64,000 nucleotides of DNA from Actinomycetales bacterium (GTDB taxonomy: Bacteria > Actinomycetota > Actinomycetes > Actinomycetales > Cellulomonadaceae). The notes under the pieces are model-generated. The model saw only the letters and a program-made list of their open reading frames with translations. It was not told the DNA's origin and searched no databases. Shown piece by piece: positions 1 through 64,000 of this stretch; within the stretch, counting starts at the first letter, position 1; each line of letters begins with the position of its first letter. The stretch spans positions 62,001 through 126,000 of the forward strand of contig JAHLLI010000014.1 of assembly GCA_020444245.1 (NCBI GenBank), read 5' to 3'. The translations under genes were made by a program, and so were the position numbers.

Positions 1-635
1 CGATCGCCGCCGAGCTGCTCGCCGCCGAGCACGAGGTCACGCTGATCGACAAGAACCCTGCGGCGATGCGGGTCGCCTCGGTCGCCGACGCGGACTGGTT
101 GCTCGCCGACGCGTGCGAGCTGTCCGCCCTGGAGCAGAGCCGGGTCGCCGACTGCGACGTGGTGGTCGCGGCGACCGGCGACGACAAGGTCAACCTTGTC
201 GTGTCGCTGCTGTCCAAGACGGAGTTCGGCGTGCCGCGCACCGTCGCCCGGGTGAACAACCCGCGCAACGAGTGGCTCTTCGACGAGGCCTGGGGCGTGG
301 ACGTGGCGGTCTCCACCCCGCGCATCATGACGGCGATGGTCGAGGAGGCCGTGGCCGTCGGCGACCTGGTGAAGATCTTCACGTTCCACCAGTCCGGCGC
401 GGACATCCTCGAGCTCACGCTGCCCCCGGACTCGCCGATGGTCGGCACGCTCGTCGGCGACGTGACGTGGCCGCGCGACACCGTCCTGGCGGCCCTGGTC
501 CGCGACACCGCGCCGATCGCCCCCACCCCCGAGGACACCCTCGAGGCCGGGGACGAGCTCATCATCGTGGCGGGGGCTGAGGCCGATCTCGACGATCTGC
601 ACGCGCTCCTGGTGACGCCACCAGCAGCCACGTGA
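1..635 (+). CDS. trkA: TrkA-family potassium uptake regulator, 3' part
   Basis: Cytoplasmic NAD-binding subunit that gates a Trk/Ktr-type K+ channel. The open frame runs in from the window edge, so the start and the glycine-rich Rossmann loop are missing; what remains begins in the first Rossmann helix (IAAELLAAEHEVTLIDKNP), followed by the ATGDDKVNL nucleotide-binding segment and a C-terminal RCK_C domain ending in ELIIVAGAEADLDDL. About 210 residues are visible of an expected 220 or so. In related actinobacteria two such genes (ceoB, ceoC) sit together; this would be the second. Its 3' end overlaps the convergent DUF3159 gene by 74 bp. Confidence 0.9.
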   Translation, partial: IAAELLAAEHEVTLIDKNPAAMRVASVADADWLLADACELSALEQSRVADCDVVVAATGDDKVNLVVSLLSKTEFGVPRTVARVNNPRNEWLFDEAWGVDVAVSTPRIMTAMVEEAVAVGDLVKIFTFHQSGADILELTLPPDSPMVGTLVGDVTWPRDTVLAALVRDTAPIAPTPEDTLEAGDELIIVAGAEADLDDLHALLVTPPAAT

Positions 636-1290
636 TCCACAGCGCGACGGCGAACAGCGGGACGCCCATGGCGAGCTTGGCCGCGCCGAGCGCCGCCACC
701 TCGGCGCCCCAGTAGAGCGGGAGCTGGACCGCGAGTCGGAGCGCGAACACGGCGCCCATCACCCACGTCGCCCACACGAACCGACGCCGCTCGTGGGCCT
801 TGTCCGGGTCCGTCCGCCACGCCATCGACTCCCCGCGCAGCAGGGCCACGACCACGCCGACCGCGGGCCACCGCACGGCCAGCGACACCAGCATCGCCAG
901 GAGGTAGCCGGCGTTGGCCAGCAGCCCGCCGGCGAAGTAGTCCTGCGCCCGGCCCGTCCACAAGGCCCACACCACCCCGATCCCGACCCCGAGCACGCCC
1001 GAGAGCGCCTGGGTCACCGGGGTGCGCTGGACCAGCCGGACCACCACCGCGACCACCGCCACGGCCAGCGACGCGACAAGCGAGGCCGTCAGGGCCCGCG
1101 TGGCCACGTAGACCACGACGAACACCAGGCCCGGCGCGGTCGACTCGACCAGCCCGCGCACGCCGCCGATCGCGTCGACGAACGAGAAGTCGTCACCGAT
1201 CGCGGCCCTCAGGCCGCGCGCCGCGGCCGGCCCCTCGACCGGAGTCGGGTCGCCCTCCGGCGACGGCCCGTCGGGGCCGGCGTCACTCAC
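562..1290 (-). CDS. DUF3159 membrane protein
   Basis: Predicted 242-residue polytopic inner-membrane protein of unknown function, matching the actinobacterial DUF3159 family (start of domain DDFSFVDAIGGVRGLVEST, then five or six hydrophobic helices with a conserved WALWTGRAQDYFAGG segment between them). I chose the GTG at 1290, whose GTGAGTGA overlaps the stop of the upstream OB-fold gene by 8 bp, which implies translational coupling; a longer frame upstream is just the shadow of that gene. The C-terminus (Arg/Pro-rich) overlaps the convergent trkA end. Confidence 0.85.
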   Translation of the reverse strand: MSDAGPDGPSPEGDPTPVEGPAAARGLRAAIGDDFSFVDAIGGVRGLVESTAPGLVFVVVYVATRALTASLVASLAVAVVAVVVRLVQRTPVTQALSGVLGVGIGVVWALWTGRAQDYFAGGLLANAGYLLAMLVSLAVRWPAVGVVVALLRGESMAWRTDPDKAHERRRFVWATWVMGAVFALRLAVQLPLYWGAEVAALGAAKLAMGVPLFAVALWITWLLVASPGARADRRDRPQPPPR

Positions 1291-1678
1291 CGGGCCTCGG
1301 CACCAGCTCGTACGCGGGGTTGTAGACGGTCGGGTGCCCGCTCTGGAAGCAGACCAGCCCCTCGAGGCGCAGTCGGCGGCCGGGCTCGATGCCGGCCACC
1401 GCACGCCGGCCGAGGAACACCAGACGCAACGCGCCGCTCCCGTCGAAGAGCTCCGCCTCCAGGGCCGGGACCTCGGTCGCGGGACGCAGCCGGACGCTGC
1501 GCAGCACGCCGGAGACCCGCGCGCGCCGGCGCGGCACCAGGTCCGAGACGGGGGTGCACCCCGTCTGCTCGGACTGCTGCTGTCGTTCCTCGGCCGCCTC
1601 GAGCTCGGTACGCGACGCAAGCATGTCGTGCAGCACCTCGCGAATGCCTCGTGGGGCGGTGGGGGTCCGCCGTGCCAT
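1283..1678 (-). CDS. OB-fold nucleic-acid-binding protein
   Basis: 131-residue soluble protein with a single OB fold (about residues 45-125: RARVSGVLRSVRLRP, LRLVFLGRR, GRRLRLEGLV), related to the anticodon-binding/RecG-type OB domains. An N-terminal helix of about 40 residues (REVLHDMLASRTELEAAEER) precedes it. Its role is unknown. The ATG overlaps the stop of DUF3710 by one base (TGATG), and its own stop overlaps the DUF3159 start, so DUF3710, OB-fold and DUF3159 form one translationally coupled operon, as remembered for the Rv2696c-Rv2693c block. Confidence 0.85.
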   Translation of the reverse strand: MARRTPTAPRGIREVLHDMLASRTELEAAEERQQQSEQTGCTPVSDLVPRRRARVSGVLRSVRLRPATEVPALEAELFDGSGALRLVFLGRRAVAGIEPGRRLRLEGLVCFQSGHPTVYNPAYELVPRPGE

Positions 1679-2415
1679 CAGTGCACCTCGGTGATCTCGG
1701 GACCGCGTTTGAAGGGGTCGATCAGCCCACGGGCGTCGGGCACCTGGGGGGCCGGGCTCATGTTCGGCATCGTCAGGGCGATCAGCTCGCGCGGGGCCAT
1801 CGCCTCGGCGCCCCGCACCACGACGATGTCGGCGAAGAGGTCCTCGAGCACACGGGCCGCCTCGGGGTCGACCGCGGCCCGGCCGGTGACCACGCCGCGC
1901 AGGAACCAGCGCGGCCCGTCGGCCCCGATGAAGCGGGCCGGGCGGTGACCGGTCCGGCCCTCCGGGGTGCGGACCGGGAGCCGTGCGAGCAGCTCACGTC
2001 CGAACGGGCCGGGCAGGTCGTCCACCGACCCGCCCTGCTTGGTCACGGACTCGCCGATCTCCGTGCGGATCTCGTCCCAGATCCCCGCGCTACGAGGCGC
2101 GGCGAAGACCTGCACCTGCAGACTCGATCCCTCGACGGTGACCGCCGCCGCGGTGACCACCGAGCCGCTGCCGCCGGTCTCCATCCGCAGCTGCATGCCG
2201 TCCACGCCCGGCAGCCACAGCGCGCCCAGGTCGATCCTCGCGCCGCGCTCCGGACGGTCGGCCACGTCCCACGGGCCGCGGTCGAGCGCGGCGGCGTCCG
2301 GGTCGGCGGCCTCGTCCTCGTCGGCCGCCGTGGCACTCGACCTCTCGAGCTCGACGTCGTCGTCGAGCAGCGGCTCTCCGGTCTCGGACTCTCGTCCGCG
2401 TCGGAAGATGCCCAC
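1678..2415 (-). CDS. DUF3710 family protein
   Basis: 245-residue cytoplasmic protein of the actinobacterial DUF3710 family; function unknown. It begins MGIFRRGRE, has an acidic low-complexity linker (about residues 15-45), then the conserved domain (IDLGALWLPGVDGMQLRME, DGPRWFLRGVVTGRAA). The conserved GPRWFLRG and PFKRGPEI segments identify the family. First gene of the coupled DUF3710/OB/DUF3159 operon, 37 bp downstream of dut on the same strand, so it may be co-transcribed with dut. Confidence 0.85.
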   Translation of the reverse strand: MGIFRRGRESETGEPLLDDDVELERSSATAADEDEAADPDAAALDRGPWDVADRPERGARIDLGALWLPGVDGMQLRMETGGSGSVVTAAAVTVEGSSLQVQVFAAPRSAGIWDEIRTEIGESVTKQGGSVDDLPGPFGRELLARLPVRTPEGRTGHRPARFIGADGPRWFLRGVVTGRAAVDPEAARVLEDLFADIVVVRGAEAMAPRELIALTMPNMSPAPQVPDARGLIDPFKRGPEITEVH

Positions 2416-2452
2416 GTCAGCCTCTCCTCCTCAGCACCTGCAGGTCACGACC

Positions 2453-2947
2453 CTAGCCATCTCCGGCCGGCGGGGGCACCGTCGACCCGGCCCGGCGCCA
2501 GCCGCCGCTGGAGCCGAACCCCTGCTCGCCCCGCGCGGACCCGGGTAGGTCGTCGACGAGGACGAAGCTCGCCCGGCTGACCTCCTGCACCACCAGCTGG
2601 GCGATCCGGTCCCCGCGGTGCAGCTCCAGTGTCTCTCGCAGGTCGGTGTTCAGCAGCGTCACCTCGATCTCGCCGCGGTACCCGGCGTCCACCGTGCCGG
2701 GCGCGTTGACCACGGTGATCCCGTGCCGTCGCGCCAGGCCCGAGCGCGGGTGGACGAAGCCCGCGTAACCCGGAGGCAAGGCGATCCGCAGCCCGGTCGG
2801 CACGGTGACCCGTTCACCGGGGGCGAGCACCACGTCGACGCGGGTGACCAGATCGGCGCCGGCGTCCATGGGGTGGGCGTAGTCCGGCAGCGGCACGGAC
2901 TCGTCCGTGCGCTGCACGAGCACCTCGACCGGCTCCTGCGTGGCCAC
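2453..2947 (-). CDS. dut: dUTP diphosphatase
   Basis: Hydrolyses dUTP to dUMP and PPi, keeping uracil out of DNA and feeding thymidylate synthesis. All five trimeric-dUTPase motifs are present in the 164-residue product: I DAGADL (28-33), II RSGLA (68-72), III GTVDAGYRGE with the catalytic Asp and Tyr (84-93), IV RGDRIAQL (111-118), V RGEQGFGSSG (139-148), the last closing over the neighbouring active site. I set the start at the GTG 2947 (VATQEPVEVLVQ), not the upstream in-frame start at 3019, which would run into the divergent DUF3093 gene. Confidence 0.95.
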   Translation of the reverse strand: MATQEPVEVLVQRTDESVPLPDYAHPMDAGADLVTRVDVVLAPGERVTVPTGLRIALPPGYAGFVHPRSGLARRHGITVVNAPGTVDAGYRGEIEVTLLNTDLRETLELHRGDRIAQLVVQEVSRASFVLVDDLPGSARGEQGFGSSGGWRRAGSTVPPPAGDG

Positions 2948-3011
2948 GGGCGACGACTGTAGCGGCCCCGGGCGCCTGCGCCACGGTCCGCCCGGCTGAG
3001 ATAGTGGTGCG

Positions 3012-3491
3012 GTGAGCACCGCATCGCCCGTCCGGCCCTACCGCGAGCGCCTGTGGCCCGGCCCGTTCGGGTGGGCGATGGTGGCCGTGGCGGCGGCCGT
3101 GGCAGCGCTGACGGCGTCGCCGCTGGGCACCGGGGCCGTCGTCGTCGCGAGCGCGGCGACGCTGGTCGTGCTCGTCGGCGGGGTGCTGCTGACCAGCTCC
3201 GTCGTCGCGGTGCGCGAGGGTGAGCTGGTCGCGGGTTCGGCACACATCCCGGTGCACCTGCTGGGCGAGCCGCGGGTGATCGACCGCGCCGGGGTCCACG
3301 CCGCGCTCGGGCCCGGGAGCGATGCCCGGGACTTCGCACTGGTGCGCTCGTGGCTGTCCGGGGCGGTGGTCGTGGCCGTCCTCGACCCGGACGACCCCAC
3401 GCCGCAGTGGCTGGTCAGCTCACGCCGTGCAGCGCAGCTGGCCGCCGCGATCCGGCAGGCTCAGGCAGCGCACTCCGAGCAGATCGGCTGA
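3012..3491 (+). CDS. DUF3093 membrane protein
   Basis: 159 residues, actinobacterial DUF3093. Two adjacent hydrophobic helices (about residues 20-65) are followed by a small soluble domain with the family signature (LLGEPRVIDRAGVHAALGP, DARDFALVRSWLSGAVVV, DPTPQWLVSSRR). Function unknown. GTG start at 3012, divergent from dut with 64 bp between starts. Its 3' end overlaps the convergent DUF4193 gene by 31 bp. The dut/DUF3093/DUF4193 arrangement is conserved in actinobacteria. Confidence 0.85.
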   Translation: MSTASPVRPYRERLWPGPFGWAMVAVAAAVAALTASPLGTGAVVVASAATLVVLVGGVLLTSSVVAVREGELVAGSAHIPVHLLGEPRVIDRAGVHAALGPGSDARDFALVRSWLSGAVVVAVLDPDDPTPQWLVSSRRAAQLAAAIRQAQAAHSEQIG

Positions 3492-3760
3492 CCGTTGCGC
3501 TCACCGGCGAGCTGGCTGCGGTGATGCACCAGGAAGCAGCTCGCACAGGTGAACTCGTCGGCCTGGCGCGGTAGGACCCGGACCGAGAGCTCCTCGCCGG
3601 ACAGGTCGGCTCCGGGCAGCTCGAAGCCCTCGGCGGCCTCCGCCTCGTCCTCGTCGACGACGCCCGAGTTCTTGTCGGCGCGCCGCGCCTGCAACTCCTG
3701 GAGCGAGTCCTCGGAGAGGTCTTCCTCGGTCTTGCGAGGGGCGTCGTAATCGGTTGCCAT
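3461..3760 (-). CDS. DUF4193 small zinc-ribbon protein
   Basis: 99-residue acidic protein, DUF4193 family. The first two thirds are charged and probably disordered (MATDYDAPRKTEEDLSED, then DEDEAEAAEGFELPGADL); the C-terminus holds two CxxC pairs (CASC and CSEC, about 20 residues apart) that should bind one zinc. Highly conserved across actinobacteria and usually abundant; molecular role unknown. Start ATG 3760 is clear. Confidence 0.9.
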   Translation of the reverse strand: MATDYDAPRKTEEDLSEDSLQELQARRADKNSGVVDEDEAEAAEGFELPGADLSGEELSVRVLPRQADEFTCASCFLVHHRSQLAGERNGQPICSECAA

Positions 3761-3909
3761 CAGGCGTGTTCACACTCCGTGTCGTCGGTACAGACCCCGG
3801 CCGTGCCGGGGCGGTACGTCGTCAATGCGCGACGGCCTCCGTTTGTTCCCGGGTCGAGCGGCGAGGGGATTGTGCCCCATCCGGGCGCGGTTTGCACGCG
3901 CCGCCCGGG

Positions 3910-4737
3910 TCACAGTTCGGCGTCGGAGTCCGCGTCGAGCTTCTCGAGGGCCGCGATCAGCTCCGACACGAGGGTCGGTGGCCCGCAGACCGTCATCGCC
4001 TCACCCGCAGCGCGCCCCCGTAGTCCGGCCACCACACCGCCGGACTCGATGACCACCAGAGCGCCTGCCGCCATGTCCCACGGGTTCAGGCCACGCTCGT
4101 AGTAGCCGTCCAGGGCCCGCGACGCCACCATGCACAGGTCGACCGAGGCCGCGCCCATCCGGCGGATGTCGCGGACCCGCGGCAGCAGCGCCGCCGCCAC
4201 CAGACCCTGCCGGCGCCGCCGATCGGCGCGGTAGCCGAACCCGGTGCCGATCAACGCGTCATCCAGCCCGCGGTCGACGAGCGCCGGGAGCCGACGCCCG
4301 TCCTGCCAGGCCCCGCCCCCCGCCCCGGCGGTCCAGGTGGTGGCGTCCGGGATGTTGTGCACGCACCCGGCGAGCATCGTCCAGCTCGCCGGGTCCGGGT
4401 CGCCGGAGACCACCGCAACGCTGACGGCGTGCGCGGGGAGCCCGTACAGGAAGTTCACCGTGCCGTCGATGGGGTCGACCACCCAGGTCAGCCCGCTCGC
4501 CCCCGGCTCCAGGCCACGTTCCTCGCCGAGCACGCCGTCGTCCGGCCGCAGCTCGCCCAGGCGCCGACGGATCAGCTCCTCGACCGCGAGGTCCATGGCG
4601 GTCACGACGTCGGTGGCACTGGACTTGGTCCCCGCGACGTCGACCCTGTCGGGCCGGTTCGCCCGAACCAGGTCACCGGCCTCCCGGGCGATGGTCTCGG
4701 CGATCTGCATGAGCTCGGGTACGCGGGGATCGGCCAC
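3910..4737 (-). CDS. suhB: Inositol monophosphatase family phosphatase
   Basis: Mg2+-dependent phosphatase that removes phosphate from inositol-1-phosphate or related sugar phosphates; in actinobacteria it can feed phosphatidylinositol and mycothiol synthesis. The 275-residue product shows the metal sites: GEERG (71-75), the DPIDGTVNF signature (88-96, Asp88 and Asp91) and NPWDMAAGALVV near residue 220. Start taken as GTG 4737; the open frame continues upstream only as Arg/Ala-rich shadow. Divergent from sepH with 116 bp between. Substrate is not decidable from sequence. Confidence 0.9.
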   Translation of the reverse strand: MADPRVPELMQIAETIAREAGDLVRANRPDRVDVAGTKSSATDVVTAMDLAVEELIRRRLGELRPDDGVLGEERGLEPGASGLTWVVDPIDGTVNFLYGLPAHAVSVAVVSGDPDPASWTMLAGCVHNIPDATTWTAGAGGGAWQDGRRLPALVDRGLDDALIGTGFGYRADRRRRQGLVAAALLPRVRDIRRMGAASVDLCMVASRALDGYYERGLNPWDMAAGALVVIESGGVVAGLRGRAAGEAMTVCGPPTLVSELIAALEKLDADSDAEL

Positions 4738-4853
4738 CCGACCATCCTGCCGCACCCCGGCGGGGGTGTGCTCCCGCCCGCGGCGCACCGGGGCGCCTCC
4801 ACGGCGACGCGGCGCGGAGATGGCAGTCTCGTACTGGCCGCGAGGAGGTGCCG

Positions 4854-6023
4854 ATGAGCGAGCTGCGACTGGTGGGCCTGGACGACGACGGTGCGCGCGT
4901 CGTCCTCGAAGGTCCGGACGGGCAGCGGTTCTGGCTGCCGATCGACGAGGCGCTGCGCGCCGCCGTGCGCCGCGACCGCCCGCAGCTCGAGCAGCTGCGG
5001 GCACAGGCCACGAGCTCCATGCCGCCGCGCGACATGCAGGCAAGGATCCGCGCCGGCGCCACCGCGCACGAGGTCGCCGAGGCGGCCGGCGTCCCGGTCG
5101 AGATCGTGCAGCGGTACGAGGGACCGGTGCTCGCCGAGCGGGACTGGGTGGCCGGCCAGGCGCGCGAGACCCGGATCGGGCACGACACCGGAGCGCCGGC
5201 CCTCGGCGAGCTGGTCACCGACCGGCTTGCGACCCGCGGGGTCGGGCCGGGGACGGTCACCTGGGACGCGTTCCGTGACGTGAGCGGCCCGTGGTCGGTC
5301 GAGCTGGCCTTCGAGATCGACGACCAGACGCGCTCCGCCCGGTGGACCTTCGACCTCGCCGCCCGGACCCTGCGTGCCATGGACGACGAGGCCCGGTGGC
5401 TGTCGGAGACCGAGCTCCCGGACGGCCCTGTTCCCCGCCGGCACCTCGCAGCCGTCCGGCACACCGAGCACAGCGTCGCCGAGCACGGGAGCGATACCGA
5501 CGTCGACGTCGCGGTGCGACCGGTGCTCGCCGCCGTGGACACCCACGTGGCCGAGCCGGAGCCGGAACCCGAGGACCCGTTCGAGGCGACCGAGGCGCTC
5601 CTGGAGGACCTGCGCGGCAAGCGTGGCGTGCGCCAGCCCGTGGACCTCGACGACGAGGGCGACGAGTTCGAGGGCTTCGGACCTCAGCACGCGTTCGACT
5701 TCGACCACCCGGGACTCACCACGCCGCCGGGCGCCCATCCGGCGGACTCGCGGCCGCAGGAGGCGACCGACGCGACGGTGCTGCCGATCCCGAGGCAGAC
5801 CTCACGGCACACCGAGGACGCCGACGAGGACGAGGCCCCCGAGGACGAGGCCCCTGAGTCGGACGTCGACCCGCCGGGCGCCGAGCCCGCGCCGGATCCC
5901 GCGCCCGAGGGCGACGCCGCCACGGCGTCCCCGCGACGCGCCTCCGGCCGGTCCCGGTCGCGCAAGGGCCGCGCCTCGGTGCCCAGCTGGGACGAGATCG
6001 TCTTCGGGGCCAAGCCCGAGTAG
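4854..6023 (+). CDS. sepH: Septation protein SepH (DUF3071)
   Basis: 389-residue cell-division protein. In Streptomyces SepH binds FtsZ and promotes Z-ring assembly. Residues 1 to about 170 are the DUF3071 domain (MSELRLVGLDDDGARVVLE) with a helix-turn-helix-like segment (AHEVAEAAGVPVEIVQRYEG, about 71-90) and a conserved WDAFRDVSGPW. The C-terminal half is acidic and probably disordered, ending in a basic patch (SGRSRSRKGRASVPSWDEI). Start ATG 4854 is preceded by GAGGAGG six bases away; an in-frame GTG at 4848 lies inside that ribosome-binding site. Confidence 0.9.
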   Translation: MSELRLVGLDDDGARVVLEGPDGQRFWLPIDEALRAAVRRDRPQLEQLRAQATSSMPPRDMQARIRAGATAHEVAEAAGVPVEIVQRYEGPVLAERDWVAGQARETRIGHDTGAPALGELVTDRLATRGVGPGTVTWDAFRDVSGPWSVELAFEIDDQTRSARWTFDLAARTLRAMDDEARWLSETELPDGPVPRRHLAAVRHTEHSVAEHGSDTDVDVAVRPVLAAVDTHVAEPEPEPEDPFEATEALLEDLRGKRGVRQPVDLDDEGDEFEGFGPQHAFDFDHPGLTTPPGAHPADSRPQEATDATVLPIPRQTSRHTEDADEDEAPEDEAPESDVDPPGAEPAPDPAPEGDAATASPRRASGRSRSRKGRASVPSWDEIVFGAKPE

Positions 6024-6028
6024 GCGTC

Positions 6029-6065
6029 CCGGCGCCGCGCCGGAAGGGCCTGCGACAGGCAGGCC
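6029..6065 (+). terminator. Tandem hairpins after sepH
   Basis: Two GC-rich hairpins follow the sepH stop: CCGGCG/CGCCGG with a 3-base loop (6029-6043) and GGCCTGC/GCAGGCC with a 5-base loop (6047-6065). There is no T-run, as is common in very GC-rich genomes. Likely transcription end of sepH. Confidence 0.5.
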
Positions 6066-6129
6066 GCGCGAGTAGCGTCGCCATCAGCGGTAGGCCGCGG
6101 CCGGCTTCGCACGGCGGACGGGGGACGCG

Positions 6130-6978
6130 ATGAGGCGCGCACGTGTCGTCACTGCTCTGCTGGTGCCCGCCGTGCTGGTGCCCGCCCTGCTCACGGCGTG
6201 CTCCGGCGGTCGGCAGGCCGCAGAGGGCCAGTCGGCGACCACCGTCGCCACCACGCCCACCCCGTCCACGCCGGCGACCTCCGCAGCCACCAGCCCGAGC
6301 GAGCCCGCCTCGGCGTCGACCGACTCCGGGGCGCCCTCGGCGGCTGCCGACCTCGCACCGTTCGTCGCCCAGGCCGCCGTGGTCGACGACCGGCTCCGGG
6401 CCGCGGCGGCCCGGATCAACGCCGTGGTCACGCCCGGGACCTTCGAGGTGGACGCGGCCACCGCGAGCGCCGTCGTGGCGGCCGACCCCGAGACCGCCTT
6501 CGCGCTGCTGCCGGCGGGCATGCCGCCGAACCTGCTCGACGCCGCGATCACCGTGTACAGCGACCTGGCGACCCGCCGAGCCGCGATGAACGCGTTCGAG
6601 TACCCCGGCACCGTGTCGGACGAGACGAGCGACCGCCAGTACGCGATCGACTGCCTCCACAACGGCTCGACCGCTGCCGCCGCGTTCGACGGCGACGTCG
6701 CCGCGCTCGTCACCCTCGCCGCGTCGCTCCCACCCGTCGAACGGCCCGCCCCCGACTCCGCGCAGGCGGCCGAGCTCGTGGCGGTCGGCACCTGGATCAG
6801 CCTCGGCTACAACGGCTGCGGCAGCTGCGGCGGCGACCCGGTCCGCAACGCCCCCGAGGTCACGTGGGACGTGGCGCCCGGGAGCGGCGGCACCCCGGCC
6901 GGGAACGTCCGCGGCCTGCCCTTCACCGCCACCTACACGGCCGCGGACGGCTGGCAGGTGCTGTTCAACGCCTGCTGA
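6130..6978 (+). CDS. Putative lipoprotein of unknown function
   Basis: 282 residues. An N-terminal signal (MRRARVVTALLVPAVLVP) ends in a lipobox LLTAC with Cys at about 24, so it should be lipid-anchored outside the membrane. A Thr/Pro/Ala-rich linker (about 30-75) is followed by a helical domain and a C-terminal part with an unusual cluster NGCGSCGG and a final Cys, which may form disulfides. I do not recognise a family; the C-terminus resembles small extracytoplasmic NTF2-like domains only loosely. Convergent with tdk, 10 bp between stops. Confidence 0.7.
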   Translation: MRRARVVTALLVPAVLVPALLTACSGGRQAAEGQSATTVATTPTPSTPATSAATSPSEPASASTDSGAPSAAADLAPFVAQAAVVDDRLRAAAARINAVVTPGTFEVDAATASAVVAADPETAFALLPAGMPPNLLDAAITVYSDLATRRAAMNAFEYPGTVSDETSDRQYAIDCLHNGSTAAAAFDGDVAALVTLAASLPPVERPAPDSAQAAELVAVGTWISLGYNGCGSCGGDPVRNAPEVTWDVAPGSGGTPAGNVRGLPFTATYTAADGWQVLFNAC

Positions 6979-6988
6979 GGGCGCTCGC

Positions 6989-7636
6989 TCAGGAGACCTC
7001 GAACGGCAGCGTGTCGGGCAGCTCGGTGGTCGCGCGGGCGACCGCGTGCGTCATCCGACGCATGTGGTGGCGCCGGCAGAGCACCTCGTAGCCGACCTCC
7101 GCGCCGGCGCCGGTGTCCCCCACCACCACCTGGTCGCCCTCGACCACCATCACCCCACCGACGGTGCGGGCGTTGTGGGTCGCCCTCGCGCCGCACCAGC
7201 ACAGGGCCGGGACCTGGAGCACCTCGACCCGGTCGGCGAGCTCCACGAGTCGAGCCGACCCGGGGAACAGCCGGGTGCGGAAGTCCGCGGTGATCCCGAA
7301 GGCGTAGACGTCGATGCCCATCTCGTCGACCAGCTGGGCGAGCTGCTCGACCTGCACGGGCCGGTAGAACTGCGCCTCGTCGCACACCAGGTAGTCCACC
7401 CGCTCGCCACGCAGCCGACGCTGCACGACCTCGTCCCAGAAGTCCGTGTCGTCGTCCACCTCGGCGGCGCGGCGACGCAGCCCGAGCCGGGACGACAGCA
7501 CCTCCGCCCCGGCCCGGTCCTGCCGGGTGTACAGCACCCCGCCACGCCCGGCGGCGGCGTGGTTGTGGTCGAGCTGCAGGGCCAGAGTGGACTTGCCGCA
7601 GTCCATCGTCCCGCTGAAGAACACCAGCTCCGCCAC
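6989..7636 (-). CDS. tdk: Thymidine kinase (type II)
   Basis: Phosphorylates thymidine to dTMP with ATP (salvage). 215 residues, usual for the bacterial/human TK1-like type. Walker A GTMDCGKST (9-17), the catalytic CDEAQF motif near residue 88, the lasso-domain zinc ligands CWCG and later CRRHH, and the YEVLCRRH thymidine-binding end are all present. Encoded 30 bp downstream of the phosphodiesterase gene, in the same direction, so probably the last gene of the DUF5998-phosphodiesterase-tdk unit. Confidence 0.93.
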   Translation of the reverse strand: MAELVFFSGTMDCGKSTLALQLDHNHAAAGRGGVLYTRQDRAGAEVLSSRLGLRRRAAEVDDDTDFWDEVVQRRLRGERVDYLVCDEAQFYRPVQVEQLAQLVDEMGIDVYAFGITADFRTRLFPGSARLVELADRVEVLQVPALCWCGARATHNARTVGGVMVVEGDQVVVGDTGAGAEVGYEVLCRRHHMRRMTHAVARATTELPDTLPFEVS

Positions 7637-7666
7637 GGCGACCTCCTGTGCTCGGTACTCGGACGA

Positions 7667-8830
7667 TCAGGCGACCACCAGGGGGACGAGCATCTCCCCC
7701 GGGGTCAACGATCCGTGCATGCCACGCAGCTGCATCGAGTGCGCGGTCTGGGTCCGCGAGTCCGCCACGCCGGCGTCGCCGAGGGCCGCGACCACGAGGT
7801 CCCCCAGCACGGGCAGCACGTCAGGACGGACCTCGCCGAACCAGCCCGCCGCGACCGCCTCGTCCCGGGTCAGCACGAGGGCGAGCCCGTCGAGCCGCTC
7901 GCGCCACCGCGCCGCGGCGACCTCGACCGCTCCCGGGTCGGACAGGTACGCGTACGCGGCCCTGGGCTCCCCCGCGACCAGTGCGACGTCCTCGGCCAAC
8001 GCCGGCTCGGCGGCGACGTCGACCAGCAGGGCCGCGTCCACCTCCATCTGGCCGTGGTCGGCGGTGACCAGCAGCAACGCCGACCCGGGCTTGCCCCGCG
8101 CCAGGCGACCGAGCTCGCGGTCGAGCTCGCTGAGCGCGTCGCCCCACTCGGGCGAGCGCCAGCCGTGCTGGTGACCGACCTTGTCGACGTCGCCCCAGTA
8201 GAGGTAGACCAACCCCGGCTCGCGCAACGCGCGCAGGGTCTGGTCCACCCGGTCGGCGAGCGACTCCGCGACCACGTACGTGCCGCCTCCCAGCGCCGCC
8301 CGGGTCAGGCCCGAACCGCGGAACAGGCCCGGGCCCACGGACGTGACCCGGACCCCCGCCTCGGCGATCAGGCGGGTCAGCGCGGGTTCGCGCTGCCAGA
8401 CCTCCGGCGCATCCGCGCCCTCCCAGGACACCAGGTTCGCCAGTCCCCCGGTTCGGGGGTTGCGCACCGTGTAGCCGGCCAGCCCCGTGCGACCGGCCGC
8501 GCGCCCGGTGCCGAGCAGGCCCATCGACGCGGCGGTGGTCGACGGGTAGCCGCACACCAGCTCCAGCGTGTCGCCCAGCCGGCCACGCAGGAACGCGGCG
8601 TGCCCGGCGCGCTCGCGCAGCTGGGCCAGGCCCAGGCCGTCGACCAGCACCACGCACACCCGGTCGGTCGAGGGCAGCCCGAAGCGGCGCTGCGCCGCGC
8701 GTGCGTCGGCGGCCCAGCCGGGCAGGTCCGCGCCGAGCACCGCCGAGACCGCGGGCAGCACCTCGCCGAGGCTGTGCCCGCCGTGGTCGGGGGCCAGCAG
8801 GCCGGGCCCGGTCAGGTCAGCAGGCGTCAC
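7667..8830 (-). CDS. Alkaline phosphatase superfamily phosphodiesterase
   Basis: 387-residue member of the nucleotide pyrophosphatase/phosphodiesterase branch of the alkaline phosphatase superfamily. Metal-site and nucleophile motifs are visible: VLVDGLGLAQL (metal Asp), YPSTTAASM (Thr nucleophile), YWGDVDKVGHQHG, LVTADHGQMEV (Asp-His) and near the end the RGMHGSLTPGE His. No signal peptide is visible, so it appears cytoplasmic. The GTG at 8830 overlaps the DUF5998 stop (GTGA), implying coupling; the longer upstream frame is a shadow. The substrate is unknown; phosphodiesters or diphosphates are typical. Confidence 0.85.
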   Translation of the reverse strand: MTPADLTGPGLLAPDHGGHSLGEVLPAVSAVLGADLPGWAADARAAQRRFGLPSTDRVCVVLVDGLGLAQLRERAGHAAFLRGRLGDTLELVCGYPSTTAASMGLLGTGRAAGRTGLAGYTVRNPRTGGLANLVSWEGADAPEVWQREPALTRLIAEAGVRVTSVGPGLFRGSGLTRAALGGGTYVVAESLADRVDQTLRALREPGLVYLYWGDVDKVGHQHGWRSPEWGDALSELDRELGRLARGKPGSALLLVTADHGQMEVDAALLVDVAAEPALAEDVALVAGEPRAAYAYLSDPGAVEVAAARWRERLDGLALVLTRDEAVAAGWFGEVRPDVLPVLGDLVVAALGDAGVADSRTQTAHSMQLRGMHGSLTPGEMLVPLVVA

Positions 8831-9399
8831 TGGACCCGGGCCGTGGCGAGCGAGAGCTTCCGGGCGAAGTCGACCGCTGCGGTCACTGCCCCCGCGCCCT
8901 CCGCCTCCGCCGAGACACGGATCACGAGGTCGTCGGGGGCGAGGGTGCCGGTCAGGCCGTGGTCGGCGTCGCACTCGGGGTCGCCGCAGGTGGCCGGCTC
9001 CAGGTCGATCCGCCGCACCGCACCCCAGCCGAGGGCGAGCGTCACCTCGGTGGGCGGCGTCCCTGGCCGGTGCCGCTCGGGCACCGGCACCACGTGGGTC
9101 AGCGCCACGGTGTGCAGGTGCCGCAGCGGGACGGACTCGGTGGTCGCCGACGCGCTCGCGGACGGGTGCTCGGAGTCCGCCGGGTGGTCGTCCACGTGCG
9201 CCAGGACCAGGCGTGTGGGCGTCAGGACCAGCACCGTGACGTGGCGGCGGACCTCGGACCGGTCGAACGTGGTCTCCGGGAGCACCAGGTGGTCGGTCAC
9301 GTCCTCTCCGGCCAGGGCGACGTCCAGGACGTCACCGACCAGGTCGGGGTAGTAGCCGGCCAGGGTCAGGCTCTCGCGCAGGTCGGTGGTGGGACGCAC
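8827..9399 (-). CDS. DUF5998 family protein
   Basis: 190-residue actinobacterial protein, DUF5998; function unknown. Conserved features are the N-terminal LRESLTLAGYYPDLVGDVLD helix pair, a central beta-rich region, and a CGDPECDADHG cluster (two Cys and a His) near residue 140 that could bind a metal. GTG start at 9399. Its stop overlaps the start of the phosphodiesterase gene by 4 bp, a pairing that recurs in actinobacteria. Confidence 0.8.
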   Translation of the reverse strand: MRPTTDLRESLTLAGYYPDLVGDVLDVALAGEDVTDHLVLPETTFDRSEVRRHVTVLVLTPTRLVLAHVDDHPADSEHPSASASATTESVPLRHLHTVALTHVVPVPERHRPGTPPTEVTLALGWGAVRRIDLEPATCGDPECDADHGLTGTLAPDDLVIRVSAEAEGAGAVTAAVDFARKLSLATARVQ

Positions 9400-9441
9400 C
9401 CGGACATCCTCCCATCCCGGCGCGGGGCCGGACCGTCGTCC

Positions 9442-12141
9442 TCAGGCGGGCAGCGCCCGGCGCCCGGCGTCCACCCGGCCGGCCGGCGCCACCGAGACGT
9501 ACGCGGCCAGCACCGCCACGCCGTGCGGTCCCACCACCACGGGGTGGAGCTCGACGTGACGCAGGTCGGGCAGGTCGTCGGCCATCACCGACAACCGCCC
9601 GAGCACGTCCTCCAGCGCCGCCACGTCCAGCGCCGGCATGCCCCGGTACCCGAACAGCCGCGGCGAGGTCCGCACCGAGCGCACCATCTCGGCCACGTCG
9701 GTGTCCGACAGGGGCGCGACGCCGTAGCTGACGTCGCCGAGCAGGTCCACCGCGTCCCCCGCCAACCCGAACGACAGCACCGGACCGAAGCGCGGGTCCT
9801 CCACGGACCGCAGCACGCACGCCGCACCGGGGTCGGCCATCCGCTGGACGCGCCACGGACCGGCGTCCGGGTGGGCGGCCAGCACGCCGGCCATCGCCTC
9901 GCGCAGCGCCGCCGGGCCCGGCAGGTCCAGGCGCACCCCGCCCAGGTCCACCCGGTGGCGCAGGCGCTCGTTCATCGCGGTCAGCGCCACCGGCCAGCCG
10001 AGCCGCTCGGCCGCCTCGACCGCGGCGTCCGCGTCGTCGACCACCTCGCTCGGCCACACGGTGATGCCGTAGCAGGCCAGCAGCTCCGCGGTCTCCTGGG
10101 TGGTGAGCGCGATCGGCTCGGGATCGCCCCCGGCCCCCAGCAGGAGCCGCTCGAACGCGTCGGCGACCAGCCCGCGCGCGCGTGTCCGGTCCACGCCCGT
10201 CGGGGCCAGGGCCGTGCCGTGGTCGGCCGCGCGCCACGCCGCGTACCGGCTCGCCGCCGCCAGCGCGGCAACGGCGTCCTCCGGTGTGGCGTACGCCGGA
10301 ACGGTGCACGCCGAGCCGTCCGGGCCGGGCGCCGTGAGCTCGGGCGTCAGACCGGACAGACCCAGGATCACCGCGATCGTGGTGCGCGCCCCGGCGGCGT
10401 GCCGGGCGATCGCCGCCGCGATCCGGGCGTCGGGCTCCCCGAGGGTCGGCACGTGCACCACGACGACGGCGTCGCAGTGTCCCTCGGCGTACACCTCGGT
10501 CAGCTGCTCCTCCAGGCGCTCGAGGTCGCCGGGGCCGTGGCCGCCGCCCGGCAGGATGGCGCGCTGGTCGCACACCGTCAGGCCCGCGGCGCCTGCGGCC
10601 TCGGCGGTGAGCGCCGCCAGCGCCCCCGAGCCGGCCAGGACGGCCACCCGACGTCCGGTGGGCAGGGGCTGGGCGGCGAGCAGCTGGGCCACGTCGAGCA
10701 GCTGGTGCTGGCTGTCGACCCGGACCACGCCCGACTGGCGCAGCATCTCGTCCAGGGCGCGCCGCGGGACCCGGGTGCGCCGCACGGCGTGCCCCACGGG
10801 CACCACGTGCCCCGACCGCCCTGCGGTCACCACGACGACCGGCATGCTCGCGGCCAGCCTGCGGGCGACCCGGGCGAACTTGCGCGGGTTGCCGATCGAC
10901 TCCAGGTACAGCCCGGCGACGGAGGTGCTCGCGTCCTGGCGCAGGAACTGCATCACGTCGTTGCCCGAGACGTCGGCCCGGTGCCCGGCCGAGACGAACG
11001 TCGACAGGCCCAGGCCGCGCCGCCGGGCGGAGGCGAGCAGTCCCACCGCCAGCGGCGCCGACTGGCAGAACAAGGCCACGGCGCCGGGCGTCGGCGGAAC
11101 ACCCGCCAGCGACGCGTTCACGGTCGGCGCCTCACCCGTACCGCGCCGCCAGAACCCGTAGCTCGACGGCCCGAGCACCCGCATCCCGGCGCCGTGCGCC
11201 ACTCGCAGCAGGGCGCGCTGACGCTCCAGGCCCTCCGGGCCGGTCTCGGCGAAGCCGCCCGAGATCACCACCACGCCGTGCGGGGCGAGCCGCGCGCAGT
11301 GCCGCAGGACCTCCGCGGCGCGGACCGCGGGCACGGAGAGCACCACGAGGTCGACCGCCTCGAGGTCCTCAGGCCCGTCGTGCGCCTGTGTGCCCGGCAC
11401 CGCCTCGGCCAGGCCGACGGTGTGCACCTCGGGCCCGTCCGGCCCCTCGACCAGGTGCCGCGCGACGGCCGTGGCGAGCCCGAGGTCCGCCCCCGGCCCC
11501 GGCTCCGCGAGCACCAGCACCGACCGCGGCGTGAGCAGGCCGGACATGCTGCGGGCCTCGGCGCGCTGCTCGCGGTCGGCCATCACCGCGAGCGAGGTCT
11601 GCGTGGGGTCGATCGAGAACTCGACCCGCATCACCCCGTCCTCGAAGTGCTGCGTGGGCGCGTACCCGGCCTCACGGAACACCGCGAGCATCCGGTGGTT
11701 GTGCGGCAGCACGTCGGCCGAGAAGTGCCTGATCCCCCGCTCGCGGGCCGCGGCGGCCAGATGCTCGAGCAGCACCGACCCCAACCCGCGGCCGTGGTGG
11801 GCATCGGAGACGTTGAAGGCGACCTCGGCGTCGGACGGTCCGTCCCGGTCGTACCGGGCCACGGCGATGATCCGCTCCCCGCCCGGCGCGTCCTGGTCGG
11901 CGGCGAGCGCCACGAACGCCACCCGGTCGTGGTGGTCGACGTTGGTGAACCGGTGCAGGTCCTGCTCCGGCAGCCGAGCCAGCGGCGCGAAGAACCGGAA
12001 GACCGTGGACTGCTCGGACTGCGCCACGTGGAAGGCCTGGAGCGCGTCGGCGTCCGACGGCCGGATCGGCCGGACGTGGGCCGTGCTGCCGTCCCGCAGC
12101 ACGACGTCGGCCTCCCAGTGCGTGGGGTAACCGGTGTCCAC
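9442..12141 (-). CDS. GNAT acetyltransferase fused to ADP-forming acyl-CoA synthetase-like domains
   Basis: 899 residues. Residues about 1-180 are a GNAT domain ([20 protein letters not shown] carries the acetyl-CoA loop); about 200-640 resemble the CoA-binding and ligase domains of ADP-forming acyl-CoA synthetase; about 660-885 the ATP-grasp domain ([19 protein letters not shown]). Such fusions are protein lysine acetyltransferases (Pat/SlPatA type) that silence metabolic enzymes. The segment that normally holds the phosphorylated His (SHTG after a GRS motif) reads [17 protein letters not shown] here, so the synthetase part probably only senses acyl-CoA or nucleotide. GTG start at 12141. Alternatively a residual ligase; I consider that less likely. 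Confidence 0.85.
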
Positions 12142-12263
12142 CCGGCCAGGCTAGCCACTGCGGGCACGCGCGGGGCGGCCGCCGCCCGCGCGCCTCGCAG
12201 CCCCGGTCGCCCGGGCGGGCGAGAATGGACGCTGCCCACCAGCCGCCGACCCGAGGGAGCCCG

Positions 12264-14723
12264 ATGGCCCGCCGTCCCGGTCCGCCCGACGCCGAGGTCG
12301 AGGAGACCATCGTCGACGTCGACGTCGCCACCGAGATGGAGGACTCCTTCCTCCAGTACGCCTACTCGGTCATCTACGCCCGCGCGCTGCCCGACGCGCG
12401 CGACGGCCTCAAGCCGGTGCAGCGCCGGATCCTGTACCAGATGGCCGAGATGGGCCTGCGCCCGGACCGCCCGTACGTGAAGAGCGCGCGGGTCACCGGC
12501 GAGGTGATGGGCAAGCTGCACCCGCACGGCGACCAGGCGATCTACGACGCCCTGGTGCGCATGGCCCAGCCGTTCTCCCTGCGGCTGCCGCTGGTGGACG
12601 GCCACGGCAACTTCGGCTCGCTGGACGACGGCCCTGCCGCCCCGCGGTACACCGAGGCGCGCCTGGCCGCGCCGGCGATGTCGATGGTCGTCGGCCTGGA
12701 CGAGGACGTCGTCGACCTGGTGCCGAACTACGACAACAAGCTCACCCAGCCGGAGGTGCTCCCGGCTGCGATCCCGAACCTGCTGGTCAACGGCGCGTCG
12801 GGGATCGCGGTCGGCATGGCGACCAACATGGCCCCGCACAACCTGGTGGAGGTCGTCGCGGCGGCCCGCCACCTGGTGGCGCACCCGGACGCCACGCTCG
12901 AGGACCTGATGCGCTTCGTGCCGGGGCCGGACCTGCCCACCGGCGGCAAGATCGTCGGGCTCGAGGGCGTGCGCGACGCCTACCGCACGGGCCGCGGCAC
13001 GTTCCGGACCCGGGCGACCGCGCGGGTCGAGAACGTCACGGCCAAGCGCAAGGCGATCGTGGTGACCGAGCTGCCGTACCTGGTCGGGCCCGAGCGCGTG
13101 ATGGAGAAGGTCAAGGAGGGCGTCCAGGCCAAGCGGCTGCAGGGCATCTCGGCGATGCTCGACCTCACCGACCGCGAGCACGGCCTGCGCCTGGTCATCG
13201 AGATCAAGTCCGGGTTCAACCCCGACGCGGTGCTCGAGCAGCTCTACAAGCACACCCCGATGGAGGACTCCTTCGGGATCAACAACGTCGCGCTGGTGGA
13301 CGGCCAGCCCCGCACCCTGGGGCTGCGCGAGCTGCTGGTGGTGTGGGTCGAGCACCGCCTCACCGTGGTGCGCCGGCGCTCGGAGTACCGCCTGGCCCGG
13401 CGTCGCGAGCGTCTGCACCTGGTGCAGGGCCTGCTGATCGCGATCGTCGACATCGACGAGGTGATCCAGGTGATCCGCTCCTCGGACACTGCCGACGTCG
13501 CCCGCGAACGGCTGATGAGCGTGTTCGACCTGTCCCAGGCCCAGGCCGACTACATCCTCGAGCTGCGCCTGCGCCGGCTCACCCGGTTCTCCACCCTGGA
13601 GCTCGAGCGCGAGGCCGACGAGCTGCGCGAGGAGATCGCGGACCTGGAGGACATCCTGGGTGCCGACGCCCGGCTGCGGACCGTGGTCAGCGACGAGATG
13701 GCCGAGGTCGTGCAGGTCTTCGGCACCCCGCGACGCACCATCCTGCTCGAGCACGCCGGTGGCACCGGACTGACCGGCGAGACGGCCGCACCTCGGTCGT
13801 CGGCCGCGGCCGCGTCGTTGGAGATCGCCGACACCCCGTGCGTGGCGCTGCTGTCCGGCACCGGCCTGGTCGCGCGGACCGCCGACGACGCCACGCCGCT
13901 GCGTGAGGGTCGCCGGTCCGCGCACGACGCGGTGGTGGCCACCGCGGCGACCACGACGCGCAGCGAGATCGGCGTGGTCACCTCACGCGGGCGCGTGCTG
14001 CGCCTGAGCGTGGTCGACCTGCCCGCGCTGCCGCCCACCGACGGCCCGCCGTCGCTGTCGGGCGGTGCCCCGGTCGCCGAGCTCGTGGGGCTGGAGCGCG
14101 GCGAGCGGGTGGTGGGCCTGACGAGCCTCGGCGCGGACGCACCCACCCTCGCGCTCGGCACGGCTGCCGGCGTCGTCAAGCGGGTGGCCCAGGACGCCGC
14201 ACCGAGCCGCGACGCGTGGGAGGTCATCGCGCTCAAGGACGACGACGAGGTGGTCGGGGCCGTCCCCGTGACGGACTCCGACGAGCTGGTGCTCATCACC
14301 TCCGACGCACAGCTGCTGCACTTCCCGGCGTCCGCGGTGCGCCCCCAGGGCCGCGCCGCAGGAGGCATGGCCGGGGTCAAGCTCTCGGCCGGCGCCCAGG
14401 TCGTGTTCGCCGGTGCGGTGAGCGACCCGGACGACGCCGTCGTGGTGACCGTCGCGGGCGCGGCCGACGCCCTGCCCGGCACACAGGCCGGCTCGGCCAA
14501 GGTGAGCCCGTTCGCGGTGTTCCCGGGCAAGGGCCGGGCGACCGGCGGCGTGCGGGCCCAACGCTTCCTGCGCGGCGAGGACGCCCTGATCCTGGCCTGG
14601 GCCGGTGCCGCCCCGGCACGCGCCTCCGGCGCCGCGGGGCAGCCGATCGACCTGCCGGACACCGACCAGCGCCGCGACGGCTCCGGTGTACCCCTCGCCG
14701 CACCCGTGCACACGATCGGCTGA
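12264..14723 (+). CDS. parC: Type II DNA topoisomerase subunit A (topo IV ParC-like)
   Basis: 819-residue DNA-cleaving subunit that works with ParE (16796-18925) to decatenate chromosomes. The winged-helix/tower region starts at about residue 20 ([20 protein letters not shown]); the catalytic Tyr lies in PRYTEARL (about 134). The quinolone region reads [15 protein letters not shown], with Gln where gyrases have Ser or Ala. The C-terminal beta-pinwheel (from about 500) lacks a GyrA box (QRRGGKG), favouring topo IV-like activity over gyrase. Start ATG 12264 ([11 protein letters not shown]) has GAGGGAG upstream; the in-frame ATG 39 bp earlier has none. Confidence 0.92.
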
Positions 14724-14727
14724 GCTC

Positions 14728-14746
14728 GGCGTCACGGTGTGACGCC
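14728..14746 (+). terminator. Hairpin after parC
   Basis: A perfect 8-bp stem GGCGTCAC/GTGACGCC with a 3-base loop lies 4 bp after the parC stop. No T-run. It separates parC from the toxin-antitoxin operon. Confidence 0.55.
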
Positions 14747-14763
14747 ACACGCGTGGTGCGCGA

Positions 14764-14802
14764 CATGAGCAGACGACGCTCCGCCACCACGCCACTTGCG
14801 GC
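14764..14802 (+). repeat. Dispersed palindromic repeat, copy R1
   Basis: Matches the repeat family seen at 31361, 32155 and 52371: begins CATGAGC, has GACGACGCT and ends TTGCGGC. It is the most diverged full-length copy. It lies between parC and the toxin-antitoxin pair, immediately before the antitoxin operator. Confidence 0.6.
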
Positions 14803-14808
14803 GGGACG

Positions 14809-14850
14809 GTGCATCCCCTTCTGGGATGCACTGTGGGATGCTTGGTGCAT
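14809..14850 (+). promoter_or_regulatory. Probable toxin-antitoxin operator
   Basis: A perfect 9-bp inverted repeat GTGCATCCC (14809-14817) / GGGATGCAC (14823-14831) with a 5-base spacer, then another GGGATGC (14835-14841) and a GGTGCAT (14844-14850) that includes the antitoxin start codon. Clusters of half-sites like this are what ribbon-helix-helix antitoxins bind for autoregulation. Inferred from sequence only. Confidence 0.6.
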
Positions 14851-15082
14851 GAGTACGCAGATCGCGGTCCGCCTTCCCGACGAGATGGTCGCCTTCCTCG
14901 ACCGTGCGGTCGCCGAAGGCAGGGCTCCGAGCCGCGCCGCACTCGTGGCGTCAGCGGTCGAACGCGAGATGCGCCGGCTGCTGGCGGAGTACGACGCGGC
15001 GACGCTCCAGCGTCAGGGAGCGGCTGATGACCTGGACGACCTGGTGCGGTGGACGTCAGCGCACGTCAAGCTCGAGGACTGA
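14849..15082 (+). CDS. MazE-like ribbon-helix-helix antitoxin
   Basis: 77-residue antitoxin. The N-terminus is a ribbon-helix-helix DNA-binding domain (MSTQIAVRLPDEMVAFLDRA then a second helix SRAALVASAVEREMRRLL, to about residue 48); the C-terminal tail (DDLDDLVRWTSAHVKLED) is acidic and would wrap over the toxin. Start ATG 14849 sits within the palindromic operator. The stop is 3 bp before the toxin start, so the two are one transcript. Expected role: neutralise the MazF-type toxin and repress its own promoter. Confidence 0.85.
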   Translation: MSTQIAVRLPDEMVAFLDRAVAEGRAPSRAALVASAVEREMRRLLAEYDAATLQRQGAADDLDDLVRWTSAHVKLED

Positions 15083-15085
15083 GCG

Positions 15086-15400
15086 GTGCGCGAGATCTGC
15101 CTGGTCCACCTGGACAAGACACGACCGGCGCTGGTGCTGACCCGCCAGGCGGCCCGCAGCGCCATGACCAAGGTCACCGTCGCGCCCATCACCAGCACCG
15201 CCAAGGGACTGTCCAGCGAGGTTCGGGTCGGCCCGGACAACGGCCTCGACCACGAGTGCGCCATCGCGCTCGACAACGTCGTCACCGTCCCGACCAGGCT
15301 GCTCGGCCGGACCGTCGGCTACCTCAGTGCCGCCCAGGAGCTCGAGCTGGCCCGAGCCGTCGTCCTTGCCTACGACCTCGAGGTACCCCTGCTCGACTGA
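15086..15400 (+). CDS. MazF-type (PemK) endoribonuclease toxin
   Basis: 104-residue toxin of the MazF/PemK fold. The typical N-terminus is visible (EICLVHLDKTRPALVLTR, with the conserved RPALV), then VTVAPITSTAKGLSSEV, which holds the conserved Thr/Ser of the active site, and IALDNVVTVPTRLLG. MazF toxins cleave RNA at short motifs and arrest growth. GTG start at 15086. The cleavage motif cannot be read from sequence. It looks complete and undamaged. Confidence 0.88.
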   Translation: MREICLVHLDKTRPALVLTRQAARSAMTKVTVAPITSTAKGLSSEVRVGPDNGLDHECAIALDNVVTVPTRLLGRTVGYLSAAQELELARAVVLAYDLEVPLLD

Positions 15401-15705
15401 CGCACACCCCAACACCGCCAAGGCTCGACCGCGCGGCCGGCGGCATGGCGGATGTGCTGGACGGTGCCCGGCCGGGCGGAGAGGCGCTGACTCGAACACC
15501 TGGCACGAGTTCGAACGTCCGCCACTTCGAGGACGCGCCAGATGTTCGAATCCGCCGTGACCGCATGCGGAACTCGGCAGATCCCGACGCCTCGGAGGCA
15601 GGCGCGAGCCGCTCCTCACGCCTCTCTCGCATGGGTGCCGCGCGGGGGCTTGTCTCTGCGGAGCACGCCGCGCTGCTGCAGTAGCCCTCGCGTGAGGCGC
15701 CGCCG
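15401..15705. other. Intergenic stretch without a recognisable gene
   Basis: 305 bp between the toxin and the double-GNAT gene, whose stops face each other. Open frames here look like shadows. The region holds several copies of TTCGA and GTTCGAA, and one GTTCGAATCCGCC that looks like a tRNA T-loop, but the flanking bases do not form a stem. I see no clear feature. Confidence 0.4.
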
Positions 15706-16749
15706 CTAGATCTCGACGCTGTAGAGCACCCAGGAGTGGGTCGGCTCGTAGCCGAGGTGCGCGTAGAGGGTGTGGGCGCCCGACGGGTTCTCGGCGTCGA
15801 CGTCGAGAGTGGCGTACGGCATCGACGCCTCGCGGTACAGCCGCATCGCGCGGACCAGGAGGGCGGTCGCGAGGCCCTTGTGGCGCCACTGGGGCACCAC
15901 CCCGAGCACAGAGGTGAAACCGCTGTCGTAGCCCTGGACCTCTGTGCCGTGTCGCTCCGAGGCCAGGTACCCCGCGACGTCGCCGGCGTCGTCCACGGCC
16001 AACAGGCTCCACGCCGGCTCGTGGTGCGGGCCGTGCACCCAGTCGTGCCAGCTCTCCACGGTGTGCGGCTGGGACCCCCAGTGGTCGCGGAACGCGACGT
16101 TGTGGGCCAGGCGGGCCGCGTCGTCGAGCTCGGTGGTCCACGGGACCAGGTGCACGCCGAGCGGCTCGGCGGCCATCGGGAGCGGTTCGGCCAGGTCACG
16201 GCGCATGTCGGTGAACCAGCGGATCGGGCTGAACCCCGCGGCGGCGTAGAGCTGGCGGTAGTCGCGCGCCAGCTCGTCGACGTAGGCCGCCAGCCGGGCG
16301 GGCCCGGTGCGGCCGGTCGCGGCGAGCATCTGGCGCCCGCGGCCCTCCATCCAGGCGACCAGGGCGCGGCCCAGACCGCCGCCGCGCCACTCGGGGTGCA
16401 CCCCGCCGTTGAGGAACGCCCGCACGCACGTCTCGTCACCCGGGCGGATCTCCACCAGGCCGTAGGCGCGCAGCTCGCCGGTGTGGTCGAACCCGCCCAG
16501 GGAGTCGTGGGCCAGGTCGAGCCAAGGCGTCGCCAGCCAGCGCTCGAGCTCGGCGCCCGTCGTGCGGCGCGAGACCCCGTCGGCGGTCTCGATCGTGGCG
16601 ACGAGCGCCTGGACGGTCGCTGCGTCACGGGTCTCCAGCGGCCGCCACGTCAGGCCCAGGTGGGCCGACGGAAGCTCCAGGACACCCGGCGCGTCCGCCC
16701 GCTCGGCGATCGGACCGTCCGTCCCTGGTCGGTCGTGCTGGGGGGTCAC
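15706..16749 (-). CDS. Tandem GNAT acetyltransferase (MshD-like architecture)
   Basis: 347 residues with two GNAT domains. The first (about 30-160) carries GGVHPEWRGGGLGRALVAWM, the second (about 190-345) VLGVVPQWRHKGLATALLVRAM; both are acetyl-CoA pyrophosphate loops. This two-domain layout is that of mycothiol synthase, which acetylates Cys-GlcN-Ins, but many unrelated tandem GNATs share it, so substrate is open. Start uncertain: I use GTG 16749; GTG 16755 is also possible, while the longest frame (16833) would overlap parE. It follows parE by 46 bp on the same strand. Confidence 0.75.
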   Translation of the reverse strand: MTPQHDRPGTDGPIAERADAPGVLELPSAHLGLTWRPLETRDAATVQALVATIETADGVSRRTTGAELERWLATPWLDLAHDSLGGFDHTGELRAYGLVEIRPGDETCVRAFLNGGVHPEWRGGGLGRALVAWMEGRGRQMLAATGRTGPARLAAYVDELARDYRQLYAAAGFSPIRWFTDMRRDLAEPLPMAAEPLGVHLVPWTTELDDAARLAHNVAFRDHWGSQPHTVESWHDWVHGPHHEPAWSLLAVDDAGDVAGYLASERHGTEVQGYDSGFTSVLGVVPQWRHKGLATALLVRAMRLYREASMPYATLDVDAENPSGAHTLYAHLGYEPTHSWVLYSVEI

Positions 16750-16795
16750 GGGCACCAACCTAGGCCCTCGCACGCCTGGGACGAACTCGGTGAAC

Positions 16796-18925
<2,130 letters not shown>

Positions 18926-19065
18926 GACTGTCGAGCCTAGACGAGCAGCCCGGATGCTCCGGGGAGGCGCGGCGGCTCGGCCGTGGGGATGACGGCGGCT
19001 ACGCGGTCAGCGAACCTCACCGAATCGAAACGTGCATGACACGATTCCCGTGGTTCCATGGGTCC

Positions 19066-19278
19066 ATGACCTCGACGACTCAGGCCCCGCTGACCGCAGC
19101 CGACCGCTGCGACCGCTGCGGCGCGCAGGCGTACGTGCGGGTCTTGCTGCCGGTCGGTGAGCTGCTGTTCTGCGGCCACCACGCCCGCAAGCACGCCGCC
19201 GCGTTCGCTGACGTCGCCCTTCAGGTCCACGACGAGACCGACCGCCTCGCCGAGGAGCACGGCGCCGCTCTGCGCTGA
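19066..19278 (+). CDS. DUF7455 small zinc-ribbon protein
   Basis: 70-residue protein with the pattern TAADRCDRCGAQAYVRVLLP, then LLFCGHHARKH: CxxC plus CxHH, enough for one zinc site. It matches the actinobacterial DUF7455 family, which is often encoded next to the primary sigma factor or topoisomerase genes. Function unknown. Start ATG 19066 was preferred over the in-frame ATG 19036 because the family begins near MTSTTQAPLTA. Divergent from parE. Confidence 0.8.
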   Translation: MTSTTQAPLTAADRCDRCGAQAYVRVLLPVGELLFCGHHARKHAAAFADVALQVHDETDRLAEEHGAALR

Positions 19279-19353
19279 TCCCCACCGACTCTCGACGCCG
19301 TCGGCCCGCGCGGCCGGCGGCGTCGACGTATCCGGGAGCCACCGATCGACATC

Positions 19354-19833
19354 GTGACGCTGCTGGTCGGCCTGGCCGTGCTGGTCGGGCTCGCGGGGAT
19401 CGTGATCCCGGTGCTGCCGGGCTCCGCGCTGATCGCCGTGGCGGTGGGGGTGTGGGCGTTCACCCACCCGTCGACCGGCTCGTGGGTGGTGCTCGCCGTC
19501 GTGCTGATCCTGCTCACGGTCGGGTGGGTGGGCACGTACGTGCTCACCGGACGACGGGTGTCGGCGGCCGGTGTGCCCCGACGCAGCCTCGTGGTTGCCG
19601 GGCTGGTGGGCATCGTCGGGTTCTTCGTGGTGCCCGTCGTCGGTCTGCTGCTCGGCTTCGTGCTCGGGCTGTACGCGATGGAGCACCTACGGCTGCGGGA
19701 CCCCACCGCCGCCCGCGAGTCCGCCTGGGTCGCGCTGCGGGCCACCGGGCTCGGGATGCTGGTCGAGCTGGGCCTGGCCCTGCTCGCCTCCACCACCTGG
19801 CTGGTCGCCGTGCTGACCGGCGTCGGGACCTGA
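19354..19833 (+). CDS. DUF456 membrane protein
   Basis: 159-residue integral membrane protein, DUF456. Glycine-rich hydrophobic helices are visible (about 1-25, 30-48, 75-105, 135-158), with the family segments IPVLPGSALIAVAVGVWAF and the second-half repeat GLVGIVGFFVVPVVGLLLG. Function unknown. GTG start at 19354. Its last 147 bp overlap, antisense, the extended tail of the DUF5671 gene. Confidence 0.82.
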   Translation: MTLLVGLAVLVGLAGIVIPVLPGSALIAVAVGVWAFTHPSTGSWVVLAVVLILLTVGWVGTYVLTGRRVSAAGVPRRSLVVAGLVGIVGFFVVPVVGLLLGFVLGLYAMEHLRLRDPTAARESAWVALRATGLGMLVELGLALLASTTWLVAVLTGVGT

Positions 19834-21525
19834 CCCGACCACGCGCAGGCCGTCCGGGCCGGAGATCAGCATGGCCCGCGGGCCGGTGAGGTGGCCGATG
19901 GCAGCCGTCACGGCCTCGGGCTCCCATGCCGGTCCGTCGGCCGGCCAGACGTCCACCCTCGCGCCGGTGGCGCGGTGCACGTACGCGGTCAGGGCGTCGT
20001 CGCGCGGCCCGACCAGGAGCACCAGGCGCGGGCCGGGACGCGCCGTGGGAGGCGGCGCGAGCGTCCGGTCCTCGCGCTGGACCATCCAGTGGTAGCCGCT
20101 CACCGCACCGGCGGCGACCAGGATGCCAAGCGGCACCCGCAGGTCCCGCACCGTGCCCGAGCCGACCGTCGAACGGATCACGTCGTCGATCACGATGAAG
20201 GCCGCCACCAGCACGACCACCACCGCCACCAGCCCAGCGACCCCGAACAGCAGCACCAGGTACACCCGCCGGGTGGGCGAGGCGACCTCCCCCGCGGGAT
20301 CGGCGCGCCGGGCCCGCTCGACCCGACGCCAGAACCACCACCACAGCGGTCCACCCACCACGACCAGGGTCACCGCCGCCAGCACGCCGTTGACGACCGA
20401 CCCCACCAGCGGGGCGGGGTTGAGCACGTCCACGAGCGCCACGACGACCAGCGCCACGCCGGTCGCCGCCGCCGCGAGGGCGATCCCGGACAGCAGGTAC
20501 TCGTGCACCCGGGTCACCTCGGTGCGCCCGACGGCGGCCCGGGAGGCCAGCACCGCGCGGTGGTACCACCAGCTGAGCCCGCCGACGACGGCCATCGCGA
20601 CCGGTAGCCCGGTCGCGGCCAGGTACGCGGTTGCCTCCGCCTGCCCGGGGTCGCCGACGAACCACTCCAGCAGGCGGTACAGCGCGATGCTCGCACCGGT
20701 GAGCGTGACCACCAGCGAAGCCCCGACACCCACGACCAGGACGTAGGCGTGCCACACCGGCCCGGTGGAGAAGCGCGACAGCCGCCACAGCCAGTGCGGC
20801 ACCCACAGCAGCACGCCGGCGGCCAGGACGCCCGCCGCCTCCGCCACGCCCGCCGTCTCGCCGGCACCGTTGACCAGCGACGACGTCGGGACCATGAGCG
20901 CCAGCCCTTGGCCGAGCACGCCGATCAGGCCGGTCAGCGACACCGCCCAGCCGGCGATGGAGCCGAGCACCATGAGGGCCAGCGCGCGCGACTCGTCGAG
21001 GGTGCGGCGGGCCAGACGCCAGTGGAGCGCCCACGCGACGCCCCAGACGATCGTGCCGACGATCGCCCCGGCGTCGGCCCTCCCGTCGCGCAGCGCGGCG
21101 GCCACCGCGGCGCCGAGGTAGCCCGCCGTGGTGAACGCGAGCACCAACCCCGCGAGGGTCAGGTAGATCGTCCACCCGACCGAGGTCAGCTCGGTCGGGT
21201 CCTCGCGGACCGTCCGGCGGGTCCAGACCACGACCGCGGCCAGGAGCCCGCCGCCGAACACCGTGAACGTCAGGCCCCTGGCCAGGGCTCCCCCGGTGTC
21301 GGCGAGCACGCTCGTGCTCAGGGCCAGGCCCACGAGCTCGACGATGCCGATGAGCGTCACCACCAGGAGCCCGAGCAGCAGCAGGTACTGGAAGAACCGC
21401 CGCACCCCGTGGCCCCCACCGACGCCGCCGCCGCGCCGCGACGACACCGCCCGCGCGACCAGGACGATGATCAGCACCGGGATGCCGATCATGGTCACGA
21501 TCGACACCAGCCCCATCGCGTTCAC
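19687..21525 (-). CDS. DUF5671 multi-pass membrane protein
   Basis: About 612 residues with repeated four-helix DUF5671 units, each like RFFQYLLLLGLLVVTLIGIV ... GGLLAAVVVWTRRTV; I count roughly 15 hydrophobic segments over residues 5-480. A soluble C-terminal part follows (GPRLVLLVGPRDDALTAYVH, then DGLRVVG). Role unknown. GTG 21525 overlaps the stop of the upstream gene (GTGA). The last ~49 residues are Gly/Gln/Pro-rich low complexity and lie antisense to DUF456, suggesting that the original stop was lost and the frame read on into the neighbour. Confidence 0.75.
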   Translation of the reverse strand: MNAMGLVSIVTMIGIPVLIIVLVARAVSSRRGGGVGGGHGVRRFFQYLLLLGLLVVTLIGIVELVGLALSTSVLADTGGALARGLTFTVFGGGLLAAVVVWTRRTVREDPTELTSVGWTIYLTLAGLVLAFTTAGYLGAAVAAALRDGRADAGAIVGTIVWGVAWALHWRLARRTLDESRALALMVLGSIAGWAVSLTGLIGVLGQGLALMVPTSSLVNGAGETAGVAEAAGVLAAGVLLWVPHWLWRLSRFSTGPVWHAYVLVVGVGASLVVTLTGASIALYRLLEWFVGDPGQAEATAYLAATGLPVAMAVVGGLSWWYHRAVLASRAAVGRTEVTRVHEYLLSGIALAAAATGVALVVVALVDVLNPAPLVGSVVNGVLAAVTLVVVGGPLWWWFWRRVERARRADPAGEVASPTRRVYLVLLFGVAGLVAVVVVLVAAFIVIDDVIRSTVGSGTVRDLRVPLGILVAAGAVSGYHWMVQREDRTLAPPPTARPGPRLVLLVGPRDDALTAYVHRATGARVDVWPADGPAWEPEAVTAAIGHLTGPRAMLISGPDGLRVVGSGPDAGQHGDQPGGGGEQGQAQLDQHPEPGGPQRDPGGLAGGGGVPQP

Positions 21526-21965
21526 GGCTTCACCGACCCCTCGCACCAGCCCATCGGCCACGGGGCGCTGGACAGGCGCCACTCACCGGCGGTCCGCACG
21601 AGCCGGAAGACCTCCTCGTGGCTGTAGCCGCCGCCGAACGGGTCTCCCGTCCCCTCGCTGATCTCGACCCGCACCGTCGCGGTGCCCTCGCTCACGTCCT
21701 GGGAGACCAGCACTGCGCGGAACTGCTCGGGCAGGTACGCCATCTCGACGTCCGAGGTCGCGCACGGGCTGCCGGGGTCGAGGAACGCGCCGGCGGCGGT
21801 CGGGTCCTGGTCGGCGATCGCGGTCAGGTAGGCCTGCACCGTGGCGACCGGCGAGCCCGCCTCGAAGCGCTCGGGGCTGCGGGTCACCGCGAAGACGGTC
21901 GCCACGCCCACCACGGCGAGCAGGACTGCTACCGCTGCCGCCAAGAACCGGTTCGGTTTGCCCAT
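21522..21965 (-). CDS. Membrane-anchored NTF2-like protein
   Basis: 147 residues. One N-terminal transmembrane segment (FLAAAVAVLLAVVGVATVFA, about 7-26) anchors an extracytoplasmic domain resembling the NTF2/DUF4878 fold (TVQAYLTAIADQDPTAAGAF ... EEVFRLVRTAGEWRLSSAPW). Two Cys residues (PCATSD and GWCEG) may pair outside the cell. Function unknown. Coupled by a GTGA overlap to the DUF5671 membrane protein, so the two may act together. ATG 21965 is preceded by GGAGAC. Confidence 0.7.
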   Translation of the reverse strand: MGKPNRFLAAAVAVLLAVVGVATVFAVTRSPERFEAGSPVATVQAYLTAIADQDPTAAGAFLDPGSPCATSDVEMAYLPEQFRAVLVSQDVSEGTATVRVEISEGTGDPFGGGYSHEEVFRLVRTAGEWRLSSAPWPMGWCEGSVKP

Positions 21966-21970
21966 GTCTC

Positions 21971-21994
21971 CATGGTCCCGCGTACGGGAACCAT
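21971..21994 (-). terminator. Possible hairpin after sigA
   Basis: ATGGTCCCG and CGGGAACCAT pair around a CGTA loop with one bulged A, 20 bp beyond the sigA stop. It also abuts the start codon of the next gene, so it could instead fold over that ribosome-binding site. Weak evidence. Confidence 0.35.
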
Positions 21995-22014
21995 CGAGGG
22001 GCCGAATCCGGGTA

Positions 22015-23484
<1,470 letters not shown>

Positions 23485-23535
23485 AGGGAAACCTTTCGGC
23501 TGGACTCGCCGGCACGGTCCGGAAGACAGACATCC

Positions 23536-23541
23536 ATTGTA
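23536..23541 (-). promoter_or_regulatory. Candidate -10 element of sigA
   Basis: TACAAT on the minus strand, about 50 bases before the sigA GTG, fits the actinobacterial -10 consensus. No convincing -35 lies 16-18 bases upstream (a TTGGCA is only 12 bases away), so this is tentative. Confidence 0.35.
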
Positions 23542-23631
23542 ACGTCCGCGCACTGCCAAGCATGCCCGGCACAGGGGGTTCACCCGGTTCGGCGATGGCC
23601 CGTGCGGTTCCGCGGCCGGGCTCGAGGTGCC

Positions 23632-24021
23632 TCAACCCGCCTTGACCGCGAGCACCGGGCACGCTGCGTCGAGCAGGATCCGTTGAGCGTTGCTGCCCAG
23701 CAGGAGCTTGCTCATCGGGGTGCGGCGCCGCAGACCGACCACGATCAGCTGGGCGCCCACCTCGTCGGCCGCACCGACGATGTCCTCGGCGACGTCGCGG
23801 CCCCTCGTGGTCACCCGGACCTCGACCTCGACGGGCGTGTCGACCAGCCGCCCGCGCAGCTGCTCGGCCTCGTCGTCGGACGCACCGACGGCCGCACCGA
23901 ACCGCCCGCGGTCGCTGAGGACCACCACCAGCCGGACCCCGCGTCGCTCCGCCTCCGCCAGACCCGTGGCGAGCGCTGCCTCGCCCTCCGGAGTCGACAC
24001 GTAGCCGACGACGACGCTCAT
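23632..24021 (-). CDS. Universal stress protein, UspA family
   Basis: 129-residue single-domain UspA protein. It begins SVVVGYVSTPEGEAALA and carries the ATP-binding type loop near the end, VVGLRRRTPMSKLLLGSNAQ (G-x2-G-x9-G-S pattern with changes), then CPVLAVK. The first glycine of the loop is kept but the residue after GL is Arg, so nucleotide binding is plausible, not certain. Role in stress or dormancy is generic for the family. The sigA gene lies downstream-facing away; no operon partner. Confidence 0.85.
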   Translation of the reverse strand: MSVVVGYVSTPEGEAALATGLAEAERRGVRLVVVLSDRGRFGAAVGASDDEAEQLRGRLVDTPVEVEVRVTTRGRDVAEDIVGAADEVGAQLIVVGLRRRTPMSKLLLGSNAQRILLDAACPVLAVKAG

Positions 24022-24070
24022 CTGACCTCCTCCGGACGGCGGTGTCCTCGAGGCCGACGGTACCTGACGC

Positions 24071-25156
24071 TCAGTCAGGCAGCGCTCTCAGCCACCCCGG
24101 CGGCATGCCGGCCCCCAGGGTCTGCTCGAGCAGGCCGGCGAGCCGGTAGTCCGGGTCGCTGTCGAGCGCGCGCTCGACGAGCACCGCCGCGCGCGCCCCG
24201 TCCCCGGACCACCAGGCCAGCATCGCGAGCAGGGTCAAGGCGGGCACCGCGGCCCTGGGTCGGTGACCGGCGACCTGACGGAGCGCCTCGGCCGCGCACT
24301 CCACCCGGTGGGCCGGCGGGGCCACGCCCGCGGCCGGGTCCACCATCGCCCGCAGGGCGTCACCCACCTCAGGGCCGTTCCACCCCGCCACGACCCGGTC
24401 GGCGAGACGCTCGTGGCCCGGCACGAGATCCAGCAGCACCGCGTCGCGGACCAGCACGTCGTCCAGCGCCGCGGCGCAGCGCCCGAACGCGGGCGCCGAC
24501 GCAGCCTGGCCGGCCACCAGCGCGCGCCAGCCGCGCAGCCCCTCGTGCCGCCATCGGCGCAGCCCGTCCGGGTCGGACACCCGGCGGGCACGCTCCGCCC
24601 AGCGCTCTGCGGCGCGCCGCGCCGAGCGGCGCTCCGCCGAGCCCACCTGCGCCACACGTCCCAGATCCTCGCGGGACGCCTCGACCGGGGCCCCGAGGAG
24701 CACCATCTCCGCGCCCACCCTGGTGCCGTCTAGATCGCTGAGCGGCCGCCCGCCCGGCGGGCAGCACGAGCGGTCGGCGCACTCCAGGGCGTGGTATCCG
24801 GCGGGTCCCACCACCCAGCACTCCGGCTCCATCAGGAACGGCTCGGCGGCGTCGGCCAGGTGGGCGAGCACCCGCCGGCCGGCGGTCGGGTCGGCCTGCA
24901 GCGGCTCGTCGGTGTAGAGCACCAGCACGACGGCGCTCGCTCCGTCGTCGACGAGGTGGCCGACCAGCGCCCGGGCCACCTGGGGGCCCCGCCGCGGGTC
25001 GCCGAGATCGGCGAGGTCGACGCGGGCGACCAGGCCCACCCGGACCGCCCGCCGCAGGCTCACCACCACCGCGCTCTCACGGGGTCGGAAGCCCAGCTGG
25101 TACGGGATCAGGGCGAGGAGCTCACGAGGCTCGGACGTGCGGATCGTCGTCGTCAT
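24071..25156 (-). CDS. DUF4192 family protein
   Basis: 361-residue actinobacterial DUF4192 protein of unknown function. The N-terminus has the family hallmark RELLALIPYQLGFRPRESAVV; a CADRSCCPPGGRPL cluster (three Cys) sits near residue 130; the second half is helical and rich in Ala/Arg, with repeated-helix character resembling TPR (ALTLLAMLAWWSGDGARAAV, ALDSDPDYRLAGLLEQTL). Start ATG 25156. It stands between the usp gene and the divergent lipoprotein gene. Confidence 0.82.
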   Translation of the reverse strand: MTTTIRTSEPRELLALIPYQLGFRPRESAVVVSLRRAVRVGLVARVDLADLGDPRRGPQVARALVGHLVDDGASAVVLVLYTDEPLQADPTAGRRVLAHLADAAEPFLMEPECWVVGPAGYHALECADRSCCPPGGRPLSDLDGTRVGAEMVLLGAPVEASREDLGRVAQVGSAERRSARRAAERWAERARRVSDPDGLRRWRHEGLRGWRALVAGQAASAPAFGRCAAALDDVLVRDAVLLDLVPGHERLADRVVAGWNGPEVGDALRAMVDPAAGVAPPAHRVECAAEALRQVAGHRPRAAVPALTLLAMLAWWSGDGARAAVLVERALDSDPDYRLAGLLEQTLGAGMPPGWLRALPD

Positions 25157-25267
25157 GCGGGCATCCCACCCGCTCGGTCGCCGACGTCCCCCGAACGGCC
25201 GTCCCGGCTGTGGACATCACCCGCGCGTGGTCGCTGTGGACGACCGCGGCGGGCGTACCGTAGAGGG

Positions 25268-25852
25268 GTGCCCCCGTCCAGCTCCCGACGCCTGCGTGTG
25301 ACGTCCGCGGGCGCTGCGCTGGCGGCGCTGGTCCTGGCGGGTGTCGCGGGGTGTGCCGGCGCGACGAGCGGGTCCGCTCCTTCCGCATCCGCCTCTCTCG
25401 AGGCCGCGCTCGCCGCCGAGCCGAGCGCCGCGAGCACGTCGTCCGCCCCGGCGCCGAAGAGCGCCTCGCCCGAGCCCCTGGTCACCACGACCCCTGACGA
25501 GCACTCCGAGGTGGGCCAGCTGGCCCCGGGCTTCCCGATCGACCTCCTGCCGGTGCCGGACGACGCGGTCATCCTCGTCACCTCGGCCGAGTCGATCGGC
25601 AACGCCGACGTCCAGGAGGTGTCGCTCAACCTGCACACCTCGATGCCGACCGATGCGGTGCTGGACCTGTACCGCACCGCGCTGACCGGCGCGGGCTTCA
25701 CCGAGGTCGACACCGCAGGCGCCGGCCTGACGGCCGAGGCCTCGTTCACCCGGTCCGGCGGCGACGAGCTCGTCTCGATCGGCGTTCTCGACGACGGGCT
25801 GACCCGCACCGTCACCATCGGTGGGCGCGTCCGGGCGGGCACGGGGTCCTAG
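25268..25852 (+). CDS. Putative lipoprotein
   Basis: 194 residues, exported and probably lipidated: signal helix SAGAALAALVLAG followed by lipobox VAGC at about 30. An Ala/Ser/Pro-rich linker runs to about 85, then a folded domain with DLLPVPDDAVILVTSAES and LHTSMPTDAVLDLYRTALTG, a pattern found in small actinobacterial lipoproteins with an alternating beta/helix fold. Function unknown. GTG start 25268. The stop is 9 bp before the prenyl synthase, so they may be co-transcribed. Confidence 0.72.
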   Translation: MPPSSSRRLRVTSAGAALAALVLAGVAGCAGATSGSAPSASASLEAALAAEPSAASTSSAPAPKSASPEPLVTTTPDEHSEVGQLAPGFPIDLLPVPDDAVILVTSAESIGNADVQEVSLNLHTSMPTDAVLDLYRTALTGAGFTEVDTAGAGLTAEASFTRSGGDELVSIGVLDDGLTRTVTIGGRVRAGTGS

Positions 25853-25861
25853 GGTTGACGG

Positions 25862-26965
25862 GTGACCGACACCCGCTCGCTGCTCGACCAGGTGCGCCGC
25901 GGGGTCGACGACCTGCTCGCCGGGCACCTCGCCGCGCTGACGCAGGAGCTGGCGCCGCTCGGCTCCGCGTGTGACCCGCTCGTGCAGTCCCTGGCGACCG
26001 CCGTGTCCGGCGGGAAGCGGTTGCGCGCGGCCTTCTGCTACTGGTCGTGGCGGGCCCACACCGACCGCAGCGGCGCCGCTGCCGACGAGTCCCGGGCCCT
26101 GCGGGTGGGCGCCGCGCTCGAGCTGTTCCACGCGGCCGCCCTGGTGCACGACGACGTGATGGACGCCTCGGACACCCGGCGCGGTCGACCGTCGGCCCAC
26201 CGCGCGTTCGAGGCACGCCACCGTGAGGCGGGCTGGGCGCGGGACCCGGCCCGCTTCGGCGAGTCCGCGGCGATCCTGCTGGGCGACCTCGCCCTGATCA
26301 CCTCCGAGCGCGAGCTGACCGCCGCGGTGAGCGACCTCGACGCGGCCCGGCGCTCGCAGGTTCGCGCGCTGTTCGACGAGATGCGGGTCGAGGTCACCGC
26401 CGGGCAGTACCTCGACGTCCTCGCCGAGGTCACCCCGTGGGGCGCGGACCCGGTGGCCGACGAGGAACGGACCCGCGCCGTGGTGCGGGCCAAGAGCGCC
26501 CGGTACAGCGTGGAGCACCCCCTGACGCTGGGCGCGGCGCTCGCCGGCGCGGGGTCCCCGGAGCTGCGGCGGCTGCGCCGGATCGGCCTCGCCCTGGGTG
26601 AGGCGTTCCAGCTGCGCGACGACCTGCTCGGCGTGCTCGGCGACCCGGAGACGACCGGCAAGCCCGCCGGCGACGACCTGCGTGAGGGCAAGCGCACCCT
26701 GCTCGTGGTGCGCGGCGCAGCCCTCGCCGACGAGGCCGGGGCGCGCCTGCTGCGCGAACGGGTCGGCCGCCCGGACCTCAGCCAGCGGGAGGTCGACGAG
26801 CTGTGCGAGGTGCTGGTCGCCAGCGGTGCGGTCGCCGAGATCGAGCGCCGGATCACCGACCTCGCGGACCCGGCGCTCGCCGAGCTCGCCGCGGCACCGC
26901 TGGCCGAGCCGGCCCGCCAGGTCCTCGTCGAGCTCGGTCGCGCGGCGGTGCACCGCACCGCGTGA
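25862..26965 (+). CDS. Trans-isoprenyl diphosphate synthase (GGPP synthase type)
   Basis: 367-residue chain-elongating prenyl transferase that condenses isopentenyl diphosphate onto allylic diphosphates for quinone, carotenoid or lipid precursors. First Asp-rich motif VHDDVMDASDTRRGR (about 98-112), second motif FQLRDDLLGVLGD (about 250), and the substrate-binding SGGKRLRAAFCYWSW (48-62) are intact. The residues before the first motif (LELFHAAALVHDD) are small, consistent with medium to long chains; exact product length is not decidable. Context (followed by Rv2175c-type gene and PASTA kinase) matches idsA2. GTG start. Confidence 0.9.
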   Translation: MTDTRSLLDQVRRGVDDLLAGHLAALTQELAPLGSACDPLVQSLATAVSGGKRLRAAFCYWSWRAHTDRSGAAADESRALRVGAALELFHAAALVHDDVMDASDTRRGRPSAHRAFEARHREAGWARDPARFGESAAILLGDLALITSERELTAAVSDLDAARRSQVRALFDEMRVEVTAGQYLDVLAEVTPWGADPVADEERTRAVVRAKSARYSVEHPLTLGAALAGAGSPELRRLRRIGLALGEAFQLRDDLLGVLGDPETTGKPAGDDLREGKRTLLVVRGAALADEAGARLLRERVGRPDLSQREVDELCEVLVASGAVAEIERRITDLADPALAELAAAPLAEPARQVLVELGRAAVHRTA

Positions 26966-26989
26966 CGCGGCGGCCGCTGCGCAGGACGC

Positions 26990-27400
26990 TCAGAACGCCA
27001 TGGCCTGGGCGCGGCGGCGGATCTCCGTCTTGAAGCCCGCCAGCAGCGCGTCGACGGGTGTCCGGGGAGCGCCGACGAGGTCGGTGAGCGAGTCGTCGGG
27101 CGTGAAGAGCCAGCCGACCGCCTCGTCGTCGGAGAACCCCGCGTCGCGCAGCACCGTGATCGTGCCGCCGAGGTAGGGCAGGACGACCCAGCCGTCGTCG
27201 GTCTGCTGCAGGAAGCGCTCCGGTACCCCGCGCACGCCCCGCTCCCCCAGCCGTACCGCGACGAGCGTGCCCTCGGCGAGCATCCGCCGGACCTTGCCCA
27301 CGTCGGTGCCGAGCCGCTCGGCGACGTCGGGCAGCGGGAGCCACTCGCCGATCAGGGTCTCCAGGTGCATCTGATCCACGGGCGACAGCGTAGAGGTCAC
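26990..27400 (-). CDS. Rv2175c-type DNA-binding protein
   Basis: 136 residues. An N-terminal winged helix-turn-helix (EWLPLPDVAERLGTDVGKVR, RMLAEGTLVAVRLGERGVRG) is followed by the C-terminal family domain (LPYLGGTITVLRDAGFSDDE, EAVGWLFTPDDSL). In M. tuberculosis Rv2175c binds DNA and is phosphorylated by the adjacent PknL, which reduces binding; the PASTA kinase at 28705 is the likely counterpart here. I use GTG 27400; a longer TTG start at 27460 would run into the control region of the LysM gene. Target genes are unknown. Confidence 0.85.
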   Translation of the reverse strand: MTSTLSPVDQMHLETLIGEWLPLPDVAERLGTDVGKVRRMLAEGTLVAVRLGERGVRGVPERFLQQTDDGWVVLPYLGGTITVLRDAGFSDDEAVGWLFTPDDSLTDLVGAPRTPVDALLAGFKTEIRRRAQAMAF

Positions 27401-27460
27401 CCGGATGGGCGCGTGCCAGTCCCTTCCGCCTGTCGCGCGCGTCCGGTAGTTTTCACTCAA

Positions 27461-27496
27461 GTCACATCAGCAACATCAGTCACATTCGTCACAGCA
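27461..27496 (+). promoter_or_regulatory. Four tandem 9-mers, candidate MtrA boxes
   Basis: GTCACATCA, GCAACATCA, GTCACATTC and GTCACAGCA follow each other without gaps, ending 12 bases before the LysM gene ATG. They match the direct-repeat 9-mer (GTCACAgcg) described for the response regulator MtrA, which controls cell-wall hydrolase genes in actinobacteria. Site identity is inference from the motif. Confidence 0.55.
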
Positions 27497-27508
27497 GCGA
27501 GGGACACC

Positions 27509-28669
27509 ATGCCCACCGACACACGCGCGCGAGTCTCCCGGCTACGGGTCACCGGAGGCGTGAGCATGGCGCTGGTCGCCGCGACCGTCGCCTCGGCGAC
27601 CTCGGCCCAGGCACGCGACCACGTTGTCGAGCCGGGCGACACGGTCTCCCACCTCGCGCTGCGCTACGGGACGACCACGGCGGCGATCATCCGGGCCAAC
27701 CACCTCAACGCGCGCGCGTTGATCCGCGTCGGTGAGCGCCTCACGATCCCCGACGCCGGGGCCACGGCGGCGCCCAGCACGACCAGCACCCCCAGCGCGT
27801 CCAAGCCGACCACCGCGTCCTACACCGTCAAGGCCGGCGACACCGTCTCCCACCTGGCCACCAAGTACGGCACCACCGTCTCGGCGATCGTGGCCGCCAA
27901 CGGCCTGGACTCGCGCGCCATGATCCGGATCGGCCAGACCCTGCGCATCCCCACCGCGAGCACCGCCGCCGCGACCCCGGCCGCGCCCAGCACGACCAGC
28001 GCGCCCAAGCCGACCACCGCGTCCTACACCGTCAAGGCCGGCGACACCGTCTCCCACCTGGCCACCAAGTACGGCACCACCGTCTCGGCGATCGTGGCCG
28101 CCAACGGCCTGGACTCGCGCGCCATGATCCGGATCGGCCAGACCCTGCGCATCCCCACCGCGAGCACCGCCGTCACGTCGGGCCTGGTGGGCGACACGTT
28201 CGCCGGCCGCACGTACCCGGCCGCGACCGTCGCGTCCGCCAACCAGAACAAGGCCGCCCTGCTCGAGATCGGGGTGCCGTCCAAGGCCGAGATGCAGGCC
28301 CTGGTGGCCGCCACCGCCCGCGAGCTCGGCGTGGACCCGGCCCTCGCCCAGGCCGTCGCCTACCAGGAGTCGGGCTTCAACCACGCCTCGGTCTCGCCCG
28401 CGAACGCCATCGGGTGCATGCAGGTGATCCCGTCCTCCGGCGAGTGGGCCTCACAGCTGGTGGGGCGCGACCTCAACCTGCTCGACCCGAAGGACAACGT
28501 GGTCGCGGGCGTGGTGATCCTCCGTCAGCTCACGGCCACCGCTGGAGACACCTCCACCGCGATCGCCGGGTACTACCAGGGCCTGGCCAGCGTCCGCCGC
28601 AACGGCATGTTCGCCGACACCCGCCGCTACGTCGCGAACGTCAGAACGCTCATGTCGCGGTTCGCCTGA
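27509..28669 (+). CDS. Secreted LysM lytic transglycosylase
   Basis: 386-residue cell-wall enzyme. A signal-like segment (VSMALVAATVASATSAQA, about 15-32) is followed by three LysM peptidoglycan-binding domains (about 36-80, 103-150, 171-218) joined by Ser/Thr/Pro/Ala linkers, and an SLT domain (about 260-385) with the catalytic Glu in AVAYQESGFNHAS and the IGCMQVIPSSGEW motif. LysM 2 and 3 are identical, encoded by a perfect 168-bp repeat. Start ATG 27509. It is preceded by tandem MtrA-like boxes and followed by the PASTA kinase, so cell-wall remodelling is the likely setting. Confidence 0.9.
   Translation: MPTDTRARVSRLRVTGGVSMALVAATVASATSAQARDHVVEPGDTVSHLALRYGTTTAAIIRANHLNARALIRVGERLTIPDAGATAAPSTTSTPSASKPTTASYTVKAGDTVSHLATKYGTTVSAIVAANGLDSRAMIRIGQTLRIPTASTAAATPAAPSTTSAPKPTTASYTVKAGDTVSHLATKYGTTVSAIVAANGLDSRAMIRIGQTLRIPTASTAVTSGLVGDTFAGRTYPAATVASANQNKAALLEIGVPSKAEMQALVAATARELGVDPALAQAVAYQESGFNHASVSPANAIGCMQVIPSSGEWASQLVGRDLNLLDPKDNVVAGVVILRQLTATAGDTSTAIAGYYQGLASVRRNGMFADTRRYVANVRTLMSRFA
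27801..28172 (+). repeat. 168-bp perfect direct repeat encoding LysM 2 and 3
   Basis: 27801-27968 and 28005-28172 are identical base for base, offset by 204 bp (68 codons), so the frame is kept. Third-codon positions match too, indicating recent duplication or gene conversion within the LysM gene. Confidence 0.9.
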
Positions 28670-28704
28670 CGGGCCGATCGGGGTTGCGAACGTAGACTGC
28701 GGCC

Positions 28705-30777
28705 GTGGCGACGACCCTGACGGACCCGCTGATCGGCCATGTGGTCGATGGGCGGTACGAGGTCGTCCGCAGGATCGCGCGCGGCGGGATGGCCACCGTG
28801 TACCTCGCCCGCGACCGCCGGCTGGACCGTGACGTCGCCCTCAAGGTGATGCACCCGCACCTGGCCGAGGGCACCTCCGGGGCGGAGTTCGTCGCCCGGT
28901 TCCGCCGCGAGGCCCGCACCGCCGCGCGGCTGGCCCACCACGGGCTTGTGGGTGTGCTGGACCAGGGTGTCGACGGCGACACGTCTTACCTGACCATGGA
29001 GTACGTCGAGGGCACCAACCTGCGCCAGCGCCTCGGCGAGCAGGGCGCCCTGACCGTCGACGAGGCCCTCCGGGTCGCCGAGGACGTGCTCGACGCGCTC
29101 ACGGTCGCCCACCAGGCGGGTCTGGTGCACCGCGACATCAAGCCGGAGAACGTCCTCATCGGGCCGCGCGACCGCATCAAGGTCGCCGACTTCGGCCTGG
29201 CCCGCGCGGTCACCGAGGTGACCTCGACCACGTCCGGGACCATCCTGGGCACGGTCGCCTACCTGGCGCCCGAGCTCGTGGCGCGCGGGGTGACCGACAC
29301 CCGCACCGACGTGTACGCCGTGGGCATCCTGCTGTACGAGATGCTCACCGGCACCCAGCCGTTCTCCGGCGAGACGCCGATCCAGGTCGCCTACCAGCAC
29401 GTGCACGCCGAGATGCCCGCGCCCTCGGACCGGGTCGACTGGCTCCCGATCGAGGTCGACGAGCTGGTGGCGGCGCTCGCCGCCCGCGACCCCGACGACC
29501 GCCCCCGTGACGCCGGCGCGGCCATGGAGCTGCTGCGGCGCGCCCGCGCGGACCTTGACGACGCGACCCTCGCCCGCCGCGCGGAGCCCGTCGCCATCGA
29601 GGCCGTGCCCGACGTCGAGGGCGGTGGACGGCACGGCATCGACGCGGACGAGGACGCGGATCCTGACGACGCCGGCAACGCGGTCGGAGCCCTCGCGGCA
29701 GGGGCCGCAGCCTCCGCCGTGGCGGACGTCGAGGACCCGGACGCGACCACGAAGCTCGACGTCCAGGCCCACCTCGCCGACGCCGACCCCGGCGCCGGCC
29801 TGAGCCGCACGGTCGCGCTGCGGATCGGCGAGGGCCTCGAGGCCGGCTCGGAACCGGCTCGGCGGCCGCGCCGGCGTCTGGTCGGCGTGGCCCTGATCGT
29901 CGCCGCCGTGCTCGGCCTCGCCGGCATCGGCTGGTGGTACATGGCCGAGGGGCCCGGAGCGTGGACGACGGTGCCCTCCGGCGTCGTCGGCGCCGAGCTG
30001 AGCGCGGCCGAGCAGGTGCTCACCCAGCACGGCCTGACCGTCGGCTCCACCGCCGAGGTCTTCGACCCCGCGATCCCCAAGGGCTCGGTGGTGAACACCG
30101 ACCCCGGGCAGGGCGACGCCGTCCGCAAGAACGGGACGGTCGACCTCCAGGTCTCCAAGGGCCCCGACCTGCGCGTCGTGCCGGCGGGCCTCGCCGGCAA
30201 ACCCGTCGCCGACGTCGTCGCCGCCCTGGAGAAGGCCGGTTTCACCGTGCCCGACCCCGAAGGCACGTATGACGACGTCGTCGCCAAGGGCAACGTCATC
30301 TCGATCCGCACCCAGGACGGCGCCGCCGAGGACGGCGCCCAGCTCCCGGTCGCCACGACGATCCTCGTGACGGTCTCCGACGGCCCCGCGCCCGTCAAGG
30401 TTCCCGACGTGATCGGCAAGGAGGCGGCCGCCGCGAAGGAGGCCCTGGAGCAGGTCGGGCTCAAGGTCGACGAGGCCCAGGACTACTCCGAGCAGTACCC
30501 GGCCGGTCAGGTCATGGCGCAGTCGCTCGAGCCGGACTCCACCTCGTACCGCACCCAGCACATCACGATCACCGTCTCGCAGGGCCCGCCGCTGATCGAG
30601 GTTCCCAACGTCGTCGGCAAGCAGTACCAGGACGCCAAGAAGGAGCTGGAGAAGCTCGGGCTGAAGGTCAAGAAGGAGAACGTGCTCGGCGGATTCTTCG
30701 GCACGGTACGAAGCCAGAGCATCGACAAGGGCACATCAGTGCCCAAGGGCACGGAGATCACGCTCACAGTCGTCTGA
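28705..30777 (+). CDS. PASTA-domain Ser/Thr protein kinase (PknL/PknB type)
   Basis: 690-residue receptor kinase. Kinase domain about 17-280: Gly loop IARGGMATVYLA (24-35), Lys47, HRDIKPEN with Asp144, DFG at 162-164, YLAPE. After an acidic juxtamembrane region comes a transmembrane helix (LVGVALIVAAVLGLAGIGWW, 393-412) and four extracellular PASTA repeats (about 422-487, 488-560, 561-628, 629-690) that sense muropeptides or lipid II. By context (prenyl synthase, Rv2175c-type protein) it corresponds to PknL, whose corynebacterial form also carries PASTA repeats. GTG start at 28705, 35 bp after the LysM gene. Confidence 0.93.
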   Translation: MATTLTDPLIGHVVDGRYEVVRRIARGGMATVYLARDRRLDRDVALKVMHPHLAEGTSGAEFVARFRREARTAARLAHHGLVGVLDQGVDGDTSYLTMEYVEGTNLRQRLGEQGALTVDEALRVAEDVLDALTVAHQAGLVHRDIKPENVLIGPRDRIKVADFGLARAVTEVTSTTSGTILGTVAYLAPELVARGVTDTRTDVYAVGILLYEMLTGTQPFSGETPIQVAYQHVHAEMPAPSDRVDWLPIEVDELVAALAARDPDDRPRDAGAAMELLRRARADLDDATLARRAEPVAIEAVPDVEGGGRHGIDADEDADPDDAGNAVGALAAGAAASAVADVEDPDATTKLDVQAHLADADPGAGLSRTVALRIGEGLEAGSEPARRPRRRLVGVALIVAAVLGLAGIGWWYMAEGPGAWTTVPSGVVGAELSAAEQVLTQHGLTVGSTAEVFDPAIPKGSVVNTDPGQGDAVRKNGTVDLQVSKGPDLRVVPAGLAGKPVADVVAALEKAGFTVPDPEGTYDDVVAKGNVISIRTQDGAAEDGAQLPVATTILVTVSDGPAPVKVPDVIGKEAAAAKEALEQVGLKVDEAQDYSEQYPAGQVMAQSLEPDSTSYRTQHITITVSQGPPLIEVPNVVGKQYQDAKKELEKLGLKVKKENVLGGFFGTVRSQSIDKGTSVPKGTEITLTVV

Positions 30778-30786
30778 GCCGGGCCC

Positions 30787-30853
30787 TCAGGCGGCTGACA
30801 GCGCCCGCTGCCTGCGCACGGCGACGCGCCAGCCCACCAGCACGCCGGCGCCG
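30787..30853 (-). pseudogene. Duplicated 3' fragment of the flippase-like gene; left direct repeat
   Basis: These 67 bp match 33702-33768, the last codons of the flippase-like gene, at 61 of 67 positions and in the same orientation. On the minus strand they encode AGVLVGWRVAVRRQRALSAA and a stop, against GAGVLVGWRVAVRRRGALSA in the intact gene. Similarity stops abruptly at 30853. The fragment has no start or fold of its own; it marks the left edge of the accessory islet. Confidence 0.8.
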
Positions 30854-31039
30854 CTCAGCCGGCGGTTCCGTCTGCGGGCGGAGCAAGACGATCGCCCAGC
30901 CTGCGCCCCGACGTGGTTGAGGCGTGCCGGCCGATCTCGACAACACCGACCCAGGCGCGCGCACCGCGCCATGAGCGGACGGCGCGACCGACGCCTGGCC
31001 GCCCGCTTTCGAACCGGTCGTCGGCGCGACACTTGCCGT

Positions 31040-31303
31040 GTGATCCAGGATCCGATGCCCCTCGTCAGGGGAGTCGTGTCGGCCTTGATGCTGCTCGAGC
31101 ACAGCGCCGACGACGAGATCAACCCGGATGTCGCGGTTCAGGGCATGGAGGCCATCGCCTATGCCCTGGGCGGCCTGGGCGACGACGACCGTGCTGTGGT
31201 CCGCCGGTGCCTCGATGACCTGGCGCGAGAAGCGGCAGACGCCGGCGATCCGGGCCAAGCGGAGTTCCTGCGCAGCACGCCGTTCGCGCTGGGTTGGGAG
31301 TAG
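31040..31303 (+). CDS. Small acidic protein of unknown function
   Basis: 87 residues from GTG 31040, helical and acidic in its second half (LLEHSADDEINPDVAVQGME, YALGGLGDDDRAVVRRCLDD, then AEFLRSTPFALGWE at the end). The frame extends upstream to 30917 but that part is Arg-rich and looks noncoding. No family recognised. First gene of the islet bounded by the 67-bp direct repeat; a palindromic repeat copy follows it at 31361. Confidence 0.55.
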   Translation: MIQDPMPLVRGVVSALMLLEHSADDEINPDVAVQGMEAIAYALGGLGDDDRAVVRRCLDDLAREAADAGDPGQAEFLRSTPFALGWE

Positions 31304-31360
31304 GCGTTCCGAAGGGTTCGCGCTCCGCATCACTCCGCGTGAGCAGATGCCGCGTCAGCG

Positions 31361-31417
31361 GCATGAGCGGATGACGCTATGCCGCCATGCCATCTGCGGC
31401 ACGGCATGAGCGGATGG
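31361..31417 (+). repeat. Dispersed palindromic repeat, copy R3
   Basis: Core GCATGAGCGGATGACGCT, then ATGCCGCCATGCCATCTGCG and a repeated GGCATGAGCGGATGG at the right end. The GCGGCAT at 31358-31364 pairs with ATGCCGC at 31379-31385. It lies between two islet genes. Nearly identical to R4 (32155-32208). Confidence 0.8.
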
Positions 31418-31477
31418 CTCTACGACCAGGTGCTCGTGCCTGCGCTTGGGCGCGGGTTCGGGTGGCAGACTCGCGGT

Positions 31478-32152
31478 GTGGATGAGGGGGCGTCCGTCAG
31501 ACCCGCGGCGCAGGCGGTCGACTCTGGACCCGGTGGTGCCTCCCGGGTGTTGCTGGGACCGCCCAGGCCCCAGATCATCGTGGTGAGCGCCATGGCCGTC
31601 CTCGTGCTGACCTTCATCGGCGTCGCGGTCCCCGTCTCCGATCAGGGCGGCTACCGCAGCTTCCCCGGCTACATGGCCTTCCTGGCCGTGGGCGCGTGGG
31701 CGATGGTGCTCGCCGCCACGACGCGGATCGAGGCGCAGGGATCCGATCTCGTCCTGGTGAACTTCGCCACCGTCCGGCGCCTGCCCCGGTCGGAGATCGT
31801 GGGCGTCGACGGCACGAACGGGGTGGTGGTCCACACCACCAGCGGGACCTACGAGGCCACCGGGTACGGCGGGTCGCTCGCCCAGAACTTCGTGCACAGC
31901 CGCCGGTACGCGCGGGTCGCAGCACGCATCCAGGAGTGGGCCGGTGTCGGTGGCACCGCGACCCGGCCGCCGACGTTCGAGGTACTCGACGCAGTGGGCC
32001 GGTCGGGCCGCCACCGTCAGATCCGGGTCCCCGCCCGCCCCAGGCGGCTGCTCGTCATCGGCCTACCCGTCGCGGCCGTCGCCACCCAGGCACTGGGAGT
32101 CGTGCTGTGGCTCAACTCCGACACGCTCCTCGGCCTCCTACTCGAGCACTGA
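31478..32152 (+). CDS. Membrane protein with PH-like domain
   Basis: 224 residues from GTG 31478. Two N-terminal transmembrane segments (PQIIVVSAMAVLVLTFIGVA and YMAFLAVGAWAMVLAATT) lead into a cytoplasmic beta-rich segment (IEAQGSDLVLVNFATVRRLP, RSEIVGVDGTNGVVVHTTSG) that resembles bacterial PH-like domains; one more hydrophobic helix lies near the C-terminus (LLVIGLPVAAVATQALGVVL). Function unknown. Islet gene, flanked by repeat copies R3 and R4; the latter begins 3 bp after its stop. Confidence 0.65.
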   Translation: MDEGASVRPAAQAVDSGPGGASRVLLGPPRPQIIVVSAMAVLVLTFIGVAVPVSDQGGYRSFPGYMAFLAVGAWAMVLAATTRIEAQGSDLVLVNFATVRRLPRSEIVGVDGTNGVVVHTTSGTYEATGYGGSLAQNFVHSRRYARVAARIQEWAGVGGTATRPPTFEVLDAVGRSGRHRQIRVPARPRRLLVIGLPVAAVATQALGVVLWLNSDTLLGLLLEH

Positions 32153-32154
32153 TC

Positions 32155-32208
32155 GCGGCATGAGCGGACGACGCTATGCCGCCATGCCATCTGCGGCATG
32201 AGCGCGCG
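32155..32208 (+). repeat. Dispersed palindromic repeat, copy R4
   Basis: GCGGCAT (32155-32161), 14 bases, ATGCCGC (32176-32182), 10 bases, GCGGCAT (32193-32199), then GAGCGCGCG. Two overlapping hairpins can form from the shared middle arm. Best-preserved copy; starts 3 bp after the stop of the preceding gene. Confidence 0.82.
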
Positions 32209-32303
32209 TTTCGGGGTCCTGCCAGTGGGGCGAGTCGGGAAGGACTGTGACGGGTGATCGGCGGCGGCTCACGTCTTCGCGCGCGGGTGCCGATGCTGGT
32301 GTG

Positions 32304-32933
32304 GTGAGTGAGCAGGGGGCCAGGGTCGGCAGCGCGGTGTTCCTGGACCGGCTGGGTCGAGCCTGGCCGTGGGTCGTGGGCCTGTCGGCCGCCGTGGGCA
32401 TCGTCGTCGGGCGCGCCCTTCCGGGGAACGGCGTCGTCACCGTCGTTGCGGTTGCGTGGTTCCTGGGCATCGCGCTGGCGGTCGCAACGACGGCGGTGTG
32501 GTGGCGACGGGCCGTCGCGCGGGTCCGTCGGGCTCGACCGGCCGCGCTGGTCATCCCGGGCTGGGCAGCGGCGACGACGCTGTCACGGCTGCGCGACGCG
32601 CCCGGGGTGGGCCCGAGGGCGGCCCGCCTGCGGGTCGCCTTCGTCGCGACCGAACGCTCCCTGGAGCTGTGGCGCCTGGACACCAGCACCAGGGTGATCG
32701 CGTTCGCGTGGACCCAGGTGGCCGGCGTCGAGGTCCGGTCACTCGCGCGCGGCCCGTTCACCTCGGGCATCCTGGCGGTCCGCCTGCAGGACGGCACGGA
32801 GCTGGGCCTCCAACCGCTCGAACCCTGGGCCGGAGGCCCGCCACGCGAGCCAGACGACACTACCGAGCCGACCTACGCCGACCACCTCGCCGCCCGCCTG
32901 CGAGCCACGCAGGAGCGAACCGCCGAGACCTGA
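32304..32933 (+). CDS. Membrane protein of unknown function, PH-like
   Basis: 209 residues from GTG 32304 (GTG 32247 and 32301 are also possible). Two adjacent hydrophobic helices (WPWVVGLSAAVGIVVGRALP, VVTVVAVAWFLGIALAVATT) are followed by a basic stretch and a soluble beta-rich domain (RVAFVATERSLELWRLDTST, VIAFAWTQVAGVEVRSLARG) reminiscent of the PH-like part of the preceding gene. The two may be distant paralogues. Islet gene; half a palindromic repeat follows it at 32958. Confidence 0.62.
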   Translation: MSEQGARVGSAVFLDRLGRAWPWVVGLSAAVGIVVGRALPGNGVVTVVAVAWFLGIALAVATTAVWWRRAVARVRRARPAALVIPGWAAATTLSRLRDAPGVGPRAARLRVAFVATERSLELWRLDTSTRVIAFAWTQVAGVEVRSLARGPFTSGILAVRLQDGTELGLQPLEPWAGGPPREPDDTTEPTYADHLAARLRATQERTAET

Positions 32934-32957
32934 CGGAATCCCACGCCCCACGCGCAC

Positions 32958-32979
32958 TATCTGCGGCGATGAGCGTGCG
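32958..32979 (+). repeat. Palindromic repeat, partial copy R5
   Basis: TATCTGCGGCGATGAGCGTG matches the right end of R4 (CATCTGCGGCATGAGCGCG) with a one-base insertion. Only the right half is present. Confidence 0.5.
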
Positions 32980-33008
32980 AGCGAAGGTTGGCGCGGGCAA
33001 ACGCCCGG

Positions 33009-33569
33009 TCAGTCACGCCGCCCTCGCTGCGCCAGTTCGAGCCAGGCAGGGTAGTCATGCGATTGCCCGTGATCGGAAGCGCCGAGCATCACGTGTCCAT
33101 CGTCAGTCCCCAAGACCCATCGCTCCGTCTCGTTGACCAGGGACACGGCGTCATCGGTCGAGAGGATCAGGAACCCGTCTCGTCGACCAGCCCGAGGCCG
33201 CCAATCAGCTTCGGTCAACGACCACGGCGGGCTGACGTCCGCGAACAGCTCGATCCAGCCGGACCCGAGCCAGGACGCCAACACTGACTTGCACTCCTCG
33301 GGCGACCAGGGACCGTGGACGACCGTGCTCCCCGTTCCCATGACGTCGACCGCTCCCAGCGGAAGTTCGTGGAGAGGCGCACCCTCCCAGACTGACGCGT
33401 ACATCTCCGAGACCAGGTCCAGCCAGCGCGACGGCTCACTAGGCACAGAAGGAGTATCGCTCCCACTCAATCTGGCCTTCACGCACATCGGCAGATCCGG
33501 ATGCGACGGCGGAGCTTCGTAGCGCCTTCCGTGACGGAACATCCGGGCAAGACGGGCCCTCGTGGTCAT
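33009..33569 (-). CDS. Hypothetical protein
   Basis: 186 residues from ATG 33569; an internal start near MCVKARLSGSD (about residue 28) is possible because the first part is Arg-rich. The body reads as a soluble globular protein with many Trp residues (SRWLDLVSEMYASVWEGAPL, HGPWSPEECKSVLASWLGSG, FADVSPPWSLTEADWRPRAG) and an end like an immunity or SMI1-type protein (DGFLILSTDDAVSLVNETER). I do not recognise the family. Last gene of the islet, opposite in direction to the other three, and less extreme in GC at third positions. Confidence 0.6.
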   Translation of the reverse strand: MTTRARLARMFRHGRRYEAPPSHPDLPMCVKARLSGSDTPSVPSEPSRWLDLVSEMYASVWEGAPLHELPLGAVDVMGTGSTVVHGPWSPEECKSVLASWLGSGWIELFADVSPPWSLTEADWRPRAGRRDGFLILSTDDAVSLVNETERWVLGTDDGHVMLGASDHGQSHDYPAWLELAQRGRRD

Positions 33570-33701
33570 CGGCTATGACCGGACGGATCGCGGCGCGCCG
33601 CCGGTCGCACCTCGATCGCACTCGGGGCCGCCGGGGCCTGACACAGCGGACCACAACCCCGCCACCGAACTCACCATCACCTGAGCAGCCGCCCGGCGCC
33701 G

Positions 33702-33768
33702 TCAGGCGGCTGAGAGCGCTCCCCGCCTGCGCACCGCGACGCGCCAGCCCACCAGCACACCGGCGCCG
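33702..33768 (-). repeat. Right copy of the 67-bp islet-flanking direct repeat
   Basis: The 3' end of the flippase-like gene; its second copy is at 30787-30853, with 6 mismatches in 67 bp and an offset of 2915 bp. The repeats bracket the four unknown genes. Confidence 0.8.
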
Positions 33769-34736
33769 ATCGGGATCTCCAGGACCACGGTGTACAGCCC
33801 GAACAGCAGCACGGCCGCGACCGCGGCGGCCGGCGGCGCGCCGAGCGCCACCAGCAGGGCACCCACCCCGGCCTCGGTGACGCCCAGGCCGCCGGGGGTG
33901 ATCGGCAGGACGGACAGCAGCCGGCCCGCGGCGAACGCCAGCAGGGCGACGGTGAGCCCGACCCCCGCCCCCACGGTGGTCAGGCACGCCAGCAGCAGGG
34001 CGAACTGCAGCAGCAGCTGGACCACCGCGGCCACCGACAGCCGGGCCCAACGGTCCCGGATCACCGCTCCGGACCGGCCGATGGCCACGTCGACCCCGCG
34101 GGCCAGCCGGCCCAGCAGACCCGGGTGCGTGCGGCCGGCCAGCCACCGTCGCAGGGGCGGCGCGGCGAGCGCCGCGGTGGCGGCGCCGACCACCAGCAGG
34201 GCGACCGCGGCGACCACCACGATGGGATGCGCCAGCGCGGGCAGGCCACCCGCGGCGACCATCACGAGCGCGGCGAGGAGCGGCACGGCGAGCCGCGCCA
34301 CGGCCATCGTGATCGTGGTCACCAACGTGTACGTGGAGAACTCCGTGCGGCCGAAACCCCACGAGCGCAGCATCGCCCAGTTCACCGCAAGGCTGATCGG
34401 CCCACCCACCGGCACCGAGGCGGAGACCGCGCTGCTGCCCGTGTTCAGGGCCACCGCCTGCCGGTACCGCAGGCCGGGGAGCGCACCGGTCTGCACCACG
34501 GCGTGCGCCAGGACCGTCGTGAACCACAGCACCGCGAGCCCGACGAGGATCTCCGGCCGGATCCCGCTGACCAGCGCGCCCACGTCCGGCCACGTCGTGC
34601 CCGCGATCCTGGGCAGGGAGCCGAGCAGACCCACGAGCACCGCCAGCCCGAGCAGGCCGAGTCCCACCCTGCCGAGGACCGCCCAGCGCCCCCTCGGCGT
34701 GCCCGGCTCGGCCAAAGGCTCGACGACCTCGGTCAT
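33702..34736 (-). CDS. Flippase-like integral membrane protein (UPF0104/LPG synthase TM family)
   Basis: 344 residues, about eight transmembrane helices, of the lysylphosphatidylglycerol synthase transmembrane/UPF0104 family (AglD, YbhN). Signatures: SSAVSASVPVGGPISLAVNW and the C-terminal LLSVLPITPGGLGVTEAGVG. Members without the soluble synthetase domain, as here, are thought to move or handle lipid-linked substrates. ATG 34736 overlaps the stop of the PIG-L gene (ATGA), so the two are coupled; a deacetylase acting on a lipid-linked sugar would fit. Its 3' end is the source of the islet direct repeat. Confidence 0.82.
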   Translation of the reverse strand: MTEVVEPLAEPGTPRGRWAVLGRVGLGLLGLAVLVGLLGSLPRIAGTTWPDVGALVSGIRPEILVGLAVLWFTTVLAHAVVQTGALPGLRYRQAVALNTGSSAVSASVPVGGPISLAVNWAMLRSWGFGRTEFSTYTLVTTITMAVARLAVPLLAALVMVAAGGLPALAHPIVVVAAVALLVVGAATAALAAPPLRRWLAGRTHPGLLGRLARGVDVAIGRSGAVIRDRWARLSVAAVVQLLLQFALLLACLTTVGAGVGLTVALLAFAAGRLLSVLPITPGGLGVTEAGVGALLVALGAPPAAAVAAVLLFGLYTVVLEIPIGAGVLVGWRVAVRRRGALSAA

Positions 34737-35557
34737 GAGACCTGCCGATCCAGCACCCCGGTGCGACGCGACCGCGAGCCGTGCAGCGAGCCGAGCAGCT
34801 CCTCGAGCACGTCCTGCCCGCGGTCGCCGCGGTGGATGAACCACTCGCGGCCGAGCACGGCCTTGAACAGTGGGTCCGGCAGGGCCAGCAGCATGCGCAG
34901 CGTGCGCAGCCCCGGGCCCAGCTGGCTGCGGTGCGCGGCGATCGCGGCGCGCTTGGCGTCGGCGAACGGGCGCACGTCGACCCGGAACGTCGAGCGGTCG
35001 GGGTCGGGCGGCGGGCGGCGGTCCAGGCCCGCGGGGAGCAGCGGGAACCAGGGCGTCCCGGCCAGCAGCACCCGCGGGTCGACGGTCGCCTCGAGCACCA
35101 GGGGCGTCCCGGCGAGCTCCGCGGCCCTGATCCCCACGCGATGGACCTGGAGGTGGTCCGGGTGCCCGTAGCCACCGGCCGGGTCGTAGACCGTGAGCAC
35201 GTCGGCGTCCTCGCGTCGCAGCACCGCCGCGAGCCGCTGCGCCGCAGGTTCGACCTCAAGGTGCGCGAAGCCGTCGAGCCCGGACGCGAGGGCGTCGATC
35301 CCCGAGTCCAGGTAGCCGAGGATCTCGTGGTGCGCGCACCCCATCGCCGCGGCGGCCTCCGCCAGCTCCTGCGCCCGCAGCACCGCGAGCGCCGGGCCCG
35401 TGCCGGACCGCGGGTCCGCAAGCCCCTGCTCCCCCGCCGTCGCCGTCACCAGCACCGTCCGGTGACCGGCCGCGGCCAGGGCGGCCAGCGTGCCGGCGGT
35501 CAGGATCGCCTCGTCGTCGGGGTGTGCGTGGAATGAGACGACTGTCCTGCTCGGCAT
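34733..35557 (-). CDS. PIG-L family deacetylase
   Basis: 274-residue zinc-dependent N-acetylglucosaminyl deacetylase-like enzyme. Metal motifs: SFHAHPDDEAI (8-18; His-Pro-Asp-Asp) and GGYGHPDHLQVHRVG (about 127-141). Family members include MshB (mycothiol synthesis) and Mca; substrate is not clear here. ATG 35557 has AGGA upstream; the frame further upstream is a shadow of aroG. Coupled to the flippase-like gene. Confidence 0.87.
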   Translation of the reverse strand: MPSRTVVSFHAHPDDEAILTAGTLAALAAAGHRTVLVTATAGEQGLADPRSGTGPALAVLRAQELAEAAAAMGCAHHEILGYLDSGIDALASGLDGFAHLEVEPAAQRLAAVLRREDADVLTVYDPAGGYGHPDHLQVHRVGIRAAELAGTPLVLEATVDPRVLLAGTPWFPLLPAGLDRRPPPDPDRSTFRVDVRPFADAKRAAIAAHRSQLGPGLRTLRMLLALPDPLFKAVLGREWFIHRGDRGQDVLEELLGSLHGSRSRRTGVLDRQVS

Positions 35558-35667
35558 CGGTCCTGGCTCCTGATCATCCGACGGCAGGGCCATCGGACCG
35601 CACCCGGCTGGGAAGAACCTGGGAACGGCGGCGCACAGCCCGGACCGGGCGGGCATTCGGGCGACGC

Positions 35668-37020
35668 TCAGCGTTCGCGCAGCATCTCCGCGACCTGGAA
35701 AGCCATCTCCAGCGACTGCTGGTGGTTCAGCCGCGGGTCGACGAGCGTCTCGTACCGGCGCGACAGGCCCTCGTCGTCGATCTGCTCCGACCCGCCGAGC
35801 ACCTCGGTGACGTCGTCCCCGGTGAGCTCGACGTGGATCCCACCCGGCACGGACCCGACGGCCCGGTGCACCTCGAAGAAGCCGCGCACCTCGTCCAGGA
35901 CGTCCTCGAACCGCCGGGTCTTGTACCCGGAGGCCGAGGTGATCGTGTTCCCGTGCATCGGGTCGCTCACCCACGTGACCGGCCGGCCGGAGGCAGTGAC
36001 CTTCTCCACCAGCGGCGGCAGGGCATCGCGGATGCGCCCGGCCCCCATCCTGGTGATGAACGTCAGACGCCCGGGCCTGTCGTCCGGGTTGAGGCGGTCC
36101 ATGAGCGCCAGCGCGTCGTCGGCGGTCGTGGTCGGGCCGAGCTTGACCCCGATCGGGTTGCACACCCGGGACAGGAAGTCCACGTGCGCGCCGTCGAGCT
36201 GGCGGGTCCGCTCGCCGATCCACACGAAGTGCGCCGAGCAGTCGTAGGCGGTGCCGGTGCGCGAGTCGATCCGGGTCAGCGGGCGCTCGTAGTCCAGGAG
36301 CAGCGCCTCGTGGCTGGAGAAGAACTCCACGGTGCGCAGCGCGTCGAAGTCGGCGCCCGCGGCCGCCATGAAGCGGATCGCGCGGTCGATCTCGCCGGCC
36401 AGCTGCTCGTACCGGGCGTAGGACGGGTTGGCGGTGAAGCCGCGGTTCCACTCGTGCACGCGCCGCAGGTCGGCGAACCCGCCCTGCGTGAACGCGCGGA
36501 TCAGGTTCAGCGTCGCGGACGAGCGGTGGTACGCCGTGAGCATCCGCAGCGGGTCCGGCGTGCGGGCCTCGACGGTGAACTCGTGCGCGTTGACCGCGTC
36601 GCCCCGGTAGGCGGGCAGCGTGACGCCGTCGCGGGTCTCGGTGTCCACCGAGCGCGGCTTGGCGTACTGGCCCGCCATCCGGCCCATCTTCACGATGGGC
36701 AGGCTCGCGCCGTAGGTCAGCACGACCGCCATCTGCAGGATCGTCTTGATCTTGTTGCGGATGTTGTCGGCCGTCGCGTCGGCCAGCGTCTCGGCGCAGT
36801 CCCCGCCCTGGAGCAGGAACGCCTCGCCCCGACCGGCCGCGGCCAGCCGTTCGGTGAGCACGTCAGCCTCGCCGGCGAACACCAGGGGCGGCTCGCAGGC
36901 CAGTCGCGCCGTGGCGTCAGCCACCGCTGCGGGGTCGGGCCAGTCGGGCTGCTGCTCGGCCCGCAGGGTGCGCCAGACGTCCAGGCTCTCGATCAGGCCG
37001 GGCTCCGGCTCGACGCTCAT
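35668..37020 (-). CDS. aroG: Class II DAHP synthase
   Basis: Condenses phosphoenolpyruvate and erythrose-4-phosphate in the first step of the shikimate pathway. 450 residues, usual for the class II (plant/actinobacterial) type. Visible motifs: LLQGGDCAETLAD (metal Cys), KMGRMAGQYAKPRS, FFSSHEALLLDYE, CNPIGVKLGPTT, TWVSDPMHGNT and the metal-binding GGIHVELTGDDVTE. ATG 37020 overlaps the stop of the PPi-PFK gene (ATGA), a coupling of glycolytic flux control and PEP use. Confidence 0.95.
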   Translation of the reverse strand: MSVEPEPGLIESLDVWRTLRAEQQPDWPDPAAVADATARLACEPPLVFAGEADVLTERLAAAGRGEAFLLQGGDCAETLADATADNIRNKIKTILQMAVVLTYGASLPIVKMGRMAGQYAKPRSVDTETRDGVTLPAYRGDAVNAHEFTVEARTPDPLRMLTAYHRSSATLNLIRAFTQGGFADLRRVHEWNRGFTANPSYARYEQLAGEIDRAIRFMAAAGADFDALRTVEFFSSHEALLLDYERPLTRIDSRTGTAYDCSAHFVWIGERTRQLDGAHVDFLSRVCNPIGVKLGPTTTADDALALMDRLNPDDRPGRLTFITRMGAGRIRDALPPLVEKVTASGRPVTWVSDPMHGNTITSASGYKTRRFEDVLDEVRGFFEVHRAVGSVPGGIHVELTGDDVTEVLGGSEQIDDEGLSRRYETLVDPRLNHQQSLEMAFQVAEMLRER

Positions 37021-38237
37021 GCGTGTGCCGCTGGCGTGAACGGCTGGCCGATGTCGGCGAGCAGGTCGGTGAACCACGCCTGGTCGACGTTGAACGCCTT
37101 GCCGCCCGCGATGCGCGGGAACTCGATGGCCCGCAGCCGGTTGCCCTGCTCCTCGTCGTGACCGATCACGCCGGCCTCGCCGCGCAGCGCACACTCCACG
37201 GCCAGGTCCGTCATCGACTTGATGAGGCGCAGGTCCTCGGCGTTCGCCGCAGCGGCACGTGAGTAGTACCCGGACTTCTGGACCATGACCTTCTCGGCGC
37301 CCAGCCGCGAGGCGAACTGCTTGGCGAACCACTGGCCCGGGTTGATCGTGTCGAGCTTGACGTGGCCGAACGCGTCGCGCTGGACCTCCTCGCCCGCGGC
37401 CTGGAGCTGCTCGACGATCTCGTGCATGCCCGCGCCCTCGGACAGGAAGATGTTGACGTTGCCGATCTCGTCCATGACGCCCTTGAGGCGCGCCGCCTCG
37501 GCGTCGATGTCCAGCGCGAGCTCGGGCAGGAAGACGGCGTGGATGTCCCAGCGCTCCCGGGTCAGGCCGATGCTCGGGACCCACTCCTGGGTGTCCAGCC
37601 AGCGCCGGTAGTCCGCGGCCGCCGCGGCGGTGAGCCAGCCGCAGTGCCGGCCCATCACCTCGTGCACGATGAGCATGCGGTTGCCGGAGCGGTGCTCGCC
37701 GATGATGTTCCGCGCGAACCCGGCCGACTGCTCGGCGGCGGTCCAGGCGCCGAGCGACTGCTTGATGGGCACCACGTCGTTGTCGATGGTCTTGGGCAGG
37801 CCCACGACGGTCAGGTCGTAGTCGTGGTCCTTGAGGTAGGCGGCCAGGTCCGCCGCCGTGGTGTTCGTGTCGTCGCCACCGATGGTGTGGAGCACGTCGA
37901 CACCGTCGGCCTGGAGCTGCTCGGCCGCGACCTGGAGGGGGTTCTGGCCCTCCTCGACCAGGCCGCGCTTGACGCAGTCGGCCACGTTGGTGAGCTTGAC
38001 GCGCGAGTTGCCGATCGGGCTGCCGCCGAACCGGTGCAGCAGGCCGGCCTTGGCGCGAGCCTCGTCGTCGACGACGATCTTGGTCCCGGTGAGCAGGCCG
38101 TGGTAGCCGTGCTGGTACGCGATGATCTCGATGTCGGGTGCGATCTCCGTGTAGCGCTCGATCAGGCCGCCCACGGCGGACGACAGGCACGGGGCGAATC
38201 CGCCGGCGGTGAGCAGGGCGACGCGGCGAACCGGCAT
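37017..38237 (-). CDS. pfp: PPi-dependent 6-phosphofructokinase
   Basis: Reversibly phosphorylates fructose-6-phosphate using pyrophosphate. 406 residues. The donor site reads GGDDTNT and the catalytic loop GLPKTIDNDV; the second Asp in GGDD and the Lys in PKTID are the markers of PPi rather than ATP use. Other sites: MGRHCGWLTAAAA, SEGAG. ATG 38237. Upstream of and coupled to aroG. A homologous pair (pfkA and class II DAHP synthase) is remembered nearby in Streptomyces. Confidence 0.92.
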   Translation of the reverse strand: MPVRRVALLTAGGFAPCLSSAVGGLIERYTEIAPDIEIIAYQHGYHGLLTGTKIVVDDEARAKAGLLHRFGGSPIGNSRVKLTNVADCVKRGLVEEGQNPLQVAAEQLQADGVDVLHTIGGDDTNTTAADLAAYLKDHDYDLTVVGLPKTIDNDVVPIKQSLGAWTAAEQSAGFARNIIGEHRSGNRMLIVHEVMGRHCGWLTAAAAADYRRWLDTQEWVPSIGLTRERWDIHAVFLPELALDIDAEAARLKGVMDEIGNVNIFLSEGAGMHEIVEQLQAAGEEVQRDAFGHVKLDTINPGQWFAKQFASRLGAEKVMVQKSGYYSRAAAANAEDLRLIKSMTDLAVECALRGEAGVIGHDEEQGNRLRAIEFPRIAGGKAFNVDQAWFTDLLADIGQPFTPAAHA

Positions 38238-38333
38238 GACAGGCACCTTCCGTAGGTCAGGTCTCGCGAACCCCGGCAGCATGCCGGACGCCCGCGCTCT
38301 GGCGCGGGCCGGACGTCCCGGGGAGATCGGCTC

Positions 38334-39128
38334 TCAGTCTACTGAGGGCTCGTCGGGGTCCTGAGGCGGTCCCGGCACCTGGACGTCGGGCGCCGCACGC
38401 CCGCCGGGGGCGGTTCCCGCGTCGGCCTTCACGGCCTTGTCGATCGGGTGCCCGGCGGCGATCCGGGCCTTGGCGGTGGCCGCGTACATGTCGACGTACT
38501 CCTGGCCGGACAGGCTCATGAGCGCGTACATGATCTCGTCGGTCACCGAGCGCAGGATGAACCGGTCGTTCTCCATACCCTGGTAGCGGGAGAAGTCCAG
38601 GGGCTCGCCGATCACCACGCCGATCCGCATGAACTTGGGGATCACCCTGCCGATCGGCTGGGCGATGTTGGTGCCGATCATCGCCACCGGGAGCACCGGG
38701 ACGCCGGCCTCCAGCGCGAGCCGCGCGACGCCCGTCTTGCCGCGGTACAGCCTGCCGTCGGGGCTGCGGGTGCCCTCGGGGTAGATCCCGAACAGGTTGC
38801 CCGACTGGAGTACCCCCAGACCGGTGCGCAGCGCGGCCTCGCTGGCCTTGCCGCCGCCCCGGTCCACCGGGATCGTGCCCACACCGCGGAAGAAGCCGGC
38901 CTTGAGCCGGCCCTTGATCCCGGTGCCGGTGAAGTACTCGGCCTTGCCGATGAACCGGATCTTGCGGGACAGCACCAGCGGGAGCACGAACGAGTCGATC
39001 ACCGCCAGGTGGTTGCTCGCCAGGATCGCCCCGCCGGACGCCGGCACGTGGTCCAGGCCGCGGACCCACGGCCGGAACATGGCACGCAGGAGCGGGCCGA
39101 TGACCACCTTCATCAGCCAGTAGAACAC
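38334..39128 (-). CDS. 1-acylglycerol-3-phosphate acyltransferase (PlsC family)
   Basis: 264-residue membrane-associated acyltransferase that makes phosphatidic acid from lysophosphatidic acid. The HX4D motif is NHLAVIDSF (about 39-47), motif II GFFRGVGTIPVDRGGG, motif III FGIYPEGTRSPDG, motif IV VPVLPVAMIGT. The C-terminal 40 residues (Ala/Pro/Asp-rich) are outside the domain. GTG 39128 has a strong GGAGGTGAG just upstream. In M. tuberculosis Rv2182c occupies the same relative place. Confidence 0.9.
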   Translation of the reverse strand: MFYWLMKVVIGPLLRAMFRPWVRGLDHVPASGGAILASNHLAVIDSFVLPLVLSRKIRFIGKAEYFTGTGIKGRLKAGFFRGVGTIPVDRGGGKASEAALRTGLGVLQSGNLFGIYPEGTRSPDGRLYRGKTGVARLALEAGVPVLPVAMIGTNIAQPIGRVIPKFMRIGVVIGEPLDFSRYQGMENDRFILRSVTDEIMYALMSLSGQEYVDMYAATAKARIAAGHPIDKAVKADAGTAPGGRAAPDVQVPGPPQDPDEPSVD

Positions 39129-39194
39129 TCGCTCACCTCCGCCGCGGCGGCCCCGCGCCCGCGGATGCCACCACCCGACTCTAGAGTGCTCGGC

Positions 39195-39761
39195 ATGAGT
39201 GCACGTGGCGTCCCCGCGGGCGAACCGCCCGAGGACCCGGACCTGGACGCCCAGTGGCAGGACATCGTCGCCCGGTTGGGTGACCTCGACCCCGGCACCG
39301 AGGGCACCGGGCCGGCGCACACCGGCAAGGGAGACGGGTCCGCCGCGGACCCCGCACCCGACGGAGCCCGGGCGCCGGAGCGCCCGCCGGACGCCGACCC
39401 CACGCCCCGCCGGCGCAAGGACGACGTGCCGGGCGCGCACACCGTCCGCCCGGCGGACCCGGACGCGTCCGGGCCACGGAACTGGGCACCCGACCCCGCC
39501 GTCGAGGAGGCCGAGGACCACTTCGTGCCACCGGACCCGGGCCCGGTGCTGGGCGGCGACCCTCTGCTCGTCATGGCCTGGGTCGCCGTGCTCGCAGCCC
39601 CGCTCCTGGTGCTGGTCGCCGTGATCGCCTGGCCGACGATGCCGACGTGGCTGCTCGAGGTGGCCGGGGTCGCATTCCTCGCCGGCGTGGGCCTGCTGCT
39701 GTGGCGCATGCCCCACCGACGCGACCCCGACGACGAGGACGACAACGGCGCGGTCGTCTGA
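39195..39761 (+). CDS. Conserved hypothetical membrane protein
   Basis: 188 residues. The first ~115 are acidic, Pro-rich and probably disordered, ending with the motif AEDHFVPPDPGPV that recurs in a family of actinobacterial membrane proteins. Two transmembrane helices follow (VMAWVAVLAAPLLVLVAVIA and WLLEVAGVAFLAGVGLLLW), then an acidic tail (DPDDEDDNG). Function unknown. ATG 39195, divergent from the PlsC gene with 66 bp between starts. Confidence 0.75.
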   Translation: MSARGVPAGEPPEDPDLDAQWQDIVARLGDLDPGTEGTGPAHTGKGDGSAADPAPDGARAPERPPDADPTPRRRKDDVPGAHTVRPADPDASGPRNWAPDPAVEEAEDHFVPPDPGPVLGGDPLLVMAWVAVLAAPLLVLVAVIAWPTMPTWLLEVAGVAFLAGVGLLLWRMPHRRDPDDEDDNGAVV

Positions 39762-39808
39762 CGCCGACCGATCCCGGGCGGCGCGACGCGTCGTGGCACG
39801 CGGGCGGC

Positions 39809-40768
39809 TCAGCCCACCGCGTCCTGGGGCCCGAGCCGAGCGAGGTCCGCAGCGCCGACGATGCCGGCGTCGTTGCCCATCGCAGCCAGCTCGATGCGGG
39901 CCTCAGGCCGGAACCCGCGCGCGGACAGCGCCCCGAGGAACGCCGCGCGGGTCGGCTCGAGCAGCAGGTCACCGGCCGCGCCCACGCCACCGCCGATGAC
40001 CACCAGCGCCGGGTCGAGCAGCGCCGCCACCGACGCCGAGCCCTCGCCGATCCACCTGCCCAGCTCGGCCAGCAGGGAGACCGCCAGCGGGTCGCCCTCC
40101 TGCGCCGCCGTGGTGATCGCGGGGCCCTTGATCTTGCCGCCGCCGGACAGCTCGATCATCCGGACGGCGCTCTCGGGCAGGTTCGCAGCGGCCGTGCGCG
40201 CCGAGCGCACCAGGGCCCGCCCCGAGGCGTACTGCTCCCAGCAGCCGTGCAGGCCGCAGCCGCACAGGTGCCCGTCGGGCACGACCCGCATGTGGCCGAC
40301 CTCCGCGGCCACGCCATAGGCGCCGCGCACGAGCCGGCCGCCCACCACCAGCGCGCCGCCCAGGCCGGTGCCGATGGTCAGGAGCAGCATGTCCTCCACG
40401 TCGCGGCCGACCCCGAACCGGAACTCGGCCCAGCCGGCGGCGTTCGCGTCGTTCTCCACCACGATCGGCACACCGGTCCCCAGGCCCGCTGCGACCCGCT
40501 CGCGCAGCGGGTGATCCCGCCACGGCAGGTTCGGGCACAGCAGCACGGTCGACTGGTCGGAGGACACGAACCCGGGAGCGGCCAGGCCGATCGCGCCCAC
40601 CTCGTACGCGGCGCTGAGCTCGCGCACCACCTCGACGACACCCGCGTCGACGCTGTCCGCATCGCTCGCGTCCGTGTCGCGCCTGATCTGGGCGAGGATC
40701 CGGCCCTCGCCGTCCACCACCCCGGCGGCGATCTTGGTGCCGCCGATGTCCACCCCGATCGCGTGCAT
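39809..40768 (-). CDS. ROK-family glucokinase
   Basis: 319 residues. Phosphorylates glucose with ATP (some actinobacterial members use polyphosphate). Phosphate-binding motif GVDIGGTKIAAGVVD (5-19), catalytic VENDANAAGWAEF with Asp near residue 110, zinc motif GHLCGCGLHGCWEQYASG, and the IGGGVG adenosine site. It resembles Streptomyces GlkA in length and motifs. ATG 40768, divergent from fadD; 147 bp between. Confidence 0.88.
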   Translation of the reverse strand: MHAIGVDIGGTKIAAGVVDGEGRILAQIRRDTDASDADSVDAGVVEVVRELSAAYEVGAIGLAAPGFVSSDQSTVLLCPNLPWRDHPLRERVAAGLGTGVPIVVENDANAAGWAEFRFGVGRDVEDMLLLTIGTGLGGALVVGGRLVRGAYGVAAEVGHMRVVPDGHLCGCGLHGCWEQYASGRALVRSARTAAANLPESAVRMIELSGGGKIKGPAITTAAQEGDPLAVSLLAELGRWIGEGSASVAALLDPALVVIGGGVGAAGDLLLEPTRAAFLGALSARGFRPEARIELAAMGNDAGIVGAADLARLGPQDAVG

Positions 40769-40915
40769 GGCTGCCTCTCGTCCGTCACCCGTGCGGGCGA
40801 CCGCACGATGGGTCGCCGCGTCGCAGGGTACCGATCCTCGCCCAGGACGCGCCGGGACCGAGCACCTCGGCTATCGTCATCGCACTTGTCCGTCCCCGTT
40901 GACAATGGAGCCAGC

Positions 40916-42778
40916 ATGGATGGAGCCGACCTGGGCCGCACCGACATCGGTGCCGCCGCCGCGGCCGAGCACGTGACCCCCTCGATCGCCCCGACCCGAC
41001 CCGACGAGAACCTGGCGACCCTGCTCGCCGACCGCGTCGCGCGCAGCGGCGACCAACCCATGGTCGAGATCAAGCGCGACGACGGCACCTGGCAGGTCCT
41101 CACCGCACGCGACGTCAGCGACCGGGTGAAGGCCGTCGCCAAGGGCCTGGTCGCCCACGGCGTCGAGCCCGGCGACCGGATCGGCATCATGAGCCGGACC
41201 CGCTGGGAGTGGACGCTGCTGGACTTCGCCTCCTGGGTCGCCGGCGCGGTGCCGGTGCCGGTGTACGAGACCAGCTCGGCCGACCAGGTCGCGTGGATCG
41301 TCTCCGACTCCGACGTGCACCTGGTGGTCGTGGAGACCGCGACCCACGCGGACGTGGTCGCCGAGGCGCGCGGCCAGGCCGCGTCGGTCTCCGAGGTCCT
41401 GGTGCTCGCCGACGGTGCGATCGACACGCTCGTGGCCGACGGCGCCGACGTGACCGACGAGGAGATCGCCCGGCGCTCGGCCCTGACCGGAGCCGACGAC
41501 CTCGCGACGATCATCTACACCTCGGGCACCACCGGCCGGCCCAAGGGCGCGGAGCTGACCCACCGCAACTTCGTCGCGCTGTCCCGCAACGCCGTGGCCA
41601 AGCTCGGCGCCCAGGTCTGCCCGCCCGGCTCCCGGACGTTGCTGTTCATGCCGCTCGCGCACGTGTTCGCACGGTTCATCGAGGTGCTCGTGGTGCCGGC
41701 CGGTGCGGTGCTCGGGCACACGCCGGACACCACGACGCTGCTGGAGGACCTCCAGTCCTTCCGCCCGACGTTCATCCTCTCGGTGCCGCGGGTGTTCGAG
41801 AAGGTCTACAACGCCTCGGAGCAGAAGGCCGCCGCCGGTGGCAAACGGGGCATCTTCCAGCGCGCCGCCAAGACCTCGATCGTCTACTCCCGCGCCCTGG
41901 ACGAACCCCGCGGCCCGAGCCTGTGGCTGCGGCTGCAGCACAAGGTCGCCGACGTGCTGGTGCTGCACAAGCTGCGCGCCGCACTCGGGGGGCAGGCCGA
42001 GTGGGCGATCTCCGGCGGGGCACCGCTCGGCGAGCGCCTGGCGCACTTCTACCGCGGTGTCGGTCTGCGGGTGCTCGAGGGCTACGGCCTCACCGAGACC
42101 ACCGCACCCACCAACGTGAACCTGCCCGAGCTGACGAAGATCGGCACGGTCGGCCCGCCGCTGCCCGGCACCGGGATCCGGATCGCCGAGGACGGCGAGA
42201 TCCTCGCCAAGGGCGAAGGCGTGTTCATCGGCTACCACAACAACCCGGCCGCGACCGCAGAGGCGTTCGACGACGGCTGGTTCCGCACCGGGGACCTCGG
42301 CTCGATCGACGAGGACGGCTACGTCCGGATCACCGGGCGCAAGAAGGAGATCATCGTCACGGCCGGCGGCAAGAACGTCGCTCCCGCGACGCTCGAGGAC
42401 CGGCTCCGTGGCCACCCGCTGATCAGCCAGGTCGTCGTGGTCGGCGACCAGAAGCCGTTCATCGGCGCCCTGGTCACGCTGGACGCCGACGCGCTGTCCG
42501 GCTGGCTCGCCACGCACGACCTGCCGGACATGGACGTCGCCACGGCGAGCACGCACCCCGGCGTGCGGGCCGCGCTCGACCGTGCCGTCGAGCGCACCAA
42601 CAAGGCCGTCTCGCGCGCGGAGTCGATCCGCAAGTACACGATCCTCACCACGGACTTCACGATCGAGAACGACCTGCTCACCCCGTCGCTCAAGGTCAAG
42701 CGCGCCAAGGTGCTCCAGCAGTACGCCGACGTGATCGAGGAGCTCTACGTCGACACCCGGCAGGCCGCCGAGGGCTGA
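40916..42778 (+). CDS. Long-chain fatty acid-CoA ligase (FadD15-like)
   Basis: 620-residue AMP-forming acyl-CoA synthetase. AMP-binding motif IIYTSGTTGRPKGAELTH (about 199-216), motif GYGLTETTAPTNVN, the DGWFRTGDLGSIDEDGYVRI hinge and the catalytic Lys near the end in FTIENDLLTPSLKVKR. The N-terminal 30 residues are outside the domain. Start ATG 40916 (MDGADLGRT). Activates fatty acids for lipid synthesis or degradation. Its place after a PlsC-type gene and before the DEDD exonuclease resembles the Rv2182c-Rv2191 order. Confidence 0.92.
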   Translation: MDGADLGRTDIGAAAAAEHVTPSIAPTRPDENLATLLADRVARSGDQPMVEIKRDDGTWQVLTARDVSDRVKAVAKGLVAHGVEPGDRIGIMSRTRWEWTLLDFASWVAGAVPVPVYETSSADQVAWIVSDSDVHLVVVETATHADVVAEARGQAASVSEVLVLADGAIDTLVADGADVTDEEIARRSALTGADDLATIIYTSGTTGRPKGAELTHRNFVALSRNAVAKLGAQVCPPGSRTLLFMPLAHVFARFIEVLVVPAGAVLGHTPDTTTLLEDLQSFRPTFILSVPRVFEKVYNASEQKAAAGGKRGIFQRAAKTSIVYSRALDEPRGPSLWLRLQHKVADVLVLHKLRAALGGQAEWAISGGAPLGERLAHFYRGVGLRVLEGYGLTETTAPTNVNLPELTKIGTVGPPLPGTGIRIAEDGEILAKGEGVFIGYHNNPAATAEAFDDGWFRTGDLGSIDEDGYVRITGRKKEIIVTAGGKNVAPATLEDRLRGHPLISQVVVVGDQKPFIGALVTLDADALSGWLATHDLPDMDVATASTHPGVRAALDRAVERTNKAVSRAESIRKYTILTTDFTIENDLLTPSLKVKRAKVLQQYADVIEELYVDTRQAAEG

Positions 42779-42807
42779 TTGCCGGCCACCGGCCACTGAT
42801 CGGTCGG

Positions 42808-42842
42808 GGCCCACCGGGCAACCCTGCGACGCCCGGTGGGCC
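42808..42842 (+). terminator. Terminator hairpin after fadD
   Basis: A perfect 12-bp stem GGCCCACCGGGC/GCCCGGTGGGCC with an 11-base loop, 30 bp after the fadD stop. It can also serve the convergent small gene ending at 42886. Confidence 0.75.
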
Positions 42843-42885
42843 TCGATCCGCGCAGGGTCCCGGCCCGTCCGGGGCGCCGCTCCCC

Positions 42886-43098
42886 TCAGCCGGCGCGCTG
42901 CCCGGGCTCGAGCCGCAGCGGCGGGACCAGCCCCGACCTGGCGAGCACGTCGATCGCGTCGCGCTCCGCCGCGTCCAGGTCGGCCGGGTGCGGTGGGGGC
43001 TCGGGCCCGGCCTCACGCACCCCGATGGTCAGGAACGTCACCACGCAGTCCGCGCAGGCCTCGCCCCGCACCGCGCACTGCCCGCAGTCGATCAGCAT
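42886..43098 (-). CDS. Small Cys-rich protein
   Basis: 70 residues beginning MLIDCGQCAVRGEACADCVV: four Cys in the first 18 residues in a CxxC-x7-CxxC-like layout that should bind one metal. The rest is a short helical tail (DLDAAERDAIDVLARSGLVP). Similar short proteins are found beside the DEDD exonuclease gene in actinobacteria, from memory. Function unknown. ATG 43098 is divergent from the exonuclease gene; 99 bp between. Confidence 0.7.
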   Translation of the reverse strand: MLIDCGQCAVRGEACADCVVTFLTIGVREAGPEPPPHPADLDAAERDAIDVLARSGLVPPLRLEPGQRAG

Positions 43099-43197
43099 GG
43101 GCCGCACGCTAGGCCGAGGGTCCGACACGCCCGGCCGACGGCGACACGCCAGGCCGCCCGCGCCGCGTTGTCGCACCCCGCGCCTAGCGTGTCGACC

Positions 43198-45027
43198 ATG
43201 CCCGCCACCCCGTCGGCACCGGTCCAGCCGACGCTCGACGACCTCGGCACCCCGTTGTCCGAGGTCACGTTCGTGGTGGTCGACCTGGAGACCACCGGCG
43301 GCAGCCCGACGTCGTCGGCGATCACCGAGATCGGCGCGGTGAAGGTGCGCGGCGGCGAGGTGCTCGGCGAGTTCCAGACCCTGGTGAACCCCGGCGGCCC
43401 GGTGCCGGCGCAGATCTCCGCGCTGACCGGGATCACGACGTCGATGGTCGCGACCGCACCCGCGATCGGGTCGGTGCTCCCGGCGTTCCTGGAGTTCGCC
43501 GCCGGCTCGGTGCTCGTGGCGCACAACGCGGGGTTCGACGTCGGCTTCCTCAAGGCCGCGGCGCGCGACCTGGGCCACCCGTGGCCAGGCTTCCCGGTGC
43601 TGGACACCGTGGCACTGGCCCGCCGCGCGGTGCCGCGCGACGAGGTCCGCAACCACAAGCTGTCCACCCTGGCCGCGCACTTCCACGCGACCGTCGAGCC
43701 GAACCACCGCGCGCTGTCCGACGCGCGCGCCACCGTCGACGTGCTGCACGCCCTGCTCGGCCGGCTGGGCCCGCTCGGCATCACGCACCTGGAGGACCTG
43801 GCCACCGCCACCGACCCGGTCCCGGCCGAGCGCCGACGCAAGCGGTACCTGGCCGACGGCCTGCCGGACGCCCCGGGCGTCTACCAGTTCGTCGACGCGC
43901 GCGGCGAGGTGCTCTACGTGGGCACGGCCACGTCGATCCGCCGCCGGGTCCGCTCGTACTTCACGGCCGCCGAGCACCGGCGCCGGATGACCGAGATGGT
44001 CGGCCTAGCCGAGCGGGTGGTGCCGGTGGTGTGCGGCACGGTCCTGGAGGCCCGGGTGCGCGAGCTGCGGCTCATCGCCCAGCACTCGCCCCGCTACAAC
44101 CGTCGCTCGCGCTTCCCCGAGCGGATGCCGTGGGTGCGCCTGACCGCCGAGCCGTACCCGCGGCTGTCGGTGGTGCGGGCCGTCCGCCCGGACGGTGACC
44201 GCGTGGAGGCGCACCTGGGCCCGTTCTCGAGCCGGGCCGCCGCGCAGCAGGCTGTCGAGGCGCTCCAGTCGGCGTTCGACCTGCGCCGGTGCACCGCGCG
44301 GCTGCCGCGCGTGCCGTCGCCGACCGCGAGCCCGTGCGCGCTCGCCGGGATGGGGCGGTGCGGGGCACCGTGCATCGGCGGCGTCGACCCGGACGCGTAC
44401 GGCCGCCTCGTGGACCGCGTCCGCTCGGCGATGCTCACCGACCCCGGCCCGGTGGTCGCGCGCCACGCCGGCCGGATCTCGGCGCTCGTCGCACAGGAGC
44501 GCTTCGAGGAGGCGGCGGTGGTCCGCGACCGCCTCGAGGCCTACCTGCGTGGCGCGGCGCGCGCGCAACGCTCGGACCGCGCCGGGCGGCACGCAGAGCT
44601 CGTCGCCGCCCGGCCCCACGACGGCGGCTGGGAGCTCGTCGTCGTGCGGCACGGCAGGCTCGCCGCCACCGCCACGACGCCCGCCGGGACGGACCCCAGA
44701 CCCGTCATCACCTCGCTGCTGGCCACGGCCGAGCACGTCGAGCCGCCCTGCCCGCCCACGAGCGGCGCCCACCCCGAGGAGACCGAGATCGTGCTGGGCT
44801 GGCTCGAGGAGCCTGGCGTCCGACTGGTCGAGGTCGGCGAGGGCTGGGCGTGCCCGGTGCGCGGCGCCGAGTCGTTCCGCACCCCCGGAGCGGTGGCCGC
44901 GGCGATCGACCTGACCGGCGCGCGTCTCGCCGCCGAGCTGTGGGCCGCGACCGGCGACACCGCACCGGCGAACGTCCGCGCCGGGGCGGCCGGTGAGCGG
45001 GCGGACCGGCCCGTCGACGCGGCATGA
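43198..45027 (+). CDS. DEDD exonuclease fused to UvrC-like (GIY-YIG) nuclease
   Basis: 609 residues. Residues about 20-190 are a DnaQ-type 3'-5' exonuclease (VVVDLETTGG, LVAHNAGFDVGFL, HRALSDARATVDVL: the DEDDh residues). About 215-300 form a GIY-YIG domain like UvrC (DAPGVYQFVDARGEVLYVGT), followed by a Cys-containing segment (SPCALAGMGRCGAPCIGG) and a UvrB-binding-like helix (ISALVAQERFEEAAVVRDRL). Such Cho-like fusions (Rv2191 type) are linked to DNA repair and mutagenesis; precise role unsettled. ATG 43198. Confidence 0.9.
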   Translation: MPATPSAPVQPTLDDLGTPLSEVTFVVVDLETTGGSPTSSAITEIGAVKVRGGEVLGEFQTLVNPGGPVPAQISALTGITTSMVATAPAIGSVLPAFLEFAAGSVLVAHNAGFDVGFLKAAARDLGHPWPGFPVLDTVALARRAVPRDEVRNHKLSTLAAHFHATVEPNHRALSDARATVDVLHALLGRLGPLGITHLEDLATATDPVPAERRRKRYLADGLPDAPGVYQFVDARGEVLYVGTATSIRRRVRSYFTAAEHRRRMTEMVGLAERVVPVVCGTVLEARVRELRLIAQHSPRYNRRSRFPERMPWVRLTAEPYPRLSVVRAVRPDGDRVEAHLGPFSSRAAAQQAVEALQSAFDLRRCTARLPRVPSPTASPCALAGMGRCGAPCIGGVDPDAYGRLVDRVRSAMLTDPGPVVARHAGRISALVAQERFEEAAVVRDRLEAYLRGAARAQRSDRAGRHAELVAARPHDGGWELVVVRHGRLAATATTPAGTDPRPVITSLLATAEHVEPPCPPTSGAHPEETEIVLGWLEEPGVRLVEVGEGWACPVRGAESFRTPGAVAAAIDLTGARLAAELWAATGDTAPANVRAGAAGERADRPVDAA

Positions 45028-45055
45028 TGAGCGCAGCCGACCCGGAAGGACCACC

Positions 45056-45337
45056 ATGATCACGGCCATCGTGCACATCGACACCGACGCGGGGCGTATC
45101 CCCGAGGTCGCCCAGGCCGTCGCGGAGATCGGCGGGGTGTCCGAGGTCTACTCGGTGACCGGTGAGACGGACCTCATCGCGATGGTGCGGGTCCGGGAGC
45201 ACGAGAACCTCGCCGACGTCATCGCCGACCGGGTGAGCAAGGTGCCGGGCGTCCTGCGCACACAGACGTACATCGCGTTCCGCGCCTACTCGCGCGGTGA
45301 CCTCGAGGCGGCGTTCTCCCTCGGTCTGGACGGCTGA
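45056..45337 (+). CDS. Lrp/AsnC effector-binding domain protein
   Basis: 93 residues that form only the C-terminal RAM domain of Lrp/AsnC regulators (MITAIVHIDTDAGRIPEVAQ, VSEVYSVTGETDLIAMVRVR, VLRTQTYIAFRAYSR). There is no DNA-binding part, so it probably acts as a small-molecule-binding oligomer. Stand-alone RAM proteins at this position beside trpD are common in actinobacteria. ATG 45056 has GGAAGGA upstream. Ligand unknown; an amino acid is likely. Confidence 0.85.
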   Translation: MITAIVHIDTDAGRIPEVAQAVAEIGGVSEVYSVTGETDLIAMVRVREHENLADVIADRVSKVPGVLRTQTYIAFRAYSRGDLEAAFSLGLDG

Positions 45338-45360
45338 GACCTACCGGGACCGGCCGGGCC

Positions 45361-46410
45361 TCACCGCTGCGACGCGGCGACCCAGCGCTCGAGCACACCC
45401 GCCGCGGCGCCGCTGTCCACCGAGGTCGCCGCATGACCCAGCCCGGCGCGCAGCCGGGTCGCCAGGTCGCCCTCGCCGGTGCCGGCCAGCGAACCGTCGG
45501 CCACCAGCGCAGCGGCCGCATTCAGCAGGACCGTCTCGCGCACCGGGCCCGGCTCCCCCGCGAGCACACGGCGCACGACCTCGGCGTTGAACGCGGGGTC
45601 CGCGCCCCGCAGGTCCGCGAGGTCCACCGGGGCCAGCCCGAGGTCGACCACCGGGTCGAGCACCACGGTCTCGACCTGTCCCCCGCGCACCCACCACACG
45701 TCCGCCGGCCCGTTCGCCGCCAGCTCGTCGAGCCCCTCATGGCCCCGGAACACCAGCGCCGACACTCCGCGGCGGGCCAGCACGCCCGCCATCAGCGGCG
45801 CCAGCCGCGGGTCGGGGCAGCCGATCGCGTAGGCGCGCGGCTGCGCCGGGTTGGTCAACGGGCCCAGGACGTTGAACGCGGTCGGCACGCCCAGCTCCTT
45901 GCGGGCCTGGCCGGCGAAGCGCATCGCGGGGTGGAACTTCGCGGCGAAGCAGAAGGTGATGCCGATCTCGTCGGCGAGCTCGGCGACCCGGGCCGGCTCG
46001 TGGTCCAGCCGCAGCCCGAGCTCCTCGAGCACGTCGGCGGTGCCGCTGGACGAGGTCGCGGCACGGTTGCCGTGCTTGACCACCCGCACCCCGGCCCCTG
46101 CGACCACCAGCGCGGCCATCGTCGAGATGTTGACGGTGTGCTTGAGGTCGCCACCGGTGCCCACCACGTCGACGGCCGGGCCGGGCACCTCGATGCGCAG
46201 CGCGTGGGCGAGCATCTCGTCGGCCAGGCCGGACAGCTCGTCGACGGTCTCGCCCTTGGCCCGCAGGGCCACCAGGAACCCAGCCAGCTGCACCGGGGTC
46301 GACTCGCCGGACATCACCTGTCCCATCGCCCAGCGGGTGCGCTCGGCGTCCAGGTCCTCCCCGGCCAGCAGGCTGCGCAGCAGGCCGGGCCAGGTGAGCG
46401 CAGCGCTCAC
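45361..46410 (-). CDS. trpD: Anthranilate phosphoribosyltransferase
   Basis: 349 residues; transfers phosphoribose from PRPP to anthranilate in tryptophan synthesis. PRPP and anthranilate sites: [20 protein letters not shown] (about 88-107), [20 protein letters not shown] (about 116-135), [16 protein letters not shown] and [12 protein letters not shown]. The GTG at 46410 overlaps the stop of the receiver-like gene (GTGA). Located apart from other trp genes, as usual in actinobacteria. Confidence 0.93.
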
Positions 46411-46844
46411 GCCACGACCTTGCGCAGCATCCCGGCCATGGTCTCGGCGAACGCGAAGGGGTCGAGCGGCTGGGACACGACCTCGTCGGCCTCGGACCAC
46501 GACGCCAGCCACGCGTCGGCCGGCCGCGCGATCAGCAGGAGTACCGGTGGGGCGTCGAAGACCTCGTCCTTGACCTGACGGGCCAGGGACATGCCGCCGA
46601 CCTTGCCGGCCTCGCCGTCCAGCACCAGCAGGTCGAGCCCGCCGGCCTCGATCGCCTCGAGCGCTGCGTGCGCGCTCGCGGCCTCGTGCCACTCGACGGG
46701 CGGAAGGTCCGCCGCGATCCTGGTGCCGACCGCACCCCGCACGGCCTCCCTGGTGCCGGCGTGGTCGCTGTACAGCAGGACCCGCACCGCGGTCCGCGGC
46801 AGCTCGTTCTCGCCCGTCCAGCTCTGCTCGTCGGTGGTCACCAT
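46407..46844 (-). CDS. Receiver-like (pseudo-response-regulator) protein
   Basis: 145 residues with a CheY-like fold. The phospho-acceptor Asp is present ([20 protein letters not shown]), but the acidic pair after strand 1 is reduced (VLLYSDHAG) and the switch Lys is replaced by Gln ([15 protein letters not shown]). It may therefore work without phosphorylation. Stand-alone, no output domain. ATG 46844; coupled to trpD by a 4-bp overlap. The pairing with trpD upstream of ctaE recurs in actinobacteria. Confidence 0.75.
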
Positions 46845-47003
46845 CGCCTCGCTCGATCGTCGCTCGGTCCTCGCCGTCGATGGTGCACCGACGGAGGGTC
46901 ATCGGCATCCTTCCACGACCGCCGAGGAGCGGACGACGCGATCCGCAACTCGCCCCCGCCGAATCCGGGACTTAGGACCCACGACGAGCCGATCTCCGAC
47001 ATA

Positions 47004-47651
47004 ATGGCGGGCGTGTCGACTGCCGCCGCTGCTGCCACTGTGCGCCCTGAGCTGACCGTCCACCGCCCGAACCCGGTCTCGGTCGGGACGATCGTGTGGC
47101 TGTCGAGCGAGCTGATGTTCTTCGCGGGCCTGTTCGCGATGTACTTCACGATCCGCTCGGCGGTGCCGGAGATCTGGCCGGTCGAGTCCGCCAAGCTCAA
47201 CGTCGCCTTCTCGGCGGTCAACACCCTCGTCCTGGTGCTGAGCTCGGTCACGTGCCAGATGGGCGTGGTCGCCGCCGAGCGCTTCCGGCCCTCGCGCAGC
47301 GGCAAGCTCTGGCAGGTCGGCCGCTGGGGCGTGGTCGAGTGGATGGCTCTGACCTTCCTCATGGGCGCCTTCTTCATCGGCGGCCAGGTCTACGAGTACG
47401 CCGGCCTGGTCTCCGAGGGGCTGACGATCTCGTCCTCGCCGTACGGCTCGGTGTTCTACCTGACCACCGGCTTCCACGGGCTGCACGTGATCGGCGGCCT
47501 GATCGCCTTCCTGTTCCTGCTCGGGCGCACCTTCGCCGCCAAGCGGTTCGGTCACCACGAGGCGACCAGCACGATCGTCGTGTCGTACTACTGGCACTTC
47601 GTCGACGTCGTGTGGGTCGCACTGTTCACCACGATCTACCTGATCAGGTGA
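47004..47651 (+). CDS. ctaE: Cytochrome c oxidase subunit III
   Basis: 215 residues, five transmembrane helices, part of the aa3 oxidase that joins the bc1 complex in actinobacteria. Conserved: [20 protein letters not shown], the Glu-containing helix [29 protein letters not shown] and the terminal [14 protein letters not shown]. Start ATG 47004; GTG 47013 is possible. Heads the ctaE-qcrCAB operon; 52 bp to qcrC. Confidence 0.95.
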
Positions 47652-47703
47652 GCGCGACCGTGCCCGCCCCCCACCCCGCCGACCCAGAGACGAGGTCCCG
47701 TCC

Positions 47704-48489
47704 GTGAAGGCGATCGCCGCCCGCCGCCACCACAAGCTCGCACCCGTGGTGCTCCTGGCGTTGGCCCTGCTGGTCACCGGCGTGCTCTACGCCGCCTTCA
47801 CGCCGAGCACGGCGCAGGCGGCGTCCGCACCGACCGAGAACGACCTCACGGCCGGCTCCAACCTGTTCCGGGCGAACTGCTCGACCTGCCACGGTGTCAA
47901 CGCCGAGGGGCGCGCCGGTGCGGGCCCCTCGCTCATCGGGGTCGGCGCCGCCGCCGTCGACTTCCAGGTCAGCACCGGGCGCATGCCCCTGATGAACCAG
48001 GGCGCCCAGGCCCCCGCGAAGCCGCCGATCTTCACCGAGGAGCAGATCCGGCAGATGGCCGCGTGGGTCGCGTCGCTCGGCCCGGGCCCGGCCATCCCCG
48101 CGCCGGAGGCCGTCGACCCCAGCAAGGGCGACGCCGCGAGCGGCATGGAGCTGTTCCGCACCAACTGCGCGATGTGCCACGGCGCGGTGGGCCAGGGCGG
48201 TGCGCTCACCGAGGGCAAGTTCGCCCCGAACCTGAGCACCGCGTCGCCGACCACGATCTACGAGGCCATGGTCACCGGCCCGCAGTCGATGCCGGTGTTC
48301 AACGACGGGACCGTCACCCCGCAGGAGAAGCGCGACATCATCGCCTACCTCGACGCCCAGAAGCAGGGTTCGCCCGGGGGTGCGACGCTCGGTTCGATCG
48401 GTCCGGTCGCCGAGGGCATGTGGGCGTGGATCGCCGGTCTCGGTCTCTTGATCGGAGCCGCCGTCTGGATCGGAGCGAAGTCCTCATGA
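47704..48489 (+). CDS. qcrC: Dihaem cytochrome c of the bc1 complex
   Basis: 261 residues. N-terminal signal anchor (VVLLALALLVTGVLYAAF, about 15-32), two class I cytochrome c domains with haem sites CSTCH (about 59-63) and CAMCH (about 158-162), Met ligands (GRMPLM and SMPVF), and a C-terminal transmembrane helix (MWAWIAGLGLLIGAAVWIG). It replaces a soluble cytochrome c, passing electrons directly to the aa3 oxidase. GTG start 47704; overlaps qcrA by ATGA. Confidence 0.95.
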   Translation: MKAIAARRHHKLAPVVLLALALLVTGVLYAAFTPSTAQAASAPTENDLTAGSNLFRANCSTCHGVNAEGRAGAGPSLIGVGAAAVDFQVSTGRMPLMNQGAQAPAKPPIFTEEQIRQMAAWVASLGPGPAIPAPEAVDPSKGDAASGMELFRTNCAMCHGAVGQGGALTEGKFAPNLSTASPTTIYEAMVTGPQSMPVFNDGTVTPQEKRDIIAYLDAQKQGSPGGATLGSIGPVAEGMWAWIAGLGLLIGAAVWIGAKSS

Positions 48490-49508
48490 GCGACGAGTCG
48501 ACCGAGGTCGGTCTGCCCGCCGAGCAGCACGACCTGCCTCACCGGTTCGAGAACCCGGGCCTGCCGCCGCACCACGAGCGCCTGACCGACACCGACCCGC
48601 GCGCCGCCAAGCGGGCCGAGCGCCTCATCGCCGCCCTGTTCGGCCTGTCCGCGCTGGGCACGATCGGCGCCGTGGCCGCGTTCTTCGTGGTGCCGCCCGA
48701 GCAGACCGTGGCGAGCATCCGGCTGTCCACCCTGCTGCTCGGCCTGGGCCTCGCGGTCGCGTTCGGCGCGGCCGGCATCGCGGCGATCCACTGGTCCAAG
48801 ACGCTGATGAACGACCGCGAGATGGTCGAGGAGCGGCACCCGCAGGCGTCGAGCGCCGCCGCCCGCGAGCAGGCGGCGCAGGTGATCGCCGACGGCGTGT
48901 CGGACAGCGGCCTCAGCCGTCGCGGGGCCCTCAAGGGCGCGATGGTCACCGCTCTGGCGCTGGCCCCGCTCGGCTTCGCCGTCCCACTGATCGGCGGCGT
49001 CGGCGGGGACTGGAACATCTCGAAGTTCCGCCACACGATGTGGAAGAAGGGCACCAAGCTCGCGCACGACCCGTCCGGCCGGACCATCAAGGCCGCCGAC
49101 CTGACCATCGGCTCTGCCGTGCACGTCATCCCCGACGGGCTGAACGACGTCCCCGACATGCTCGAGGAGAAGGCCAAGGCGATGGTCCTCCTCATCCGCC
49201 TCGACCCGCGAACCCTCAAGGAGGCACCGGACCGCAAGGACTGGTCCTACGAGGGCATCGTCGCCTACTCCAAGGTCTGCACCCACGTCGGGTGCCCGGT
49301 CGCGCTGTACGAGCAGCGCACCCACCACCTGCTGTGCCCGTGCCACCAGTCGACGTTCGACATCGCCGACGGCGCCAAGGTGGTGTTCGGTCCGGCCAAA
49401 CGGCCTCTGCCCCAGCTGCCGATCACCGTGGACGCGGAGGGCTACCTGGTCGCCCAGTCCGACTTCCACGAGCCCGTCGGCCCGAGCTTCTGGGAGCGTC
49501 TGAAGTGA
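48486..49508 (+). CDS. qcrA: Rieske iron-sulfur subunit of the bc1 complex
   Basis: 340 residues. Three N-terminal transmembrane helices, the actinobacterial pattern: about 45-66, 78-98 and, after a SRRGALKGA twin-arginine-like segment, about 150-170. The C-terminal Rieske domain has the 2Fe-2S ligands in CTHVGCPVALY and CPCHQSTFDI. Receives electrons from menaquinol. Overlaps both qcrC and qcrB by 4 bp. Confidence 0.95.
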   Translation: MSDESTEVGLPAEQHDLPHRFENPGLPPHHERLTDTDPRAAKRAERLIAALFGLSALGTIGAVAAFFVVPPEQTVASIRLSTLLLGLGLAVAFGAAGIAAIHWSKTLMNDREMVEERHPQASSAAAREQAAQVIADGVSDSGLSRRGALKGAMVTALALAPLGFAVPLIGGVGGDWNISKFRHTMWKKGTKLAHDPSGRTIKAADLTIGSAVHVIPDGLNDVPDMLEEKAKAMVLLIRLDPRTLKEAPDRKDWSYEGIVAYSKVCTHVGCPVALYEQRTHHLLCPCHQSTFDIADGAKVVFGPAKRPLPQLPITVDAEGYLVAQSDFHEPVGPSFWERLK

Positions 49509-51184
49509 GCACCAACGCCTCGGCCCCGAAGCTGGCCGCTCCCGTCGACATCCTCGACCAGCGCACCGGCGTCGCGACGTTCATCAAGGCGTTCGCGCGC
49601 AAGGTGTTCCCGGACCACTGGTCCTTCCTGCTGGGCGAGATCGCGCTCTTCTCGTTCATCATCCTGCTGCTCACCGGCACATTCCTGACGCTGTTCTTCG
49701 TGCCGAGCTCGGACCTGGTCACCTACACCGGCCCGCTCGCCGCGATGAACGGCGTGGAGATGTCCCGCGCCTTCGCCTCGACGCTGCACCTGTCGTTCGA
49801 GGTGACCGGCGGTCTGCTGATGCGCCAGATCCACCACTGGGCGGCGCTGATCTTCATGGCCGCGATCGTCACGCACATGATGCGGGTGTTCTTCACCGGC
49901 GCGTTCCGCAAGCCGCGCGAGATCAACTGGGTCATCGGCTTCACGCTGATGATCCTGGGCCTGGCGGCCGGGTTCTCCGGCTACTCGCTGCCCGACGACG
50001 TGCTGTCCGGCAACGGTCTGCGGATCACCGACGGCGTGGTGAAGTCGATCCCGATCATCGGCAGCTACCTGTCGTACTTCATCTTCGGCGGGGAGTTCCC
50101 GGGGACGCACATCATCCCGAGGCTGTTCACCGTGCACATCCTGCTGGTGCCGGGCCTGATCCTCGCGCTGGTGGGCCTGCACCTGTTCCTGGTGGTGCTG
50201 CACAAGCACACCCAGTACCCGGGCGGTGGTCGCACCGAGCGGAACGTGGTCGGCTACCCGATCTTCCCGGTGTACATGGCCAAGCAGGCCGGCTACTTCC
50301 TCATCATCTTCGGCGTGCTGGCGCTGATGGGCGCCACGCTGACGATCAACCCGGTGTGGAACTACGGCCCGTACGACCCGTCCCCGGTGTCCGCCGGCGC
50401 CCAACCGGACTGGTACATGCTCTTCCTCGAAGGAGCCCTACGCCTGACACCGGGCTTCCTCGAGGTGGTGATCGGCGGCTTCACGCTGTCGCTCAACGTG
50501 CTGATCCCCGCAGTGGTCGTGCCCGGGATCCTGTTCACGACGCTCGCGCTGTACCCGTTCGTCGAGTCGTGGGCGACCGGCGACAAGCGCGAGCACCACC
50601 TGGCCGACCGGCCGCGCAACGCCCCGGTCCGCACCGCGACGGGCGTGTCGGTGCTGACGGCGTTCATGGTGCTCATCCTGGCCGGCTCGAACGACCTGAT
50701 CGCCACGCACTTCCACATGTCGATCAACGCGATCACCTGGACGTTCCGCATCCTGCTGTTCGTGCTGCCCGTCGTCACGTTCATGGTGACCAAGCGCATC
50801 GCGCTGGGTCTGCAGCGCAAGGACCGCGAGCTGGTCCTGCACGGGCACGAGAGCGGCAAGATCGTGCGGTTCGACACCGGCGAGTACATCGAGGTGCACC
50901 AGCCGCTCGACGAGCAGGAGCGCTGGATCCGGGTCCAGCACGACCCGCGTCGCCCGATCCCGCTGCTGCCCGAGCACAACGAGCGCGGCGTGCGGCGGCG
51001 GGGCTACCGGCGCGACGCGCTGCGCACCCGGGTCTCGGAGTTCTTCTACGCCGACCGCGTCGAACCGGTCACCCCGGCCGAGGTCGCGGCGGCGCAGGCC
51101 CACGGCGAGCACGACGCGCTGCCCGCAGCCGGTCACGCCATGGCCGAGCTGACGGCGAGCAAGGACGGCTCGAGCGCCGGGTGA
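49505..51184 (+). CDS. qcrB: Cytochrome b subunit of the bc1 complex
   Basis: 559 residues. Eight or nine transmembrane helices with haem His pairs in ASTLHLSFEVTGGLLMRQIH / HHWAALIFMAAIVTHM and RLFTVHILLVPGLILALVGL / HLFLVVLHKHTQYPG, and the quinol-site YGPYDPSPVSAGAQPDWYML region (PDWY in place of PEWY). A C-terminal extension of about 120 residues is cytoplasmic and charged, as in other actinobacteria. GTG 49505. QcrB is the target of Q203-type inhibitors in mycobacteria. Confidence 0.95.
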   Translation: MSTNASAPKLAAPVDILDQRTGVATFIKAFARKVFPDHWSFLLGEIALFSFIILLLTGTFLTLFFVPSSDLVTYTGPLAAMNGVEMSRAFASTLHLSFEVTGGLLMRQIHHWAALIFMAAIVTHMMRVFFTGAFRKPREINWVIGFTLMILGLAAGFSGYSLPDDVLSGNGLRITDGVVKSIPIIGSYLSYFIFGGEFPGTHIIPRLFTVHILLVPGLILALVGLHLFLVVLHKHTQYPGGGRTERNVVGYPIFPVYMAKQAGYFLIIFGVLALMGATLTINPVWNYGPYDPSPVSAGAQPDWYMLFLEGALRLTPGFLEVVIGGFTLSLNVLIPAVVVPGILFTTLALYPFVESWATGDKREHHLADRPRNAPVRTATGVSVLTAFMVLILAGSNDLIATHFHMSINAITWTFRILLFVLPVVTFMVTKRIALGLQRKDRELVLHGHESGKIVRFDTGEYIEVHQPLDEQERWIRVQHDPRRPIPLLPEHNERGVRRRGYRRDALRTRVSEFFYADRVEPVTPAEVAAAQAHGEHDALPAAGHAMAELTASKDGSSAG

Positions 51185-51366
51185 CGGCGTCCGTCCCGTC
51201 CCGGCATCACCCAGCGGACGCCCGGCTGACATCCAGCGAGCGTCCATGATCATCAGACGAGATGTCGCACGGTTCGCCTCGCGGGTCCGGGCGGCTTGGA
51301 GCAGAGTGGGTGACGAACGCGCCCGCCAGGGCGCGCGTGCCTGCGATCGACCTGGAGGAATCCGGA

Positions 51367-51993
51367 GTGGCTGACTACGTCCTTCCCGACCTGCCCTACG
51401 ACTACGCGGCCCTCGAGCCGCACATCTCCGGGCGGATCATGCAGCTGCACCACGACAAGCACCACCAGGCCTACATCACGGCGGCGAACCAGACGCTGGA
51501 GAAGCTGGCCGGCGCCCGCGACTCGGGTGACTTCGGTTCCGTGATGGGCCTGGAGAAGACGTTGGCGTTCAACGTCGGCGGCCACGTGAACCACTCGGCG
51601 TTCTGGCAGAACCTGTCCCCCGAGGGCGGCGACAAGCCGGTCGGAGAGCTGGCCCAGGCCATCGACGACCAGTTCGGCTCGTTCGACAAGTTCATGGCGC
51701 ACTTCACGGCCGTGGCCACGACCATCCAGGGCTCGGGCTGGTCGATCCTGGCGTGGGACTCGATCGGCAGCAAGCTGGTGATCTTCCAGCTCTACGACCA
51801 GCAGGGCAACATCCCGCTGGGCGTCGTGCCGATCGTGCTGCTGGACATGTGGGAGCACGCCTTCTACCTGGACTACACCAACGTCAAGGGCGACTACGTC
51901 AAGGCGTGGTGGAACATCGTCAACTGGGCCGACGCCCAGGACCGCTTCGCGCGGGCGACCACCCAGACCAAGGGCCTGATCGTCCCGGCCTGA
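51367..51993 (+). CDS. sodA: Superoxide dismutase, Fe/Mn type
   Basis: 208 residues; converts superoxide to peroxide and oxygen. Metal ligands are visible: His in [12 protein letters not shown] (about 27), His in [12 protein letters not shown] (about 76), Asp and His in [13 protein letters not shown] (about 160-164). Gln in [10 protein letters not shown] follows the pattern of Mn enzymes of actinobacteria, though metal cannot be fixed from sequence. GTG 51367 with GGAGG nine bases upstream. No signal peptide. Stands alone, followed by a strong terminator. Confidence 0.95.
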
Positions 51994-52024
51994 CGGACCT
52001 ACGCCGTCGCGGCGCCGCGACTCG

Positions 52025-52057
52025 GACGCCCGGTCCCCTCACGGGGGGCCGGGCGTC
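52025..52057 (+). terminator. Terminator hairpin after sodA
   Basis: GACGCCCGGTCCCC (52025-52038) pairs with GGGGGGCCGGGCGTC (52043-52057) around a 4-base loop, with one G-T pair. 32 bp after the sodA stop; the strongest hairpin in this part of the window. Confidence 0.75.
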
Positions 52058-52370
52058 GCTGCGTCTCGGGGTGACCTGCCGCACCGCTGGTCAGGGTCCC
52101 TGGGGTGGGCGCCTGGAGCTGGAAGCGCACACAACGCGCGTCGGCGTAGAACCGGATGCGCGCACTCGGCAGGCGCGCGGGCGGCGGCGTGGGACCGCAC
52201 GGTCCTGGCATGCTGACTGCGACCGCGCCATCGAGTTCCTGGCTCACCGGCCGGTTCACCTGCCCTTGGCCGTCCTCAGGCGCTTCGTCGAGGTAGCCGT
52301 GAGCACCCCGCCGCCGACGACCTAGGACGTCCGCCGCGTCTCGTCCGCGTGTGAACCGCGCGGCTCGCGC
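52058..52370. other. Intergenic stretch without a recognisable gene
   Basis: 313 bp between the sodA terminator and the repeat copy at 52371. Open frames are shadows with no family features. I see no promoter or RNA structure I can support. Confidence 0.4.
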
Positions 52371-52408
52371 CATGAGCGGCACGCTGTGCCGCCGTGCATT
52401 CCAGCGGC
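52371..52408 (+). repeat. Dispersed palindromic repeat, copy R7, at the IS left edge
   Basis: CATGAGCGGCACGCTGTGCC, then GCCGTGCATTCCAGCGGC: matches R3/R4 with a two-base deletion and several changes. The copy ends at CAGCGGC, exactly where the IS21 element begins at 52409; the last four bases, CGGC, are duplicated after the element. Confidence 0.65.
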
Positions 52409-52460
52409 TGTCGCCGACGCCTGAAGACTGACCGGGGATCGACGGCTGAAATCTGACCAG
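52409..52460 (+). repeat. Left terminal inverted repeat of the IS21 element
   Basis: Contains two 18-bp transposase-site repeats, GACGCCTGAAGACTGACC (52416-52433) and GACGGCTGAAATCTGACC (52441-52458), 25 bp apart. The right end (54508-54559) has the same pair inverted at 54510-54527 and 54535-54552, also 25 bp apart. Confidence 0.85.
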
Positions 52461-52490
52461 CCTGCCGCGATCCTGCGGAGGGTGATCGGT

Positions 52491-53705
52491 GTGGAGGACT
52501 GGGCAGAGGTCCGTCGGCTGCGTCGCGTCGAGGGGATGGCGATCTCGGCGATCGCGCGTGAGCTCGGGATCGCGCGGAACACGGTGAAGAAGGCGCTGGC
52601 CAGTGACCGGCCGCCGAAGTACGAGCGCCCGGCGAAGGGGTCGCTGGTCGACGCGGTCGAGCCGCGGGTCCGCGTGCTGCTGGCCGACTGTCCGACGATG
52701 CCGGCGACGGTGATCGCCCAGCGCATCGGGTGGGATCGCTCGTTGACGATCCTCAAGGACCGGGTGCGGGTGCTGCGTCCGTACTACCTGCCGCCGGACC
52801 CGGCGAGCCGCACCAGCTACGAACCGGGGCACCGGTTGCAGTGCGACCTGTGGTTCCCGCCGGTCGACGTCCCGCTCGGCGCCGGGCAGGTCGGGTCGCC
52901 GCCGGTGCTGGTGATGGTCTCGGGCTACTCGCGGATGATGTTCGCGCTGATGCTGCCCTCGCGGCAGGCGCCGGATCTGATCGCCGGGCACTGGGCGCTG
53001 TTGACCTCGATGGGTGCGGTTGCCCGGGAGCTGGTTTGGGACAACGAGTCCGCGGTCGGGTCCTGGCGGGCCGGCAAGCCGAAGCTGACCGACGACTTCG
53101 AGGCGTTCCGCGGCACGCTCGGGATCGGGGTCCATCAGTGCCGTCCGCGTGACCCGGAGGCCAAGGGCCTGGTCGAGCGGGCGAACGGCTACCTGGAGAC
53201 CTCGTTCCTGCCGGGGCGCGCGTTCACCGGTCCGGACGACTTCAACACCCAGCTCGCCGAGTGGCTGCCCGTCGCGAACCGTCGTCAGCACCGCGCGCTG
53301 GGTTGCCGGCCGCTGGACCGGTGGGCGGCGGATCGGGACGCGATGCTCACTCTGCCGCCGGTCGCCCCGCAGCTCGGATGGCGGGCGAGGGTCCGGCTCC
53401 CGCGCGACCACTACGTGCGCGTCGACACCAACGACTACTCGGTGGACCCGGTCGCGGTCGGCCGGTTCGTCGAGGTCGTCGCCGACCTCGAGCACGTCAC
53501 GGTGCGCCTGGGGGCCAAGATCGTCGCCGTCCACGCCCGGTGCTGGGCGCGCTGGCAGACGATCACCGACCCCGCCCACAAGGCCGCCGCCCTGGCGCTG
53601 TCCCACGCCGCCGCGCACCTCCCTGCAACGCCTCCGGCGGACGAGGTCGAGCAGCGCGACCTCGCTGCTTACGACGCCGCGTTCGGCCTGACCGAGGTCG
53701 CCTGA
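52491..53705 (+). CDS. istA: IS21-family transposase IstA
   Basis: 404 residues. N-terminal HTH (WAEVRRLRRVEGMAISAIAR, ELGIARNTVKKALAS), an rve integrase core with DDE residues at Asp119 (LQCDLWFPPVD), Asp184 (LVWDNESAVG) and Glu229 (KGLVERANGYLE), and a C-terminal beta domain (YVRVDTNDYSVDPVAVGRFV). GTG 52491 is eight bases after GGAGGG; GTG 52482 would lie inside that site. Overlaps istB by one base (TGATG). Confidence 0.93.
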   Translation: MEDWAEVRRLRRVEGMAISAIARELGIARNTVKKALASDRPPKYERPAKGSLVDAVEPRVRVLLADCPTMPATVIAQRIGWDRSLTILKDRVRVLRPYYLPPDPASRTSYEPGHRLQCDLWFPPVDVPLGAGQVGSPPVLVMVSGYSRMMFALMLPSRQAPDLIAGHWALLTSMGAVARELVWDNESAVGSWRAGKPKLTDDFEAFRGTLGIGVHQCRPRDPEAKGLVERANGYLETSFLPGRAFTGPDDFNTQLAEWLPVANRRQHRALGCRPLDRWAADRDAMLTLPPVAPQLGWRARVRLPRDHYVRVDTNDYSVDPVAVGRFVEVVADLEHVTVRLGAKIVAVHARCWARWQTITDPAHKAAALALSHAAAHLPATPPADEVEQRDLAAYDAAFGLTEVA

Positions 53706-54493
53706 TGGCCCCGGCGAAGACGACGGTCCGGGACGTGACCAGCGAGCTCGCCTACCTGACCCGCGCGCTGAAGGCCCCCACGTTGCGCGACGCGGTCGAG
53801 CGGCTCGCCGAACGGGCGCGGGCGGAGGCCTGGACCCACGAGGAGTTCCTCGCGGCCTGCCTCCAGCGCGAGGTCGCCGCCCGGGAGACCCACGGCGGGG
53901 AAGGACGCATCCGCGCCGCCCGGTTCCCCGCCCGCAAGTCGCTTGAGGACTTCGACTTCGAGCACGCCCGAGGCCTGGCCCGCGACCAGATCGCCCACCT
54001 CGGCACCCTGGACTTTGTCGCGGCCCGGGAGAACGTGGTGTTCCTCGGCCCGCCGGGCACCGGCAAGACCCACCTCGCCACCGGGATCGCGGTTCGCGCC
54101 TGCCAAGCCGGCCACCGCACCCTGTTCGCGACCGCGTCCGAATGGGTCGACCGGCTCGCGACCGCGCACCACGACGGGCGCCTGCAAGACGAGCTGCGCC
54201 GCCTGGGCCGCTATCCGCTGCTCGTGATCGACGAGGTCGGCTACATCCCGTTCGAGCCCGAGGCCGCGAACCTGTTCTTCCAGCTCGTCTCGGCCCGCTA
54301 CGAACGCGCGTCGCTGATCGTCACCTCGAACAAGCCGTTCGGACGCTGGGGCGAGGTCTTCGGCGACGACACCGTCGCCGCAGCGATGATCGACCGCCTC
54401 GTCCACCACGCCGACGTCATCGCTCTCAAAGGCGACTCCTACCGACTCAAGAACCGCGACCTCGGCCGCCCACCCGCGGCCACCACGGACTGA
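53705..54493 (+). CDS. istB: IS21-family ATPase IstB
   Basis: 262-residue AAA+ helper protein, related to DnaC, that directs IstA to target DNA. Walker A FLGPPGTGKTHLATG (about 115-129), Walker B PLLVIDEVGYIPFEPE, sensor LIVTSNKPFGRWGEVFGDD, Arg finger AAMIDRLVHHADVI. About 260 residues is full length. Start ATG 53705. Confidence 0.95.
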   Translation: MAPAKTTVRDVTSELAYLTRALKAPTLRDAVERLAERARAEAWTHEEFLAACLQREVAARETHGGEGRIRAARFPARKSLEDFDFEHARGLARDQIAHLGTLDFVAARENVVFLGPPGTGKTHLATGIAVRACQAGHRTLFATASEWVDRLATAHHDGRLQDELRRLGRYPLLVIDEVGYIPFEPEAANLFFQLVSARYERASLIVTSNKPFGRWGEVFGDDTVAAAMIDRLVHHADVIALKGDSYRLKNRDLGRPPAATTD

Positions 54494-54611
54494 AGACAAC
54501 CAGGCAGCTGGTCAGTCTTCAGCCGTCGATCCCTGATCAGGATTCAGCCGTCGTTGACACGGCCAGCACCAGGCGAGAGTCACCTCCCTCAACCCGGCGG
54601 TGGCGGTCTCT

Positions 54612-55568
54612 TCAGACCCATTCCAGGCCCAGCTCGGTGACCCGGCGGGTGATGGTCTCGCTGCGCTGTCGACGGCTCACAGGCTCGGGGCGATAGGCCA
54701 GGCTCACCCGTCGCTTGCCCAGCATCGGCCAGCCGCCGTCCGTGAGTCTCCATGACCGAATCAGTTCGACGGCTTCGGTCATCGCGTTCACCGGAACGTC
54801 GATGTCCACCGCCAGTTGCGCCAGTTCGACAAGGTCGATCACGTAGTCGAGTGGAAACGCCGGGAGCACCCACCTCGTGCCCTCGGGGTCGGTCTTGGTC
54901 CGGCCCGCCAAGGGCATGATCGCGCCGGATCTGCCGAACATGACCCGCCTGTCGATCAACAGGCTACGCATCGCGGCCACGTGAGCGTCAGCGGCGATCG
55001 CCAGGCCGGCCCTTCGAGCGGCCGCAAGGGCCGAGACCGCTGGGACAAGGCCCAGAAGGCAGGTGGTCGCAGCCATGCAACCGCCGTAGCGCGTACGCAG
55101 GTAGTCGCCCCACAGCGGGCCCACGGGCTCGTGGTACACGACTCCGCCATACACGACCGGCTGGTACCGAACGATCCACTGCAGCAATGGCATGGCGGCT
55201 TCGCCGCGGCCCGCACGCACCAACAAGCGGGCGATCATGCCCGTGTAGCACGGCACCACCGAGTCGCGAGTTCCATAGATCGAACCGCCACCGTCAACTA
55301 CCGCGTGTCGGGAAAGGAAGTCGAGCGCCCGCGACAGGCACGGTTCGTCGTCCAGTCCAGCTTCCTGCACCGAACGCGCCGCGAAGATCGTCGGCACGAT
55401 CCGTCCTGGCGCCGTGGCTTGCTTCCCCCACGAACCGTCCTCGCGCTGTCCGCTGGCGAGCCACTCAAGCGCCGCAACCGGTGAACCGCCGCTCATCTTC
55501 CCCTGACCCTCGAGTGCCGGGGCCGCACATCGATCATGCGCGCCGACTACCTCCATCATTCCAGTCAT
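54612..55568 (-). CDS. Alpha/alpha-toroid protein of the prenyltransferase/squalene cyclase repeat type
   Basis: 318 residues from ATG 55568; ATG 55496 (MSGGSPVAALEWL) with AGGGGAAG upstream is an alternative that keeps the whole domain. QW-like repeats are visible: AALEWLASGQREDGSWGKQ, RALDFLSRHAVVDGGGSIYG and IRSWRLTDGGWPMLG, with CYTGMIARLLVRAG and MAATTCLLGLVPAVSAL helices between. These belong to the toroid fold of squalene cyclases and protein prenyltransferases, but no DxDD acid motif or zinc triad is evident, so it may be a noncatalytic or unknown enzyme. It lies 52 bp from the IS right end. Confidence 0.65.
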   Translation of the reverse strand: MTGMMEVVGAHDRCAAPALEGQGKMSGGSPVAALEWLASGQREDGSWGKQATAPGRIVPTIFAARSVQEAGLDDEPCLSRALDFLSRHAVVDGGGSIYGTRDSVVPCYTGMIARLLVRAGRGEAAMPLLQWIVRYQPVVYGGVVYHEPVGPLWGDYLRTRYGGCMAATTCLLGLVPAVSALAAARRAGLAIAADAHVAAMRSLLIDRRVMFGRSGAIMPLAGRTKTDPEGTRWVLPAFPLDYVIDLVELAQLAVDIDVPVNAMTEAVELIRSWRLTDGGWPMLGKRRVSLAYRPEPVSRRQRSETITRRVTELGLEWV

Positions 55569-55987
55569 CGTGGGGACCCTCTCGGGCGAGCCATGGCAGC
55601 CGCCGGGCGCACGCTCATCGGCTACCGTGCGTGAGCAGCCGGCACGGTCCAGGTGACGGGAGTGGTGGACGGGGCTGGTGGCGTGGCACGGCCGTCCGTC
55701 ACGCGAACCGCGTGGGCCGCTCACTGGTCGCCGTCGGCGGTCGTGCGGGCAGCGGCCGACGCGGCGGGGCGTGTCGGCCGCCCCGATGGGCGTCCGGAGG
55801 GTGGACGGCCCCGCACGGATCGGCGCCTGAGTGCCGGTTCGCCGCGTGGCGTGCCGGGAGTCGCCTGCGACGGCGCCTCACCTCGTGCACACGGGCACGG
55901 CGGCGGCAGCCCCTCACCACGCCTCGACCGAGGGTCGCGCGGAGGGCCCGACTCAGCGGATCACACCTCGCAGTCGCCTCAGGCGGG
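55569..55987. other. Intergenic stretch without a recognisable gene
   Basis: 419 bp between the toroid gene start and the kinase-phosphorylase stop. An open frame 55653-56192 on the plus strand runs into the antisense of the fusion gene and has no family features. The region should hold the toroid gene's promoter, but I cannot point to one. Confidence 0.4.
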
Positions 55988-58579
55988 TCAGATCTCGCGA
56001 GTGCCGGATGCGTCAGTCGCGGTGACGGTGAACGTCTCCGAAACCAGGTCGGCGTCCAGGACTGCGTGGGTGTCGCCCTTCGACCAGGTGATCCGCAGCC
56101 GGCCCGGTTCGGTGTCAGCCACCTCGCAGGCCGCGTCGAAGCCGAACGCACCGAAGGTCGCCCGGAAGCGCAGCAGCTCGATCTGGCGCTGAACCACGGG
56201 GCGGAGCAGGCCCGCCTCGACGTCGGCGGCCGTCAGGTTGGTGCGGTTGATCTCCTTGTGGCCGCCAGGCCCCGCCTTGGCCACGGCGTCGTGGTCGTTG
56301 GTTCCCGCGAACAGGTCGAGGTACCACACCTGCGGCTTGCCGGGCATGAACAGATGGATCGCACGGGCCAGGAGCATCCTCGCGTCGGACTCCCCCAGCG
56401 CCGAGTAGAACGTCGCGTTGACCTGGTAGTAGACGTTCTTCGCGCCGTGCAGGTCCTTGACGTACCCGCCCCGGCCCTTGACCGTCTCGATGAGGCCCTC
56501 GATGCGCTCGTCGGCGAGCAGGCCCTTGAGGTCGAGCAGCGGGATGCCGTCGTGGCACCCGAGCATCGTCACCGTGCGGATGCCCTTGTCGAGCACCTCG
56601 CCGATCCAACGCTTGAGCACGGTGGCGTCGTGCCGCTCGAACGCGTCGATCACCAGGCCGGGCAGGAAGAAGTCGTAGGTCATGAAGCCCTGGGCCGCGA
56701 TGGTCTCGTGGATCCGCTCGGCGTAGGTGGAGTGGATCTCCGGCAGCAGCAACAGGCCGCGTGCGTCCGCGAGCTCCTTGACGCGGGCCAGCAGGTCCCA
56801 CGTTCCGGGGTCGTTGAGGAAGTTGCGCGCGCCCGGCTCCTTGGGCGCGTAGGCGAACGCGTCCAGCCGCACGATCGCCGCGCCGTACCCGGCCAGCGTG
56901 TCGAGGGTGTGAGCGTAGAAGTCCCAGACCAGGTCGGACTTGATGTTCAGGTCCATCTGGCCCAGGTACCGCCGCCGGGACTCGACCCGGTCGACCACGG
57001 CGTCGCGCACGTCCTCGAAGCCGGAGGCGTCCACGTCCCCCGGGCGGCCGCCGGTCGCCAACGTCGCCGCGAGCCGCTCGGCGAGCACCGCGGCCCGCCC
57101 GTACTGGATGCCGGTCGCCGCCATCAGGTCCTGGGCGTCCGGGGCGGTGTAGCGGACCTCCTGGTAGAAGGTGTTCCAGTACGGCTTCTCGGTCCCGTCG
57201 GGCATGCGGACCATGAGGATCGGCAGGCCCTCCTTGCGGAAGAACATGTCCTTGATGAGGTCGGGGTCGGGCTGGACGTACCCCTCGGGCGTCAGCTCGC
57301 CGTGCCCGGCCCAGAAGGCGTTCCAGTCGATGAAGAAGTCGGCGTAGGGCGACTCCTGACCGCGGGCGAGCAGGTCCTGGAACTGCGGGGACAGCACCGA
57401 GGCGTGGTTGAGGATGAAGTCCAGCTTGAGGTTGATGCCGGCGTCGGCCAGCGCGTCGAGGTCGGCGCGCGTCGCATACAGGTCGCTCAGCTGGTAGTCG
57501 ATCACCGAGAACCCTCGGTCCAGGTCGGTGTTGAAGACACTCGGCAGCAGGTAGGCCGAGGTGAACGCGCCACGCGTCTCGGGGCGCCGCAGGAAGGCCA
57601 CGACGTCGGCAAGGGTGCCGCCGACGGAGTCCGGGTACACGTTGAGCATCGGACCGGTGTCCGGCCCGCCCATCGCGTCGAGGTAGGTCGCGTAGTCCTG
57701 CACCTGACCCGACTTGGCGACGATGATCGCCGCCCGGTGGGCACGCGCGTGCAGCTTCTCCTGCTCGATACCGAGCACCATCGTGGTGAACGGGCTGTCC
57801 ACGGCGCCGTCGCGGTTGCGCGAGCGCCGGTGCGCGAGGGTCTCCTCCGGGGTCGAGTTGAGCAGGATCGGGACGTCGACCCCGGTCAGGTGCTCGCTGT
57901 TGCCGTGGGTCCACTCCAGGACGATCACCTGGACGCCGCGCAGGTCCACGTCGTCGTACCAGAGCTCGCCCTCGGCCCGGCCCATCCGCTTGAGCAGCAG
58001 GTGCGGCGCCCCGTCGTGGAACGCGGCGAGGATCGCGTTCAGCTCGTCGAAGGCGATCTCCGCGGGGCCGCCGAGGTAGGTCGCCAGGGCGGCGCGACCC
58101 GCGTCCAGGTACGTGCGCAGCCACGGGTGCTCCGCGACCGCCGCCGGGTCCGCGTCCCGACCCGTCGCCTGCAGCTCCTCCAGCGCCGGACGCACCTCGG
58201 GGTCGTAGAGCCCGGCATCCACCAGACCCCGCACCGCTGCGGACCGGAACACCCGCAGGCGCTCGGCGTCGTTCGCAGAAGGCACCCGACGCGGGTAGTT
58301 GTCGCCGGAGAGCACGTATGCACCGATGCCCAGCCGGTTGAGCCCGTAGGCGAGCAGCGAGCCGACCTCGGACTTGCCGACCCCGGACCCGCCGTGGACG
58401 CTGACGACGGCCCGGTGGTGCGGGCTCGCCGCGAGCACCGCCTCGAGCCGGTCCCAGAGCACCGGGAACACGCTCCGCGCCTTCGCGACGTGGGTCTGGC
58501 TGATCTGGACCCGGTCACCGGGCATGTCACCGGTCGGGATCTCGGCGAGGTCGCCGACCTCCGGGAACGTGGCGGCCAT
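55988..58579 (-). CDS. Fusion of P-loop kinase and GH13 sucrose-phosphorylase-like enzyme
   Basis: 863 residues, two enzymes in one chain. Residues about 50-300 are a P-loop kinase of the uridine kinase/phosphoribulokinase type: Walker A HGGSGVGKS (62-70), LSGDNYPRR (90-98), VQVIVLEWTHGN (217-227). Residues about 308-860 are a GH13 enzyme closest to subfamily 18 (sucrose, glucosylglycerate and similar phosphorylases): MLNVYPDSVGG, nucleophile Asp573 in IVRLDAFAYAPK, acid/base Glu614 in LLPEIHST, Asp677 in GCHDGIPLLDL. Catalytic residues of both are kept. Likely reaction: phosphorolysis of a glucoside to glucose-1-phosphate with phosphorylation of a product or substrate; the specific sugar is unknown. 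A LacI-type operator lies 49 bp upstream. Confidence 0.88.
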   Translation of the reverse strand: MAATFPEVGDLAEIPTGDMPGDRVQISQTHVAKARSVFPVLWDRLEAVLAASPHHRAVVSVHGGSGVGKSEVGSLLAYGLNRLGIGAYVLSGDNYPRRVPSANDAERLRVFRSAAVRGLVDAGLYDPEVRPALEELQATGRDADPAAVAEHPWLRTYLDAGRAALATYLGGPAEIAFDELNAILAAFHDGAPHLLLKRMGRAEGELWYDDVDLRGVQVIVLEWTHGNSEHLTGVDVPILLNSTPEETLAHRRSRNRDGAVDSPFTTMVLGIEQEKLHARAHRAAIIVAKSGQVQDYATYLDAMGGPDTGPMLNVYPDSVGGTLADVVAFLRRPETRGAFTSAYLLPSVFNTDLDRGFSVIDYQLSDLYATRADLDALADAGINLKLDFILNHASVLSPQFQDLLARGQESPYADFFIDWNAFWAGHGELTPEGYVQPDPDLIKDMFFRKEGLPILMVRMPDGTEKPYWNTFYQEVRYTAPDAQDLMAATGIQYGRAAVLAERLAATLATGGRPGDVDASGFEDVRDAVVDRVESRRRYLGQMDLNIKSDLVWDFYAHTLDTLAGYGAAIVRLDAFAYAPKEPGARNFLNDPGTWDLLARVKELADARGLLLLPEIHSTYAERIHETIAAQGFMTYDFFLPGLVIDAFERHDATVLKRWIGEVLDKGIRTVTMLGCHDGIPLLDLKGLLADERIEGLIETVKGRGGYVKDLHGAKNVYYQVNATFYSALGESDARMLLARAIHLFMPGKPQVWYLDLFAGTNDHDAVAKAGPGGHKEINRTNLTAADVEAGLLRPVVQRQIELLRFRATFGAFGFDAACEVADTEPGRLRITWSKGDTHAVLDADLVSETFTVTATDASGTREI

Positions 58580-58627
58580 GGTGGTCTCCCTTGACGACGA
58601 AGCTCCTGCCCTCAGATCCTAGGCCGG

Positions 58628-58643
58628 ATGTAAGCGCATACAT
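58628..58643 (-). promoter_or_regulatory. LacI/GalR-type operator
   Basis: ATGTAAGCGCATACAT has perfect 5-base arms (ATGTA/TACAT) around a CG centre and fits the LacI-family pattern TGNAANCGNTNNCA except one position. It stands out from its GC-rich surroundings and lies 49 bp before the fusion gene ATG. No LacI gene is in the window, so the regulator would act from elsewhere. Confidence 0.6.
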
Positions 58644-58673
58644 AGCCCGCGCGCAATCTGGTCGACGATGCGG

Positions 58674-59054
58674 CTAGACCGGTGTTCCCTGGTGGTAGAC
58701 GACGCGCCACCGCGCACCCACGCGCTCCCAGATGGAGACCCGGCGGCTGCGTCGCCCACCGAACAGCAGGTCGTACGTCAGCACCCAGACGCGCGGGGCC
58801 AGGCGCCGCACGGCGGCCTGCGTCAGCTCGAACGCCGGCTCGGGCTCGCCCGACGCGAAACGCTCGGCCAGGACGGCCCAGATGACCTCGCGGTCGTAGC
58901 GACGGCCCGAGGCACCGACCTCGGCGAAGTCCGGAGCCGTGAGCGCCTCGTACTCCGCACGCGTCATCCCGCCGGGGGCGTGGAAGAGCGGCTCCAGCGA
59001 GGTGAGCTCGGCCAGGACGGAGTCCTCGTCGAGCCGCCCGTCGGTGTCGGGCAC
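58674..59054 (-). CDS. NTF2-like DUF4440 protein
   Basis: 126-residue cone-shaped NTF2/SnoaL-fold protein, DUF4440 family (SVLAELTSLEPLFHAPGGMT, ALTAPDFAEVGASGRRYDRE, then VSIWERVGARWRVVYHQGTP at the end). The family is widespread with varied or unknown roles. GTG 59054 lies 7 bp beyond the ctaF stop, so it may be transcribed with the oxidase operon. Confidence 0.82.
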   Translation of the reverse strand: MPDTDGRLDEDSVLAELTSLEPLFHAPGGMTRAEYEALTAPDFAEVGASGRRYDREVIWAVLAERFASGEPEPAFELTQAAVRRLAPRVWVLTYDLLFGGRRSRRVSIWERVGARWRVVYHQGTPV

Positions 59055-59061
59055 GTCGGGC

Positions 59062-59460
59062 TCAGTGCGCGTGCTGACCGCGGGAGAACTCGAACACCCA
59101 CCCGACCAGGCCGATCGCGCCGAGCATCACGGCCGGGACGAGCAGCCACCAGCCGACCGCCAGGGCGAGGAACGTGAGCGCCGCCGCCGCGGCGAGCACC
59201 AGGGGCCACCAGCTCCACGGGCTGAACGTGCCCAGGTCACCGGCGCCGTCGGCGATCTCGCCGTGCGGGTCGTCCTCGGGCATCGGCCCGCTGCGCCGGT
59301 CGACCACCACGAGGTAGAACGTGATCATGCCGGCCAGCCCGCCGCCGAGCAGCAGAGCACCCATGCCCACTGCCTCGCCGTGGGTGAGCAGCCCGTAGAC
59401 CGTGCCGACCAGCAGGAAGAAAGCCGTCAGGATGCCGAAGACCCTGCTCGAGACCTTCAC
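59062..59460 (-). CDS. ctaF: Cytochrome c oxidase subunit IV, actinobacterial
   Basis: 132 residues with four hydrophobic helices ([79 protein letters not shown]) and the conserved loop [20 protein letters not shown]. Small subunit of the aa3 oxidase, found only in actinobacteria. GTG 59460 overlaps the ctaD stop (GTGA). Confidence 0.92.
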
Positions 59461-61178
59461 CGCGCACCGTCCTCATCGTCGTCCGGTCGGCCGGATGCCC
59501 CGCCGCCCACCAGCACGGGATCGGCGACCACGTGGTCCAGGGCCGCGACCTCGGGGTGGTGCAGGTCGAACGCGGGCCGCTCCGAGCGGATCCGGGGCAG
59601 CGAGGTGAAGTTGTGCCGCGGGGGCGGGCAGGACGTCGCCCACTCCAGCGAGGCGCCGTAGCCCCACGGGTCGTCCACCGCGACCTTGGGGGCGTTGCGC
59701 CACGTGGTGTAGACGTTCCAGAAGAACGGCAGCATCGACACCGCCAGGATCATCGCGCCGACGGTCGAGATCTCGTTCATCGTCTGGAACCCGTCCTCGG
59801 GGACGTAGTCGACGATCCGGCGCTGCATGCCCTCCACGCCCAGCCAGTGCTGGACCAGGAACGTCGTGTGGAAGCCGATGAACACGAGCCAGAAGTGCAC
59901 CTTGCCGAGCCGCTCGTCGAGCATCTTCCCGGTGAACTTGGGCCACCAGAAGTAGAAGCCGGCGAACATCGCGAACACCACGGTGCCGAAGATCACGTAG
60001 TGGAAGTGCGCGACCACGAAGTACGTGTCGGACAGCTGGAAGTCCAGCGCCGGGCTCGCCAGGATCACGCCCGTCAGGCCGCCGAAGAGGAACGACACCA
60101 GGAACCCGACGGCCCAGAGCATCGGGGTCTCGAAGGTCAGCTTGCCGCGCCACATCGTGCCGATCCAGTTGAAGTACTTCACCCCGGTCGGCACCGCGAT
60201 GAGCATCGTCATGAGGGCGAAGAACGGCAGCAGCACGGCACCGGTGACGTACATGTGGTGCGCCCACACGGTGACCGACAGGGCCGCGATGGCGATGGTC
60301 GCGTAGACCAGCCCCTTGTACCCGAACACCGGCTTGCGGCTGAACACCGGGAGGATCTCCGTGACGATGCCGAAGAACGGCAGCGCGATGATGTAGACCT
60401 CGGGGTGTCCGAAGAACCAGAACAGGTGCTGCCACAGGATCGCGCCACCGTTGGCGGAGTTGAACACCTGCGCGTCCAGCCGCCGGTCCGCACCCAGCGC
60501 GAGCAGCGCGGCCGCCAGCGGCGGGAACGCCATCAGCACCAGCAGGCTGGTCACCAGGATGTTCCAGGTGAAGATCGGCATCCGGAACATCGTCATGCCC
60601 GGCGCCCGCATGGTCAGGACCGTGGTGATGAAGTTCACCGCACCCAGGATCGTGCCGAAGCCGCCCAGCGCGAGCCCGAAGACCCACAGGTCGCCGCCCA
60701 GTCCCGGGGAGTTCACCGCGTTGGACAGCGGCGCGTAGGCGAACCACCCGAACGAGGCGGCCCCCTGCGGCGTGAAGAACCCGGAGACGGTGATCAGGCC
60801 ACCGAACAGGAACATCCAGTACGCCAGCGCGTTGAGGCGCGGGAACGCCACGTCCGGGGCACCGATCTGCAGCGGCATGATGACGTTGGCGAAGCCCGCG
60901 AACAACGGCGTCGCGAAGAGCAGCAGCATGATCGTGCCGTGCATCGTGAACAGCTGGTTGTACTGGCTGTTGCTGACGATCTGGATCCCCGGCGCGAACA
61001 GCTCCGCGCGGATCAGCAGCGCCATCACGCCGCCGATCAGGAAGAAGAAGAACGACGTGACCAGGTACATGTAGCCGATCGTCTTGTGGTCGGTCGTGGT
61101 GATCCACGAGACCACGGCACGGCCCAGGTGGCGGCGCTGCGGGATCGCGCCGGCGATCGCCCGGCTCTCGGTGACCAT
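59457..61178 (-). CDS. ctaD: Cytochrome c oxidase subunit I
   Basis: 573 residues, twelve transmembrane helices; the catalytic haem-copper subunit. Haem a ligand His in [14 protein letters not shown], CuB/crosslink [20 protein letters not shown], and the haem a3/haem a pair in [13 protein letters not shown] are present. The K-channel Glu-type residue in GHPEVY is kept. ATG 61178 overlaps the ctaC stop by one base. The longer open frame upstream to 62846 is antisense to the desulfurase-like gene. Confidence 0.97.
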
Positions 61179-62053
61179 CAGCCCTCCTGGCTCGTCGTCG
61201 GTGCCGTCGCGCCCGGGTCGGTCGGGTTCAGGTCGAGACCCAGCCGTCCGGTCTGACCGGCCGCTGCCAGCCGCTCCATCTCGGCCTGGTACTCCTCGGG
61301 GCTGACCACGTCGACCTGGAAGAGCATCCCGGCGTGGTACTCCCCGCACAGCTCGGCGCACTTGCCCAGGTACATGCCCTGGCGCTCGGGCACGATCTGG
61401 AAGGTGTTGGTGCGGCCGGGGATCATGTCCTTCTTGTAGAGGAAGGCCGGCACCCAGAACGAGTGGATGACGTCGCGGGACTCGAGCACGAGCTCGACCC
61501 GCTTGCCCTCGGGCAGGTACAGGGTGGGCAGCTGGGGGTCGCCGAGCTTGACCGCGCCCGGGTCGGCGACGTGCTCGCCGGACTCCCACACGTTCGAGTC
61601 GAGGTAGTTGAAGTCCCAGCTCCAACGCTTGCCGATGACCTCGATGGTCACGTCCGGTGTGGCGGAGGTGTCCTGGATCGCCGACATGTCGCGCTCGGTG
61701 AAGAAGTACAGGACGCCGACCATGATGATCGGCAGCACCACGTACATGATCTCCAGCGGCACGTGGTAGCGGGTCTGGACCGGAAGGGTGTCGTCGTCGC
61801 GACGCTTGCGGTAGACCACCACGGCCCAGATGATCAGGCCCCACGTGATGACACCGACGGCGAGCGCGGCGATCCACGAACCGGTCCACAGGCTCGTGAT
61901 CCGGCCGGTCATGTTGGTGACCTGACCATCGTCGTAGCCGGGCAGGAAGCCACGCCGCAGCTCGGCGGAGCACCCGCTGAGCAGCACGGCGGCGGCGACT
62001 GCCAGCACCACGAGCCGGGCGGTCCGCCGACCCCGAGGCTGTAGCACGTCCAC
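61178..62053 (-). CDS. ctaC: Cytochrome c oxidase subunit II
   Basis: 291 residues. Lipoprotein-type signal ([14 protein letters not shown], lipobox LSGC at about 28), two transmembrane helices (about 58-82 and 102-119) and an extracytoplasmic cupredoxin domain with the CuA site [12 protein letters not shown] and the His in [11 protein letters not shown]. An aromatic pair WSWDF lies on the electron entry path. GTG 62053. First gene of the ctaCDF operon. Confidence 0.95.
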
Positions 62054-62208
62054 CCTTGCCTTTCCTCGCCCGGGCCGCGTCGACGTGCCGGTCCCCGCCG
62101 CACGACACCCGGGACCTTCGTCCCTGGGTGCACACAGTAGCGCGCCGACGCCGTTCGCGAGACCTGATCGGATCGCGTGGCGTGGGGCGTGAACCGTAGG
62201 TTGGGCCG

Positions 62209-63330
62209 GTGACCTCCAGGGTGTACCTCGACGCCCGCGCGCCGCTGCACCCGGCTGCGCGCGAGGCGATCATCGCGGCCCTCGACGAGGGCTGGGCGGA
62301 CCCCCGCCGCCTGCACTCCGAGGGACGTCGCGCGGCGAGGCTCGCGGACGACGCCCGGCAGGTCCTCGCCGAGCACCTGGGGTGCGCGGCCGCCGAGCTG
62401 CACGTGACGCCCTCGCACACCGCGTCGCTGCACGCCGCTGTGGCAGCGGTCGCCGCGGCGCGCCGCCGGACCGGGACCCGCGTGGTGCACTCAGCGGTGG
62501 AGCGCGCGGCGCTGATCACGGCGGCACGCACGGTGGACCCGGACGGCGGCCCGGTGCCCGTGCACCCCGACGGGCAGGTGGACCTGGAGGCCTGGCGGGA
62601 CGCCCTGCGCGAGCCCGCGGCGCTGGCCGCTCTCCAGCACGCCAACCCGGAGGTCGGGACCCTGCAGCCGCTCGCCCAGGCCCATGCCGCGACGCTGGAC
62701 GCCGGGGTGCCGCTGCTGGTGGACGCCGGCGCGAGCGTGGGACACGTCGACGTCGGCGAGGACTGGGACGTGCTGGCCGCCGACCCGACCGGCTGGGGCG
62801 GCCCGGCGGGCGTCGGCCTGCTCGCGATCCGCCGCCGGGTCCGCACGCGCTCGGTCGGGCCTCAGGACGAGGAGCCGTGGGCGCCGGGCGGGGTGAGCGT
62901 CCCGCTGCTGGCCGGCGCGGCGGCCGCGCTGCGCGCGGTGTCCGCGGGGCGGGCCGAGGCCGGGCGCCGCCGACGCGCGCTGATCGGCCGGGTCCGCGCG
63001 TGCCTGGCCGGCATCCCGGACGTCGACATCCCTGGGGATGCCGAGCACTCCCTCCCCCACGTCCTGACGTTCTCCGCGCTCTACGTGGACGGCGAGGCGC
63101 TCCTGACCGAGCTGGACCGGCGGGGTGTCGCGGTGGGCTCGGGATCCGCGTGCACCGCCAGCACGCTCGAGCCCAGCCACGTGCTGGTCGCGATGGGCGT
63201 GCTCACCCACGGCAACGTGCGGCTGAGCCTGCCGGTGGACGCCGACGAGGCCGACGCGGACCGGCTGTGCGCGGCACTGCCCGACGCGGTGGCGGGCGTG
63301 CGGTCGGCGCTCGGGGCGGGCGGGCTGTGA
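62209..63330 (+). CDS. Cysteine desulfurase-like protein lacking the PLP lysine
   Basis: 373 residues with the fold of NifS/IscS aminotransferases: N-terminal [15 protein letters not shown], cofactor strand [14 protein letters not shown], glycine-rich [13 protein letters not shown], and the active-site Cys315 in [19 protein letters not shown]. However the SxHK motif that supplies the PLP lysine reads ADPTGWGGP, the stacking His is Arg (SAVERAAL) and the PLP Gln is Ala; the whole protein contains no Lys. PLP catalysis therefore seems impossible, though the sulfur-carrying Cys loop is kept. GTG 62209; stop overlaps the TusA-like gene (GTGA). Confidence 0.82.
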
Positions 63331-63569
63331 TCGTCGACGCCCGCGGGCTGCTGTGCCCGCAGCCGATCATCCGGCTCGCCAGGGCCGCGGCGGGCGCGCC
63401 CGCCGGCACCGAGGTGACCGTGCTGTGGACCGACCGGGCCGCTCGGGCGGACATCGCGGCCTGGGCACGGATGCGCGGCCACACGGTGACCGGCGAGTCG
63501 GCCGCCGAGGCGCTCGACGAGCGCGAGGCCCGCGCCACCACGGTGCTGCTCGGCGAACCCGCGTCCTGA
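63327..63569 (+). CDS. TusA-family sulfur carrier
   Basis: 80 residues with the TusA hallmark near the N-terminus: VDARGLLCPQPIIRLARAA, where Cys10 in CPxP carries persulfide sulfur. The rest keeps the two-layer alpha/beta fold (TEVTVLWTDRAARADIAAWA, MRGHTVTGE). GTG start overlaps the preceding stop by 4 bp. TusA proteins take sulfur from cysteine desulfurases and pass it to tRNA or molybdenum cofactor enzymes; here the coupled partner is the lysine-free desulfurase-like protein. Confidence 0.87.
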   Translation: MIVDARGLLCPQPIIRLARAAAGAPAGTEVTVLWTDRAARADIAAWARMRGHTVTGESAAEALDEREARATTVLLGEPAS

Positions 63570-63615
63570 GGTCCATCGGCGCGTGGGATGGCCGCCGCAC
63601 ACCGGCCCGCGGACG

Positions 63616-63651
63616 CCGACGGCGGCCACCCCGTGGGGCGGCCGCCGTCGG
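63616..63651. terminator. Bidirectional terminator hairpin
   Basis: A perfect 12-bp stem CCGACGGCGGCC (63616-63627) / GGCCGCCGTCGG (63640-63651), extended inside by CCCC/GGGG. It lies between the convergent TusA-like and erpA genes and can end both transcripts. Confidence 0.78.
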
Positions 63652-63666
63652 GACGTCAGGCCGGAC

Positions 63667-64000
63667 TCAGCTGAACGAGCCTCCGCACGCACACGAGCTC
63701 GCGGCGTTCGGGTTGTCGATCGTGAAGCCCTGCTTCTCGATCGTGTCGGCGAAGTCGATGGTGGCGCCGTCCAGGTAGGGCACGCTCATCCGGTCGACCA
63801 CGACCTCCACCCCGTCGTAGTCGCGCAGGGCGTCGCCGTCCAGCGTGCGCTCGTCGAAGTACAGCTCGTAGATCAGGCCGGAGCAGCCGCCGGGCTGCAC
63901 GGCCACGCGCAGGCGCAGGTCGTCGCGCCCCTCCTGCTCCAGGAGGCTGCGGACCTTGGCTGCGGCGACGTCGGTGAGGACGACCCCGTGCGTGGCGGTC
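63667..64000 (-). CDS. erpA: A-type iron-sulfur carrier (ErpA/IscA), partial
   Basis: Cut by the window edge at its 5' end; about 110 residues visible (THGVVLTDVAAAKVRSLL onward). The three Fe-S ligands are present: Cys in QPGGCSGLIYEL and the pair in SSCACGGSFS at the C-terminus. Delivers [4Fe-4S] clusters to apo-proteins; the mycobacterial homologue Rv2204c sits at the same position relative to ctaC. Complete 3' end. Confidence 0.92.
   Translation of the reverse strand, partial: TATHGVVLTDVAAAKVRSLLEQEGRDDLRLRVAVQPGGCSGLIYELYFDERTLDGDALRDYDGVEVVVDRMSVPYLDGATIDFADTIEKQGFTIDNPNAASSCACGGSFS

Follow-up and report, generated by a model that had tools for sequence, protein, structure and literature searches.

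A reading frame of an Actinomycetales bacterium (Cellulomonadaceae) joins a P-loop kinase to a GH13 phosphorylase, which raises the question of what substrate such a protein would act on and which of its halves would act first. The gene lies in a 64,000-nucleotide stretch of DNA (contig JAHLLI010000014.1, positions 62,001 to 126,000), which was analysed as a whole and is here called the window. Judging from sequence, it is likely that the protein is a bifunctional sucrose-catabolic enzyme, in which the kinase would make sucrose 6F-phosphate and the other half, a sucrose 6F-phosphate phosphorylase (SPP), would phosphorolyse it.

A kinase and a phosphorylase in one reading frame

The features of the gene and of its surroundings, in window coordinates, are the following.

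51996..59030, no strand: accessory islet, about 7 kb long, that includes the fused gene; two close same-genus genomes (L192, L193) lack it
52482..54490, plus: genes of an IS21-type element, istA at 52482-53702 and istB within the frame 53258-54490 (PF22483/PF00665, PF01695)
55988..58579, minus: fused kinase-GH13_18 gene, stop included, one intact frame of 863 codons
57674..58579, minus: kinase domain (residues about 1-302), a homologue of the AgaSK sucrose-kinase domain
58370..58393, minus: Walker A GGSGVGKS, residues 63-70; G63, S65, G66, G68 and K69 in 55/55 aligned kinases
58061..58258, minus: helical insert typical of long kinases, residues 108-173 (alignment and modelled helices)
55991..57667, minus: GH13_18 phosphorylase domain, predicted SPP type, residues about 305-863
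57236..57238, minus: R448, equivalent to IcSPP Arg152, phosphate contact (alignment; role from passages of PMC6720575)
56963..57157, minus: region holding an insert of about 54 residues, residues 475-539, after YWNTFYQ at the end of domain B
56861..56863, minus: D573, GH13 catalytic nucleophile, in 91/91 SPP rows
56738..56740, minus: E614, GH13 acid/base, in 90/91 SPP rows, with one gap
56549..56551, minus: D677, GH13 transition-state Asp, in 91/91 SPP rows
56456..56458, minus: K708, equivalent to IcSPP Lys364, phosphate contact (alignment; role from passages of PMC6720575)
56423..56440, minus: loop A KNVYYQ, residues 714-719, the KXXYYQ strict-SPP signature (motif from passages of PMC7178133)
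56255..56257, minus: K775, equivalent to IcSPP Lys434, phosphate contact (alignment; role from passages of PMC6720575)
58674..59054, minus: 126-residue DUF4440 protein just upstream of the fused gene (PF14534)

Read from 58579 to 55988, the 863-codon frame contains no internal stop; a ribosome-binding-like GGGAG (58586-58590) lies six bases 5' of the ATG, and the GC3 of the gene is 0.95. The kinase and the GH13_18 domain occupy the whole chain, in which no GH36 match was found with Pfam or NCBIfam. Among this protein and its relatives it alone was compared with NCBIfam, where its best match was a sucrose phosphorylase model. The first-pass annotation had described a kinase and a complete GH13 enzyme on one 863-residue chain, and had named an assembly artefact, with a stop between the domains, as what would overturn the fusion. 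The frame is intact, and a frameshift or assembly artefact is ruled out because 20 other fused copies share one clade with the window gene.

Homology of the two halves

The GH13 half had also been read in that annotation as a subfamily 18 phosphorylase, and this reading held: D573, E614 and D677 are in place, and fold and tree agree with it. In fold alignments, this half was 51-56% identical to the SPP of Ilumatobacter coccineus (IcSPP, 6s9u) and 24-36% identical to solved sucrose, glucosylglycerol and TtSPP phosphorylases; its identity to the SPP adjoining an AgaSK orthologue (locus L164) was 60-63%. A tree was computed from 91 SPP rows and six sucrose-phosphorylase-like outgroup rows, hand-picked from 17 such loci (L012-L028). 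The 91 SPP rows, including IcSPP, split from the outgroup with an SH-aLRT of 100, in a 'quick' tree that, like the kinase tree below, carries SH-aLRT support only and that came with a warning of long branches meeting; the window protein was thus placed inside the phosphorylase subfamily, in the clade with IcSPP. In the multiple alignment, R448, K708, Y717, Y718, Q719 and K775 were present in 91/91 SPP rows, Y718 and Q719 being the equivalents of IcSPP Tyr377 and Gln378, and the first K of KXXYYQ was missing in 6/91 rows, one of them fused (L052). Two of these residues also occur outside the SPPs: pairwise alignments showed an Arg opposite R448 in the sucrose phosphorylases 7qqj and 7qqi and a Lys opposite K708 in 7qqj; in the multiple alignment the six outgroup rows show P and R at the R448 and K708 positions. 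With its KNVYYQ loop, its identity to IcSPP and its retained phosphate-contact residues, the GH13 half is predicted to belong to the strict SPP clade.

The kinase half aligned with the kinase domain of the L164 AgaSK orthologue at 38% identity over 255 columns (E 1e-57, a single comparison), with a large gap. Residues 8-727 of the L164 ORF match AgaSK (2yfn) at 1638 bits, and the homologous kinase is the C-terminal domain of that ORF. The kinase was folded alone, since the matches of the full-length fold hardly covered it. The folding alignments (A3, 93 rows; A4, 55 rows) held part of 19 fused, 56 kinase and 61 SPP stretches, hand-chosen for spread, together with further genomes. The predicted fold was that of the uridine kinase/PRK/PanK P-loop kinase superfamily, which, with the conserved Walker A motif, bears out the superfamily proposed at first reading. 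By homology and Walker A, this half is predicted to be a sucrose-kinase domain of the AgaSK type, and passages of PMC7688924 report that the isolated AgaSK kinase domain phosphorylates sucrose.

Both halves of the window protein contain inserts of 46-58 residues that are missing from the AgaSK/RgSPP-like pair and from IcSPP. The region corresponding to residues 475-539 is 64-73 residues long in 83/91 SPP rows and 8-13 in the other 8. Among the 55 aligned kinases, the insert of 66 residues found in the window kinase occurs in 41, and short kinases have 10, 11 or 20 residues there. The kinase insert was modelled as confident helices. A strict co-evolution of the two inserts is contradicted by six loci, five with a long SPP and a short kinase (L076, L106, L109, L122, L138) and one with the reverse (L168).

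Pairing across genomes and history of the fusion

With ten SPP sequences as queries, a search through genomes taken one per species gave 510 confirmed loci, of which 80 named ones were listed. Among these 80, the kinase was fused to the SPP in 19, formed its own ORF directly upstream and in the same orientation in 57, and was not found in 4. Of these four, two begin at the edge of a contig (L121, L123), and two have no kinase despite upstream sequence (L083, L102). A kinase cut by a contig edge (L088, 112 aa) was counted in the pairing and left out of the SPP tree count. The median gap between the kinase stop and the nearest ATG was 16 bases in the 53 measurable pairs listed, with guessed starts, and by this rough measure it was at most 60 bases in 37 of them; in 4 of the 57 pairs no Met was available for this measure. 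Taking taxa as in the records, the fused rows among the matches listed are Actinomycetota, and the separate ones are Bacillota, Bacteroidota, Alphaproteobacteria and one Actinomycetales record. Many separate-gene relatives in this list have ABC importers and LacI regulators beside them.

Locus L056 encodes IcSPP itself (523/523 residues as in 6s9u); the IcSPP gene starts within the last part of a kinase gene of the same family (217 aa, L056:9501-10151), with LacI and ABC sugar-import genes nearby. No mention of this overlapping kinase gene was found in the accessible part of the IcSPP paper (PMC6720575), where the word kinase occurs once, in the introduction. Passages of PMC6521584 already describe spp genes following kinase genes in R. 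gnavus and in three further Clostridia; the breadth of the pairing and the fusion are added here. At one kinase-SPP locus, a second, divergent SPP-like ORF (L090:3303-4799, E 1e-92) lies beside a carboxylesterase gene, and genes of esterase type are seen beside separate pairs elsewhere (for example L053:188-1138, L114:6205-6996, L090:1698-3269 and L090:4845-6014).

The kinase is rare, being present in 5/396 genomes of the order and 12/396 of the phylum, with the window counted both times. In the other 15 kinase genomes, it is fused to SPP in four (G208, G877, G728, G886), adjoins SPP in four (G480, G670, G733, G802) and adjoins a family called c11 in five (G210, G227, G665, G894, G903); the last two are G857 and G778. 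G877, G728, G886 and G480 are not independent cases, because they are apparently the same records as L068, L072, L069 and L135. The c11 proteins are about 700 residues long, and in five Actinomycetota genomes the c11 gene begins before a short sucrose-kinase-like gene has ended. Its members are the following.

L058:9723-11828, c11
L059:2508-3773, c11
L061:10353-12449, c11
L063:50-2116, minus, c11, start chosen by hand
L064:10122-12188, c11, start chosen by hand

No confident match to c11 was found in Pfam, PDB or NCBIfam (the latter with one member), and a profile comparison of the family (702 aa) with SPP/GH13 found nothing; GH13-like motifs (DVVPHTDR, FDFMRGDMAHV, GEE, MTADKDD) were noticed by eye.

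The fused rows formed one clade in the SPP tree (21/21, SH-aLRT 100) and in the kinase tree (SH-aLRT 98), and therefore a single fusion event is the simplest account. The window gene lies inside this clade, its nearest relative being a gene in a Propionibacteriaceae record (L066, 78%). Two same-genus genomes contain more distant kinase and SPP genes (58-65%), which are separate and overlapping in one (G151) and lie at contig ends in the other (G143), where they are compatible with a fused or a separate arrangement. Near-identical fused genes were also seen in two records, one titled Corynebacterium sp. and the other uncultured Propioniciclava sp. (L079, L081), so that one of these two MAG labels is probably wrong.

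The islet around the window gene, bordered by sodA on one side and by the gene for cytochrome c oxidase subunit IV on the other, contains the IS21 element, a 370-aa ORF with no Pfam match, the fused gene and the DUF4440 gene. In the two comparison genomes, the sequences that flank window 51995-59031/59059 are separated by about 735 and 140 bases; among 18 other same-genus genomes, these two are the closest in the gene for cytochrome c oxidase subunit IV. The fused gene was likely acquired by lateral gain. No sugar transporter was found among its immediate neighbours, and no GH32 invertase in its own genome. For the sucrose-phosphate synthase route, PF05116 gave four partial matches over the cut-off in this genome (positions 136-220 of 247), which we read as putative generic HAD phosphatases.

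Reaction order, substrate and known systems

In the mechanism that we propose, the N-terminal AgaSK-type kinase would convert cytosolic sucrose and ATP to sucrose 6F-phosphate, phosphorylated at fructose C6, and ADP, and the GH13_18 half of the same chain would split this product with Pi into Glc1P and Fru6P. The net reaction would be sucrose + ATP + Pi -> Glc1P + Fru6P + ADP; free fructose would never be formed, neither a fructokinase nor a PTS would be needed, and any channelling between the halves would be presumed. The kinase should act first, on sucrose, because the characterised strict SPPs are reported to be active only on an already phosphorylated glucoside. According to passages of PMC7178133, PMC6720575 and PMC6521584, IcSPP and RgSPP are strict for sucrose 6F-phosphate; RgSPP, tried in phosphorolysis with sucrose and sucrose 6F-phosphate, cleaved only the latter, and in reverse it took Fru6P as sole acceptor (passages of PMC6521584). 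The first-pass annotation had imagined a bifunctional kinase-phosphorylase with both products able to enter glycolysis, which is retained as the predicted function, and had put cleavage before phosphorylation of the acceptor. That idea survives except for the order, which is probably the reverse given the strict SPP clade of the GH13 half.

The position of the phosphate is the main difficulty. The product of AgaSK is given in passages of PMC7688924, citing Bruel 2011, as sucrose phosphorylated at glucose C6, which strict SPPs should not cleave, and the 38% identity of the window kinase to the AgaSK-type domain, with its large gap, also speaks against the proposal, as do the two loci that have an SPP and upstream sequence but no kinase (L083, L102) and the lack of a sugar transporter beside the window gene. 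In the passages at hand, the R. gnavus papers (PMC6521584, PMC7688924) distinguish the 6-glucose compound made by the kinase from the 6-fructose compound used by the phosphorylase, and the source of sucrose 6F-phosphate is left open in the consulted part of a review (PMC7178133). We infer the 6F position from the fusion and the pairing, as it would be odd if two halves so joined were unable to pass the product on. We lean towards the view that kinases of the AgaSK type phosphorylate sucrose at the 6F position and supply the sucrose 6F-phosphate whose source has been missing, as fusion and near-universal pairing suggest; this would define an ATP-dependent, PTS-free pathway of sucrose kinase and phosphorolysis, and the published glucose-C6 assignment of AgaSK would be wrong or not general. 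If this is true, the pathway is spread over Actinomycetota, Bacillota, Bacteroidota and Alphaproteobacteria, beyond a few gut Firmicutes. In the view expressed in passages of PMC7688924, the R. gnavus type of locus is limited to a few gut species, and its parts could operate independently. With both predicted activities on one natural chain, the question of position can be tested directly with one purified protein; this could also help to name several hundred relatives (510 confirmed stretches) and would offer a one-protein catalyst for Glc1P and Fru6P. No kinase-SPP fusion was found in the open PMC literature, in the parts consulted, a scope outside which most subscription papers lie; what is new is the architecture, the wide spread of the pairing and the presence of the inserts, and the parts themselves are of known kinds.

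The substrate could differ, because both halves have the inserts described above: the kinase might still act first on another hexulosyl glucoside or, at separate-gene loci, on sucrose that arrives as an acyl ester and is freed of its acyl group by a neighbouring esterase. This is unlikely, even if the insert at the end of domain B is constrained in length in 83/91 SPPs, accompanies a kinase insert, and, like the latter, is missing from the characterised proteins. Esterase-type genes do recur, at 13 of the 80 listed loci and in the same-genus genomes G151 and G143, which raises acylated sucrose as a question; this figure is a raw count with no background rate, from four clusters each named from one representative (PF07859, PF00756, PF00135, PF00144). 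However, the Fru6P-contact residues are unchanged, and GH32-cluster genes (one representative checked) adjoin the pair at L054, L106 and L110 among the matches listed, which fits a sucrose or fructan setting.

It appears improbable that cleavage comes first, with the GH13 half acting on an unphosphorylated glucoside (sucrose or glucosylglycerate, for instance) and the kinase phosphorylating the acceptor that is set free. Besides the clade shared with IcSPP, loop A has KNVYYQ and not the sucrose phosphorylase motif N(L/V)D(I/L/V)YQ, seen as NLDLYQ or NVDLYQ in 6/6 outgroup rows; it also has Q719, where glucosylglycerate phosphorylases have Glu, and lacks the VGA motif of glucosylglycerol phosphorylases (both rules from passages of PMC6720575). 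The similarity of the kinase profile to a solved D-glycerate 3-kinase was confined to the surroundings of the P-loop, and in the fold comparison this enzyme stood among other superfamily members without standing out. The glycerate or glucosylglycerate reading is not supported, and the earlier lean towards glycerate as acceptor is probably wrong. A mainly synthetic role, with Glc1P and Fru6P giving sucrose 6F-phosphate as a solute or signal, would suit the reversibility of SPP in vitro (passages of PMC6521584) and the lack of an importer next to the window gene, but is very hard to credit, as a same-chain kinase has no obvious use in that direction and importers and LacI regulators accompany many separate-gene relatives.

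The proposed kinase-first enzyme can be set beside four known systems. Sucrose phosphorylase with fructokinase differs from it by a free fructose intermediate and an NLDLYQ-type loop. The net ATP cost and the products of that route are equal to those proposed here. TtSPP of T. thermosaccharolyticum also cleaves sucrose 6F-phosphate; as given in passages of PMC7178133, it has a GFDVHQ loop, is promiscuous, belongs to another clade and has a PTS in its operon. AgaSK of R. gnavus, a GH36 alpha-galactosidase joined to a sucrose kinase, has a homologous kinase, is likewise a fusion with a sugar enzyme, and is followed by an SPP gene. Its kinase is C-terminal to the enzyme that acts one step earlier (RFO to sucrose), whereas that of the window protein, which has no GH36 domain, is N-terminal to the enzyme of the next step, and the kinase insert is 66 residues long in the window protein as compared to 20 in the AgaSK-like L164. 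Finally, IcSPP and RgSPP (Ruminococcus gnavus), both GH13_18 and EC 2.4.1.329, share with the window protein the fold, the triad, KXXYYQ and the phosphate contacts. Both are stand-alone chains with the kinase gene next door, and IcSPP and the RgSPP-like protein of L164 lack the insert of about 54 residues, whereas the window protein has this insert and carries its kinase on the same chain.
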